This document shows positions 1-64,000 of a DNA stretch of 64,000 nucleotides, piece after piece. Under the pieces are notes generated by a model. It was not told the origin of the DNA, ran no database searches, and saw only the letters and a program-made list of their open reading frames with translations. The position numbers were made by a program, and so were the translations under genes. Position 1 is the stretch's first letter, and each line of letters begins with the position of its first letter. Origin of the DNA: Antedon mediterranea (Eukaryota > Echinodermata > Crinoidea > Comatulida > Antedonidae); contig NC_092673.1 of assembly GCF_964355755.1 (NCBI RefSeq), forward strand, positions 29,083,001-29,147,000. The letters run 5' to 3'.

Positions 1-79
1 CACTACCATATTTAGGCATATCACTACCATATTTGGGCACATCACACTTGTTTTCGTTAAACTAGGTAGACAGAGCTTA
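1..79. mobile_element. MITE family A, truncated copy at window edge
   Basis: The stretch contains the motifs 'catatttgggcacatcaca' and, at its right end, 'tagacagagctt'. Both recur in the complete copies near 42.8, 43.1 and 43.8 kb. Only the right part of the element is inside the window. Complete copies are palindromic, about 135-160 bp long, and have TIRs reading roughly 'ctctgtctacactatcaaa'. Confidence 0.6.
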
Positions 80-217
80 ACAAAAGCTTTTTTCAGCAAT
101 TGTTTTACGCAATGGTGGCAAACTGTTCATATGTCTGAATTTATATCATTTTTTTTATTTTGTGAACAATTTTATGTAATATTGTTTGATAAATAATATG
201 CTTCATATCGATTGTAG

Positions 218-326
218 AGCTCTGCTATTCCTTGCAAGTCTGCCGTTGGTCATGAGAGAAGTAAAAAAGGCTACAACAGGAGAGAAAACACCATTACTCT
301 CAAGTGAAGATCTAACTGAAGAATGA
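218..326 (+). CDS. C-terminal exon of an unidentified membrane protein (partial)
   Basis: An acceptor-like 'cgattgtag' precedes an open frame that ends at TGA 324-326. The translation begins with a short hydrophobic run (ALLFLASLPLVM), followed by a basic stretch (REVKK), and ends in an acidic tail with TPLLSSEDLTEE. A membrane segment followed by a short cytosolic tail with a dileucine-like ExxPLL signal would fit a multi-pass transporter or a lysosomal membrane protein, but I do not recognise the family. The rest of the gene lies left of the window. It would be tail-to-tail with SURF1. Codon phase at the 5' edge depends on which of two adjacent AGs is the acceptor. Confidence 0.5.
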
Positions 327-1440
327 TAACTCTGGACATTGGAGGCTACCAAGGATCATTATAAATGAACTGCACATAGATGATGGTGTAACCTTAGTTC
401 ATTTTTTTTCTGCAGTGTAATTAGCAGTGGTGAGATTTTGCACTCAGAGGGAAAAATGTTATCAACATATTTTTGCTACAAAGCCATAATGTAAATTGTA
501 TTTGTTTAAAAAACAGGCTATTCTAATTAATCATTACTTAAATCGATTTTGAGTTTATTTATTGAACAAACCGCACAACACAATCAATCAAGCTTATTTT
601 CATATTTTTTTTTCTCTCATAGTTAGTTTAATAATTATTATAGATTCAATTGACAGAATCAGGCTCATGTTTATATCTGGACAATGCGGGCTAGTAAAAT
701 GTAAAGATAACTAGCCCTGTGGTTTATATGTGATCATGAAGAATATTGGTAATACAGTATTATTAGCCTTATTGAGACAGTCAAGTGTCCCCTGAATAGG
801 GGTGACTGTCCCAAAGAGTGGTTTACCTACTCTTAATATAAATTAATTTTTGTTCAAATATTGTTATAGTACTTATTTGTTTAATAATAATCAAAACTAG
901 ATTCTAATTACTTTATAAATATATTTTGTATAAATTGTACTTAGATAATAAACTAACATATGTGTCTGTATGTTTACATTCCGTGGCTGTCTAAGGGAAT
1001 CTATTTGTTTCCAAGATTCTTCAATGGTATGTTGAATTTGTTCAGGTGCCTATAGAAAATAGAAAACAAACTGTTAGCAAAAATATTGATTTAGCATATT
1101 TGCTGTATAGACACCGACAACACTTTTTACAGGAATAACAAGTGAATCTTTTACTTTGATAGATACAGAAAACAAATATGTATTACTGAGAACACAGCTG
1201 CACAACAATATACAGTGTAATTATATTCTATTTAAAAGATGTGAACAACATATTTAATTATGCTAACATACTTGTATCTCGGATTAAAAACATCACATGG
1301 TCATAACGGTATTTCTTTTTTTTTAGTAGTTTTTTCTTCTACATAGTTCCATTTAGCAGTTGTGATAACATTAATCTTTTAATTATAAAATTTGTATTTG
1401 TTTTCTTTTTAAAGATATATAATTATTAACTCACCTGTAT
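327..1440. other. Convergent intergenic region; possible 3' UTR exon of SURF1
   Basis: AT-rich sequence between the end of the first gene (+) and SURF1 (-). On the minus strand a strong donor (cag|gtgagt) lies a few bases after the SURF1 stop, and an acceptor-like 'tctatag' is seen near 1052. Sequence from about 1050 down to 960 could therefore be a spliced 3' UTR exon. It is also an open frame (starting APEQIQHTIEESW), but the upstream stop codon would keep it untranslated. I see no other gene here. Confidence 0.35.
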
Positions 1441-3726
1441 TTACGGTGTTTTCATAGATAGAACTTTTCTTTTTTTGAAAATTCCATAATACCACAGTAA
1501 TAATGTTGCAATTGAGAGGCTGTACCTGTATGCAAGAAATTGAGTATAAAACATTAATAGGATGTATTCCCATACTTCTGTTTAGGTGCTGGCATGAACT
1601 TTAAATTTCTCCCTTTTCACAAATTCAAAACCATTAATAAAGCATCATATACATTTGATTATATTTTAAAACCATCGGCTTAAAAGAAACTTACCAAGTT
1701 ATTATGTAATTCAAATGTTCGTTTCTTAATGTGACTCGCGTTTGCCCCCCTATAGGTCCTCCAGGAATACTGCTGTCTGAAAAGAACAAAGTTTTTAAAA
1801 CTTAAATCTGGGACGTCTTTAAAACACTTGTATGGTAAATTTGTATAAGTGTATGTAATCTTTGGTTACAAACCTAAATCGTTGTCGATTAGTATTGGGC
1901 TAGCTTCAGAATATACTGCCATCGCTTGATGATCACGGAAATGCCAACGATTATTTTTGACATCATTATCTGGTAAAAATGGTGCTCTCTATCAAAATGA
2001 GAAGAAGTTAGAAATAATATGACGAATGTATGAATAAATAGCCTGGTGGCACATTAGCTTTTTTTTTCATTTTAAACTTTGTTGGCTTATATACAAATGT
2101 TTTTCTTTTTAACAAAAATGATATTTGGAATAGTTTGATTTATGTTAATATATTATATCTAGGTATAAAGTAAATATGAATACTAAATTTGTGAGGTAGT
2201 ACAGTTTCCAAAACTAACCTTTTCACTAGACCTAACAATCCCTACAATTGTAACTTCATCTGTTATCTGTCCGCCAACTCTTGTCTCTGGTTTTACTCGA
2301 TTTCTTGGGACCCATCCACGATTTACTAAAATAGTTTTACTAAAGTATATAAAAAAAAAACTGATAAATCATAACCAAACATGTTTATTATTGAAATCAA
2401 ATTAGACTAGAACCCATATATTTGTAGGTACCAAAGGTTTCCCAATGTTATACTATAATTGTAAAAGAACATAAATCTCAGCCTTTTTTTGTTGTTATTT
2501 CATACGCATCCAACAGCGAGTAATTCGTCAATTAAACAATGGATAAACTATTTTATTATTGTGCTTATAAACTAAAGTCTTATTTGAGGCTTAGGGAGTG
2601 GAGTTACACCTAGGGAGTAGGTTAGGATTGAACCCTGGATCTTGGGATTGGAAGGCAAGCATGTTAACCACCAAGCTATAGCTCCACTTTGTTTTTTTAA
2701 AGCCTACCCTAGTTCTGTGCAGTGAAATGGTGTAATGACTTGAGCACCAGATTCACCCTGACTTGAGAACAGACTTCCTCCTTGGTTCTCCATATTGTTC
2801 GTCACAAGATGTCTTGGCATCAACAACATCTCTTTGCTGTGCTCAAATCTTCCCTTTACACTCACTCTGCAATACTCCAGCTCTGCTAGTTTACCTTGGC
2901 TGCAAATTCCAACCACAATTTGGATTTAAAATATATTTAGGGTGCAACAATTTCTAATTTCAAACCCATAACATTTATATAATGATAAACAGCTAGACAT
3001 TTTAAATAATGAAAATATTAAATAATATCTGTCACTTAATTTAAAAAAAACCAAAATAATACTGCAGAATTTGACAATGGCACCCCTTTCAGTATACTAT
3101 AGACACCTCTCCCAGTATATATTAGGCATCCATCGAACCACCCCACGCCATCCCCAACACTCTCAGAATAATATATAACTATTTACTCTAAACATAGTGG
3201 TACTGGCAAAGCTGTGGTTTTATTATGCAATTCTTCTATCAGGTTTAACTTCCATTTTCTTCGTTTTACTTGCCAAGTTCCCAGACAGAATGTAATGACT
3301 GGTATACTAAGCAACAAGTTGCCATAAGGCGATGGTTCTTCACTTTTTCGTCCATTTGAGGAATATCGGCAAATAGTGTGAGTTTTTTTTGCCTGCAAAA
3401 AGAATTATGATTCATTATAAATTAAATGCAACATATAAATAGTTTTTAGTTTAGATATATTGTTTTTAGTTTTAGATTAAAACAGAAACAGAACTATAGA
3501 TTAGCGCCACGGATCTTTGGTCGGTACTACAGTATTTGAGAGGATGTATTGTAAAAAAGAGACCATTCTTAAAGTGCAATATTATTATTGCACATCTAGC
3601 GTTTCATATCTTGTTTAAACATTTTCCATATTCTCAATGAAATGAATTTTCGCGACATGACCAAACACATAAATAGCATTTAACCTGCATTAATATTCGC
3701 CGTAAAGAACACCTTAGAAGCTCCAT
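1441..3726 (-). CDS. SURF1: SURF1, cytochrome c oxidase assembly factor
   Basis: SURF1 is an inner-membrane mitochondrial protein that helps build cytochrome c oxidase around subunit 1. Seven coding exons were spliced by eye: 3726-3685, 3392-3187, 2899-2708, 2339-2219, 1988-1874, 1776-1695 and 1525-1441. They give 843 nt, or 280 residues (human about 300). The first exon encodes a short basic N-terminus suitable for import. Family hallmarks are the first membrane segment with [12 protein letters not shown] (about residues 45-62), the FEHSKE and TPFHCTELG segments, [25 protein letters not shown], and a second membrane helix before the C-terminus. Every junction keeps phase. It is divergent from PFDN6, with 507 bp between the start codons. 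An intron may follow the stop codon. No inactivating change is seen. Confidence 0.95.
2590..2692 (-). mobile_element. tRNA-derived SINE head, in SURF1 intron
   Basis: Read on the minus strand, this has a tRNA-like A box (gcttggtggttaacatgc) followed by a B box (gggttcaatcc), the internal RNA polymerase III promoter of tRNA-derived SINEs. It lies just downstream of the third SURF1 coding exon. Confidence 0.55.
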
Positions 3727-4233
3727 ACTGTATAATTGTCAAACCTGTCTCTAGCTTAACCAAAAAACAACTTAAATATCAAGTTTTTAGAAGACTGATC
3801 CGCGGATCTCATATCCACGACTGTCAATCAAACATTCCGCTCGAGTAAAAAAAAGTGTTATATCTCGAGCGAATCAGCTTCTCCTATGAAAAGCAAACAT
3901 CGTCAATGTTAAATGTTGAATAAATAAAGCAATAATAGAGTTAGTAGATTGTGTAATGCCATTTCTTTTCCATGTATTCTTAGAATTTAATCATATTTAT
4001 ATTTTTTTTTACTGAATAAAATAAAATGGTATGCCAAGTTAGCTCTTCGAAGGTTAACAGTTACGAAATGCATGTATTGCGTGCCATAGTTTATGACTTT
4101 TATTCCATCAAAACTCGCACCCAACCAACTCGGTCACGCGTCCAACCGGCAAGAAGTAAGCCGGCCCCGGCCAGAATCAAACCACTCGAAAACAGAACAC
4201 GTGAGAACCAGGCTAGGCTAAACCTAAGACAAA
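3727..4233. promoter_or_regulatory. Bidirectional SURF1/PFDN6 promoter region
   Basis: The 507 bp between the two start codons must hold the 5' UTRs and promoters of both genes. An 8-bp inverted repeat (cgctcgag at 3838-3845, ctcgagcg at 3864-3871) encloses two CTCGAG E-box-like sites. No TATA box is obvious in a suitable position. An open frame from 4026 runs through the PFDN6 start in another frame and looks like chance. Confidence 0.5.
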
Positions 4234-7200
4234 ATGGGATCGGAAAAGGAACAACAAGCTATTCAGAAGAAAATGCAAGAGGAAGTGAATAAATTGAGAG
4301 CTGTGCAATCAGGTAAATATGCAGTAGGCCTAGGCTAGAGCCTAAAAGTTCAAAATTCAGACCAGAAAAAGTGTTTCTTCCTCACAAGCAAATACACTAG
4401 GAGGCCTAGGCCTAGGCCTCCTAGGGGATCCAGTCAAGTCGCCCCATCGCAAAGTCGCCCCATACAAAGTCGCCCAATACAAAGTCGCCCCATCGCAAAG
4501 TCGCCCCAAAACAAAGTCGCCCCGGCACAGTCGCCCCATCGCAAAGTCGCCCCATTACAAAGTCGCCCCATCGCAAATTCGCCCCATCGCAAAGTCGCCC
4601 CAACGCAAAGTCGCCCCATCGCAAAGTCGCCCACGGTTTTAATCATATTGGTTGCGTTTGATATCGATTGCGTTGTTACTTTGGTCGCGCTAATGTCGTA
4701 TACAGTAGTTTATCCTATATACATAATTTGTGTTTTAATTTTTATTTTACAGGTTTTAATGGAGTGATGTGCTTTTTAAAAATCATTAAAAAAATAGTCC
4801 CTTGTTTGAAAGTTCTAAAAAGATTATCCCTGATTTATAGTTTCGAAAATGTTAATTTAATATGATTTTAAAATTAGTTACCAGAGCCACAATTACGAAT
4901 CTTTCTTCAACCTACGCGTGGATACCAGCTAATTTTTTAGGATAATATAATAAATGTATAAATGTGTAGTAGCCTAGGCCTTCCTATAGATTTACAGTAG
5001 TTAAAACAATAACAGTGTTGTAAGACAATGAGTGTTATAGGCTACTTATTGATCATTTTACATTTATTGACAAGTTATGTGTCTTAATTTTATAATGACT
5101 TTTCAAAATAAAGAAATAAAAAAAAAGGATTTCATCGCCGATATGATTGTTTTACATGCAGGTATTTTAGTAAAATTAAAACGCTACATTTTGACCATGG
5201 AAAAACCATCGTACAGTATCGTGTGCGTGTTTTTTAAAAAGGGGAATCCCCGACGGTCAGCAGAAAGACGTAGCAGCTGAGAGGAAACAGATACCAGAAG
5301 GCGCAGCTCCGATTGGTTTCAGAGAATGTTTCAGATGGCGAGTCGCCTTTTATTCAACAGCACAATGATCATTTTACTGAAGAAATTCTTTTCAAGGTTA
5401 GGCCTAGAACATTCTAATTATCATGCCTAATAAATATCCTCATATCGGGTATTTATTTAATTTTAAATTAAACAAGACAGTGAAGAGGCACGGAATAATA
5501 CGTACACGGACGTACGACGAATACACACACGCACGTCATCATTTACGACATATAGTGGTGATATGATGCAATTTTATAACGGATATAATGATGGGATTGC
5601 CTTTCCAGGCTTACAATCAATGTTCATTACGTAATACTATGTATATAATAGTAAACTGAATGTTTATAAATAAATTGTTTTACGTAATTTATTGCATATA
5701 AAATAAAAGACACAGACGTAGCCTACGTTTCCTATAAAATATTTCACATTTAAATAATTATGTAGGCCTACTGCTAAATGACATTATGCTGGAATATTAT
5801 AATCTTAAACTATGTTTACAAATTATTAATATAGGTCTAGTAATAATAATACATATTCATCGACCAAAGTAAAAATAATCTAGATCGTATAACATCATTT
5901 TATCGCGACTAAATTTAAACGCGACCGATTTCGAACGCGACTGATATCATCGTAAAACTCCGGCGGGGTTTCCCCATTTTCAGATGGTGCGTTGTAGTAC
6001 GACGACAACGGCGGAGTAATTACGGGGGTTTCCCTCTGGTAAGCTAGCACGTTAGTGCGACCGCGGAGTGATTAGTCGGGTGCTTCCTCTCTGATGATGG
6101 GGGTGCGTGCCGATCGTGTGACCTGAGACTACATGGCGGGGCTTCCCCTTTTTATGCCTACACGTTCCGTGTTATTTTGTGTATCATTGCGACATTTTAC
6201 GCACTTGTAAACTATTTTTTAACGTTTTGGGGCGACTTTGCGATAGGGCGACTTTGTGATGGGGCGACTTTGCGATGGGGCGACTTTGCGTTGGGGCGAC
6301 TTTGCGATGGGGCGACTTTGCGATGGGGCGACTGTGTCGGGGCGACTTTGTTTTGGGGCGACTTTGCGATGGGGCGACTGTGTAAGGGGCGACTTTGTAT
6401 GGGGCGACTTTGCGATGGGGCGACTTGACTAGCATCCCCTCCTAGCTCCCCTAGCTAGTACTAGCGATGGTAGGTGGTCCCGATGGTAGCCTGTAGTAGT
6501 AGGCTAGGCTAGAGTAGGGGCGTAGGCCTAAATAAAGACAGATCGATGCTGTTATGTACCCTTTCAGGACTTCTACTACTAGGCCGGGCTAGGTATATAC
6601 CAGTTAGCCTAGCTAGGCCAAACGGCGTAGCCTCTAGGGCCAGGCCTACATACATTTAGCCTATTATATAGGCTAGGCCTAATTAATGTTGATAACATTT
6701 TATGAATAAATAACAGAAATCTATTCTATAAAAGAGAAATCGAAAAAAATAAATTAAGAGAGAAAAGAAGGAGACAGAATTCAGAAAGCAGAAATTAAAC
6801 TACGCCTAGCTAGCTAGGCCGGATGCTACTAGTCAAGTCGCCCCAAAACAAAGTCGCCCCAAAACAAAGTCGCCCCATACAAAGTTGCCCCATACAAAGT
6901 CGCCCCATCGCAAAGTCGCCCCATCGCAAAGTCGCCCCATCGCAAAGTCGCCCCATCGCAAAGTCGCCCCATCGCAAAGTCGCCCCAAAACAAAGTCGCC
7001 CCATCGCAAAGTCGCCCCATCGCAAAGTCGCCTCAACACAAAGTCGCCCCATCGCAAAGTCGCCCCAATGATACACAAAATAACACGGCATAAAATGGGA
7101 AGCCCCACCATAATGTAGTCTCTCAGGTTACACGATCGGCACGCTCCCCCATCATCAGCAGAGAGGAAGCCCCCGACTAATCACTTCGCGGTCGATCGCA

Positions 7201-9953
7201 CTGAGCTCACCAGAGGGAAACCCCCGTAATTACTCCATCTGAAGATGGGGAAACCCCACCGGAGTTTTACGATATCAGTCGCGTCGCGTTTGAAATCGGT
7301 CGTGTTTAATTTTGGTCGCGATAAAATGATGTTACGATCTAGATTATTTTTACTTTGGTCGATGAATATTTATTATTATTATTAGGGCTATAGGCCTATT
7401 AATAATTGATTTTTTTTTATTTTACAGGTTTATGATGAGAAAGATGTGTGCCTTAAAAAATGACAATTTGTAAACATAGTTTAATTATAGTATTATTCGG
7501 CATAATGTCATTTAACAGTACATGATTATTTAAATGTGAAATATTTGATAGGGAACGTAGGCTACGTCTGTGTCTTTTATTTTATAGGCAACAAATTACG
7601 TAAAACAATTTATTTATAAACATTCAGTTTACTATTATTAGTATTACAATTAACATTGATTATAAGCCAGGAAAGGCAATCCCATCATTATATCCATTAT
7701 AAAATTGCATCAAATAACCACTTATGTCGTAAATGATGACGGCGTGCGTGTGTGTATTTGTCGTACGTCCGTCGTGTACGTATTATTCCGTGCCTCTTCA
7801 CTGTCTTGTTTAATTTAAAATTAAATAAACACCCGATATGAGGATATTTATTAGGCATGATAATTAGAATGTTCTATAACCAAAAGGGTTGAAAAGAATT
7901 TCTTCAGTAAAATGATCACTGTACTGTTGAATAAAAGGCGACTCGCAATCTGAAACCAATCTGAGCTGCGCCTTCTGGTATCTGTTTCTCTCACAGCTGC
8001 TACGTCTTTCTGCTGACCGTCGGGGATACTCACACGATACTCTACGATGGTTTTCCCATGGTCTAAATGTAGCGTTTTAATTTTGCTAAAATACCTGCAT
8101 GTATAAAACGATCATATCGGCGATGAAATCCTTTTTTTTTTAGTATTTTTTATTTCTTCATTTTGAAAAGTCATAATAAAATTAAATAACAATAGATACA
8201 TAACTTGTCAATAAATGCAAAATGATCAATAAGTAGCCTATAACACTCATGTCTTACAACGCTGTTATTGTTTTAACTAATCTATACGAAGGCCTACTAC
8301 ACATTTATACATTTATTATATTATCCTAAAAAATGAGCTGGTATCCACACGCGTAGGTTGAAGAAAGATTCGTAATTGTGGCTCTGGTAACTAATTTTAA
8401 AATCATATTAAATTAACATTTTTGAAACTATAAATCAGGGATAATCTTTTTAGAACTTTCAAACATAGAACTATTTTTTTAATGATTTTTAAAAAGCACA
8501 TCACTCAATTAAAACCTGTAAAATAAAAATTAAACCACAAGTTATGTATATAATAGGATTAACATTATAATGTATACGACATTTAGCGCGACCAAAGTAA
8601 CAACGCGATCAATGTCAAACGCAACCGATATGATTAAAACAGCGTACTATACTAACTACCAAAATAAAACCGTGCGGCGTGGGCGACTTTGCGTTGGGGC
8701 GATTTGGCGACTTTGCGATGGGGCGACTTTGTGATGGGGCGACTTTGCGATGGGGCGACTGTGCCGGGGCGACTTTGCGATGGGGCGACTTGACTAGGCC
8801 CTGGACTAGACTAGAGTAGAGAGGGTGAAGAAGAGATACCCTTGAATGAACAAACATGTGAAGGAAGAGTAGGCCCCTAATCTGTAATGTTTTTTAGTTT
8901 GCAGCGACCAATGTACTGTAACTGATTTTGAATGCAGATCTCAAACGTAGATTGATTCATATTGACTTTATTCGTATCCAAAAATAATTTTTTTATGACA
9001 TTGTGTTAATCTTTTTATTTAGAATTCCAAACAGCAGCAACAGCACGGCAACAACTTGATGCTCAGTTAAATGAAAACACCATCGTTAAAGATGTAAGAC
9101 TAAATCTTAAGTTAATATTTATAATAATTACAAAACCACTAACCAGTCAATCCCTAGTAGGGGAGAATTCAATTTCATAAAATTCACTGACCTATGACCC
9201 TAGAAATAGTGCACATACGGGACCATTGAGACACAGTTCATCACATAATTCCATGGCATATGTCTGTCCATAGAGATATTATAGTTCACTATAAATATCT
9301 CTATGGTTTGTCGGATTTTAGGTCCAGGTAGTGACGACCAGCAATGCAATAAGTCCTAGGTTTCATAAAGTTTTTTTTTTAACCATATTTAATGAGGGTG
9401 ATCCATCCAGCAATTGCTGATCATTAGGGGTTTACAAGACAAAAATATACACAAGATGCTCTACATAAACAAAGTATTATTACAAGTCTTTGGGATTGGA
9501 GTTGTAATTTTGTCCTTAGAAAAAATCCTGACATGTGACGGGACTTGAACCCAGTAATAATATGTACACAGTGTTAATGTTGACAATTTTTCCTTTGTTT
9601 TTTAGGAACTAGATTTACTGGAAGCAGATTGTAAGGTTTACAAAATGTTAGGTCCTGTTCTCGTGCCTCAAGATCTTGTGGAAGCTAAGCAAACAGTTTC
9701 CAAAAGAATGGAGTACATTGGAGCTGAATTGTAAGTATAAACATGCCATTTAACCTATACTCATTTTCTTTGCAAACTACTAACATAATTTCTCTTAAAT
9801 TAAGTTGAATTTGATTGGGTTTTCCCCCTCAGAAAACGTCAACAGACATTAATAGAGAGTATTGACAAAAAGCAAGATGTCCACCGAGAAAAACTGAACA
9901 AATTGCAACAAGATTTTCAAAAGATGGCTGTGGGAAAACCTGTAAAATCTTAA
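4234..9953 (+). CDS. PFDN6: Prefoldin subunit 6
   Basis: This is a beta-type subunit of the hexameric cytosolic prefoldin chaperone, which passes unfolded actin and tubulin to the CCT chaperonin. Four exons, 4234-4312, 9023-9093, 9606-9730 and 9833-9953, join in phase to 396 nt, or 131 residues (human 129). The N-terminal coiled coil carries ARQQLDAQLNENTIVKDEL; the hairpin core has KMLGPVLVPQDL; a C-terminal coiled coil follows (KRQQTLIESIDKKQDVHREK). A polyadenylation signal AATAAA lies at 9971-9976, 18 bp after the stop. Intron 1 is 4.7 kb, almost entirely because of the two inverted foldback elements. The start was chosen because it gives the family's usual short N-terminus. No defects are visible. 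Confidence 0.95.
4425..6437 (+). mobile_element. Foldback element 1 with 16-bp satellite ends
   Basis: A 2.0-kb element in PFDN6 intron 1. Its left end is an array (about 4434-4632) of the monomer tcgccccatcgcaaag (15-16 bp). Its right end (about 6230-6430) is the same array inverted. The ends also share agtcaagtcgcccc. An 8-bp direct repeat cctcctag (4417-4424 and 6438-6445) is a candidate target-site duplication. The interior is AT-rich and has no credible protein, so this is a non-autonomous element. Open frames in the arrays, with repeats like GRLCDGATLRWGDFAM, are satellite translations and not genes. Confidence 0.75.
6438..6828. other. Spacer between the two inverted foldback elements
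   Basis: About 390 bp rich in ctaggccta-type palindromic words. It holds no gene. It would form the loop if the two flanking 2-kb elements paired. The loop edges themselves (agcatcc at 6431-6437, ggatgct at 6821-6827) are complementary, extending the palindrome slightly. Confidence 0.6.
6829..8797 (-). mobile_element. Foldback element 2, inverted copy of element 1
   Basis: The same element as at 4425-6437, in the opposite orientation. The left satellite array is at about 6836-7066, the right (shorter) array at about 8685-8790, and the 1.6-kb interior is the reverse complement of element 1. For example, 'taaatgacattatgc' near 5776 reappears as its complement near 7500. Point differences and small indels separate the copies, so they are not a fresh duplication. 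A weak 7-bp candidate target duplication (ctaggcc) flanks it, but that word is common nearby. Confidence 0.75.
9370..9552 (-). mobile_element. tRNA-derived SINE in PFDN6 intron 2
   Basis: On the minus strand a B box (gggttcaagtccc) starts the copy, and the tail reads 'ctaatgatcagcaattgctg', then a region ending in poly-A. The same tail occurs near 37390-37440 in a POMT1 intron, so this is a repeat family. Confidence 0.5.
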
Positions 9954-9976
9954 ATGTATGAACAGAACAAAATAAA

Positions 9977-12240
9977 GCGCTACCAATGTGACGTCATCCA
10001 GAATTTTCCACCAACAGTGTTGCGTTTCTTTCTGTTTGTGTAATTCATGTGTGTGGAACTGAAATAGAAATTGCAACAGAATATAGTTAGTACACATTTT
10101 TTTCATGGATTGCAAAAGAGGAAAATGTTGATACAGCAGTTGCTGCTGTACAACTTTTAATTGTCCATGAAAGGCACTTTCTCAGTGACCGTTGTATGCG
10201 ATGGACAATTCTATGGATGTGAGGTAAATGGGGTTTGTCAATGTTTCTTTGCACTCATCCCAATATACTTTTATGTGCAACGGACAAGCTTTGCGCACTT
10301 ATAAAATACTCAATGGTGCATGACTAGAGTGCCTGGCTTAAAATCTCACCGTTTATTTTAAAGAATTTCTATGTATTCTAAATTAAAACTTTGCGCCAAC
10401 CAAACATGGCTTTAAATGTTTGACAAATTGTTTGCATTTTAAAATGCTGCTTAGTCGCTTGTATAACTTGTAGATGAAGCACCATTGCCAAGAATTATTG
10501 TTTAGATATTTTGAATTTAGTAAGGCCGTTTCCGCAGCCAAAAATTTTACAGATAATTATCGCATTCAGATCAAATTTGTAACCTTTGACCCAAGGGAAA
10601 AATTGTTGCATTGTGATTGAGCGATTTGTGTAACGGTAATGGTCGATCATGCACACCTGATTTAAAAAAAAAATCTGTTGTTTTGTTATAACATTGTGAT
10701 TGAGCGATTTGTATTACGGTAATGGTCGATCATGCACACCTGATTTAAAAAAATATTATCTTTTTTATTTTGTTATAATTTTGTTACGTCTGCTGAAACA
10801 TGGCCTAACTAAAATTATAATAAATAAGGGACCATTTCAAAATTACATTCTGAAATACATTTTCTACTCTTTAACCGATATATTCACTTATTAAGTAAGT
10901 TTTTTATTAGTAACCATATGGAGTAGAATTATTGAAAAGATACACATTGAGACTAAAATCGTACATTGTCATAAAAAATGCAGCTGTGATGTACTTTTAC
11001 CTACAGTAGAATAACTTGACATGATCCCTAACCAAACTGTGTGATTAAAATGTATTTCAATTATTGGTTGTAAATTAAAAACAATTGAGAGCCAGTTGTC
11101 TTGCTCTTAATTGGCACACTAATTTCCATTAGACTCCATTTTTCTCTTGTTTCTTTATTTTTCATACATGTGTAGCTGCTGTCACAACACCATGTGGTGC
11201 ATTGCTACGAAATTCATTATGCCTCGTTCATTTGTTTTAATCATTTCTAGTGAGAGGACAAATACTGTACACTCAAATACACAAAAGATGTACAGTATTT
11301 ACTTTTGTAAATAAAAATGATTTCACTTATAAAAGGACAAAAGAAACGGTTAATTTTACCAAAAACCATTGTTTTAAGTATTTTTTGCTTCAAATTATAT
11401 TTTTTGAGGTAAATAATTTTTTTTTTGGATCTAGTTTTTGATCAAAGTGAATAAAGTAACTATGTCATGCATATTTAAAAAAATGGAAAAAAAATATTTT
11501 TTTAGGGGGTCAAATATATCTTTAAGAATTAGATAAATGGGATTCCTGATAAATGCTGGCTACGATTTGTGTCATATTTTTCTGATAATTAAAAAACAAA
11601 GTACTACAAACACACAAGTAAATTAATTATACAATTTAATAAACAGAAAATATTGCATATACAGTACTGTTTTAGTACTCTAGAAAATAAATTACAAGCA
11701 GAATTAAATAATTTGCCATATTTGGAATGAAAAACACTGGTAATGTAAAATGATGGTTTATTCAGTTATTTGCCTAATTTAATCAAAGATGTAATTCATA
11801 CTCTAATAAAAAAATATTTAGTTTTAAATGCAATATTAGCATATTTAACATATTTATTTGGTTATCAATACAGAATAAAATGCTTCATAGCTAGTCATAG
11901 TCACTCTATCATGAGGTTGGGAGTGCAAATGGAATATGACCATCCATACTACCACGCGGCAACAAATTTGACCATCCATACTACCACGCGGCAAGAACAT
12001 ATGCTGAGAACATCCGATTAAGTTTGTACTCCCATTTATTTCTAGCTGCAAACAATAAAATTAACTACAGTACTTAACAGTGACGATTTCAGGTTTGTAA
12101 AAAAGTGCTGAACCTAATTTTCAACATTTAGGACCCCCCCCCCCCCGGCAACACCAACACCCGGCAACACCAACACCCGGCAACACCAACACCCCTCCCC
12201 ACCACAACCTAGGATCTTCCTTTGTTAGTTTTGACATTGT
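9977..12240. other. Intergenic region between PFDN6 and ZDHHC12
   Basis: AT-rich, convergent gene ends. It holds an 83-bp tandem duplication (about 10608-10773, unit starting ttgtgattgagcgatttgt), a 32-bp tandem pair (11938-11998, gaccatccatactaccacg), a poly-C tract and three 16-bp units (ccggcaacaccaacac) at 12130-12195. A tttatt at about 12034 could be the minus-strand polyadenylation signal of ZDHHC12. No gene is seen. Confidence 0.5.
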
Positions 12241-14109
12241 TTAAACTTTTTGTAGTTCATAATGTCTCCCTAAAGCAAGTTCCCAAGGCTTATAAGCACA
12301 CGAACACAAGAACTTAAGGCAGTTTCTTATATAACCCTCGTCAAACGGGTTCACGTCCTCCCCGATGTTCTTTAAATATGTTATCCTATGACGTGCCATA
12401 AATTCCCAAGTAGTTTGGTTAGTAAACATCATGAACGTGTGACAGCAGAACAGACTGCCAACAACGAACCCAGAAAATAGAAGTACTAAAAATGCAATGA
12501 GAATTATGGCGTTCATTTTCAACCAACTGTCGGGCGTCGTTCCGGTTCTAAAACCGCTCCTGTAAAAAAGAAAATAAAGTTTTTTAGAATTTCACTATGT
12601 GAAAGTTCTGTAAGTATACATAAATTGTTTTTTATTTAACGATTCTTACTTTGTACAGTATATTGTATAATAATTATAGCATTTTTATAGCTGCAGTTAA
12701 GACAGTTGAGTTTATCTGCAAAGAGGCAAGGCCGTAGTGAGAGGGTAAAAACAGACGAGGCAAAGATGCTTTAAATATATTTATTATAAAATAAGAAGAT
12801 CTGTGCTGGGAAATTGGGGTGGGTGGTGATGGGGCGAGCATCTCTTCTGTCTCATGCTGGCTATGGCCTGAGAGATCCACCACCTTGGGTTACAAAACAA
12901 GTAACAGCAGGCTTTACCAAGTTAGTTTAATGGCCCATAAAACCAGTAGCATCTCACAGAGAAGAAATAACCAGAAGTATTTATGGTTTCGTTCCCCAAC
13001 ACAGTTTTCTAGCCATGGACAGTGATGATCAAATTTGCGAACACATCGACCGCACTCTGAGCAGTGCTTTGAACGTACTGGTTGCTGAAAACAAACAAAG
13101 TTAAATGAATCAGTCATGTGGCTGACTCCCCATATTTGGAATTATGCCTCCACAGCATATTCATGTGAGGCGTCCACTCTCCCTCAAACTCCTCAAATAA
13201 AACTTGTTCATATTGTTTAACTGACATGCATATTCTTATTTGTAATACACCTTGAAATTGTTTGATAAGGTTGAAACATAAATGTATAAAGTATTCAACA
13301 TGCTTTTAAACCAGAGATTTTATACAACAGTAATGAAATTTATCATCTTGTTCAACACAAAATATTAATTTACTTCTACGCAACAAGAGTCGCACTTTCT
13401 GCGACGTAGCTTTCCGAGCATCATGGCCGCTTCGGATTCTATGTTACAGTCTTCCTCAGAATCATCAGATGATGAACTCAAGCTGACGGTAAACGTGGCT
13501 TTTCTCTGAAAAAGATAAATTCAGAATTCATGAAATGAAATATCAATGAACATTTTCAGAGATAATTTGTCTAAATTTATTGTTGTTTCTCATTTCATCA
13601 TTAATGTATTCTTGAACTGCGACCATGTAAATTTCATGTAAAGGATGGAATAAAGTTTATCTGTATCTATAACATAAATAAATTGATTGTGATTTTGAAA
13701 AAAAAAACATTCATAAATTTACCCTTTCTTTACCCTTTGGTACATATCCTGGATCCATGAGGCTAGCAGCAAAATACAGTGATCCAGACACTGTAACCAA
13801 TGCAGTAAATGCAGAAATTAGGAAAATGTTTCGGTCATTGATTGCATCCTTCAATTCTAGCAAAAAAAAGATATTGGAAAATAAAATAAAATATTTTGCT
13901 GTGTACTAAACAATGTGATACATTTAATATTTTGTTTTTTTTAAGTTTCAAATTGAATAAATTAATTGTCAGATTGTACCTGTATCCATGAAAATGAGGA
14001 CACAGATGATAGAAACAGTAAGTACCAAGTGAAAGACACGAATAAAAATGCCAGAAATCATGCTCATCTCAAGTTTGAAGTACTTTGTAATTAACTGACT
14101 GCTGTTCAT
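12241..14109 (-). CDS. ZDHHC12: ZDHHC12, DHHC-type palmitoyltransferase
   Basis: An integral membrane enzyme of the secretory pathway that attaches palmitate to protein cysteines. Five coding exons, 14109-13980, 13856-13723, 13505-13374, 13084-12918 and 12559-12241, give 882 nt, or 293 residues (human 267). The order is TM1 and TM2 (SLMDPGYV follows TM2), a serine/acid-rich insert that is longer than in human, then the cysteine-rich domain [19 protein letters not shown] with catalytic Cys154, [11 protein letters not shown]3, TM4, and a TTxE motif (TTWE, 237-240). [13 protein letters not shown] and NPFDEG near the C-terminus point to ZDHHC12 among the family. All phases agree. A further 5' UTR exon upstream is likely, since an acceptor-like site sits about 30 bp before the start codon. 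It is divergent from POMT1. Confidence 0.95.
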
Positions 14110-16964
14110 TGTTGTCACAATCATAGATTACTGCAGTAATTGCCTAAAAATGGTAAGAAACTATACAATTTAAATGCTTTAGATAAAATAAATGCCACTA
14201 ATATGATAAGTCCCCCTTTTTTACAACAAAAAAACCCATTATTATGGCCCATAATATAATTTATATGAATCATGGCCTATATTAATTATTATTAAAATAA
14301 ATGATTAGGGCCGATACCAATCTTGACAACTAGTACTTAGTACTTAGGCTACCTTGGCCCTATTTATATGGTTCTCTACAAATCTGAGAAAAGAGAAGCA
14401 TGTGTAGGCCTATATACAGTAGGTGGGAAAGGGGATCAGCAGGCGCATGGCGCACAGCAGAGTTGTCTAGTATAGTGTAGCAGGGCCTCCTCCTATAGGC
14501 CTAGCCTAGTAGAGTAGGTAGTGGGCTAATTGTTGGCATTAATATAGCCATCTAGATAATAAAAACTTAGCGAAAACTATGCACAATGCAAGTGTGTTGA
14601 TAAGAGTGAAAATAAACGCCAAAAAAACCCTAAAAACTAGGCTACACCAACACCAACATCAGGTAATTTCGAAACATCATTTTGAACAACTTGGAGGTTC
14701 TATACCTTTATGACGCGCCATATGTGCATTTTGTTTTTTAAATTGTTATACTGTACTTGAATGAACGATAATATTAATGTATATAGCAAGTAGTTACAGT
14801 ATTATAACGCGTGTACAAATCTAAACAATTTAGAATGTGCACTTTAAAAAAATAAATTGTATCGGAACACGTTATAATAGTTTGTATGGGGTGATCTTTG
14901 GAAAAGCTGTGGCCATTAAATTATTGCCGATTGGGTGGTGTGTTACACTATTCGGTTCTATGATTGCATTGGTCAGAAGTTCTTAAATACTGTAATAGCT
15001 GGTACCGTCGTGCGCGTGTAGTAGGACTAATTTAAACTAATTCGTCTATACATTGTACTCAAGATGAATTAAATTTGTCAACATGGAATAGTACTGTTAT
15101 ACAAAATAGAAATATAGTTACTATAACCTTCTATTCGTATGTTGTGCTAATGTTCAATGTGTTGAACCAAGTACATTATTAACTTATGGACTGTTACAGT
15201 ATATCGCGTCGACGAACGAAGCATGCAAATAGATCCCAATTGAACCAATCGCAGCGCTTGGAATCCAAAGATTGGAATTGTTTAAGTAACAATGGTCCCT
15301 ATGATTTAACATAAGCAAGGGAATATTGAAAAAGGACAGATAATTTGCTAGTAGAACAGGAAGAACACAACGAGAAATTGGTAAGATCAAACTCCAACTT
15401 TGTATTATTTTGTGTGTGTAATACCCGGTTTAAATGTATGAATGGAATAATGAAGCCATGTTTCATTTGTTGCAAATTACTCATTGTCGTATCACACATT
15501 GTTCAAACCTCTCCTGCTCCGTCGTTGTCGGCATGTCCATAGAATGCTAGGAAACTGAATTTGTGTATGTGTTTTACTTGTAGAATAACCCATTCACCAA
15601 ATTGGGTACTTTATGTATTTCTATTTTCGAAGTTAATAAAGGCATAAATGGCGCTCCGTAGAAGTAGAGAATGCTCCAGTCGTCAAAATGACGTTCTAAA
15701 TATGCCTCACAAGTCGAGCGAAGAAGAAGAGTGAATGAGGGGAACCAAAGAATATATATCACAAGAATGAGTAATCCGCGATTTTCCCTGTAACAGTAAT
15801 ATTGTCCATGTGGTAGGGCGCCGCCATAAGTGTGGATGTATCTGGGATGTATACAACTTTTTGTGACGGTTTCACTAATCAAAGGCTAGACCACCGGTAG
15901 TATTTACATGATAAAAAATGTTATCAACTACATGCCAACATCATGTTAAATACTATTTGGATATCTAATTGTTCGTTTTATGCAATTTATTTAGTAAAAA
16001 CTGCCGTATAAACAGTTTGCTTTATCAACCGGGCGCTACAATAGCGTGACCGGGCGTGTTGGTGTTTACGCGTTTTCACGAACGATAGTTTAATAATATT
16101 CCTATATTTAACTTGTTTCTGGTAAAACAAATAAATGTTAATAACATTTAACATTTTATCCTAATAATAACATGTATTTTATACTAATTTATATCATATA
16201 AACAATACTTAATTTACCGGGCGTAGAGTAGTACGCGGCAATGGTAAAGAATAGGCCAGTCCAGAGTAACGATTTGTTGATTTTGGTGTTGCTGTGTTAG
16301 GCCTTTTTTGTGAACTAATTTAGCATGTTAGTAAATAATTGTCTGTAAAAGTGAATGTACACTAGTTTGTTAATAAATATGTATTATAAAATAGTTTACA
16401 ATTGCGAAATATATTATCATAATTCTATTTAATGTGACATGTATAATATCTATTAAATCAAGTCTTATTTAGTATGTATACATCCGCCCTTATGAGGGCG
16501 GGCATCACTCTCTGGAGCTCTCTGTTACAAATTTCTCATGCAAAAATCGCGGAATACTCATTCTTGTGATATATATTCTTTGGGGGAACGGAGGAACCGA
16601 ACGGTAGGGATACTGGGAATCCGAGATACGTGTGGGTAGCCTAGACGCCTAGCAATGTTTTCTAATAATAGAATGTACATTCCTAAACCGATTTTTATAC
16701 TAATAGGCCTTAGTAGGGCGTAGCGGCCGCGCTCTGTTCCAATCCTCTCCTCTTTTCTATCTAGGCCCAGAGACTCCACTGACTGTACTTTCGCACCTAA
16801 CTGGGCATAAAGAAGAGTTAGTTCCCCTTGTAAGACTGGGTCAGTTCACGCAGTAGCGGGTGAGTATTTTTAAATTGGGTTAGTTAAGCTTAAACTCGAT
16901 GGATAAGGTGCGAAAGTACAATAGCAAAAGATTAACTTTATATGATTATTAATTAGGTTCAACA
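14110..16964. promoter_or_regulatory. Divergent ZDHHC12/POMT1 upstream region
   Basis: This 2.9-kb stretch holds the 5' ends of two divergent genes. A probable POMT1 5' UTR exon ends at a donor (cgg|gtgagt) near 16859, and the acceptor (attaattag) lies 9 bp before the POMT1 start codon. Several GC-rich patches occur (16020-16090, 16480-16520). One 102-codon minus-strand open frame at 15574-15882 is listed separately. I see no TATA box that I would defend. Confidence 0.45.
15574..15882 (-). CDS. Unrecognised open frame, one hydrophobic segment (doubtful)
   Basis: 102 codons on the minus strand with a hydrophobic run (about residues 34-52, LLILVIYILWFPSFTLLL) and a mixed C-terminal part containing ERHFDDWSILYFYG. 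No family is recognised and no clear splice partners are seen. It may be an exon, a relic or chance. Its position between two divergent promoters gives no functional clue. Confidence 0.15.
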   Translation of the reverse strand: MISETVTKSCIHPRYIHTYGGALPHGQYYCYRENRGLLILVIYILWFPSFTLLLRSTCEAYLERHFDDWSILYFYGAPFMPLLTSKIEIHKVPNLVNGLFYK

Positions 16965-19900
16965 ATGATGGAGCAAGTGAAGAAAGAGAATGAAGATGGA
17001 ACCAAGGATGTCGCCATCATCAGAGGTTCATTCATCAGTTCAGAACCATACTTAACATTCAACGTAAAAGTGAATGTTGTTTTAGTTTTCTTTACTATCT
17101 TAGCAGCTTGGTTGAGGATTGTTGGCATTGAAAACCCACGAGGAGTAGTGTAAGTTTTGGTTGGTTGTTTGTCTATAGCAAAGCAAACATTTATTATTTA
17201 AATTATTACATTTATCTGTAGTTTAGTTGAGGATTCATTTAATTTTATTTGAGAATAAAATTGTTACTACTCTACTATTCTTGATGAAAATAATGTGGTG
17301 TTTTGACTACAACATTTTACATTACCCCCTTTTGCCCTCCTCATTTTCCATTACATTTACGTGTTGTATATATCCAAGCATTGAATATTATCGTTACTTT
17401 TATCTTTGCAGATTCGATGAAGTACATTTTGGTCAATTTACAAGTCTGTACATCAACAGGATCTTCTTCTTCGATGTCCATCCTCCACTGGGGAAACTTC
17501 TGTTTGCACTCACGGCCTACATCTCTGGTTTTGACGGAAACTTTCTTTTTGATAAAATTGGTGAAGGTACAAAACTATTTATAAAAAACACTAAAACCAA
17601 ATGTATCATGGCACCAACACTCATTCCTTCAAACAAACGTATGCTTTTCGACAAAGATTTTTCCCCCCTACTGATGTATTTTGAGAACATAAAGATTGGT
17701 ATATTATTATTGTTGGCCTATCTACACTTAGCATTTAGGCCAGACCACACTGTATTGTGCATGTTTGTAGTGGGTACCAGTCCCTCATAAATGAGTCTGA
17801 ATGACATTCTCAGCACTTTTTACATACCGGTACCCATTTCAGTCAACTAGGTGCGGAGGAGCAGGGTGGATAACATTGTCTATTGTTTTTATGATATAAT
17901 ACATGTTTGCCTTTCTTGCAGCATATCCACCATCCATACCAGTGTGGCATCTTAGATTGCTTCCTGCCATATTTGGTAGTCTTCTCATCCCTGCTGTATA
18001 CCAGTTGGTGCTAGCTGTTGGGTACTCACATGGTGCTGCTACACTGGCTGCATTTCTTGTTGTATTTGGTAAGTATGCCTGGCCATTATCATTATTCTTT
18101 ATCCAGTTTAGATATATCATTTTTAAAGATAATCTAATTGTTAATTGAATAGGCAATAACCTGTAACACAAGATACTCCTGTTCTTCAAATTCATGTAAC
18201 ATTTTATTCATTGCAAGATTTGATTTGTGTAGTACTGAGCCCTCAATATATAAAAAGGTGAAGCCCTTTTTATACCTTTTCTATACTGTATAGGAGATAG
18301 AATAATATAGTGGGAAAAAATGGTCAAAAACGTTACACGGATGACAAAGTTTTCAAATTTTGCACATATGTTCACTTGGACATACAGATTAAAAAAATCA
18401 CTGTAGCCAAGAAAAAAAATGTATTTTATGACCATATTTGGAGTATTTTCAAAATGGCCGCCAAAACAAAATGATGGTCCATATCTTAGTAACCGGTAGG
18501 GGTACAGAGTTCATTTTAGTGTTAAATTGCTTAGAACACATATGTTTCTATTCACTCTAATACAACATTTTATTAGAAAATGGCCGGAATCATCATTTCC
18601 GGAATTGTGACCTTTGACCCTAGTATGGTCATATCTCGATAACTACTGACAGTAGAAACATGAGGTTGGTCTTAAAATATTCACAATATACATGTTAGTA
18701 TTTGGTCTAACGAACTATTTTTCCCAAAAGTGACTGGAAATCATAATATTGACCTTTGACCCGATAACCTCAAATTTCGTTACCGAATGCGCATAACATC
18801 AAAATATTGGGCTTAAATTGTCAAAAATGTATATTTTTGTATTAATTAAGGTAATGACTGAATTTGTCAATTGACCAGAAGTAATGATATTAACTTTTGA
18901 CTTAAATTTTGTTTTATATCACTACAACATTGGCAGTAAATCGTCAAACACTTATTTTTCACGCAATACATTGTTTTCTCAACAAATTTAAACAATTACT
19001 TTTTCATATGATATGTTTGTTTAGAATGATTCAGATTGTTGTATCTAGAGATATGGCCTACCTGGTTATGTGTAGAGGAATGTTACATTTTACTATGCGT
19101 GATTACATTTCCAGATTATTTTCTGCAAGTTGTAAGCTTCAATAAATTAATATAACTGTTTTGCAGTGTATTATATTTACAGTTTACACTTCTTCATTTT
19201 ATATTTCAAACCTCAGTTATTAAAAAATAAAATAAATAAATAATAATAATAAGTATTAACTATGTCTTAGAAATAATAAATTCTGACACGGATCGTCTGT
19301 ATTCAATTACGAGTAATATTATCTGGGACATTTGCAGCTGCACAGTTCTGTACAAGGGAGGTTGGATTTGGCACATTTGCAAGTCACACAACCACGGTCA
19401 GATTTGCAGCCACATTTGATAAGTTCATTGCAGGCCTTGGCTGCTTCTGGTTTAGTCATCCAAACTGGCTTCCAATGTGTGTCTTCTAATGTCCAACCCC
19501 AATCTTCTGGAGTAGGAATAGTTGGTTCAGCATTCTGACAAGTGGTCCATATACCTCCTTGATATATGGCTCTTTTCACATGTTGAAGTAATGCATCCTA
19601 CAATATAAATGTAATATAATGTACAAACAATGCTGTTTAGTTGAATAAAAAAAAGTATGCACTAAGTATAAGTTTAATTGTATTCCAACCATTCAATTTT
19701 AATTACCTGGGTGGGTGGAACATGAGCAATATCCTTGTTCTTCTGTGAAAACATATTTCGACGGGCTTCATTTACTGATAATGATATGCTGCTTTTGTTG
19801 TATAGAAGAATAGTGAGCCGCTCAATATGTTTGAAGTTGAGAGAAAGACAGTCAACTTGTTGAAAAGGATGTCTGTACATGGAAAGAAATGCCTCTGTTG

Positions 19901-22900
19901 CCTCTGGAAATGATTTCCATGCTTTCCAAGCACTCTTCTTACTCTTACCGAAAAATGAGGATGTAGTGTCACAACCTGAAAAAGCATGGAAAAGTGGAAG
20001 GGCGCATGCCATGCTTTCACCTAGATGTCTACACATGTTGTTGATGTTATAGTAACAGAAGTGATTACCAGTGCCGAATGCAACCCACAGTTTCAGTTCT
20101 CAAACTGTAAAGTTGCTGCCTCTCTGCGTATTCCTAGGTTATCAGCTGATGGCTGTTGGACTATGCTAATTCCAGTCCCATGAAATGATCCTTGTGCTGT
20201 GGTAGAAGAAGGATTATAGTCTAAATTGTCTAATGCTCCAATTACTGCCAAACCTTTCCGAAGATTAGACGGACACACAATATCATCAGTCTTGAACTGC
20301 TTACACATCGAGTAAGTTAGAGATTCCTCAAGTTGAAGGATTCGTTTGTAGTTGATGCTTACTTCTGGTATTGGTGTGAATAAGCATCCCAATGTAAATT
20401 GGTAGAGGTGGTTCTCGGTTTAGGTTATGACGCTCAGTAGGCCTACCAGTTTCTTCTCTTACCTTCTTCTTGGAGTTATAAGAAATCAATTGGGATATTG
20501 TAAGGCATGTCTGTGAATTGTCAACGTGCTCCTTCGTGTTTGGCCCATATAAAATCATAGCTATCAGCATTTTTAAACTTGGTGATACCATCTCTTGGCA
20601 ACGAGGAGGAAATGCCCCTTTGAACTGAAAACCATCAGTCATTTGAAAAATATCTTCTCTGCAGATTTTTGCAACCTTTGCAAACAACAGCGCTTCTTCT
20701 TCATACTGTACGATGCACATCTTTCCACATTTGATATATGGCCTCTTCAAAAATTAAAACACATTTGTATCCATCAAAATGCTCATGTAGGCCCATGGTT
20801 TCGAAATGTTGTAGAAGGATTTCTTTCAAGCGCGTTTTATTAAATGATATATTCTCTCCAAATTGATGAAGACGATCTTCAAACCAAGAATGTAAATGTG
20901 ATAATTGAAATAACAATGTTCCCTCTTCTACTAATCCCTCTACATAAGAAACCAATTCTGCAAACACTCTGCCTTTCACACGATCTCTTTCTGTTTTAGA
21001 AAAAGACAAAGTATTGCTTTGATGTTTTCTATATCGATTTCTAAATTGCGTCAAACAATCCATGTGGTATTTTGCTGCAATAGCTACTAAATCACCATTC
21101 GAAATAGTAGCAAGAAGATCAAAATCATTCATTTTTGTCGCCATTCTTCGAAGTATTTTTGTCAGTGACACATTTGAGTATTCATGAAGCTTTTGAAATG
21201 TATCTTTTTTGCAGAAAATACAGTTATTTCTGCTAGGACTTGCAACTTTCTGTCTTTTTGAAGACCGCTCTTTCGTATCTATGTTTTCTTTTACTTGATG
21301 TTTTCTTAACCTTTCCAGCTTAGTGTTGTTGAACTTCAAATGGCAAGAATGATGCCACGAGGCACCGTTTTTAATAAAAGCCTCCGGTGTACCATGGTCT
21401 CCATATTCTAATGAAAGTGGTGAAGCTTGTAGTTGCTTAAAGCCGTCTACATTGTTTAAAAACGCTTCGTACACACATCTAGCATTAATGTTTCCTCGTT
21501 TTTGTGGACACCTTAAACTTTCCGATGTAACAGACTGGCATATAATGCATCTTGACCAGTCCATTGTAAGTGTTTACTTACACCTAGTCTAGTCATAGGG
21601 CTAGTGTCTCGAACATAAATTCTGTGAAATATATAGAGTAAACTTAAACAAATAACAATCCTGATAGTTAAAAAATAAATATGAATGTTTTTCTTTTATT
21701 CATTTTCTATCATTCATGTTTTAACCAAAATACGTGTAAGAAGCAATTCCTGTACCTATTGGTCCTAAACCTATAGCCTACATCAATTATTTAAAGTTAT
21801 TAAAAAAAATTGTAATTATTTAAATTATTTAAAGTTAAATTTAATAATGATGTGTAATTGCAATATAATTTTTCACAAAACTACACTTGGGACTCCCTGT
21901 AACTAAGCATTTGCTAGGCCTATGAGAGGCATCCGCTTTGCATTGCCACAGTCGTTTTCGCCGTGGAGGTATGCCTAGCAACGAGCCTGTGTTAGCCTAG
22001 CCTAATTGATATTCAATTTAAATGCTTAAAAGAAACAAGAAAGTAAATTAATGGTAACCTAATGCTTTAAAGTGGTAAATCAATATATATATTTAATAAA
22101 AACACTTGTTTGAAATCAACAACTGCTTTATAAGCATAAAAATACTTACCACTTGGCAATTATCCACCTGTCAACACGTTTGACTTCATAAACTTTTAGC
22201 CAATCAGAATGCCGGATTTTATGAATACTCATTTTGGAGGGAAATCTTTGTCTAGGTAATACTATAGTAATTGATTGTATATAAAAGGGGTTCTATGGAC
22301 CTTAAATAATGAAATCATTGTTATTATTAGTATTTATTATTCTCAAATAGAAACTATTATAACAAATATTGTGATTTATTTTAACTGGTCTTTGGAATGT
22401 TAAAAAATAGATTATGTCGAAAAGGCACTGCTTCTCTATAACACTGAAGTTAGTTGTAGTGATATAAAACAAAATTTAAGTCAAAAGTTAATATAATTAC
22501 TTCTGGTCAATTGACAAATTCAGTCATTACCTTAATTAATACAAAAATATACATTTTTGACAATTTAAGCCCAATATTTTGATGTTATGCGCATTCGGTA
22601 ACGAAATTTGAGGTTATCGGGTCAAAGGTCAATATTATGATTTCCAGTCACTTTTGGGAAAAATAGTTCGTTAGACCAAATACTAACATGTATATTGTGA
22701 ATATTTTAAGACCAACCTCATGTTTCTACTGTCAGTAGTTATCGAGATATGACCATACTAGGGTCAAAGGTCACAATTCCGGAAATGATGATTCCGGCCA
22801 TTTTCTAATAAAATGTTGTATTAGAGTGAATAGAAACATATGTGTTCTAAGCAATTTAACACTAAAATGAACTCTGTACCCCTACCGGTTACTAAGATAT

Positions 22901-25900
22901 GGACCATCATTTTGTTTTGGTGGCCATTTTGAAAATACTCCAAATATGGTCATAAAATACATTTTTTTTCTTGGCTACAGTGATTTTTTTAATCTGTATG
23001 TCCAAGTGAACATATGTGCAAAATTTGAAAACTTTGTCATCCGTGTAACGTTTTTGACCCTAAGGCACCCCACTAATATGTATACATGACCCTGTACTTT
23101 TCATGCAGTATTGACAGACAGGAGATTTTGTGTTGATTATTAATAAGTTTTTAATTCAGCATAGTAGGTTGTAAATTACATGTTATTTTATAACACCAAC
23201 CCTGAAATAGAAACATGATGGTAACTGAAATTGTGTGTGACAGATACTGAAACTCTTTTTCTATTGACTCTTCTTCTGACATCATCTTCTTGTTGTTTCA
23301 GAAAACACGTTGATAATACAGTCACGGTTTATATTGATTGATTCTATGCTGTTGTTCTTCAATGTTCTCTCTGTGTTATCATTACTCAAATTCAAACAAC
23401 AGAAACACAGGTAAATACAATATTCTATGCTGTTGTTCTTTAATGTTCTCTCTGTGTTATCATTACTCAAATTCAAACAACAGAAACACAGGTAAATACA
23501 ATATTCTATGCTGTTGTTCTTCAATGTTCTCTCTGTGTTATCATTACTCAAATTCAAACAACAGAAACACAGGTAAATACAATATTCTATGCTGTTGTTC
23601 TTCAATGTTATGTCTGTGTTATCATTACTCAAATTCAAACAACAGAAACACAGGTTAATACAATATTCTATGCTGTTGTTCTTTAATGTTCTCTCTGTGT
23701 TATCATTACTCAAATTCAAACAACAGAAACACAGGTAAATACAATATTCTATGCTGTTGTTCTTCAATGTTTTCTCTGTGTTATCATTACTCAAATTCAA
23801 ACAACAGAAACACAGGTAAATACAATATTCTATGCTGTTGTTCTTTAATGTTCTCTCTTATCTGTGTTATCATTACTCAAGTTCAAACAACAGAAACACA
23901 GGTAAATACAATATTCTATGCTGTTGTTCTTTAATGTTCTCTCTGTGTTATCATTAGTCAAATTCAAACAACAGAAACACAGGTAAATACAATATTCTAT
24001 GCTGTTGTTCTTTAATGTTCTCTCTGTGTTATCATTACTCAAATTCAAACAACAGAAACACAGGTAAATACAATATTCTATGCTGTTGTTCTTCAATGTT
24101 CTCTCTGTGTTATCATTACTCAAATTCAAACAACAGAAACACAGGTAAATACAATATTCTATGCTGTTGTTCTTCAATGTTATGTCTGTGTTATCATTAC
24201 TCAAATTCAAACAACAGAAACACAGGTAAATACAATATTCTATGCTGTTGTTCTTCAATGTTCTCTCTGTGTTATCATTACTCAAATTCAAACAACAGAA
24301 ACACAGGTAAATACAATATTCTATGCTGTTGTTCTTCAATGTTATGTCTGTGTTATCATTACTCAAATTCAAACAACAGAAACACAGGTAAATACAATAT
24401 TCTATGCTGTTGTTCTTCAATGTTCTCTCTGTGTTATCATTACTCAAATTCAAACAACAGAAACACAGGTAAATACAATATTCTATGCTGTTGTTCTTCA
24501 ATGTTATGTCTGTGTTATCATTACTCAAGTTCAAACAACAGAAACACAGGTAAATACAATATTCTATACTGTTGTTCTTCAATGTTATGTCTGTGTTATC
24601 ATTACTCAAGTTCAAACAACAGAAACACAGGTAAATACAATATTCTATGCTGTTGTTCTTTAATGTTCTCTCTGTGTTATCATTACTCAAATTCAAACAA
24701 CAGAAACACAGGTAAATACAATATTCTATGCTGTTGTTCTTCAATGTTATGTCTGTGTTATCATTACTCAAGTTCAAACAACAGAAACACAGGTAAATAC
24801 ATTAATTGTGATCAATCTGTATGCTGGATTAATAATAATAATATTTGTTCTTATATAGTGTTTATTGCAGTTTCTAGGCGCTTCACATTATTACCAGTCA
24901 TTTTTTTTTATCATCAAATGTATGGAAACATACTCCCATAATGCAGCTAGTAATTAGCGAAATTTTGCATAGGTTTGATCCCTTTTTTACAGCATACAAA
25001 TTATTTATTGAACCTCGCACATCTACATCATTATATTCTATCCCCATTATATTATCCCTCCTGTGTTCCTTCCCACCCCACCACTTCTATCCATTCATTG
25101 CTATTTTTATACTTTTTCCCTCCTTGACATTTTTATTTTTTATTTTATGTCTTTAGGCAATGTGGCTGAGGATTACCAATAGTAAATTAATCACTGTCCT
25201 ATCAGATAAGTGGTAATTTTGTGAACCAGTTCACCAGATAACCCCCTACTCTTCTTAAATAATGAACTATTTAAATTATATAATTCATTAGTTTTGCCTG
25301 ATTTTACATATTGTTGTGAAGTCTGGGGTAATACCTTTAAAACTAATTTAAATTGTTTATACATATTACAAAAAAGGCACTCAGACTTGTTATGAAAGTC
25401 CCCATAGTACACCAGTCCAAGTAAACCAATTTTTTATTTTTTTAAAACTCTTGATCTTTATAATTTAATAAAACTATATACCGTTTCTCTAATGCATAAA
25501 GCTTTTCATAACTTACTCCCAGCGATTGTTCAAAATAATTTCATTTCATGCTCAGCTGTCCACGATAAATATACCAGACAAAAACACACAATTTAAAAGA
25601 ACCACTCAAAAATCATTAAGTTTGTACTCTCTGAGAAAATTACTCTCTGAGAAAACTATCTGTTTTTTGTTGTTAAAATGAAAAAAAAGGAGTGTTTGCA
25701 TTTTTTTTCTTAAAAGTAACATCTTGTTTGCCTATGCCCTTGTGCCTTTTTTCATATTTATATACTGTTTTGTAACAGGGGGTTTCCATTCTTTCATTTT
25801 TGTAATGAATATTTATGTATGTTTATGTTTTTTATTGTGAATGGAAATAAAGAAACAAACAAACTGGGTTCTTTAAAGTGCACACAGGTTATAACTGTGT

Positions 25901-28900
25901 ACACTGGACCTACGGTTTATAGTCCTTATCCGAGAAGACTCGTTCTACCACCAGAACTAGGAGTGAGTCGGCCTCGAATCATTGCCGATGTTGTTGGATC
26001 TTTAGGTATGATAAACGATGCCCTGCCTTAACATACGACATCAACCTTATTGGTTTTATTCTTTCCTGGTATTGATCATTTATTATATAGTTTTCTTTTT
26101 CAGGTCGTACTCTTTAGCCTGGTGGTTCTGGCTTGCCTCCACCGGTCTGTCAATGGCGTGTTGTATCAGGTAAGCACAATGGAAATCCTACCACTCTAAG
26201 CCAGTTTTAGTAAAGGCAAAAGACCCTACAATATATAAGTGGAGTAATGTATGCCCTCTGTAGTTTCTGTTTTAACTTTTTGAAAGTGATGTGGCCCTCT
26301 AGTGGTCCATGAAAAAGCTAATTACCGTTGAACCTCCTTATGTGACCACCTCCCTCTATGGCATAACATTCAAAAGCCTGAACAAAATATTAGTTACGTA
26401 GTATTTCTAAGCAATATCCAGCTCCCCTGTTCACTGTTACTGTCGTAGTACCTGTATTTGTCTAAATCTGCTAACAATGGGAGATTGTTGATCTAGGAGT
26501 CCAAATACAACATTATTACTACTTTAGCTGTCAGTTCAGAGCCAGAAATGAATAACACTACAAATAGAAATCTACTGATTTTATTTCCTTATTTCAATTT
26601 CAAACAAATCAAAAAATATTAGTACTGTATATATATTATTATTAGTATATTAGGCAATTAGACAATAATCTGACTGAATTCTTTTTTGCCCTGTACATAG
26701 TTAATATTAATAAGCATTATTTAATTAGTTTTTTTACACGTTCTTGATTACACTTCAGTATACACCATTACATATTATAATATTTGAAATTAACAAAGTA
26801 CATTTAAGTGTTTAATATCTCATTATGTTGGACTAATAATGTTAACGTCTTTCCAGTTACATATCAAACTTAACCACTACATTAAATTTACACTATGAAT
26901 ACACTACAAACGTCACAAAATAACACCAAATGAAAAATGGGAGTATTACATTTATGTACATAATTTAAAATTTTAAAAATTAGATTGAATAAAAATAATT
27001 GTACAGTTCAATCCCTACTCTATCGGAAACAATAAGATTAAAACACTAATAGAGTTGATTTTTTCTAAGAAACAAAATAACAGTTCTCAAATAACACTAC
27101 ACAGTATTTGATACATTTCAAGCCTAATATTAAAATTGTATTAAGGTGCTTTCTTGATGTCATCTGTGAATATCATGGAGGAAAATGTTAATTTTAATTA
27201 AAGTTCACCACTTCCACCGCTTCTTCCTCTGTCTACGCTTTAGGCTTGCCCCCAAGTCTGTATTTATTGTCATTTTTATGTTGTCCACCAGATTACATTT
27301 CAATTTTTTGCTAGTAGTTGAAATATAAATTGGATCATTTTCAGCTGTCTAAGCACCTTCTAAAAGTTCATACCATTTTCTATCTTTTTGCTTTTTCAAC
27401 AGTGCCTTTGCATCTTTTACCTCTTTTGAATAGGAAAATCTTATCTTCTTGATTAATCCCTTACCAATGAATTTTTCAAATGTCATTACTATTTGTTTCA
27501 TTTCCTTCGCTTCTTTACGTATTATATTACAGGTCATATGTTCTTTTTCATATTTTTGATAACCATACTTGATACTTGCCTCACTTATGTCGTGGTCTTT
27601 ATGTGAGTCCTTTTCTCTGCAATCGATGCATATTAGTTCCATGCAGTTTTCACACCAGTGATTTGCAACTTTATTATGGCACATCGGATATTTGATATTG
27701 AAGCCACGTTCGTTAACTTCGTCTAAGACTTTCTTTGCTTCAAGAGACTGAGAACCGATTGTAAGTCTTCCAATACCCTTTTCGGTATCAGTATGGGTTA
27801 CCTTATTGCAGATAGGACATACTATATTTAGCATTCCTCCTTGAGCCTTTTTTTGTAGGCATTTACTGCAAAATGGATGACCACACTGAAGATGTCTAGG
27901 ATTTTCTATTTGATTGTTGCAAATTGAACATTCAACCAAATTTCTCAAAAGCAATGTTGCTGGGTGTTGCTCGGCCATTGTTGCGTGATGTGAGGCGTCG
28001 GAATCTGTGTTCAGAATGTGAAGCGTCCCGGAATCGGTGTTCAGAATATGAAGCGTCGGAATCGGTGTTCAGAATGTGAAGAGTCGGAATCAGTGTTCAG
28101 AATCGGAATCGGTGTTCAAAGTGTGAAGCGCCGGAATCGGTGTTCAGAATATGAAGCGTCGGAATCGGTGTTCAGAATGTGAAGAGTCGGAATCGGTGTT
28201 CAGAATTGGAATCGGTGTTCAGAATGTGAAGCGCCGGAATAGGTGTTCAGAATGTGAAGCGTCGGAATCGGTGTTCAGAATGTGAAGCGCCGGAATAGGT
28301 GTTCAGAATGTGAAGCGCCGGAATTGGTGTTCAGAATGCGAAGCGCCGAAATCGGTGTTCAGAATGTGAAGTGCATCATCAAAGTATCTGATTTATATAC
28401 TGATACTCAACATATCTTTGGTTTCTGATTGGTTATTAGAAAGCTGTGAACAGCCAATGAAAATAATTTATGATGATTAGTGTTTCTAAAAATATCCAGG
28501 CGAGATCACGATTGTTTGCCTGCATAATAAAAATGCTCAAATAATAATAACAAATAAACTAACTTTTTTGTAGTTTTCAAATTTTTTGGGAAATTACCAA
28601 ATATGGTGATTTCAAAGGAAATTTATTTATTTTAAAAAGATTTTTCTAATAAGTCTATCTATAATAGCTATAAATGAGTATACATACCACGTTAGCTACA
28701 GACCGTGTACTATTATACTCGCATTCCTTTTTTAATTGAATTTTCAATGTTTGATAATGCTGGCGTCATGCGGGTTGGATGTTTTTACAATCCAAATATT
28801 ATTGCTTTTTAAATTCAAAAGTGCAGGTAACATACCAAAAAAGGTGATTATTAAGAAGCAAAATACACAATTATTCCACTTCATAAAGCACTGTAAAAAT

Positions 28901-31900
28901 AAAATAATTTGTGCAAAGTCCATGGACAATGCATGCTCGTCCCCGATCTTTAGCTAAAAGATGTTGACAAGCTGATGGCCAGCTTTGTATCAGCGGCCCA
29001 GAGCTTATGGGGGCCTATGAGCAGTGCCCAGAGGAAAAAACAGGCATTCCGATATGTCGAAAAAATCTAAAAAGGAGGTTTTTCCAAGGGGGCTCAGGCC
29101 TCTGTGTTACGCCACTGTTCGCAAGCCAGATGTCCCAGCTTAAAATTTACAAATTATATATACATAATCTATATATTAATGCTACTAAATTTTTCGCGTA
29201 TTTTACGTATCTCCTCCAAAACCACTGAACGATACACTTTCCTGAATTTTAAGGAAAAACACTCAAAAAAGGCAAAAAAATAGCAGTAATTTGAGGTCTC
29301 AGCGACCATGTTATGTCACTGTATAAACTACGCAACCTCCTCTGTTGTGTACCGCCATGTGAGTGGGTAAAACGCCGTGGCCATTGATATCAATGCTTAG
29401 TACGTTCAAGGTCAATCCGCAACATGTGTAATTATTATACACAACACAACTTTTCAAGTTGGACTAATATAGTCACTGGAAATACAAATAGCAAACTCAT
29501 CAATGAATTAATTTCTGTTTTTTGTTTTTCAATATATAAATCATGTATAACATATAAAATAACGTTGAAAAACGAAAATGTACAAAGTACGATATGGAAC
29601 CTATACAGAATAGAACTTTTTAATTTAATTAAGATTGAATACGCATGTAACATTATCAATGCTAGAAAAAAATGGGCTAACGTCAAAGAAAAACTGTCAG
29701 AATTTGTTCAGTAAACTTTAATGGAAATAAAGTATATTGTCTGTATGTATACGTATATTATACTTTTAATTTGTGTATATACATTTCCATTTTATTACTT
29801 GACAGTTTTTATAGGTTTTTTTATGCCCATGTATATAGGTCTAATGTATTATATTTGTGTATATTTTTTATCGTTCTTGGTTTTAATGTTAATTTTATGC
29901 ATATGTGTATATATTGTGTGGGTATGTGTATGTATATATATGTTTGATATATGTAGTATGTATTTCTATATATATACGTGTGAATGTATTGATATTATAT
30001 ACATATACAAATATGAATGAAAAAATCAAGACTCAGGTTAATAATTCAACATATTTATTAACACTACAAACTGTTTCATGAGAGAGATAAAATACCTGCT
30101 CAATCTTCAAGTGTTAGGCTCTGAGTAAAGTAATTAGAAGAGACTGTTTATAGTTAATATATGCAAGCGACAGAGCAATAGTTGTATATTCAACCGTTCT
30201 ATTCATCAATAGGTGTCTTTAATTAGTAACCTTTATATCTCAATAAGAATTTTCTTCTGTGTCTGCATGTGCTAAATAATTCGTTTCTTGGACTAAGAGA
30301 GCAAATATCAGGCTTAAATATAATGAAATATTTCTCTTGCAGACATAGTTTGCAGCGTTTACTTATATTGGAATAAGGCTTACATTTGGCTAATACTCGC
30401 CATTTAATATTATATTTAATGTTGTCATCTTTAGTTTCCAAACATGTTAGCTAAGCGCTGTACTATTTTTATACTTTTTATTACAGAATGAGCTTGTATG
30501 CCCATTGTATCTACACTTAAATGTATTTTCTGTCAGTCCAACATATGTTTCAATTTTGTTAGTGCCATTTCTTGTGACAGCCTGGTATACTACTGTTAAC
30601 CATTTCCCTAAAGGGCAAATCAAATACAAATATATAAACTGAAAGATACACAAATTATGATAAATAAGTTAACAAACGTTTCATAACTAAACAACTTTTT
30701 TCATTAAACATGCAATATATTTTGTAATAGATAACATAACAAAAAAAATATGCAGAAAATAATGCAAATATATATATATGAGATTCTGTAATTGTTGAAT
30801 AAAGGTGGTAGTTAACCACAAAAGATTAAAAAAAAAAAAGTATCACCGATTAAAGCTAAAAATCAAAAGTAGACCACAATGTAATTACAAAACTTGTAGC
30901 AAAAAAGATACGAAACCTACAAAAAAAAATGCAAAATATAAAAAACCATGAAAAAAAAATGAAAATGAACTAAAAAGAAAACATACACACAAATAAAATG
31001 AATCCAAATGGGTGTCGTGATTCGACAAAATATTAACACCCAAAAAATTTAATTTCTGACACTTTTTGTGTCCGTAAGCAGCTGTAGTTTTATTATTTCA
31101 TATTAATATTTAAAAAAAAACAACTTAACAATTCATGTTTCCGCAGCAATGACATGTATTTTTCAATCGATTTATGTTAAACCTTTTTTTTTCTGTATTT
31201 TCGCACTTTTATCAGAGTGCGCTTTTAATATACTTGTCCATGCAAAGTATGTAACCACATAGGACAGAAAAAGACTGTGCGAAGTTTTAATTAATTACAC
31301 CTATTCTTTGAACAGAATAACTTTCGTAATCACAGCCATTGATATCAATGCTTAGTATGTTCGAGTTCGAATCCGTGACATGTGTAAAAAGTATCACCGC
31401 TTAAAGCTAAAAATCAAAACTAGACCACAATGTAATTACAAAACTAGCAAAAAAGATACGAAACCTCGCACAAAAAAAATTGAAAAATATAAAAAAACAT
31501 GAAAAAAAATGTAAATGAACAAAAAAAAAATAATTTTCGTAAAGTCTGAACAGTCAAAAGTAAAGTCTAAAGCTCCATATCCACTATTGCTTTAATTTTT
31601 TAGCCTACTTATATTTTAAAGTGAAGGTCAAAGTACTTTTATCAGAGTGCACTTTTTTTATACTTGCCCAAGGCAGAAAAAGACCATGTGGAGCACGGGT
31701 TCTGCTAGTATATATATATTTTGGAACTTTTTATATGATATTCATTTCTAAAATTGGCAATTACGTTGCTTTTATGGAGTTTACAGGATTTCTAATTATA
31801 GGATTTCAATGGAAACAATTAAAAAATATTAAGTTGTCAATAGATTTTTGATATTCTGGGCTGATATCCAATAATGTTCAATAAAATTTCCTGCTTTGAA

Positions 31901-34900
31901 AATTCCATTTCAACTAGGGTTGGAATGTTTGGCAAAAAACCTACTGTAAATAACTCAAAATGTTGAATAACAAACTTTACTTCCTGTTTACTACTACTGC
32001 GCCAATTTATACAACTAAATGGTACGCTCGCTTCGCTCGCGTACCATCTAGGTCGTGCCCACAGATGGTTCTCGAATAAACAGTAATTTCAGCGTAACAA
32101 AACTGGCGATTTCAAATGTACGTACCGCAGGACTACAATACATTGTCGTTTACAGAAACGAATAAATAGACACGATGATTTATGTAGCTAAAATTATCAC
32201 CCTGGGAATTACTTCCGAAGGAGAAACTTATCACAAAATGAGTCCAAATTTTTGATTTGGACTCATTTAAAGAAACCCAATTTGTGTTTTGTATGTAACA
32301 TTAGGGTTGAGGGATGGGAAAGCGGATAGGTACAAAGAGGAACAATTTTTAAATATATTCTTTATCCACTCAGTAACAAAGTATTTTGTTCATGTTTTAT
32401 AGGCCTATAAATAATATACCTCTAAATACAGTAAAACATTTGCGATTTAATACTTTGTTAAAACTGTCACTGTCATAATCGATTGAAATATTAAAGTACA
32501 TATCACGTTACACCACTACGACGTTTATTATTGGTAATTATTAATTAATACAAACGTTGAGAAGGAACTGTCAGTATAAAGTTTATTTGTATATAATAAT
32601 GTGTTTATATATCTAACAGTAGAGCCTATCCACAATCTCAGTAATAAAGTTTATTTGTATATATTTTTATATTACATCTAACAGTACGAACATTCACAGT
32701 AAGAAATGTTCGATTCAAATGAGGACCAAAAATAGTTAATAGGTATTTACAGTATTGTCAAAGTATTGCAAGTTTATTCTCAAAGGGCCCATATATTTAC
32801 CTACCATATGTGTTAAACCAAGGGCTCATAAATTTACCTACTTGTGTTAAACCAAACTCTGGCAGACTGAGAGATTGGGATGTTCCATTCATCGCAAATC
32901 AATACATTTGTATAATCGTATATTAAATCTATTAAAATAGTATTTTTTTAAAGAAAATCGGCCTGTCTTCAATATTATGATGCTGTACTCTAGCTGTTCA
33001 ACCAGTTTTCAGCTATTAAAAACAATTATCGTAGGAGAAGATAGGAAAATGCGAAGCCTCCTCGCATTTTTGTGGCGGGTATTTTTCAAGATGGACATCC
33101 ATTAGACAGTGTATACGATCGGAAAACACCCCTATTTGGGGCAAATCGTTGAACCTAAATTCGTTTTAATCGTCAATAACTAATTATCTAACTTAATTTA
33201 ATTAGTAAACAGGGTTACATCAGGTGGTTAAAATCAGTACCGAAAGTACGAACCAACTTTATATACCATCGAGTAAAAATTCTAGAAGTAAGGCCCGATT
33301 TATCGAATTTTGCCCTTACGTAAATTTATATATAGATTCCATGCGTTTTCAATTCTTCACAGGATTTCTTTTTGTCATCTAAGAGGCACCTGGATTTAAA
33401 AAGAATGTAAGAAAGAAATTCTTTCTTGTTTAAAGCGATTAATATTTTTCGGGAAAAACCTTACATTAATGATAGTTTTGTTGAACATCATTGCACTTGT
33501 TAATTTGACATTGACCATTCCTATTGGTCCCAATTTTTTGATGCAGAGGTCTATATTCGAACAAACCATGCTCCATCGGGATTTGTTATTATATCATATC
33601 ATATCATTTATTTCGCCAAATACAGTACAAAGTAAGACATAAAACAGTACAAAAGTAATCAATGAGGCACGATCACCTAAAAGTTATAAATAAAAATAAC
33701 CACCGAGAGGCTCTCCACATAGAAATACTTACATAAAATGAATAACACATAAAAAACATGAATCCCTATAATAATAAAACGTTAACATTCTGCAATTGCA
33801 TTTATATAAAATAGTATTAATTTAAAAAGAAAGACCTAAGAGATTAAAAATATTATATATATATATATAATTTAAAACAGGTTGATATTAGGGTTTCGAT
33901 CCAAGTCGGCCCTAAACCGTCTCGGCCAAAGTCAACTCGGCCTCAAGTCAACTCGGCCTCAAGTCAACTCGGCCTCAAGTCAACTCGGCCTCATGTCAAC
34001 TCGGCCAAAAAATAATCGGTCAACTCGGCCCCGTTGAAGTATGGAACGCAAAAAGTGCAAATGAAGGGGATTGATAAAATAATATTTCTTCACAATTTTT
34101 TAACTATGAATAATTCTGACTTTTAATGAATATTATTATTTAGACAATAATATATTTAGCAAAAAAAATAGGAATGATTTCACCAACTTTCCTTTATTTA
34201 CGTTTAATAAAATTTCGTTTGTGAGCCTCCCTGCGCGTTTGCCAGCTTTTTCGATATCTACAACTGGTGCTACGTGTTTTCGCTGACTGGGGGATTCCCC
34301 TTTTTTAAAAACGCAAATCATGCACAAAAACGATGTACGATCATTTTTTCTATGGCCAAATGGTGGAACGTAGGCCTCCGTCTTCGATTTCCTAAAATAC
34401 GGTACCTGCACGTGTTTTTTGTAACACGCGGGTACTTCTATTCATATCGGCAATGAGTTCATTTTTTTATATGATATTATATTTTTTATTTCTTCATTTT
34501 TTTTAAAACGTGGATAGTAAGAATCGTAATAATATTAAGCACTTTTTGCGTTCCATACTTTATTGTGGCCGATTAGTTTTTGGCCGAGTTGACGTGAGGC
34601 CGAGTTGACTTGAGGCCGAGTTGACTTGGGGCCGACTTGACGTGGGGGGGCCGACTTGACTTTGGCCGAGACGGTTTGGGGCCGACTTGACCTGCACCTG
34701 ATATTAGATATAGATATTTCTTAAGGTTATGCGTAAAAAGGTTTATATCTGAAATGTCTAACAAAAAAGTTAAAGACAGAGTTATGAAAGGAATCAGTCC
34801 GATCAATAAAATTATTATGTAACTTAAGATTAATTAAGTCCAAATAAGTAATCTCCCAGGAAAGATCCAACAACGCTCTAAAATTCTCTAGATAATTTTC

Positions 34901-37900
34901 CATTTATCATAATGCAAAACTTTGTGTTTTATAGAACTTAACAGTCTGATACTATACAGTATATAATTTATTGGTACCTGATCACATGATAGTACCGTCC
35001 ATTATCAATTCATGATTGCTATCTCTCACGCAATTTTACCAATATTAAATAAGATTGGATTTTTAAATTCTGTACACAATTGAAATTGTTGTACACAATT
35101 TGCAACCCAAATAAGGCAACATTTAGTATTATGCTATATAAGTATTATATACCATGAGGTGACAAATACATATTATTACTCAGACTGTACAAATGACAGT
35201 TATTCCTATTGTAAAGGTTAGTAAATAACTTTTGGAAAGTACAGAATATTTTCAGAATTTCCAAATGTCCAATTTTTTTTAACGCAGTCCACAAAGAACA
35301 TTCCAGTTTTCAAAACAAATTTCTGTTAATTTTTAAATGGACAAATAACGACTATGACTATAAAACAATTATTTTAAACATGAATTATTTATTGCATTCT
35401 TTCAATAACATTGATATATAATGAAAAATAAAATGAGAAAAAAAATAACAAAAAATTGCTTTGTAGAATGGATGTAAAATGACTACTACTTGTCTTGCCT
35501 TTCAGTGTGAAATATAATGGTATCTTTACAGTCCTGATTGTGATGGCATCGGTCAGTCTGGACCTTTGGAGGCTAATAGCAGATAAATCCTTACAATTGG
35601 TAAGATAATTTATGATGATTTTACACATAGCATTGCAAGATTTGTTAAATCAAATTGTATGTTTAAGTGTTTATGTATGTGCTTACTGTTGTTTTTTGAT
35701 CACGTTTTTTAATAATTAAATATTAATTAAACTCATTTATTTTTTAGAGGGATCTACTGTACCAGTTTGGTTGTCATGTTGGACTAATAATCATCGTGCC
35801 TGTCATTATATACATTAGTATTTTCTTTGTACATTTGACCATTTTGAACCGCAGTGGACCTCATGATGATTGGATGACCAGTGCTTTTCAGGCCACACTT
35901 CAGGTCAGCTTATTAATTTAGTAGTATTATGATATTTATTATAAGTAGGCTATTGGTGTGTAAAAGTAGACCTTCATCAATGTCTTACACCAAGCTTAAA
36001 ACTTATTTTAAAGCGTTCCACCTAGGCTAATATGAAAGGAGCACCCACCCCAAAAACCTTTACCATTCACCCTCAACACTTTGACACCAACCCCCTCACT
36101 AGACTCTACATCTGTACTCACTTAAAATATCAAACATGAATTTGAAACTATTGATTTTTGGGGAAGTTTCTATAGTCTATTTTGTGACCTGAATAAATTG
36201 ACATATGCCTTTTCCCCTTTGAAGGGAGAATACAACTCGAAAATTATGTAGTTTTCAGGTTTTATTGTAGAGTGTAGGTGTAATCTTTATTTGTCTTGTA
36301 TTAATGTATGTTGACCTTTTTATTTGCAGGGCGGTTTGTCATCCATTACAAAAGGTCAGCCATTAGAGATTGCATTTGGGTCACAGGTCACTTTACGACC
36401 TACACATGGAAGAACATGCTGGTTGCATTCTCACCCTCATACGTATCCAATGCGTTACGCCGACGGACGCGGAAGTAGCGCTCAGCAGCAGGTCACATGT
36501 TACTCGTTTAAGGATATCAATAATTGGTGGCTTGTAAAAGATCCACAAAGGTAATTTATTGTGAATAATTGAATTTTAATTATGATAGCGATTTTGATAG
36601 AATATCATAACCGGTCTACACTTTCAATAATTCTGGACTGTAATGTTGGCTGTCTTGTGTGTGTGATTACCCATGGGTTGTCATGGGGGCTTCAACACAT
36701 ACAGAACTATGTGTTTGATGTGTATTACTGTATTAACAGAGGTCGATGACATAATATGTTGTATTGCCATTCTCTTTAGCACAAGTCTGATTGTGGAAAA
36801 CAAGCCCCGTGTTATCAGGCATGGTGATGTCATTCAACTGGTTCATGGAATCTCGGGTAGAACATTAAACAGGTGAGATAACATGTAGATAATCTATCAG
36901 GAAATTATGTTTGTTGCTATGGATTAATCATCAATGCATGTCATGTATGAATAAAGGGTAAATAGAGGGGAAAATAGAGGGGAGATTCGCCCTCCTCAAC
37001 ACAACCAGTGGTTTAAATGTATCCAAAACACTGGAGATTTAAATATAATATTCTTTTGTTGAATTTGTTTAGCCATGATGTTGCTGCTCCTATGTCGCCA
37101 TATTGCATGGAAGTGTCCTGCTATATTGACTACAACATTTCATATCCTGCACAAAATCTATGGAAAGTGGTAAATAATTACATATTACGTTATTGATGAT
37201 TGTACAGTATATTATAAGTAGAGACCAACAAATACAATTTTATACCAATTTGTTTGTTTGTGCTTTATTGTTATTGTCACCTAATTTTTTTCTCACAAAC
37301 TGATCTTTATGTAAGCATAACTCTTGTATTATACTGTGTTTTTTATGTAAATTGAATTGAAAATTGAATTGAACCGACAAACTATGTGTCCCTAATGATC
37401 AGCAAGTGCTGGATGGATCACCCTCATTAAATATGTTTTAAAAAAATTGTAAAAAAATTTAAGTTTAATTGTATAGTTCAAAATGGCGAGCTCTGTTCAT
37501 TGACAATGTATAAAAACTTTTGTCTAATTGTTTATTTTCTTCAGGATATTGTGAATCGTGAAACTGAGGGCAGTATTTGGAAGACCATTAAATCTCAGAT
37601 TAGACTTGTACATATGAACACTTCATGTGCTGTAAAGGTTTGATTTCTGTCATATATTAATTCTAAATTAATTATAATCTGCAGGATTTCATTCAGTCTT
37701 GTGGATCAAAAATGTCTCTTTCCTGCAATTTGAGTTTCTTCAATATTAATTATTATCACAAATTAATGACAATAGTTTTGGAATTTATAGAAATTCAGTT
37801 AAAGCATATTAACAGTTCCAAAAACCTTAGTGATGTGACAGGGATGTAAAAGTTATTTTAGGTATTTCCTATACTTTCTACCATAATGTTAAATATTCTA

Positions 37901-40734
37901 TAGTTTTTTGCATCTTTATTTTTGTTTTCTAGGTTACTGGTTCCCAACTTCCTGATTGGGGATTCAACCAATTTGAGGTGGCAGCAGATAGGGTCATAGG
38001 TCAAGAGGCCACTGTGTGGAATGTGGAAGAACACAAATACACTAGATGTAAGTACAGACTTTGATTTGAACCCTGGCTCCTGGCGCTAGTAGGCAAACTT
38101 GTTAACCATCGAGTTATATCAATCAATCTAAATAAAAATAAAATACCAATTAACATTTTGAAATGAATGAATGGATATCTTGATGATTGTGTAACGTTAT
38201 TTCTACATTTAGTATACAAAGAGGCAGAAGGAGAAGGTGTGGAAGTTGGACCAGAAGAAGGGTATGGAATTCCAGACAAGGAACTGAGTATGTGGCAGAA
38301 GTTCTTAGAGTTACAGGTATACAAACAGTGTGATGTGCCCAAATATGGTAGTGATATGACATCATCGTGTCCATATATGGGGACATCACATTTCTTTGTC
38401 ACATAAGTTTGACAGTGTAGATAGAGCTTATAATCTGAAGGAGCTTAATCAACTGTATTTTCACGCTGCTGCTCTAGCCCGCTACGTCACACGAGATGAC
38501 TCATTCATTAGATGAAATCAAGCAGCAGTATAGTACTACACTTTGACATTTTTGTTAAAATGGAAACTCGACTATAATTTATAGGTACCACCTGTTGAAT
38601 CCAAAAAACGGCTGGGAAAAGAGTCTGATGACAAATCCCAAAGCATTTCTGGTATTTATGAGTCCCATGATATTACTATAATTCACTGTCACAGTTCATT
38701 GAAGTTTTTGTTTGTAATAGGATACTTGAAGTATCTAGGCTTGATGAAGTGACCCCCAGACTTGACCTTAGCAATAACAATAAGCGAGCAGCGTTTTTTG
38801 TAAGAAATATTCTTGTTTATTAACACTAACTTGTAGCAGACTATAAATGTTACTAAGAAACTTTTGTATTGTTAGTGGAAGATGCTAGCGGCCAATAAGA
38901 ATGTCATCAAAGAACATGAGTATAGTTCAAATCCACTGGAGTGGCTACTTATGGAAAGGGGTGTGGCCTATTGGATGGACAGCCAATCAAACGTAAGCAT
39001 AAACTGTAATACAAATTATATTGAGAATATGCATTATTTATGCTCTTGCACATTCCAAGGAGATAGCTGCGGAGATTGGAACTTTCAGTACTACCGGGTA
39101 TAGGCTCTGGATCAATCTGCCTTTACATATTAGAAACTCAAAATCTTTGGACAGTTTTAAATCTAAAACTCACTTTTTCTGATTTTTTTTGCAATGATCG
39201 TTGGAATGCTGCTTTAAAAATGAAACTATTGATTGATGTAATTCAATAAAATTATTTATATATTTGTACTTGGTTACAGGCTCAAATCCACTTCCTTGGT
39301 AATGCTGTGATTTGGTGGACGGCCTCACTCGCTATTCCTGTGTTTGTCGCCAGCGTTCTCATTTTTGTCGTTAGACAAAGAAGACAGTGTCAGGATTTGA
39401 ACGATGGTATGATATTCGGTTAACACATTCTGAATACAGCCCAAAGGTTTCCGATATATTTGGGAGAGTTAGCTGTACTAAGAAATTTGTAAACAGAAAT
39501 GATGCCCATTTTGGGTAGATCCATATTGTGTAACTTTGTAGTTCGCCCTCTATTGTTTATAATATCTACATGGTTACAAGAGATTGTCATAAATCATTAA
39601 CTTGTATCAAGTTTAAGATGTAAAAAAGTTGATATAGAAGCCTGTGAAATGACAGTAGATGGCCTACATGTATGTAACATTATACAACTGTATCTTGAGA
39701 TTGATTGTGTAAAGAAACCTGAGCCATGATGCTTTTGTCTTGAATTCATAAAACTGCAATCAGATTAATGCTTTTAAAGCTTTGTATACTACTACAAACT
39801 TTATGTGAAAAAAAAGTTATGTGCCCCATATGGACATGATGATGTCATATCACTACCATGTTTGGGTATATCACCACCATATTTGGGCACATCACCCCTG
39901 TTTTGTCAAACTAGTTTGATAGTGTAGACAGAGCTTTAATATCAGTTGGCAGATTGTTTGGCTGAATAAAAATTTAAGTTGCCTGTCACTCCAAAAAAAA
40001 CCTAAAAAGCATCTCACTATTTCTTTTTTTGTTTGTTTATACTGGAAGACCTCTTCAGTCAAAAACTGTCTCCAAGAGGGCCCAGTTATGATCAGTGGCT
40101 GTGTAAGATGTAGTAGGTTTTTTAAAATGCACATGAGCTAGATGTGTACATTGGGACTACGGTTTATAGTCCTTATCCGAGAAGACTTGTTCTACCATTA
40201 ATTTTGTTTATTTTTCTTGTAGATGAATGGGAGCGATTGTTACAGAGTTCGTTGCTTCTTTTTGGTGGTTGGCTGATACATTATCTTCCCTTCTTTCTTA
40301 TGGAGAGGACATTGTTTATTCACCATTATCTATCGGCGCTCATCTTCAAAATCATTCTGTTGGCCGTTACCATTGAAGTTATATACAGTCATGTTCTAAG
40401 GTAATTAAGAACAAATTAAACATTTATTTTGATAAATACTGTATTAAAAATTAAAACATAGTTATAACAAATAGTTTTTAGATTTTTGCAAATGTTTTCC
40501 AGTCATCTAAAATACAACATACACTACCCTCATCAATTACTGTACTTCTGTTTCAGGTCATCAAACTTAAGAAACGTGTTCCTGTCGCTTCTAGCAGTTT
40601 GGTGTACATCAGTATTTATTACATATTTAAGTTTCCGACCTTTGACATTTGGTGATAGATCACTAAGTATGTCTGAGCTACATTCATTACAATGGTTAGA
40701 CACTTGGAACTTTTTGATTCGAAATAAAGTATGA
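16965..40734 (+). CDS. POMT1: POMT1, protein O-mannosyltransferase 1
   Basis: An ER membrane glycosyltransferase that, as a heteromer with POMT2, moves mannose from dolichyl-phosphate-mannose to Ser/Thr, for example on dystroglycan. Seventeen coding exons: 16965-17149, 17412-17566, 17922-18068, 23302-23410, 26104-26169, 35506-35599, 35748-35903, 36330-36550, 36780-36872, 37073-37169, 37545-37637, 37933-38047, 38213-38316, 38876-38992, 39280-39406, 40223-40400 and 40557-40734. The sum is 2235 nt, or 744 residues (human 747), with every phase matching. The luminal loop 1 motif FDEVHFG (Asp64-Glu65, the conserved acidic pair) and DVHPPLGK (83-90) are present. Then come [14 protein letters not shown], a MIR region (about 305-500) with [36 protein letters not shown] and CYIDYNIS, then C-terminal TMs with [11 protein letters not shown] and [10 protein letters not shown]. 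Two adjacent ATGs start the frame. An AATAAA lies at 40912. Introns 3 to 5 are swollen by repeats. Confidence 0.97.
18309..18928 (+). repeat. Left terminal inverted repeat of the GCDTTS element
   Basis: 620 bp, complementary to 22453-23074 with very few differences; the divergent part is the outermost 25 bp. It holds two copies of tgacctttgaccc (18608-18620, 18750-18762), which are DR1-type nuclear-receptor sites on the other strand. It has no open frame of note. Confidence 0.8.
19319..21564 (-). pseudogene. Decayed GCDTTS-family gene of the long-TIR transposon
   Basis: The frame starts at 21564 with 287 codons (CIICQ, then a Cys/His-containing N-terminal part with WHHSCHLKF and CIFCKKDTF). 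It continues after a frame change near 20710 with [18 protein letters not shown] and [21 protein letters not shown] second frame change near 20370 leads to [20 protein letters not shown] and [17 protein letters not shown]. After a gap near 20040-20090 comes [20 protein letters not shown]. An intron (donor after PPTQ near 19709, acceptor near 19597) joins the last exon, which has a Cys-rich tail ([14 protein letters not shown]...CSCKCPR) reminiscent of CXC domains. The same motifs occur in many uncharacterised multi-copy proteins of corals, fish and other animals. At least two frameshifts make this copy inactive. Its role in transposition is inferred only from position inside the TIRs. Confidence 0.7.
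22453..23074 (-). repeat. Right terminal inverted repeat of the GCDTTS element
   Basis: Complement of 18309-18928. It contains gggtcaaaggtca at 22619-22631 and 22761-22773 (perfect direct repeats of the nuclear receptor half-site with one-base spacing) and a weaker version (aagtcaaaagtta) near 22480. Confidence 0.8.
23341..24803 (+). repeat. 81-bp tandem array derived from POMT1 exon 4 and its donor
   Basis: Eighteen units start at 23341, 23422, 23503, 23584, 23665, 23746, 23827, 23913, 23994, 24075, 24156, 24237, 24318, 24399, 24480, 24561, 24642 and 24723. Unit 7 is 86 bp because of a 5-bp insertion. The first unit is the real 3' two-thirds of POMT1 exon 4 (coding [20 protein letters not shown]) plus the first 11 bases of the intron. 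The following seventeen copies lie in the intron, and nearly all keep a consensus donor (cacag|gtaaat). Two variants of the middle (gttctctctg, gttatgtctg) alternate in units 10-15, giving a 162-bp higher-order repeat. The long open frames on either strand here are translations of the array, not genes. Confidence 0.9.
24804..25239. other. POMT1 intron 4, no feature seen
   Basis: AT-rich intron sequence after the exon-derived array, with pyrimidine-rich tracts around 25050-25140. No gene or clear repeat was recognised. Confidence 0.5.
25240..25862 (+). mobile_element. 3' fragment of a non-LTR retrotransposon (LINE)
   Basis: A broken reading frame yields reverse-transcriptase C-terminal motifs typical of CR1/Jockey-type LINEs, such as [16 protein letters not shown] followed by ILQKRALRLV and later [15 protein letters not shown] 3' UTR-like stretch then ends in aaataaagaaacaaacaaac. 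The 5' part is missing and the frame is interrupted, so this is a dead 5'-truncated insertion in POMT1 intron 4. It is directly followed by a SINE. Confidence 0.7.
25866..26036 (-). mobile_element. tRNA-derived SINE (family 2) upstream of POMT1 exon 5
   Basis: The minus strand reads ttaaggcagggc... followed by a B box-like gattcgaggcc, then a body containing 'cttctcggataaggactata' and 'gtccagtgtacacag'. The copy at 62168-62325 is in the opposite orientation, and truncated copies lie at 40126-40200 and 57200-57275. It ends 67 bp before POMT1 exon 5. Confidence 0.65.
26170..27348. other. POMT1 intron 5, left part, no gene seen
   Basis: AT-rich sequence before the antisense RING/B-box gene. I see no exon or recognisable repeat. 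Intron 5 as a whole spans 26170-35505 and holds the next several features. Confidence 0.5.
27349..27978 (-). CDS. RING/B-box (TRIM-like) protein, single exon, truncated
   Basis: A 209-residue frame inside POMT1 intron 5, antisense to POMT1. The N-terminal RING finger is complete: C17, C20, C32, H34, C37, C40, C54, C57 (C3HC4), predicting E3 ubiquitin ligase chemistry. A B-box-like zinc site follows with C100, C109, C112, C117, C120, H126 and H129; its second ligand position is not canonical. A Lys/Glu-rich, probably coiled-coil segment follows to the stop. There is no C-terminal B30.2, filamin or NHL domain, so it is shorter than typical TRIM proteins. The lack of introns and intronic location suggest a retrocopy or an expanded invertebrate TRIM. 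The start ATG sits 14 bp from a 28-bp minisatellite. The frame is intact, but expression is unknown. Confidence 0.7.
   Translation of the reverse strand: MAEQHPATLLLRNLVECSICNNQIENPRHLQCGHPFCSKCLQKKAQGGMLNIVCPICNKVTHTDTEKGIGRLTIGSQSLEAKKVLDEVNERGFNIKYPMCHNKVANHWCENCMELICIDCREKDSHKDHDISEASIKYGYQKYEKEHMTCNIIRKEAKEMKQIVMTFEKFIGKGLIKKIRFSYSKEVKDAKALLKKQKDRKWYELLEGA
27992..28372. repeat. 28-bp minisatellite at the start of the RING/B-box gene
   Basis: About 13-14 imperfect units of cggaatcggtgttcagaatg plus tgaagcgt, some shortened. It lies where the promoter or 5' UTR of the minus-strand RING gene should be. Confidence 0.85.
28373..30222. other. POMT1 intron 5, middle, mostly unannotated
   Basis: AT-rich. 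A possible hAT-type MITE lies at about 28990-29119: its right end reads ttacgccactg, the complement of cagtggcgtaa, and its left end starts cagcggcccag. A SINE-like patch at 29350-29430 (ccattgatatcaatgcttag) recurs at 31335-31385. Long TA/TATG-rich sequence covers 29720-30010. No gene was recognised. Confidence 0.4.
30223..30653 (-). mobile_element. Penelope-like element relic with GIY-YIG endonuclease part
   Basis: The minus strand encodes, across a stop codon and a frame change near 30440, motifs of the C-terminal GIY-YIG nuclease of Penelope-like retroelements: [28 protein letters not shown], then [29 protein letters not shown] and [16 protein letters not shown]. The reverse transcriptase part is absent, so the copy is dead. 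It is about 430 bp long and lies in POMT1 intron 5. Confidence 0.75.
30835..31525 (+). repeat. 140-bp direct duplication
   Basis: The segment starting aaagtatcaccgattaaagc at 30837 recurs from about 31387 with the same order of words (agaccacaatgtaattacaa, agatacgaaacct) and poly-A-rich interruptions. The pair probably marks two copies of one short interspersed repeat. A SINE-like B box (agttcgaatcc) lies just before the second copy at about 31363. Confidence 0.55.
31526..33589. other. POMT1 intron 5, no gene seen
   Basis: AT-rich intron sequence. A short palindrome (gtacgctcgcttcgctcgcgtac) lies at 32021-32043, and a few local duplications occur around 32570-32700 (agtataaagtttatttgtat twice). 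Open frames are short and show no recognisable domain. Confidence 0.4.
33590..33880 (-). mobile_element. LINE 3' end with TGATA-type tail
   Basis: On the minus strand the sequence runs into ggcgaaataaatgatatgat, with repeated atgat units at the end. This is the microsatellite-like tail used by several non-LTR retrotransposon families. The next minus-strand sequence upstream (34708-34870) could be the end of its coding part, with the foldback element at 33892-34698 inserted between them. Confidence 0.45.
33892..34698. mobile_element. Foldback element family 2, with 9-bp target duplication
   Basis: An 807-bp element whose ends are inverted arrays of gtcaactcggcctcaa (16 bp): left about 33903-34030, right about 34564-34690. 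Both ends share aagtcggccc and aaaccgtctcggcc, and deeper lies the inverted pair tggaacgcaaaaagtgc / gcactttttgcgttcca. The 9-bp tgatattag is repeated directly outside (33883-33891 and 34699-34707). A 9-bp duplication with foldback ends is typical of Mutator-like elements; the assignment is an inference. It has no coding capacity. Confidence 0.8.
34708..35505. other. POMT1 intron 5, right end
   Basis: The possible remainder of a minus-strand LINE coding end lies at 34708-34870 (frame with [18 protein letters not shown], then stop). The rest is AT-rich with no feature up to POMT1 exon 6. Confidence 0.35.
37310..37450 (+). mobile_element. SINE tail in POMT1 intron
   Basis: It contains ctaatgatcagcaagtgctg and then gatggatcaccctcattaaa, ending in poly-A. 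This matches the tail of the SINE at 9370-9552 in the opposite orientation. Confidence 0.5.
38055..38125 (-). mobile_element. tRNA-derived SINE head fragment, next to POMT1 exon 12
   Basis: The minus strand shows an A box-like gatggttaacaagtttgcc and B box gggttcaaatc, resembling the SINE head at 2590-2692. It starts only about 8 bp after the exon 12 donor. Confidence 0.5.
38325..38432. mobile_element. MITE family A copy directly behind POMT1 exon 13
   Basis: Carries gtgatgtgcccaaatatgg, then gacatcatcgtgtccatata and a right end gtttgacagtgtagatagag. It begins within about 10 bp of the exon 13 donor (38316/38317), so the left TIR has been lost or merged with the splice-site region. Confidence 0.65.
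39085..39260 (+). mobile_element. LINE 3' fragment
   Basis: A short frame with [20 protein letters not shown], a sequence typical of the last residues of CR1-like ORF2 proteins, followed by a stop and a 3' tail ending in aataaaat. Deeply truncated, in POMT1 intron 14. Confidence 0.6.
39781..39941. mobile_element. MITE family A copy
   Basis: Begins with an eroded actacaaactttatgtga, has the central words catatttgggcacatcac, and ends gtttgatagtgtagacagag. In POMT1 intron 15. Confidence 0.7.
40126..40205 (-). mobile_element. Truncated SINE (family 2) at POMT1 exon 16 acceptor
   Basis: Contains ctacggtttatagtccttat and ccgagaagacttgttctacc, matching the body of the copies at 25866-26036 and 62168-62325. 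It stops about 20 bp before the acceptor of exon 16 (exon start 40223), so the insertion sits in the branch-point zone. Confidence 0.6.
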
Positions 40735-40799
40735 GAAAAAGATTATTGAACTTGTATGTGACAGGAAAAGAGAGAAGATGATGCTGATTGAAAAGAATC

Positions 40800-41600
40800 T
40801 GTTCTAGTCGGTATTAATTTTGAGTCAGAAATTGAGTAGAACTCTATGAGAACTTGACTAAAACTGTGAAAGCAACTTAGTAATAGCAACTGAGTTGTAA
40901 CTCAGCAACTTAATAAAACACTTACGAGAAGCAACCGAGTAGTAATCTGAGAAGAAACTAAGTAGAACAATGATATTAACTGAGTAAAGCAGTGAATGTA
41001 ATTGAGTAGAACTCTTACAATAACTGAGTACCACTCAGAAGCAACTGAGTAGAAATCCAAGAAGCAATTGAGTACAATTACTATGAGAAGAAATCGAGTA
41101 GAACTATGATATTAACCGAGTAAAACAGTGAAAGTAATTGAGTAGAACAGGAGTACACCTGCAATATATACTGTATTAACCAAGTACTACACTGAGAAAC
41201 AACCAAGTAGAATTCTTATAATAAGCAAGTACAAAAATACAAGATGCAATTGAGGAGAACACTGAAATTAACCGAGTTGAACACTGAAACCAATTGAGTA
41301 GAACTCTTTTAATAAGCGAGTACAAATACAAGATGCAACTGAGGAGAACACTGATATTAACCGAGTTGAACACTGAAACCAATTGAGTAGAACTCTTTTA
41401 ATAAGCGAGTACAAATACAAGATGCAACTGAGTAGAACACTGATACTAACCGAGTTGAACACTGAAACCAATTGAGTAGAACTCCTATAATAAGCGAATA
41501 CATTAACAAGGTGCAACTGAGTAGAACACTGATATTAACTGAGTAGAACACTGATATTAACTGAGTAGAACACTGATATTAACTGAGTAGAACTTAACTA
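40800..41600. repeat. Degenerate tandem repeats behind POMT1
   Basis: Many units around the word aactgagtagaac, degenerate at first and regular later. From about 41270 a clear 89-bp period is seen (accgagttgaacactgaaac at 41271, 41360 and 41449). It ends in short units of ctgatattaactgagtagaa. It lies just after the POMT1 stop, so at least part may be 3' UTR. Confidence 0.8.
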
Positions 41601-42760
41601 ATAAAAAGTAAGGAATTAACACCAACTACTGTTAACTACCAGAACTTAAAATCTATCCACCGATTATTCTGAAATAAACAATATTAAATCATTTTATTCT
41701 TTTAGAGCAAGTCAGATGTATTAGCATAGAGGCACTCGACACAAATAGGTTTAAATTGCTCTGACATGTACCAATACAAGTATGTATACATTTCCATTAT
41801 ATATTGGTTAAGAACTATTTAAATTAATAAATAACTAATGGTGCATATTACAGGTTTCTTTTTGATGTATTCATTAATGTTATTCAGTATGCAGTGCATA
41901 GCATGCCAAATTGCATCACACCGATTGCCCTGTGGTTGTTTTGTTGAACAAATAGATTTATTTTCTGCATTGATGGAACTTGTCGCTGCTAAACCTCATC
42001 TTGCGATCATGATATACGAGTAAATAATGGAAAGTATTTGGGAAGATTTCATTTGGGTATTATTTATCACTTGACATCATAGACATTAGTAATGAGTAAT
42101 GTCCTCTCTGCAGTTGTACACAGAGAACATACAGTCGTTGTTTAAGAGCGGTTAATAATATGATAAGCGAGAGAGCTCCTTCAAGAGACGGTATAAGAAC
42201 TTTTCGTTGTATAGGATCATCTACAAACGTGTGTTTTATATTGCAATTTAGCCAACTTTTTAGCCGAATTAACAGTTTTCGAAGCAAACAAAGGTAATAA
42301 AGTTGGTAATAAACATAACAATTGACAGATTGCAATTGTTCTTAAGCTAAATTACTAATAATCTATCATTAATATGTGCATAACCTCGTTAATCTTTCTT
42401 TAATATGTATGCAACCTCATTAATTTATCATTTATTTGTACGTGAACTATTTAACATGTCGTTTATATGTACGTATCCTCGGGCAGGTCGTTATGTCATG
42501 TGACTATATTAACCTGATTTTGATTGTTTTCACTTGAAACATCTTTGAACTTGAATATCTAATTCATGTAGAATATTTTTACATTACTAGTATTCTCATT
42601 ATGTATGTGTTTATGTAAACATAAAGTATCTTCATTTTGTTTACATTAATTTGAATTTTATGATGACTAACAGGTATGAATGCGAGTAACATTAAAGATG
42701 TTATACATTAAAAATTTAAAGTGCGAAAATGTGAATACATTAAGTAGTAATGTTATTCTA
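41601..42760. other. Intergenic, small open frames only
   Basis: AT-rich. Short frames at 41838-42023 (+) and 42060-42335 (-) have hydrophobic stretches but no recognised domain and no clear splice partners. I do not call them genes. Confidence 0.35.
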
Positions 42761-42761
42761 A

Positions 42762-42905
42762 TGCTTTGTCTACACTATCAAACTTTATGTGACAAAAAAG
42801 GTATCATGTGCCCAAATACGGTAATGATATGACATCATCGTGTCCATATATGGGCACATCACATTTTTTTTTTGTCACATAAAGTTTAATAGTGTAGATA
42901 GAGCA
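42762..42905. mobile_element. MITE family A, complete copy
   Basis: Palindromic: the left end ctttgtctacactatcaaac pairs with the right end gtttaatagtgtagatagag, and the halves also share tttatgtgacaaaaaa / ttttttgtcacataaa. The centre reads gatatgacatcatcgtgtcc. No coding capacity. Confidence 0.8.
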
Positions 42906-43017
42906 TAATTTTAATAAGTGTGCAAGTCTCGTTCCCTTCCGGATGTGTAGTACCAGAGAATTTGTTTGTGATATATTCGAGTTGTACTTGAGGCGTTTCA
43001 TTATAACAATGTAAGCC

Positions 43018-43151
43018 TAAAACTATGTCTACACTATCAAAATAGTTTGACAAAAAAGTGCCCAAATATGGTAGTGATATGACATCATCATATCCATATA
43101 TAGACACATCACATTTTTGTCACAAAGTTTCATAATGTAGACAGAGCTTTA
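43018..43151. mobile_element. MITE family A, complete copy
   Basis: Left end atgtctacactatcaaaata, right end ttcataatgtagacagagct, with the same palindromic layout as the copy at 42762. Confidence 0.8.
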
Positions 43152-43761
43152 GTGTATAACAAATAAATAATGATCGTAATTTTCTTTCTTGTATTGGTAC
43201 TCTCTTGTAAAATCGCAATTTTGGAAAAATTTTGCTTTCAATACTTAGAACATATTATAGTGTGTATATATAGTGTAACTAGAAAACTGCGGACCTGCTT
43301 TTTTTTTATAGAATTTGTGCGACCATTAAGAAAGTCCCTAGCTAACATAAAACTGGTTTATATTAAATGAGAAATGTTTTCGGATGGTTGGGTTTATCTA
43401 GGCATCTTCTTTTATTATGGTCATCTTAAATCCTGGGTTTCTGCTTTCAAATGTTATGTATTTCTAATTTAAAACTTGTCAGGTTTTGAGGATGTTGATA
43501 TAATACGACCTACTAATAAACTTTTATGAGACGAACGGAAATAATAATAAAATAAGTAATGATAATACATGTAACTGATCTCTGGTAAATATAAGACGTA
43601 TCGAAAAAGATACAGAATGTGCGTTTTAAGTTTCTGCTTAATTGAATATAAAGGTGAGACAACTTGAATAAAAAAAGTAACATGATCAAATTACTGATTA
43701 TTAACCGTCAATATTCCCTAACGCGATAGTGTGAATTATAATCTTGTTAGCTTCATGCTTC

Positions 43762-43925
43762 AAAGCTCTGACTACACTAACAAATCAGTTTGACAAAAAA
43801 AGTGTGATGTGTGTTCATATATCGTAAGGATATGCTTAAATATGGTACTGATATGACATGATCGTGTCCATATAATGGGCACATCACATTTTTTGTCACA
43901 TAAAGTTTGATAGTGTAGACAACTA
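43762..43925. mobile_element. MITE family A, complete copy
   Basis: Left end agctctgactacactaacaa, right end aagtttgatagtgtagacaa. It is slightly longer than its neighbours because of an extra aatatggtactgatatgac-type segment. Confidence 0.75.
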
Positions 43926-44032
43926 AATCTAAAAAGCTTTGGTACTCAATGTTTCGGAGAAAAACACCTCGTGAATATTACTGCTCATTCGTCTATTTAC
44001 ACGGCAACGATAGGTCCAAGTTTGGATTGTAA

Positions 44033-44167
44033 AAGCTTCGTTCCCACTAGGACGTAATCTGCCCAATCACATGCGATGGATTATTCGAACTGTCACTTGT
44101 CATTGGTCAAAGCGCTTGCGTTGCGCTTACGTCCTTGCGTTACGTCCTAGTGGGGGACCCTAAGCTT
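44033..44167. mobile_element. MITE family B (TIR gttcccactaggacgtaa)
   Basis: The left end aagcttcgttcccactagga and right end tcctagtgggggaccctaag are inverted copies over about 30 bp, and aagctt occurs at both ends. The element is about 135 bp long and non-coding. Confidence 0.65.
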
Positions 44168-45106
44168 AATACGTACATTCATCTACTTACACGGCAACGA
44201 AAGGTGGTTGTTGATATTAATTTAGCCCTCCTATCATATAATATCCTTCATGATATAAATGTACGCTACATGTTTTTATTGTTTTATCAAGGCTTCTGTA
44301 TCCCCCTCCCCCCTTCACCTAATAGTTGATGATTGCGGCGGATAACGGATCGATTATGAACAGTTCATAAGAACCTCGGTTTCCGCAAAGTGGTCTTGTT
44401 TTTGTTGAGAATTTGTTGTCATTAGTATTAATTTTAAAAGAACCGAACTAATCTATAATTGTCAACATTTAAAATCCATTTAAATTTATTGAAAGTTACT
44501 GATTTGTCGCAAACACAATACTGAAAGACGCATATTGAGTATTTTTATTTCAAGTCGTAAAATAATGTGTTTCTCTAAAAGGCGAACAATACATTAATAC
44601 TACGGTATTCAACTACAAAATTAGATTTTCTGTCTGCTAGAATAGAAATGACAGGCTTTTGTATCAGGTCCATTTATAACCGTGTAGTGTTTTGGCTCCG
44701 AATTGGTTCGACCAATTATCAGTACAGTTTGCGCAAGCGCGGTGAACATGAATGGAATTAAAACAGACGTTAACATTTTATAGAGATCTTTGTCGATAAG
44801 TTCTCCGTGAAACGCGGTCATGTTCACACAGCTTTTCTACACTCACTCACTCACTTGTAATATTTTAATATATTCTTCGTGTTTTTTTCTGAATATTTAC
44901 GGCAAGTTTGATTAACGTTTTCGTGTGATTGAACGAACGATTTTATCTGCAAGTCTTTGAGGTAAAAACATTGTTGAACGAACGGTATATTTTCTTTTGA
45001 GGTAAAAAACATTGTTTTTGTAAATGTATAATAAGTACAATTTAACAAAATTATTTTTTGTAGAAACATATGCCTAAATATTGGTAGTTTTATTTTGAAG
45101 GTAACT

Positions 45107-45640
45107 ATGGAACGCTCACTAGTCGTTAGCAGTTTGTTGCTTGTTCTGGCCTTCGCTTACGTTACGGCACTTCCGGAAAAAGACCTATTTGATAATGAAG
45201 AAGACGGTAGTGGAACCACGGTAAAGGTTTCCGCCAACACAAACACGGACCTAAAGCCAGATGATCAGCTGTCGACAGTGGCATTAAAGGATATTTTAGA
45301 GTTGGAAAGTCCAGAAGTTGCAACGGTGTGGCAGACCTCTCCAGATGAAACGGTAACGGAAGAAGTATCAGAAGAAGGAACAGTTCCGGAAGAAGGAAAG
45401 GTTCCGGAAGAAGAAACAGTTTCGAAAGAGGAAAGAGTTCCGGAAGAAGGAAAAGTTCCAGAAGAGGTGACAGAAGATGATAACAAAACTGATGAAAATA
45501 AAAAATCTCCACCAAAAGATGGTCATAAAAGTTCGGCACCTGTTCATGCGAGGTACAAAAAACTCTATAGATGGGTGGATAAGACTGGTAAATGCTTATG
45601 CAAAGCAATTGCGCGAAAAGTTGGCATTTGTACGTGCTGA
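45107..45640 (+). CDS. Secreted precursor with acidic pro-region and cationic Cys-rich C-terminus
   Basis: 177 residues, apparently one coding exon; the true start is ATG 45107. Residues 1-21 form a clear signal peptide (hydrophobic core SLLLVLAFAYV, likely cleavage after Thr20-Ala21). Residues 22 to about 130 are strongly acidic, with repeats of the type VPEEGK/TVSKEE at about residues 90-120. After a Lys132-Lys133 pair that could be a processing site, the last 31 residues are strongly basic (nine Lys/Arg, one Asp) and hold all four cysteines at 163, 165, 175 and 177 (CxC-x9-CxC). This is the standard plan of an antimicrobial peptide precursor, in which the acidic pro-piece neutralises a cationic mature peptide. 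A neuropeptide or other secreted peptide is possible. I do not recognise the family. TATA-like tataataa at 45027-45034; an acceptor-like tttttgtag at about 45062 allows a 5' UTR intron. Confidence 0.75.
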   Translation: MERSLVVSSLLLVLAFAYVTALPEKDLFDNEEDGSGTTVKVSANTNTDLKPDDQLSTVALKDILELESPEVATVWQTSPDETVTEEVSEEGTVPEEGKVPEEETVSKEERVPEEGKVPEEVTEDDNKTDENKKSPPKDGHKSSAPVHARYKKLYRWVDKTGKCLCKAIARKVGICTC

Positions 45641-47439
45641 TCGTCGATTCTAATTTCTGGATATTTTTAGTCACATTTTTATTTGTTATCAACTATTGCA
45701 TGTTGTCGTATGTCGTAGATACTGTGACTGTTCGTTAATTACCAGTACTATGTCATTAATGTTATAGGAACTGTTCCTGAAAGTTTCGAAGATTTACTTG
45801 TCATTTGGACATACACGCTAAAGGTTTTTTACCGTATGCAAGATATCGGTCAGATGTATCACAAATTAATCGCCTGTTGAATTAATACACGTTTACTTTC
45901 AATCTGCATCTGATACTGTATTTAATTAACATATGTAGGCTACACACTTACTTACAGTAGTTCAACGTATATGTGTATAAGAACATAGGTCTTACTTAGT
46001 ACTCAAGCCAATATGGACTATATACTTACTTAATTAGTTCAATCTTGTACTGTATTTAAGTAACACATGTATAGGCTATATACTCACTTAGCTTCAACGT
46101 GTATACATATAACAACGTAAGGTTGTCTCACTTAGTTTCAAATTTTGTACTGTATTTAAAATGTGAGCTAAATACTTACTTAGTTCAATAATAGTACTGT
46201 ACTGTATTAAGTAACACATCTGTGAGCTACATAGGCCTACTTATTTAAAATCTAGTACTGTATTTAAGTAGAACGACATATTACTTAGTTTCAAGTAGCA
46301 TGTAGAAGGCTACTGTTTTAGTACAGGTACATATTTGATTCAATTTTAACATTTGTGAAAACATCATATCGTTTCGGTACAACGTGAAATCGGTTGCAAG
46401 AAAAATAGTATCTGAAATATAACGATTTTGCTACAATATCGTCGATTCTTAATAGAAAATCGACTGTGATATTTTAATGATATATCGTTTAGTATTCTTT
46501 GCTTTATCACGTGCTTAAACTGAGAAGCAATTTGCGCCATGATTTATCACTGGTGACTAATGTAATCCGACGGGAACCAAAAGTAGTTCCAAAGGCTTCA
46601 ATTGCTTTTGTTTTATGAAGTCGTAAGGTGCCAACGCAAGAAACAATAACAATGTTAGCAATATAGATGCTGTTTTAAATGTTTTAGCAGTGTAATTGTC
46701 GCCACAAGCGCTAATCAATTTAATGCATGTTTTTTTACAATGTCGTTTGCGGCTTAATAACATTTCAAACGTTTTAAAAATACAACTATTTGTATTTTAT
46801 TAAATGGTTCAAAATTATTAAAGGATTGCATTCTACAAGTTAAAGACATTAATGTAAATTTATGTAAGGCCGTTGACTTAAAGGAAGACGCTTCAATATA
46901 AAGTGTTCTGACGTGTCTTGGATGGCATCGTATTTCTCGCATAAACCGATAGTATTTCATGTCATATTAATATCGTTATATAAAATTGTGATTATTATAT
47001 ACAATATATTTCAGAATTTATGTGTGGCGTATTAAGGTTCGATTAGGCACAACAAGTAACCAGGATAAAAAAAGAAATATGAAACGGGATTAGAACAAGA
47101 GAAGAGAAATGAAATGTATTTAGGTAACATGCACAGAAGAAAACCTACATGCGTAACTTAGAATTAAGATACTAAGTTGGATTACGGGCACAACACCCCC
47201 CCCCCCCCAATAACTGACTAACTTAACTACCTTAAACTTCATGAATTTGTGTGTTATATATTATTAGTTATTTTGCGCTAAATAGTACGTACTATTGCAC
47301 GTCATGTGGCCCACAATTTATTTAGGTAATAATTAGTTATTGTGCGCATTCATAAAAGTGTGTAGGCCCATAGAATATATTGAGTTATATTTATTTAATT
47401 ATTGTTGGAGTAGTAAAAATAATACTAAAATCCAACCAC
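45641..47439. other. Intergenic, no gene seen
   Basis: AT-rich. Between 45900 and 46320 the phrase 'agtactgtatttaagtaaca' recurs in degenerate form about every 80-100 bp, suggesting an old tandem repeat. A poly-C tract lies at 47197-47208. A 68-codon minus frame at 46557-46763 has a hydrophobic run but no recognised family. Confidence 0.4.
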
Positions 47440-47615
47440 ATTTGTCGTCTTTTTCATAATTTTCCGCGCATTTTTCATCATTCCCCGCGCCTTTTTCATC
47501 ATTCCCCGCGCCTTTTCGTCATTCTCCGCGCCTTTTTCATCATTCTCCGCGCCTTTTTAATCATTCTCCGCGCTTTTTCATCATTCTCCGCGGTTTTTCA
47601 TCATTCTCCGCCCCT
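47440..47615. repeat. 21-bp minisatellite
   Basis: Eight to nine units of about 21 bp (tttttcatcattctccgcgcc) with small variations. The translated frame with repeated FHHSPRL is an artefact of the array. Confidence 0.85.
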
Positions 47616-48261
47616 TTTTAATAAACTATACTCTAAATTCATTCCAATGTTTTTTGTAAGAAAATGAAATGTGACGAATACTAGAAATAATTATTCATGC
47701 CTCGGGATCGTTGATATTTCTTAGACAATTTACGTGTTTCAATATATTGCATTCAATTTAATGGTTTGATTATTCCCATTTATTTTCTAATATCTCATGT
47801 GTTTTATTCATATTTTCAGTTACAAAAAATTAGCCCAACAATCTGAACTCTGCGGCCACAAAAATATGGTTAGAATTGAACCACGTGTAACCTACTTACT
47901 CAAATTCAGCTTATCAAAAACATTCAAGGCAAAAAAGAAGAGCTATGTTCTTTTCAAGTCTTATATACATGCATATAAAACCATCCATTTGTATTTATAT
48001 ATTGCCAGTTATGATCATAATATTGAAGTAAAATATGTTGTTTTTACGAGTCTGTATTTTATAGATTCTCTAAGGAACATTCTTCGCTACTGATCTTACC
48101 GATTTAAGAAAGTTTTTCTCTGCTCCATGGCCACAAATTATATTGCCTTTGATGGCCCATATCAATTTCAAAAATCGTTTTCCTACATAAAAAATAATAT
48201 TATTTCACAATTCAACTGCAATATTGCTTAAACACACAGTATTCATTACCATTTACCACCA

Positions 48262-50590
48262 GTTACAATAGCATAATAAACATGCACAGAGTCGAATATT
48301 GGGTTCTGCGCATGATAATTAGACTATCCTTTATTTTTTGCCATAAATAGTTACTATAGCATAATAAACATACTATTGGGATCTGCGCATGTCAATTATG
48401 CTATACTAACTAGTTTTATCGGAAAATAAAAAGGTCGAAATTTGGTCATTTTTTGAAAAAATCCCTGTACTATAGTACAGAAAATTTTTCGAAAAATTAC
48501 CATTTTTTGACCCTTTTATTTTATGACATAAATAGTTACTATAGCATAATAAACATGCGCAGAGTCGAATATTGGGTTCTGCGCATGTCAATTAGGCTAT
48601 CCTTTTATTTTTTGACATAAATAGGTACTATAGCATAATAAACATGCACAGAGTCGAATATCGGGATCTGCGCATGTCAATTATGCTATACTTACTAGTT
48701 TTATCGGAAAATAAAAAGGTCGACATTTGGTCATTTTTTGAAAAAATCCCTGTACTATAGTACAGGGAAATTTTCGAAAAATTACCATTTTTCGACCCTT
48801 TTATTTTATGACATAAATAGTTACTATAGCATAATAAACATGCGCAGAGTCGAATATTGGGTTCTGCGCTTGTCAATTAGGCTATCCTTATATTTTTTGA
48901 CATAAATAGTTACTATAGCATAATAAACATGCGCAGAAATATAGCATAATAAACATGCGCAGAATCGAATATCGGGATCTGCGCATGTCAATTATGTTAT
49001 ACTAACTAGTTTTATCAAGAAATATAAAGGTCGAAATTTGGTCATTTTTTGAAAAAAATCCTTGTACTATAGTACAGGGGATTTTTCGAAAAATGGCCAT
49101 TTTGGACCCTTTTTATTTTATGACATAAATAGTTACTATAGCATAATAAACATGCGCAGAGTCAAATATTGGGTTCTGCGCATGTCAATTAGGCTATCCT
49201 TATATTTTTTGACATAAATAGTTACTATAGCATACATAAACATGCGCAGAATCGAATATCGGGATCTGCGCATGTCAATTATGTTATACTAACTAGACAT
49301 AAATAGTTACTATAGCATAATAAACATGCGCAGAGTCGAATATTGGGTTCTGCGCATGTCAATTAGGCTATCCTTTTATTTTTTGACATAAATAGTTACT
49401 ATAGCATAATAAACATGCGCAGAGCCTAAAATCGGGATCTGCGCATGTCAATTATCCTATACTAACTAGTTTTATCAAGAAATATAAAGGTCGAACTCTG
49501 GTCATTTTTTGGAAAAAATCCTTGTACTATAGTTCAGGGAAATTTTCGAAAAATAACCATTTTTCGACCCTTTTATTTTATGACATAAATAGTTACTATA
49601 GCATAATAAACATGCGCAGAATCGAATATCGGGATCTGCGCATGTCAATTATGTTATACTAACTAGTTTTATCAAGAAATATAAAGGTCGAAATTTGGTC
49701 ATTTTTTGAAAAAAATCCTTGTACTATAGTACAGGGGATTTTTCGAAAAATGGCCATTTTCGACCCTTTTTATTTTATGACATAAATAGTTACTATAGCA
49801 TAATAAACATGCGCAGAGTCAAATATTGGGTTCTGCGCATGTCAATTAGGCTATCCTTATATTTTTTGACATAAATAGTTACTATAGCATAATAAACATG
49901 CGCAGAATCGAATATCGGGATCTGCGCATGTCAATTATGTTATACTAACTAGACATAAATAGTTACTATAGCATAATAAACATGCGCAGAGTCGAATATT
50001 GGGTTCTGCGCATGTCAATTAGGCTATCCTTTTATTTTTTGACATAAATAGTTACTATAGCATAATAAACATGCGCAGAGCCTAAAATCGGGATCTGCGC
50101 ATGTCAATTATGCTATACTAACTAGTTTTATCAAGAAATATAAAGGTCGAACTCTGGTCATTTTTTGGAAAAAATCCTTGTACTATAGTTCAGGGAAATT
50201 TTCGAAAAATAACCATTTTTCGACCCTTTTATTTTATGACATAAATAGTTACTATAGCATAATAAACATGCGCAGAATCGAATATCGGGATCTGCGCATG
50301 TCAATTATGTTATACTAACTAGACATAAATAGTTACTATAGCATAATAAACATGCGCAGAGTCGAATATTGTGTTCTGCGCATGTCAATTAGGCTATCCT
50401 TTTATTTTTTGACATAAATAGTTACTATAGCATAATAAACATGCGCACAGCCGAATATTGGGATCTGCGCATGTCAATTATGCTATACTAACTAGTTTTA
50501 TCGGAAAATAAAAAGGTCGAAATTTTTACATTTTTTGAAAAAATCCCTGTACTATAGTACAGGGACATTTTCGAAAAATGACCTCTATTT
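48262..50590. repeat. 2.3-kb array of hairpin-forming repeats
   Basis: The basic module is a near-perfect palindrome: ctatagcataataaacatgc, then a core of gcagagtcgaatattgggttctgcgc in either of two forms, then catgtcaattatgctata. At least fifteen modules are present. A second module with ccctgtactatagtacaggg and ttttcgaaaaat is interspersed, and together they build higher-order units of several hundred bp. For example, blocks near 49310-49620 recur at 49960-50270. Sequence identity between units is high. Coding frames on the minus strand here are repeat translations. Confidence 0.85.
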
Positions 50591-53420
50591 ACAACAATGG
50601 CTCTTTATTGTTCGACATATAACATATAACAATTTTCAAAACAAATTTTGAAGACAAATTTTTAAATTTTTTTTTATATGCATAAACAATATCGCATCAT
50701 TTAAAAAAATCATTATATATTGTTATTTCTCATAATTTTGCTTTAGTGGTTTATTACTACAAAACTTAATATATGAACAATAACCAACATATGCATGTAA
50801 ATTAAACTTTACCGACTTTAAAATCAATGAATACTAGTAACACATAAGACCTTGAGAACTTAACATTCAGATGTCAATATTTCTGTAAGAAAATTTATAA
50901 ATCAATTGACCATCTTACTATTTGACCATCTTACTATTTGACCATCTTACTATTTGACCATCTTATTATTTGACCATCTTGGGACCGGACGGATTGATCA
51001 TTTTGTTTGGTGTACTCGTATGTCATAGTTCATTGCACATGTTAGATCCTGTTGATGATCAAATACAAGACTACATTCAATTGAGACCTGTCATTAACAG
51101 TAGAGTAGAATAGTACAATCAAAGCACTGTGTGAATGGGAGTGGATGTTCGATGGTTTGAAAAAAACCTTTTTTTTTTTCCCCCCTTTCAACTAGAGATT
51201 AGCAGAATTATATGCTAAAGTGTGATTCACACTAGCGACGCAACACAGAGATACAAAGTGCTGTCTTGCGTAATCACAAGTGGGAACCGACGACGCAACA
51301 GTGCTGCTGCAAACAACGAAGGTTTGATTTTACACAGGTGGGGGAAAATTTCTTACGATGCATAGGTTGCGTTGCTAGTGGGAACCAAGCTTTAACTGGC
51401 CTAGCTTATTATCGATTTCTGTTCCTATTGTGGAAAAAGAACCACCTGTAAAAATCCTGGCTATGGGCTTACTGTATTGGACAACAGAGCACATAATGTG
51501 TTGATAGAGAATATAAAGTCTAATTTTTAGGAAAGTTTTCCAACTGTTTAAACAGTGAAACCGATATATAATACAATACCTTTCTGTATATTTGAGAATT
51601 GCCTAAATTCATCATATAAATATATTCGTTATACAGTATTTAGTTATTTTACAAAATGAATTAAAAAGTCTCTTGCATAATTATTACCATATAAAATGTA
51701 CTTTTTATACATTATAAGAGAAAGAGACAAACTAAAACGAACATCAAGTAATAAAGAAACACTACTATATAAAACTTATTTTTTTGTCAATCACTATTTT
51801 TGCTAATATAGGTGGGAAATGTATCAGGTATAGAAGATATTTAAAGTGGTTTGTGACAGTATTACAAACACAAACTAACTAAAATGCGGCAATTTATGAA
51901 TTTAGTTCATATAAGCAATGTCTGTGGATCTAAATCCAAAAAATAACTCGCAATACAACCACTTTCTTCACACCCCACCCCAAATTATTTTAAAAATTCT
52001 TATTTACAAAATATGTTTACAAACACAGTATAGATCTTGGTTTTATGTAATACTTTACTAAATATATATATGCAACGATTTACAACACTCTATTTTATGT
52101 ATAAAATATTTATTTTTTGTGGATAACTACCCGATTTGTCTTTGTACTGTATCTCAAAATATGCCCAGTATCAAAGGTAAATTCTGTATACAATATCATA
52201 TGTATCACATGTAGCCTGTATTATGTTAAGGTTAAGTATAGGGCCTATGATACAGGTGATGTATATGTCACACTGTAATACAGCGTTTGCCTATGATACT
52301 GCGAACAATCAAGAATTGTTTGTACACCAATCACTGTATTTTCTAAATTTATATTTAAATATATTTCAGCAACATACTTTACAACTATTTCAATATATTT
52401 ACAAATATTTGGTCACAAAACTAAGAAAATATATATCTTATTACTATTTTCAACTAAAAACACATCAGATACAATATGAATACAAATAAAGGACTACAAA
52501 TAATGTGATGTCATAACCTTTGACCTTGATACTTTAACAAATCTTATGAAATTTTTAAACCATTCCAAAGATATTACAGTATGTACCTGTACCTCTACTG
52601 AACTATATGCCTATTACAAATTATTCTCACACAAGACTGGAATTACACAAGTATTCACCTTTGACATGACATGTATTCACCTTTGACATGACATATATAA
52701 CCTTTGACACCACATAGATGTAACCTTTGACAATCAATTGCTCTAACTTTTGCCATAGTGTGTGCGATAACTGTATCGAAAAACATTTTTATTTTGGATA
52801 CATTGCCTAGACAGGCGTACAAGGTGCTGTCGTTTTTAAACAAGGCACTCAAACTTTTTAATTATAAAATACATCACTGCATACAAATGTACAAATATAT
52901 CTTAAATTGGATAATTTAACACAATATTAAAGCAAAAAAAAGTCAGTGGAATGATTGTTGCCAAGGTAATTAGTGATACGTTGATACTAACTATGAACAT
53001 TAATTTAAGGCTCAGTTTTTGGTCACAAATCAATCTTTTCTTTTTTTAAATATCAAATTGAATCCTTTAAGGCAAAGATCACTGTGGTCATACAATGTGG
53101 TTTCTGGAAACACAGGTTCTAAACAAATTGGTTCTATTTTAAACCAAATTGGATCACCTAAGGTATTCCTACTTCAGCCTGATTTGTATAACATTTAAAA
53201 AGCAATTTTAGAGAAAAATGAACTTCACTAAATGCCTCTACTGACACATAGATTCATCCAAATGAAGGAGAAAGCAAAATCAGGTTTGATGTTCTTTACA
53301 GCAACCAACTTCATTATGTATTCAGATAATTGACAGCTTGGACACCAAGAACATTCAGTATTCAAGTTGTTTAAATGCATGATGTGGCATCACTATGGCG
53401 ACACGAGTCAAGGTTGTGAT
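50591..53420. other. Region downstream of the NEK6/7 gene
   Basis: AT-rich; part is probably the 3' UTR of the minus-strand kinase. It holds a 16-bp tandem repeat (tttgaccatcttacta, five units, 50907-50985) and four spaced copies of acctttgaca at 52657-52730. A MITE at 51215-51397 is listed separately. No coding gene is seen. Confidence 0.4.
51215..51397. mobile_element. MITE family C (TIR cactagcgacgcaac)
   Basis: The left part gtgattcacactagcgacgc pairs with the right gcgttgctagtgggaaccaa. An inner copy of gtgggaaccgacgacgcaac lies between them. About 180 bp, non-coding. Its ends resemble family B at 44033 (cactagtg/gggaacc words). Confidence 0.6.
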
Positions 53421-56400
53421 CTATTGGACGCTGATGGAATGCATTCGTTGCGCAACTTCGTTTACATAATCAATGTCCGGCCTCTGCTCTGGGTCAGCTT
53501 TAATGCACAACGTAACAAGCTCACGTAACTGCAAGATACAAAGTAAAAATTATTATAAATTAAATAAATTATTAATTTCATCATAAGAAAAGCACTGAAT
53601 GATTGCTCCTCCTTGTAAATGTCAACTAGCAACCACCATCCCTCCTAACAACCACCATCCCTCCTGGAAACTTACACCCTCCTAGAAACCACCACCACTC
53701 CTAGCAACCCCACCACTCCTAGCAACCACCACCACTCCTAGCAACCACCACCACTCCTACCAACCACCACCCCTCCTATACATCAACCCCTACTGCAACA
53801 CCTATACAACAATTTCATTGTTTTGGTAATGCCACACATTATATTTATACATTAAAAGAACATTAGTAATAAGAAACATTGGTACAAAACAAGGAGATAC
53901 TGTACTTTGACAAATGAAGATATTTATATTAGTGATAATGATAATAATGACATCAATGATATGGTATTAGTAAATATAATAATGATCAAGGTTTGCAAAT
54001 ACACCATGTGTTAAGGCCAATTTACACAGACGAGCGGTAACGGTACCGGAAAACCGTAGAAGGTAGAATCTATATCTATCCTGATTGGAAACCGACCGTC
54101 TGTCCGCACTGTGTTCTGTGTAAACAGCCACAAGGAATAACAGAGATTCTATGTTTGTATTACCGTTACCGCTCTTCTGTGTAAATTGTCCTTTATGCTA
54201 CAACTGTCTTGACACGTTCTCAAATTTATGGTGGTGCATCGCAAAACCTAACTTTACTAGTTATTATTCGCTATGCAACAATGGTAAAATGCAATATATT
54301 TACACAACACAAATGATAGTCCATGTTTATATAAAGAGTTGGTTAATTGTTTTATAATAAAGAAAGCTGTTAGTAAGATGATGGCTGTCTGTATGAAGGC
54401 TGTTAGTAAAGCAAACAACACACTACAGTATTAAAAGAAACACATCAAAGACACTAGGTTTTAGAAAACACATTAACACAACAACAATGATTAAACTGTC
54501 AGAGACAGACAGACAGACAGACAGACAGCCGCGATGGCAACGGCTACCAAGTATTGTAAGAGTAGATTCTATTTACACTGACATTTTAAAACAAATTTAT
54601 CAACTGCTAATAATTGAAAGTGAGAGAATGCAGCAGAATGGAAAACATGAAAGCAATAAGTATTTTTAATTTGAATATTTGAGCTGGCTATGACTAGCTT
54701 ATACTTGGTAGTGGTTATGCCGATAATGTTTATAAAAATCTTTAAAAAAATTTAAATTTTACTATGTATATATAGCAATATTAAATGAATAAAGCTCTAA
54801 ACTAGTAATAAAACTAGTTTGATAGTGTAGATAGAGCTTAACCAGTCCGTTTAATGATTCATTTTATTTATAAAAAAATATTCTTAGTCATTATAGTATA
54901 CTGCAATTATAAATTATGAAAACAATAAAAGTTCTGGAAGACCACTTGTTATTTAAACATGGTTTTTGCTTTGTTGTTTTATCGTCTTAATTATGCCAAG
55001 CAAACAAATTTTCATTTTAAAGTGGACCAATAAAATTTCTTGAATCTTGAAAAATCGAAATTGGCAAACAGAAATTTCGTTTTTACTCATAATAATAATG
55101 AATTATTTATAAAAATGCTATTTTTGTATTCAAGGATATTTGTATATTGATTAGAAGGAATTAAGTATGTAATCAAATTGGCTGAATAGAAGCAAGGCTC
55201 GGCCTTGGATTTATCTATTACACATTCAAATGTAAACATCAATATATCAAAACTTTAAAATATTAAAATATCAATATTGATGCTGTATGCTTTCAGCAAC
55301 ATCATATTGTTATGAATTTCTGCTAGGAGACAAACATTCATTAGGCATTAAAAAAATAAAAAATGCAATATTTAAATAGAAAAATAAAAAAGATGAGTTT
55401 GAAATGAAACAGAAAAACAGACAACACAAACCATGTCAGTAGAGCTGTACATATATGAGCAAGAATTAAAGAGGTATCTATGAAACCAAAGAGTATAAGA
55501 TACACTAGACGAAAACTAATTGAACTTAAATTCAAAGCAAGGCCCCACACAACCCCACCCCCATCTTACATGAATCTTACAGTAATATTTTCAACAAATT
55601 TTGAAAAGTAGTACTAGTCGTTTTACTAGAGATTACCGCAATCCAAACATGCCCAATCTTTGTTTTTTTCACGTTGAATTTAGATAAAAATGTGCAGAAA
55701 GCAACCGTGCAGGGTATGATTTTATGATTCCAAATCGATGGGCTAAAAGCAGCATTAGCACCTCTTTAATTTCTGCTATAATTCCTTACATACACCAGGG
55801 GTTCATACAAACCTGTCTAGAGTAATTTGTTACAGGCAAGGGCGGGTATTCACACTTTTCAATCTTCTTACACAATTTATACAAGTCCATTTTATCGCCA
55901 TAAAATGGAGAGTGAAGCGCAGCCATCTATAGACAACAAGTAACACAATAAGCAAAGAAGCACACAGAAAGAAAGCATAGATTAGAAACAGGAGGGCGCC
56001 CCCAGGGATGGCGGACAGGAAGGTGTACAGCCTCCAGTACTAACCTCTTCAGAATAATACTCAGCTGGCAGTGGAGGATAGTCACACTGTTCAATCTTTT
56101 TGCATAAAGAATAAAGATTCATCTTATCCCCATAAAATGGAGATTGCAATGCTGCCATCTATAGGACATGAATGTTGAGAAAATAAACACAAACAGGTAA
56201 TCATTGTGACATCACTCAATTATTAATTCACTGTTTATTATAAAAGCTGAGCTGATTGATAATATAATTGAATTCAAAAACTGGCTGTCAGGAAATTAGT
56301 TTTCCTGTAATATGAAAGGACAGAATAATTACTCTGTAAAAACACTCTGATTACATTTTCATTTCGTTGATTGTGGCATCATCAATTTAACAGGAGCCTA

Positions 56401-59400
56401 AAAATTTCAATATTATAATTTGATTACGAGCATTAATCTCTTATTTTAAAGCAGTTTGAACGACTCCGTCTAAAGAGATCTACTACACTGAAAGTGTGAT
56501 ATGGTAGTGATATGACATCATGTCCTTCAGGACTCAACAAAGTGTCACCTTAATAAGCGTGTCCTCTTGCATATAAGGGTTAGCCGTATTTCCCCTCGTT
56601 CTTTTAACATAAACGTTTCATTAAGGGTGTCCCTAAAGAAGTGGTTTTACTGTAATTCCCAAACATTCATACCTCATAGAGTAAGCATCCGACGGACCAA
56701 ACATCTGATTTAAAGTTGTAGCCGGTTTCGTGAATACGTTCAGGGGACATGTAGTAGGGTGTACCCACCAGCGAGTGAGCAGCAGTCGTCTTGGAGCTAA
56801 AGAACCGGCCTAGGCCAAGGTCACCAAGCTTTACTATCCCGCTGGCTGTTATGAATACATTGGCTGGCTTGATATCTGCAAAATACAATGTTTAGCTACT
56901 GAACAACAAATATATATATATATTATTTATGCCAGTAGCTTGAATAATGAATCATGCATTTATTTCAAGATTTTTAAGTTGATGGACATAATTTTGAATG
57001 TCAATATTTATGGACGATAATGAATGAACGATTGATTTGTATTGTATTAAAATTTGCTTTCTACAGAGACAACTACTTTCATAGCCCTAAGGTTTATCAT
57101 GTTGAGCTGCCATTAAGAGTGCTTATATTCATCTGACAGGGCCTGAGATATGTGGTAGACCTCTACTCTTCCAAAAGTTGCACATAGTTTATTTAAAGTG
57201 CCCTGAACCAGATGTGTACACTGGACCTCCACTTTTTAGGTCCTTAATCAAGAAGACTCATTCTCCTAACAACTGGTTGAAGAGAACGTAAACCTGTGCC
57301 GATTTTATTGCTCTTGAATCAATATTTACATGTAATTTATCAACAATTGTGATCATTAATATTCAAGTAGTAATCCTGTATTATGTAAACCAAACATACA
57401 GTACTGCATTTCTTCTTCTAGCGCAAACACTTCGTAGTTTAAATTTAAACGAGAACCACTTAAACTGGAGTTTACTTGCTACCACTTCAGTGGTTTAAGA
57501 CAAAATTACAGACTTAAGTTAGTAATGTTTACTGTACTACTTACAGTAGTTGATTATTTAATCAATGCATCCACTAAATTACTGTAATCGTCCAAACTCT
57601 ACTGAAGGATACAGTAGCATACTAATGGTTTTGTTTGTAGATAATTATACTTTACATTAAATTCAAAACCTTAGCAATTGCTTTAAATGCAAAACACTGC
57701 AGAATGAGCATTTCTTTGCATTTGATACTAAATTATGATTTTTTTACAGACGTTTCTTGTCTTATTACTGTAATTAAAACAAATATTTCTGAGAAATAAA
57801 AGAATCAAAGACTATCTAATAAAAATAATTCTAAAATGATCTAAATTCTGCAGCATAAAATTGACTACAAAGCATATGCTATATAATTTGATTTACAATA
57901 GAGTTTTCTCTATTTTTGTTGCTGTATGTTGCATAGCAACATGACAAAATAATTTCTTTCCGACCTATAAAAAATACTATTTATACTTTTGCTATATAAA
58001 CAGTAGACAGTGTGTATCTATTAAGTAGCCATCTTTTGCTCAATTTCTAAATTGATCAAATAAAATACGACATTAGTATCGATAGCAACAAAGTTCAATT
58101 TCATTACAAAATGATACACATGCATTTTAGAAGATATTAGCACACTAACTGTCAACAATGCCATTAAGACGGAAATGAAATAATCAATGTAAAGGGAGGA
58201 TGAATAAAGTACAAATTTGGTTTTTGAAAAGAACGGTGAATCCACACCACTTATTTATTTAGCGCCCATTAAAAACAATCGGAATAATATTGGACTTTCT
58301 ATAACCAGACGGGTCAGCTTAAGGGTGTGCGGTATTAATAGGTCATTGTATTTACAAGTGTAACCAACCAACTAATCCTAATATATTTTCAGTTCTAAAA
58401 ATATATGTGGTTATCGTAAAGTATTTTAGTAAACAAAAAGAATTAAATGAAGTGAAGGGTAGCGATTGATGGTAATATAATGCTTTAATCCGGCTTTTAT
58501 ACTATAATATCCTCTTTACCTTTTAATATGTCAATGAAAATTAAAGCACCATTCACAGGAATTTGTGGTTACCAGGAAATGGTGTTATTGACAGAAAGAG
58601 GATACAAAAACAGGGAAAAACCTACAATAATACCAAAATCTATAATCTTTTAATAAAAGCATTAAAGCAAGCCAGAAATAAAGATAATACAGCATTTATT
58701 TCTTTTCTGATATTTACTAACCAAGATAATTACATTTTAAAGGCCAGGTGCGGGCAAAAAATTTCTATTTATCATACATTCCAATAATTATCGATCTATA
58801 GTTTCCCCTATGTTTCATAATTTTTGGGATTTTATTTGTGTTACACGAGTTTGTTGAAAATAAGCACTTTCTTATCAGTGGGGGGATAGTTCAAATTACA
58901 CAGTAAAATCTCTATTCTTTTGTACACAAATTTTGTAAATAGAGAGGCATTTTAAAAAGCTATGAAAAATAAACGGTGTGGTAAAAAATGTTATCAGATG
59001 ACTAAATATAGGTAATATAACTTGAATATTACATTTCTGATTGTTATTCAACTTCAGATTTTTATTTTCATGCTATGGCAAAAATTATCCACCGTATATC
59101 CACCATCTTTTTTCACCGTCTAGGGAGTCACCAGACATGTTATTACATTAGGTTAACTACCTAACTACTGAAAAAAAGTCTTTCTGGTTTTTATGGAAAA
59201 TTCTGCCAAATTTTGTATTTGACCATATTAAGGGAAATTCATGTTTTTTCATCTCGATTTCTGTTACAAATATTTGATTTATGTACAATTAACCAAATAT
59301 TATATTTAAATTCATGCCTGTACCTGAGCTTTAAGGCTTGATGATGTAAAAGAATACAGAAGTGTACTGTACTTTTACAAATTTCAAATACAAAAAAAAG

Positions 59401-59828
59401 GGGGATTTCCGGTGGGATGGATAGGAAGTGTTTTATGTGGGTTGAATGGGTATGGCTAATGCACAGTTGTACACTACATGATTCAATCACTTTTATGGTG
59501 GTGCGATGGGTTTTCTGGTTGGGGCTTGTTTGTGTTTGCCGCAGGGTTTATCACTGAATTCATTCCCAATTAGCAAAGGTGCACTGTAGTGTAACTTATA
59601 GATTAGAATGGCTCTCTTGTTTGGCAATGCAGTGTCTGATTCTGTAAGGGTCAGTTAGAGAACAGTCTACGGAAAAAAAAAAAATAAGTATTTTACACAA
59701 AAATAAAAGTCTGTACTACCTCTATGCATGACCCGTCTTGAGTGCATATGCTGCAGTGCAGCTGTTAGTTGTACAAAGTATTTCCAAATAGTCTTCTCTG
59801 GAATTAAACGCTTCTGTCTTTTGAAGTG
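53421..59828 (-). CDS. NEK6/7: NEK6/NEK7-type mitotic kinase, 3' part, with alternative exon pair
   Basis: Never-in-mitosis-A-related Ser/Thr kinase of the NEK6/7 group, which acts in mitotic spindle formation downstream of NEK9. Visible coding exons: 59828-59720 ([10 protein letters not shown]...[10 protein letters not shown]), 56875-56673 (DIKPANVF, the DLG form of the Mg-binding motif in GDLGLGRFF, activation loop [13 protein letters not shown]), then either 56158-56045 or 55926-55813 (two 114-bp versions of one exon), and 53528-53421 with the stop. Phases agree. The catalytic HRD, DLG and activation-loop serine are present. The ATP-binding N-lobe is not in the window and should lie beyond 64000 or in an exon I could not recognise. 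C-terminal LRELV...RPDI.YV..VA..MH is nearest NEK6, but one invertebrate gene may be pro-orthologous to both NEK6 and NEK7. Confidence 0.9.
53610..53800. repeat. 17-18-bp minisatellite in the last NEK6/7 intron
   Basis: About ten degenerate units of ctcctagcaaccaccac, with no coding meaning. Confidence 0.8.
54012..54195. mobile_element. MITE family D (TIR about 35 bp)
   Basis: The left end taaggccaatttacacagac followed by gagcggtaacggta pairs with the right end ccgttaccgctcttctgtgt followed by aaattgtccttta. 184 bp, non-coding, in the last NEK6/7 intron. Confidence 0.75.
54505..54530. repeat. (gaca)n microsatellite
   Basis: Six to seven uninterrupted gaca units. Confidence 0.9.
54790..54841. 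mobile_element. MITE family A, short remnant
   Basis: Consists of the two ends only: aaagctctaaactagta and ctagtttgatagtgtagata. Probably an internally deleted copy. Another remnant (centre only) lies at 56479-56528. Confidence 0.5.
55813..55926 (-). CDS. NEK6/7 alternative exon, copy A
   Basis: 114 bp, 38 codons, with an acceptor (ctatag|atg) and donor (cag|gtttgt). It encodes [16 protein letters not shown] and continues to VTNYSRQ. It departs from the vertebrate NEK6/7 consensus mainly at the C-terminal end (VTNYSRQ in place of AEYYSEE in copy B). It is in frame with both neighbours, so either copy can be used. The intron between the copies is only 118 bp. Confidence 0.85.
56045..56158 (-). 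CDS. NEK6/7 alternative exon, copy B (canonical)
   Basis: 114 bp, 38 codons, with the same acceptor type (ctatag|atg) and a donor gag|gttagt. It encodes [16 protein letters not shown] and continues to [15 protein letters not shown], almost identical to vertebrate NEK6/7. It covers the end of helix F and the helix G region of the kinase C-lobe. Confidence 0.88.
56876..59719. other. NEK6/7 intron, no gene seen
   Basis: AT-rich intron. A truncated SINE of family 2 lies at about 57200-57275 (gtgtacactggacctccact, agaagactcattctcc). The rest shows no recognised feature. Frames such as 58563-58787 are short and featureless. Confidence 0.45.
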
Positions 59829-60420
59829 CTATCGGAAAAAAGTAAGTCATTAAATAAACAAGATAAACATTTTAAAGAATGATATTAAATGTGACCAATG
59901 ACCAATTAAGTGGCAACTGTGTTTAGTGACCGCATCATTCTAAACTTTAAATATCATTGTTTTGTTTATCTATTTAAAAATAACTTCAATTTAATAAAAC
60001 TATTTACTGTAGGTATTTTTACAATATTCAACTCTAACTCCAATATCAGAAATGGAAAACACTCCCAAAACTGGACTTTCTTGGAGGTCCAAAATGTCCC
60101 AAAATCATTTTTAAGAAACACATTCCGAATACCAGACTTACTAGAAAACCAGACATATCAGCCCAGGGTGTCTGGTGTAGTATTGGGAGAGTTGACTACA
60201 ATACTTTGACAGAATATAACTGTATAGAGTAGAGAGTGTGCTCAAATTACAAAGTTTATAAAATAGCTTCTTTCATTGTACAATATGGCAAGAATGTGTG
60301 ACATTGAATGTGGTATGAAACAACCTTAGAAATGCTAACAAGTAGGGTCACACAGGGTTTAATCAGGTAAAGACATGCATTGTGAACAACAATAATATTG
60401 TGTTTAGGTACATATACATA
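59829..60420. other. NEK6/7 upstream intron, left end
   Basis: AT-rich. No N-lobe exon (glycine loop GRGQF or the VALKK lysine) was found on the minus strand here or further right. Confidence 0.4.
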
Positions 60421-62092
60421 CAGTACTGACTACAAATCATGTACCATAACCCGCGTTTGTCGCGCGTGTAAAATATGTGTAATTGCCGCGTGCCTGTATT
60501 TGCCGTGTGGACCATGACGTCATCACTTTGTAGCTTTTTACTGGTAAAATATGGAACTCCCGGTACGACGCCCGCGACAACACACATGTGGATATCAGTT
60601 GTTCTAGTTTCTATTGTTTAGGCCTACCATCATATTTATGTAATCTGAACCTGCCCGTTACTGTATGTAACAAAGTTTCTTTTTCTCTATTGTTAGGCAA
60701 ACAATAAATAAGAAAGTTTATAGAATTCATGTAAATTGTTTTTCATCGGGGTTTTGTTTAGAGTTCACGTCGTATTATTTTATACAGTATAATGTGAGGC
60801 GTACAGCGAGAAGTGTACAACAGCAGGGAGGCTAGGCTAGAATAGAGAGCTACTGTACCTAAGCCCCCCACAATAAAACATATTTAGCGATCTTTAATAG
60901 GTGCCTAGGTCAATAAATAGCCTAATAATAGTAATATTATAAAATGATGTTTCCTTGTATTTTCATAACCGTAAGCCAAATATTTAAATTAAAATACAGA
61001 GCTAGTGTTTTAGGCCAAGTACATAAGGATTCCCGTACATAACTGTGAATGGGTTTTTCCGCTGCTCGGTGTAGAAAGTCAAATTATTACGTTCTTCCAA
61101 CACGTTTATTAAATGTCTTTTAGTATATTTCTATCTAACATGTCTGCATTGTATACTTGCTTTATAAATTCTCTGCTTATGAAACGACTTAATAAGTTGA
61201 CGTTTAAAGCAGATATTTGTCTGACATCAGCCCATGTTTATAATGAAAACAAAACAGGGTTCCGAAAATGGCACAGTCCAAAATGAGGTGTGCAATTAAA
61301 TAATATCAACGTAAACATATGCGCACGGTATCAGGGCTGTAATTATAAGAGAACTGATTTTCCCTGGACGGGAAATGGTAAAAACTTGTATTTATTCGAC
61401 CTCGCTTCTCTCTCGCTCTGGCTGTGTGCGGAGGAGGATCGCTCCAACGTGGTTTCGTGGAGCGATTAATGGTCCAGTCCGTAACAGGGGTGTATATTAG
61501 TTACCGCGCTAAATACATGCATGTCAATACTGGCGTTGTAATACTATATAAATTATTTCCTCCCCGACTCAATGGATGAACTCTACAACGTGGTGCGTAC
61601 AGAAAGTACGTCATTCGGCCACCAGCGACGATCGTGTTTTGAAAGATATTGTTAATGGGTCTTTTCTACCTTGTTTTTTTTAATGAGTTTTCTCAAATAC
61701 TTAATAAATATAACTTAAAAATATATATAAACAAACTCTGAAAGCAAACTAGGCCTAGAATAGTAGTACTGTAGTGTAGTAGGCCTACTAACCTCCATGA
61801 TTGCACTATGATAAATAAATCGATTTTTTATTTCAAATAGGCCTATATTTTGTTATATAAAATGCTGTTATCCTGTACTGTAATTCCAGTTATTGTCTGT
61901 TTGATGATAATAATATATGAACAAAACATCAACAAGTTATAAATGCAGTTCGCTGCAGTTGAATTACTCAATGCAGTAATGCATGAGTGAATATGGACAG
62001 TATTGTTAGTACCTAATTACACGCGAGTCACGCGTTTTTCACACCCGTGTAAAATGTGTGGGCTTGGTATATGATATGTAGTCAGTACTGTA
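60421..62092. mobile_element. Possible TA-flanked element with cagtactgactaca ends
   Basis: The left end at 60421 reads cagtactgactaca after TA. The right end near 62092 reads tgtagtcagtactg before TA. Homology between the ends extends inward for about 35 bp in eroded form (catgtaccataaccc versus catataccaagccca). A TA duplication with such ends resembles Tc1/mariner-type MITEs, but 1.7 kb with no transposase is long for one. The GC-rich patches inside (60440-60590, 61400-61640, including tgacgtca at 60512) could instead be promoter sequence. Confidence 0.35.
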
Positions 62093-62167
62093 GTAACTAT
62101 AACATTTCTATGGGTTGTACTGTCATGGAGAATGATCACACTAAATTGTAAAGGCCTATTATCAATA

Positions 62168-62325
62168 CTGTGCAGCGGTTAAGGCAGGGGCGCCGTTTAC
62201 CGTACCTAAAGAGCCAACAACATCGGCAAGGGTTCGAGGCCGACTCGCTCCTAGTTCTGATAGTGGAACAAAGTCTTCTTGGATAAGGACTATAAACCGT
62301 AGGTCCAGTGTACACATACATCTTA
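62168..62325 (+). mobile_element. tRNA-derived SINE (family 2), plus-strand copy
   Basis: A box-like gcagcggttaaggcaggg, B box gggttcgaggcc at about 62229, then the body with cttcttggataaggactata and ggtccagtgtacacat. This is the best-preserved copy of the family in the window. Confidence 0.7.
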
Positions 62326-62504
62326 CAATTATTAAATTGCCAATAGTTTTCTCTATTTGAATATTTAGCTGTGCAAAAATATAAATAACATAGAATCAAT
62401 ATGTTGAATAATTAATTGAATAATTAAATGTTAAAGCTAAAAACCTAAAGACATCGTTGAGGAATAATTAGTGCTGATTTCTATTTTTATTTTATTTTTG
62501 AAGT

Positions 62505-62710
62505 GTGAATATTTAAATGGAGTGTGAATACTGTATCTAAATGAAGTCTGAATATCCAATCTGAGTGTCAATATCCAATCTGAGTGTCAATATTTTCAAT
62601 TGAAGTGTGAATATCCAATCTGATTGTGAATATCCAATCCGAGTGTCAATATCAAATCTGAGTGTCAATATCCAATTGAAGTGTGAATATCTATTTAGAG
62701 TGTCTTTATC
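62505..62710. repeat. 19-bp tandem repeat
   Basis: About ten units of gtgtcaatatccaatctga with substitutions (gtgtgaatatccaatctga and others). Confidence 0.85.
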
Positions 62711-63019
62711 CAATTTGAACTTTAAACTAAAAATGAACCTGATAAACTGTAATTGACATCAATGAAGTTGAAAGAAAATGTCAATTTAAAAAATCCAATT
62801 TCAATAATTCCGTGAGTCCTGATAATATTCATAGTTTGATCAAACCATAAATAATATCTAATGGCAAGTTTTAACAATCCATTTGATAAATATTGTAATT
62901 TAATCAGGATGCATAATTAATAAATATTGCAATGTTTTTCATGTCATCAGTTTACTGATAATGGCTGTGTGCAAGACACAACCAATAATTATGAAGCAGA
63001 ATAAGGCAAACACCAATGA

Positions 63020-63480
63020 AATACAGGTGTGACCAAATTGTAATTGGAGTCATTGTGAGCATGTTGCTTACACTATAGTAAGTAGTATGAGGAGAAAGGT
63101 CTTTCACTTTCACAGTAATTAATTTGAAGTGTAATATTATCAGTAGAAAATTAAGGTGTGACCAAATTGTAATTGGAGTCAGCGTGAGGAACTACCACAA
63201 CATAGCATGTTGCTTACACTATAGTAAGTAGTATGAGGAGAAAGGTCTTATTACCGAACACTTTCACAGTAATTAATTTGAAGTGTAATATTAATGTACT
63301 AGTAATATTATCAGTAGAAAATTGAGGTGTGACCAAATTGTAATTGGAGTCAGCGTGAGGAACTGTCACAACATAGCATGTTGCTTACACTATAGTAAGT
63401 AGTATGAGTAGAGAGTTTACCGAACAAAGTTTTATTCTATTATCATAGAAAATTGAGGTGTGACAAAATTCTAATGAAGG
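63020..63480. repeat. Long-period tandem repeat, four units
   Basis: The phrase gtgaccaaattgtaattgga starts units near 63031, 63158 and 63332, with a degraded one near 63458. Each unit continues with gcatgttgcttacactatag and tttcacagtaattaatttga. Unit lengths differ (127-174 bp) because of indels. Confidence 0.75.
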
Positions 63481-63849
63481 AACTAACAACAAAAAATATT
63501 GCTTACACCTTACCAGTATAAAGACAGAGGCCTTGAAATCAGCCATCAGATCTTATTATTACCGAACACTTTCACTTAACTGAGTTGAAGTGTACTTGTT
63601 CAGTAGGAAATTGACAGGAATTAATCTATTGTAAGTAGGATAAAGCAGCCAGGCAATGATAGCGCTTTAAATTAACGTGCATTGTACAGTTGTTTACATC
63701 TTTTAATTTAGCTAAATTGGTAGGCAGCTGAAAATAAGTTGAAATCCTGCTTTTGATTTCAAAGACATGATAATCTATGTTTAAACCCAGATTTACAGAA
63801 AGCTAAGCTGGGAAATAATTTCTTGAGCCAATGACCCTGTTGATTGTTT

Positions 63850-64000
63850 GTTTAGGACTCCATTATTTACCCTGTAAACAACTGATTGGTTTCCATTATA
63901 ATAACAGAAGGGCCCAGCCGTTTTAGGACTCCATTATTGACATTGTCAAAAGTGTTTTCCATTATCCCAGAAAGGCCCAATTAGGACTACATTATTGACT
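63850..64000. repeat. Tandem repeat running off the window edge
   Basis: ttaggactccattattgac and close variants recur about every 60-70 bp (63854, 63923, 63980), separated by gttttccattat and agaaggcccag words. Confidence 0.65.

Follow-up and report, generated by a model that had tools for sequence, protein, structure and literature searches.

An element in an intron of a PMT-family gene

We analyzed a window of 64,000 nt from the genome of Antedon mediterranea (assembly GCF_964355755.1, contig NC_092673.1, positions 29,083,001–29,147,000, forward strand). Two host exons on the plus strand, at 17924–18067 (E = 3.4e-8) and 23304–23408 (E = 9.7e-9), both match the protein O-mannosyltransferase (PMT) family in the coding parts that were searched. 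The intron between them is the insertion site of an element at 18308–23075 with the termini TAGTGGG...CCCCACTA, so that the intronic location given in the preliminary description is correct. A search of the genome with the joined flanks of the element gave no empty allele elsewhere, just the two halves at this locus.

The terminal inverted repeats (TIRs) are approximately 620 bp each, including the tips. The left one (18308–18928, plus strand), delimited by comparison of repeats and copies, starts with TAGTGGG, and its tip is LONG-type but carries a small deletion; the right one (22453–23075, minus strand) ends with GGCACCCCACTA. The inverted arms at 18322–18928 and 22453–23059 differ at 2 of 607 positions, which the repeat finder rounds to 100% identity. 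The near-identical TIRs noticed previously around a GCDTTS gene are therefore real. The element is flanked by ATA on both sides (18305–18307 and 23076–23078), as read from the sequence. It had been bounded at 18309 and 23074 with a possible 5-bp target-site duplication (TSD), AATAT. The element itself stands, but each end lies one base further out and the TSD is 3 bp, since AATAT is exact only in the window copy and the other seven complete copies of the family share just 3 bp. TAG...CTA ends with an identical 3-bp flank are found in all eight examined copies having both ends, and in none of the eight are the 4 bases adjoining each end identical on both sides.

Copies of the family in the genome

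The TIRs recur genome-wide. The search for TIR copies gave at least 55 matches (40 of 656 first-look candidates were scored), including near-identical copies at other loci. Two copies (L004 and L014) sit in tandem arrays, where the adjoining array units represent empty sites. The gene is not carried by every copy with intact ends, being absent from three of the eight (L009, L012, and L014).

The degree of preservation of the arms should be noted. In blastn comparisons of the window copy with L001–L004, the aligned pieces are 99.4–99.8% identical in the arms and 99.0–100% identical in the interior. Thus, by substitution, the TIRs are not clearly better preserved than the gene, contrary to what had been thought. 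In five copies compared, the arms differ at 2–3 of 607 positions within one copy and at 0–5 of 607 between loci. Gene conversion between the arms, instead of recent movement, had been offered as a cause of their likeness. In L002, L005, L006, and L008, the LONG tip and the short tip have traded places with respect to the gene, which shows that the arms exchange or the interior flips. However, differences between the arms of separate copies are as small as those within one copy, and the interiors are similarly alike, so gene conversion is not needed and is an improbable source of the near-identity. Recent spread accounts for it, in agreement with the recent movement of the window copy proposed earlier. 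Since no intact copy was seen among the copies of the family, mobilization of the window copy in trans, also suggested before, is likely.

The damaged gene in the window copy

The preliminary description presents GCDTTS proteins as uncharacterized proteins spread across animal genomes. In the window copy, the GCDTTS motif and a 17-letter motif both lie between the arms on the minus strand, as do all the coding pieces below. The N-terminal piece with Cys/His clusters (20701–21564) is followed by a second piece (20328–20750), which a small indel puts out of frame with the first. This indel separates the window copy from L003, whose matching stretch is open. The frame that contains the predicted first DDE strand pair, from DNLD to the 17-letter motif, occupies 20093–20419. 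The frame at 19674–20099 covers the C-terminal part of a predicted XPG/FEN1-like nuclease domain, including the 11-letter motif with the last catalytic Asp; it continues into an intron, and the exon ends at 19707. The GT..AG intron at 19598–19706 was read from the sequence and from uninterrupted homologues. The last exon (19319–19597) encodes the Cys-rich C terminus and is joined after PPTQ, as in the uninterrupted reading of L028.

The gene had been described as having two frameshifts. It is indeed damaged, but more has been lost, because segments of 2,256 bp and 35 bp carried by the sister copy L004 are also missing from the window copy. Microhomologies of 3 bp (20097–20099) and 5 bp (20357–20361) are found at the 2,256-bp and the frame-shifting 35-bp deletions, respectively, while a 952-bp deletion of L004 itself has a microhomology of only 1 bp. 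The larger deletion removes the second Asp and the Glu of the DDE center and six of the seven acids of the XPG-like center. Owing to the two deletions and the small indel, the window copy is unable to make the protein.

Predicted domains of the GCDTTS protein

The full gene of the group encodes a long protein composed of an N-terminal Cys/His region, a predicted DDE domain, a predicted C-terminal XPG/FEN1-like domain, and a Cys-rich tail. The preliminary description proposed structure prediction for an RNase H-like or other nuclease fold. Both folds are predicted, but GCDTTS itself belongs to the FEN1/XPG-like domain, and the RNase H-like domain is a separate one located upstream.

According to the models, GCDTTS is the site of the last catalytic Asp in an EXO1/FEN1/XPG-like nuclease domain. 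The AF2 model of this part has a pLDDT of 80. All 50 rows listed by VIA, which is not an independent search because it re-ranks the candidates of Foldseek, are FEN1/EXO1/XPG/XRN-type nucleases. The best is EXO1 (Z = 12.0, 240 residues aligned, rmsd 3.9, approximately 14% identity). Foldseek alone gave nothing significant for this model (best E = 1.1e-3). The seven acids, K97, and R104 are invariant in all ten proteins. At the sequence level, the nuclease ORF had no match among PDB sequences, and the nuclease profile (A1) had no significant one; EXO1 came first (E = 0.11), in a sub-significant alignment that covers GCD and, with very weak agreement, the D...K...R stretch. Against Pfam, A1 gave nothing significant, only weak matches to six unrelated families, each to a single A1 member.

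Upstream of the nuclease domain, the models place a separate DDE RNase H-like transposase domain. The best 25 rows listed by VIA are all transposases, RAG, or integrase, led by the Drosophila P element transposase (Z = 11.1, 311 residues aligned, rmsd 4.8), to which the identity is nevertheless 8%. Foldseek gave nothing significant for this model; its best hit was an unrelated protein (E = 0.11), and RAG1, ISCth4, and Transib appear in the list at E = 0.7 and above. The first and second Asp are each conserved in 8/8 proteins and E441 in 10/10. The transposase profile (A2) matched just ribosomal proteins among PDB sequences, without significance. In Pfam, DUF6589 appeared at E ≤ 1 for six of the ten A2 members, and of six run singly, only L024 exceeded the cut-off (29.8 versus 27 bits). 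The gene pieces of the window gave nothing significant in Pfam, and five sister ORFs gave only sub-threshold DUF6589 and one chance-level match. For five long ORFs (1064–1555 aa), helicase families are absent from the Pfam matches at E ≤ 0.1. The predicted DDE domain supports the earlier view that the GCDTTS gene is the transposon's own transposase gene.

Other GCDTTS families in this genome

TAG...CTA ends are shared by other GCDTTS families. Among 15 of their loci, 11 could be delimited at both ends, and the 3-bp flanks match at nine of these, the exceptions being L023 and L027. Four of the loci were placed by searching for inverted pairs that begin with TAG. When every start triplet was allowed as a control, 63 exact 14-mer pairs were obtained, five of which have matching 3-mer flanks, and four of the five are the TAG pairs. 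Both ends were not placed for L017, L020, and L028. No TAG ends were found in L025, where they were looked for; its gene lies inside an inverted repeat of approximately 70 nt with 90% identity, starting, as located, with AAATCAGG.

Classification of the element

With a probability of roughly 90%, 18308–23075 is in our view an AcademX-type DNA transposon that entered the PMT intron recently and is present as a non-autonomous copy with internal deletions. AcademX elements carry an XPG-like nuclease. AcademX is a lineage of the Academ superfamily, as reportedly described by Kojima in 2020. The window family shares with it a predicted DDE transposase, a nuclease domain, the lack of an observed helicase, and a 3-bp TSD, and differs in belonging to this genome and in its TIRs of approximately 620 bp. 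PMC9587614 counts Academ as one of the DDD/E superfamilies. According to PMC10045372, the TSD is 3–4 bp for AcademX and 9–10 bp for AcademH, and the author ties these lengths to the nuclease and the helicase, respectively. The superfamily name and the DDE transposase are common to AcademH, but neither its helicase nor its 9–10-bp TSD is seen here: the five long ORFs show no helicase family at E ≤ 0.1, and the flanks agree over 3 bp.

P elements have an 8-bp TSD and are not known to carry an XPG-like nuclease, and membership there was rejected on the 3-bp TSD. EXO1, FEN1, and XPG resemble the element protein in the predicted C-terminal fold and the pattern of catalytic acids; besides the low identity, they differ in that the domain in the element is predicted to adjoin a transposase domain.

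Since the testable features match the published description of AcademX, the element very probably belongs to a family of known kind, and not to an undescribed type of transposon as first supposed. The comparison was made with the features given in that published description. Searches of the literature library used found no paper for GCDTTS or DUF6589 and nothing on topic for Academ together with XPG, and PMC12730594 and PMC4298943 gave no useful information on Academ. The scope of the comparison and the lack of papers for GCDTTS and DUF6589 leave some room for an undescribed superfamily that resembles AcademX in layout only (DDE, nuclease, and 3-bp TSD). We regard it as unlikely, given that the published features testable here (DDE, nuclease without an observed helicase, and 3-bp TSD) are all present.

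It is less probable still that the TIRs are those of a different transposon, such as a CACTA-like one, and that the GCDTTS gene is captured cargo of host or foreign origin. Copies with complete ends but no gene, and tips reading TAGTG...CACTA, would be compatible with capture. However, the gene itself holds the predicted transposase domain, and the rule of TAG...CTA ends and 3 bp also applies to other GCDTTS families, whose TIR sequences are different. Furthermore, CACTA/EnSpm termini are 5'-CACTA...TAGTG-3', opposite in orientation to the 5'-TAGTG...CACTA-3' of the element, and membership in that superfamily was rejected.

Possible mechanism

In a mechanism compatible with the AcademX assignment, transposase from another copy would bind the arms of approximately 620 bp, and its DDE center would excise the element. 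The XPG-like center may cut or trim a flap or the opposite strand. The element would then be joined to a target with a 3-bp stagger, and gap filling would leave ATA on each side. The internal deletions, of which two lie at short microhomologies, could stem from interrupted gap repair after excision.

A broader proposal, which we put forward tentatively and think rather doubtful, is that AcademX transposases are two-nuclease machines: the DDE center would cut and join one strand, and the fused FEN1-like center would make the second-strand or flap cut that sets the 3-bp stagger. AcademH would have exchanged the latter for a helicase, giving 9–10-bp duplications. In that case, the GCDTTS proteins of animal genomes, together with a part or more of the DUF6589 proteins, would either be machines of this sort or come from host genes that descend from them.

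Significance

The GCDTTS genes of this genome gain a predicted identity: they would encode a DDE transposase that also carries a flap-endonuclease-like domain, and at least some DUF6589 proteins probably share this identity. The hallmark of TAG...CTA ends and a 3-bp duplication served to place the ends of four elements in which no long TIR was detected. With several GCDTTS families in one genome, some having long open frames, A. mediterranea offers a setting for studying the role of the nuclease domain.

Borders, copies and empty sites of the element

With its tips included, the element spans positions 18308–23075 (4,768 bp, TAGTGG...CCACTA) and is flanked by ATA on either side. The inverted arms around the gene are present as the preliminary description stated (they differ at 2 of 607 positions), whereas its borders, 18309 and 23074, move outward once the tips are counted. 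The arms are not confined to this locus: a genome search with one arm as the query gave at least 55 matches, and copy counts are lower bounds, with 40 of the 656 first-look candidates scored. Both ends were found in seven of the 16 arm-matching loci retrieved (L001–L016), giving eight two-ended copies with the window. L005, L006, L008, L010, L015, and L016 have one complete end only, the tips were not found in L007 or L011, and L013 is a diverged relative (approximately 79% identity).

Identical 3-bp flanks are found in all eight two-ended copies, namely the window copy, L001 (TAT), L002 (TAA), L003 (TAG), L004 (ATT), L009 (TAC), L012 (TAA), and L014 (CAA). The 5-bp duplication suggested earlier, AATAT, is exact in the window copy because adjoining bases happen to lengthen the match, but the seven other copies share 3 bp only. 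The four bases beside the two ends are identical in none of the eight copies, and 5 bp was rejected as a family rule. Nor does every copy with intact ends carry the gene. Gene fragments are found in five of the eight, and the gene is absent in L009 (1,670 bp), L012 (926 bp), and L014 (414 bp).

L004 lies within a tandem array, four adjacent units of which run uninterrupted across the insertion point with 3–6 differences per 40 bases (up to 6 were tolerated). The joined flanks of L014 match two adjacent units, reaching 13 and 17 bases past the junction, with 93% and 84% identity across the matched stretch. These adjacent units act as natural empty sites, which place the element borders at TAG/CTA. 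An empty allele of the window insertion was not found in the genome search. Beside the element, at 23341–24801, an 81-bp unit is repeated 18 times in tandem (96% matches). It starts within a PMT exon and contains the 3′ end of that exon together with its splice donor, giving many copies of the exon end.

Each two-ended copy has one LONG and one SHORT tip, differing by approximately 10 bp in length. The LONG tip is on the 3′ side of the gene in the window copy, L001, L003, L004, L009, and L010. Relative to the window copy (18308/23075), the tip types are reversed in L002 (285–4763), L005 (5704), L006 (2012), and L008 (8294), suggesting that the interior has flipped or that the arms have exchanged sequence.

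Preservation and damage of the gene

The arms within a copy differ at 2 (window, L001, and L003) or 3 (L002 and L004) of 607 positions, those of different copies among these five at 0–5, and the aligned interiors are 99.0–100% identical to the window. This near-identity of both arms and interiors indicates that the spread of the family is recent and that the arms are not special, contrary to the view that they are far better preserved than the gene. The damage to the gene consists of internal deletions that differ between copies. Aligned with L004, the window copy is missing segments of 2,256 bp and 35 bp, whose joints show microhomologies of 3 bp and 5 bp, respectively; L004 in turn is missing 952 bp present in the window, with 1-bp microhomology. 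In the window copy, a further small indel puts the first and second reading frames out of register; in the comparison copy, L003, the frame is open for 410 aa. Thus, the damage goes beyond the two frameshifts previously described. According to the alignments and deletion mapping, only one of the seven nuclease acids is left in the window copy, and both the second DDE Asp and the DDE Glu are gone.

No copy with all the gene parts was seen among those examined. The N-terminal piece was found at 90% or higher identity only in the window copy, L002, L003, and as a fragment in L011 (all 29 candidates scored), and most of the transposase core is missing in L002 and L003. Since no complete copy was seen, the protein for movement was probably supplied by another copy or individual, in line with the mobilization in trans proposed earlier. 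Unassembled stretches or search misses could conceal an intact copy.

Predicted nuclease and transposase domains

L004 has two long overlapping frames of 743 and 381 aa. Fourteen more loci of other families with the GCDTTS motif (L017–L030) were retrieved, and flanks and one further copy were added. Uninterrupted GCDTTS frames of 1,064–1,555 aa are present in all nine loci L018–L026. Ten proteins, L004 and nine of the 14 loci, were aligned over the C-terminal (A1) and central (A2) parts.

In A1, Asp48, Asp89, Glu176, Asp178, Asp202, Asp204, Asp265, Lys97, and Arg104 are invariant in all ten rows; Asp265 is the Asp of GCD, and the L026 row ends shortly after this residue. This pattern matches that of the catalytic residues in FEN1/EXO1. 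An alignment with the EXO1 sequence covers GCD and, weakly, the D...K...R stretch. In the VIA comparison of the AlphaFold2 model (pLDDT 80, pTM 0.81), all 50 matches listed belong to the FEN1/EXO1/XPG/XRN group, the best being human EXO1 (Z 12.0, 240 aligned, rmsd 3.9). Foldseek alone gave nothing below E 0.001, with Rat1 and Rad2 at 1.1e-3 to 1.4e-3 and unrelated proteins beneath.

In A2, two of the ten rows span the later half only. The first Asp strand (D-N-x-D, either Asp of which may be the catalytic one) and the second Asp (VxxDQ) are kept in all eight covering rows, and Asp437 and Glu441 in all ten. The best VIA match of the A2 model (pLDDT 75.7) is P element transposase (Z 11.1), followed by Hermes, ISCth4, PFV integrase, RAG1, and Transib, and together these account for all of the first 25 rows; Foldseek alone gave no significant match. 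The nuclease and RNase H-like folds, raised earlier as alternatives, are thus both predicted, but not at significance by Foldseek alone. The transposase core of L024 (2378–4435) exceeds the Pfam DUF6589 cut-off (29.8 versus 27 bits), suggesting a DDE transposase identity for DUF6589, a domain of unknown function.

Ends of the other GCDTTS families

Two ends were placed in 11 of the 15 other-family loci (L017–L030 and L031/L032, the C5 copy). In nine of the 11, the 3-bp flanks on the two sides are identical: L018 (CTA), L019 (AGA), L021 (TTT), L022 (CTA), L024 (ACA), L026 (CAA), L029 (AAA), L030 (AAT), and the C5 copy (CCA). The flanks do not match in L023 (CGA/TTG) and L027 (TAG/GGC). A single end is visible in L017 and L020, and L028 has inverted repeats whose exact tips were not placed. 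In the L025 region (C10:8463388-8469929), a search restricted to TAG inverted pairs found no TAG ends; an approximately 70-nt inverted repeat, 90% alike, flanks the L025 gene and, as located, starts with AAATCAGG, not TAG.

Every accepted end starts with TAG. The triplet was read, partly by eye, where arm or copy alignments stop in L017–L021, L023, L027, L029, and L030, and is given by construction in L022, L024, L026, and the C5 copy, where the search was limited to inverted 14-mers starting with TAG. Each of the latter four has a single exact TAG 14-mer pair, with a 3-bp duplication, and the borders in L024 and the C5 copy are within 2 bases of where both copies cease matching. In a control allowing any start triplet in five regions, with low-complexity words left out, 5 of 63 exact 14-mer inverted pairs had matching 3-bp flanks: these four pairs and one more in the L022 region.

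Classification and proposed mechanism

Academ was described in Repbase Reports in 2010, as cited in PMC4455052, and PMC9587614 counts it with the superfamilies having a DDD/E transposase. Passages of PMC10045372 give TSDs of 3 or 4 bp for AcademX and 9 or 10 bp for AcademH, a difference seemingly tied to the encoded nuclease and helicase, respectively. The element agrees with the published description of AcademX in the features tested (DDE, nuclease, and 3-bp TSD). AcademH, with its helicase and 9- or 10-bp TSD, differs, since no helicase was seen in five long frames and the TSD here is 3 bp. We therefore assign the element to AcademX with a probability of roughly 0.9; the preliminary description had proposed it as a candidate undescribed transposon family.

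In the mechanism we propose, transposase supplied from elsewhere would bring the two ends together, and the DDE center would cut and join. The putative FEN-like center would trim or cut the other strand, insertion would occur with a 3-bp stagger, and deletion derivatives would result when repair was interrupted. Some of the other GCDTTS families, judging from their long uninterrupted frames, may still be active or recently so.
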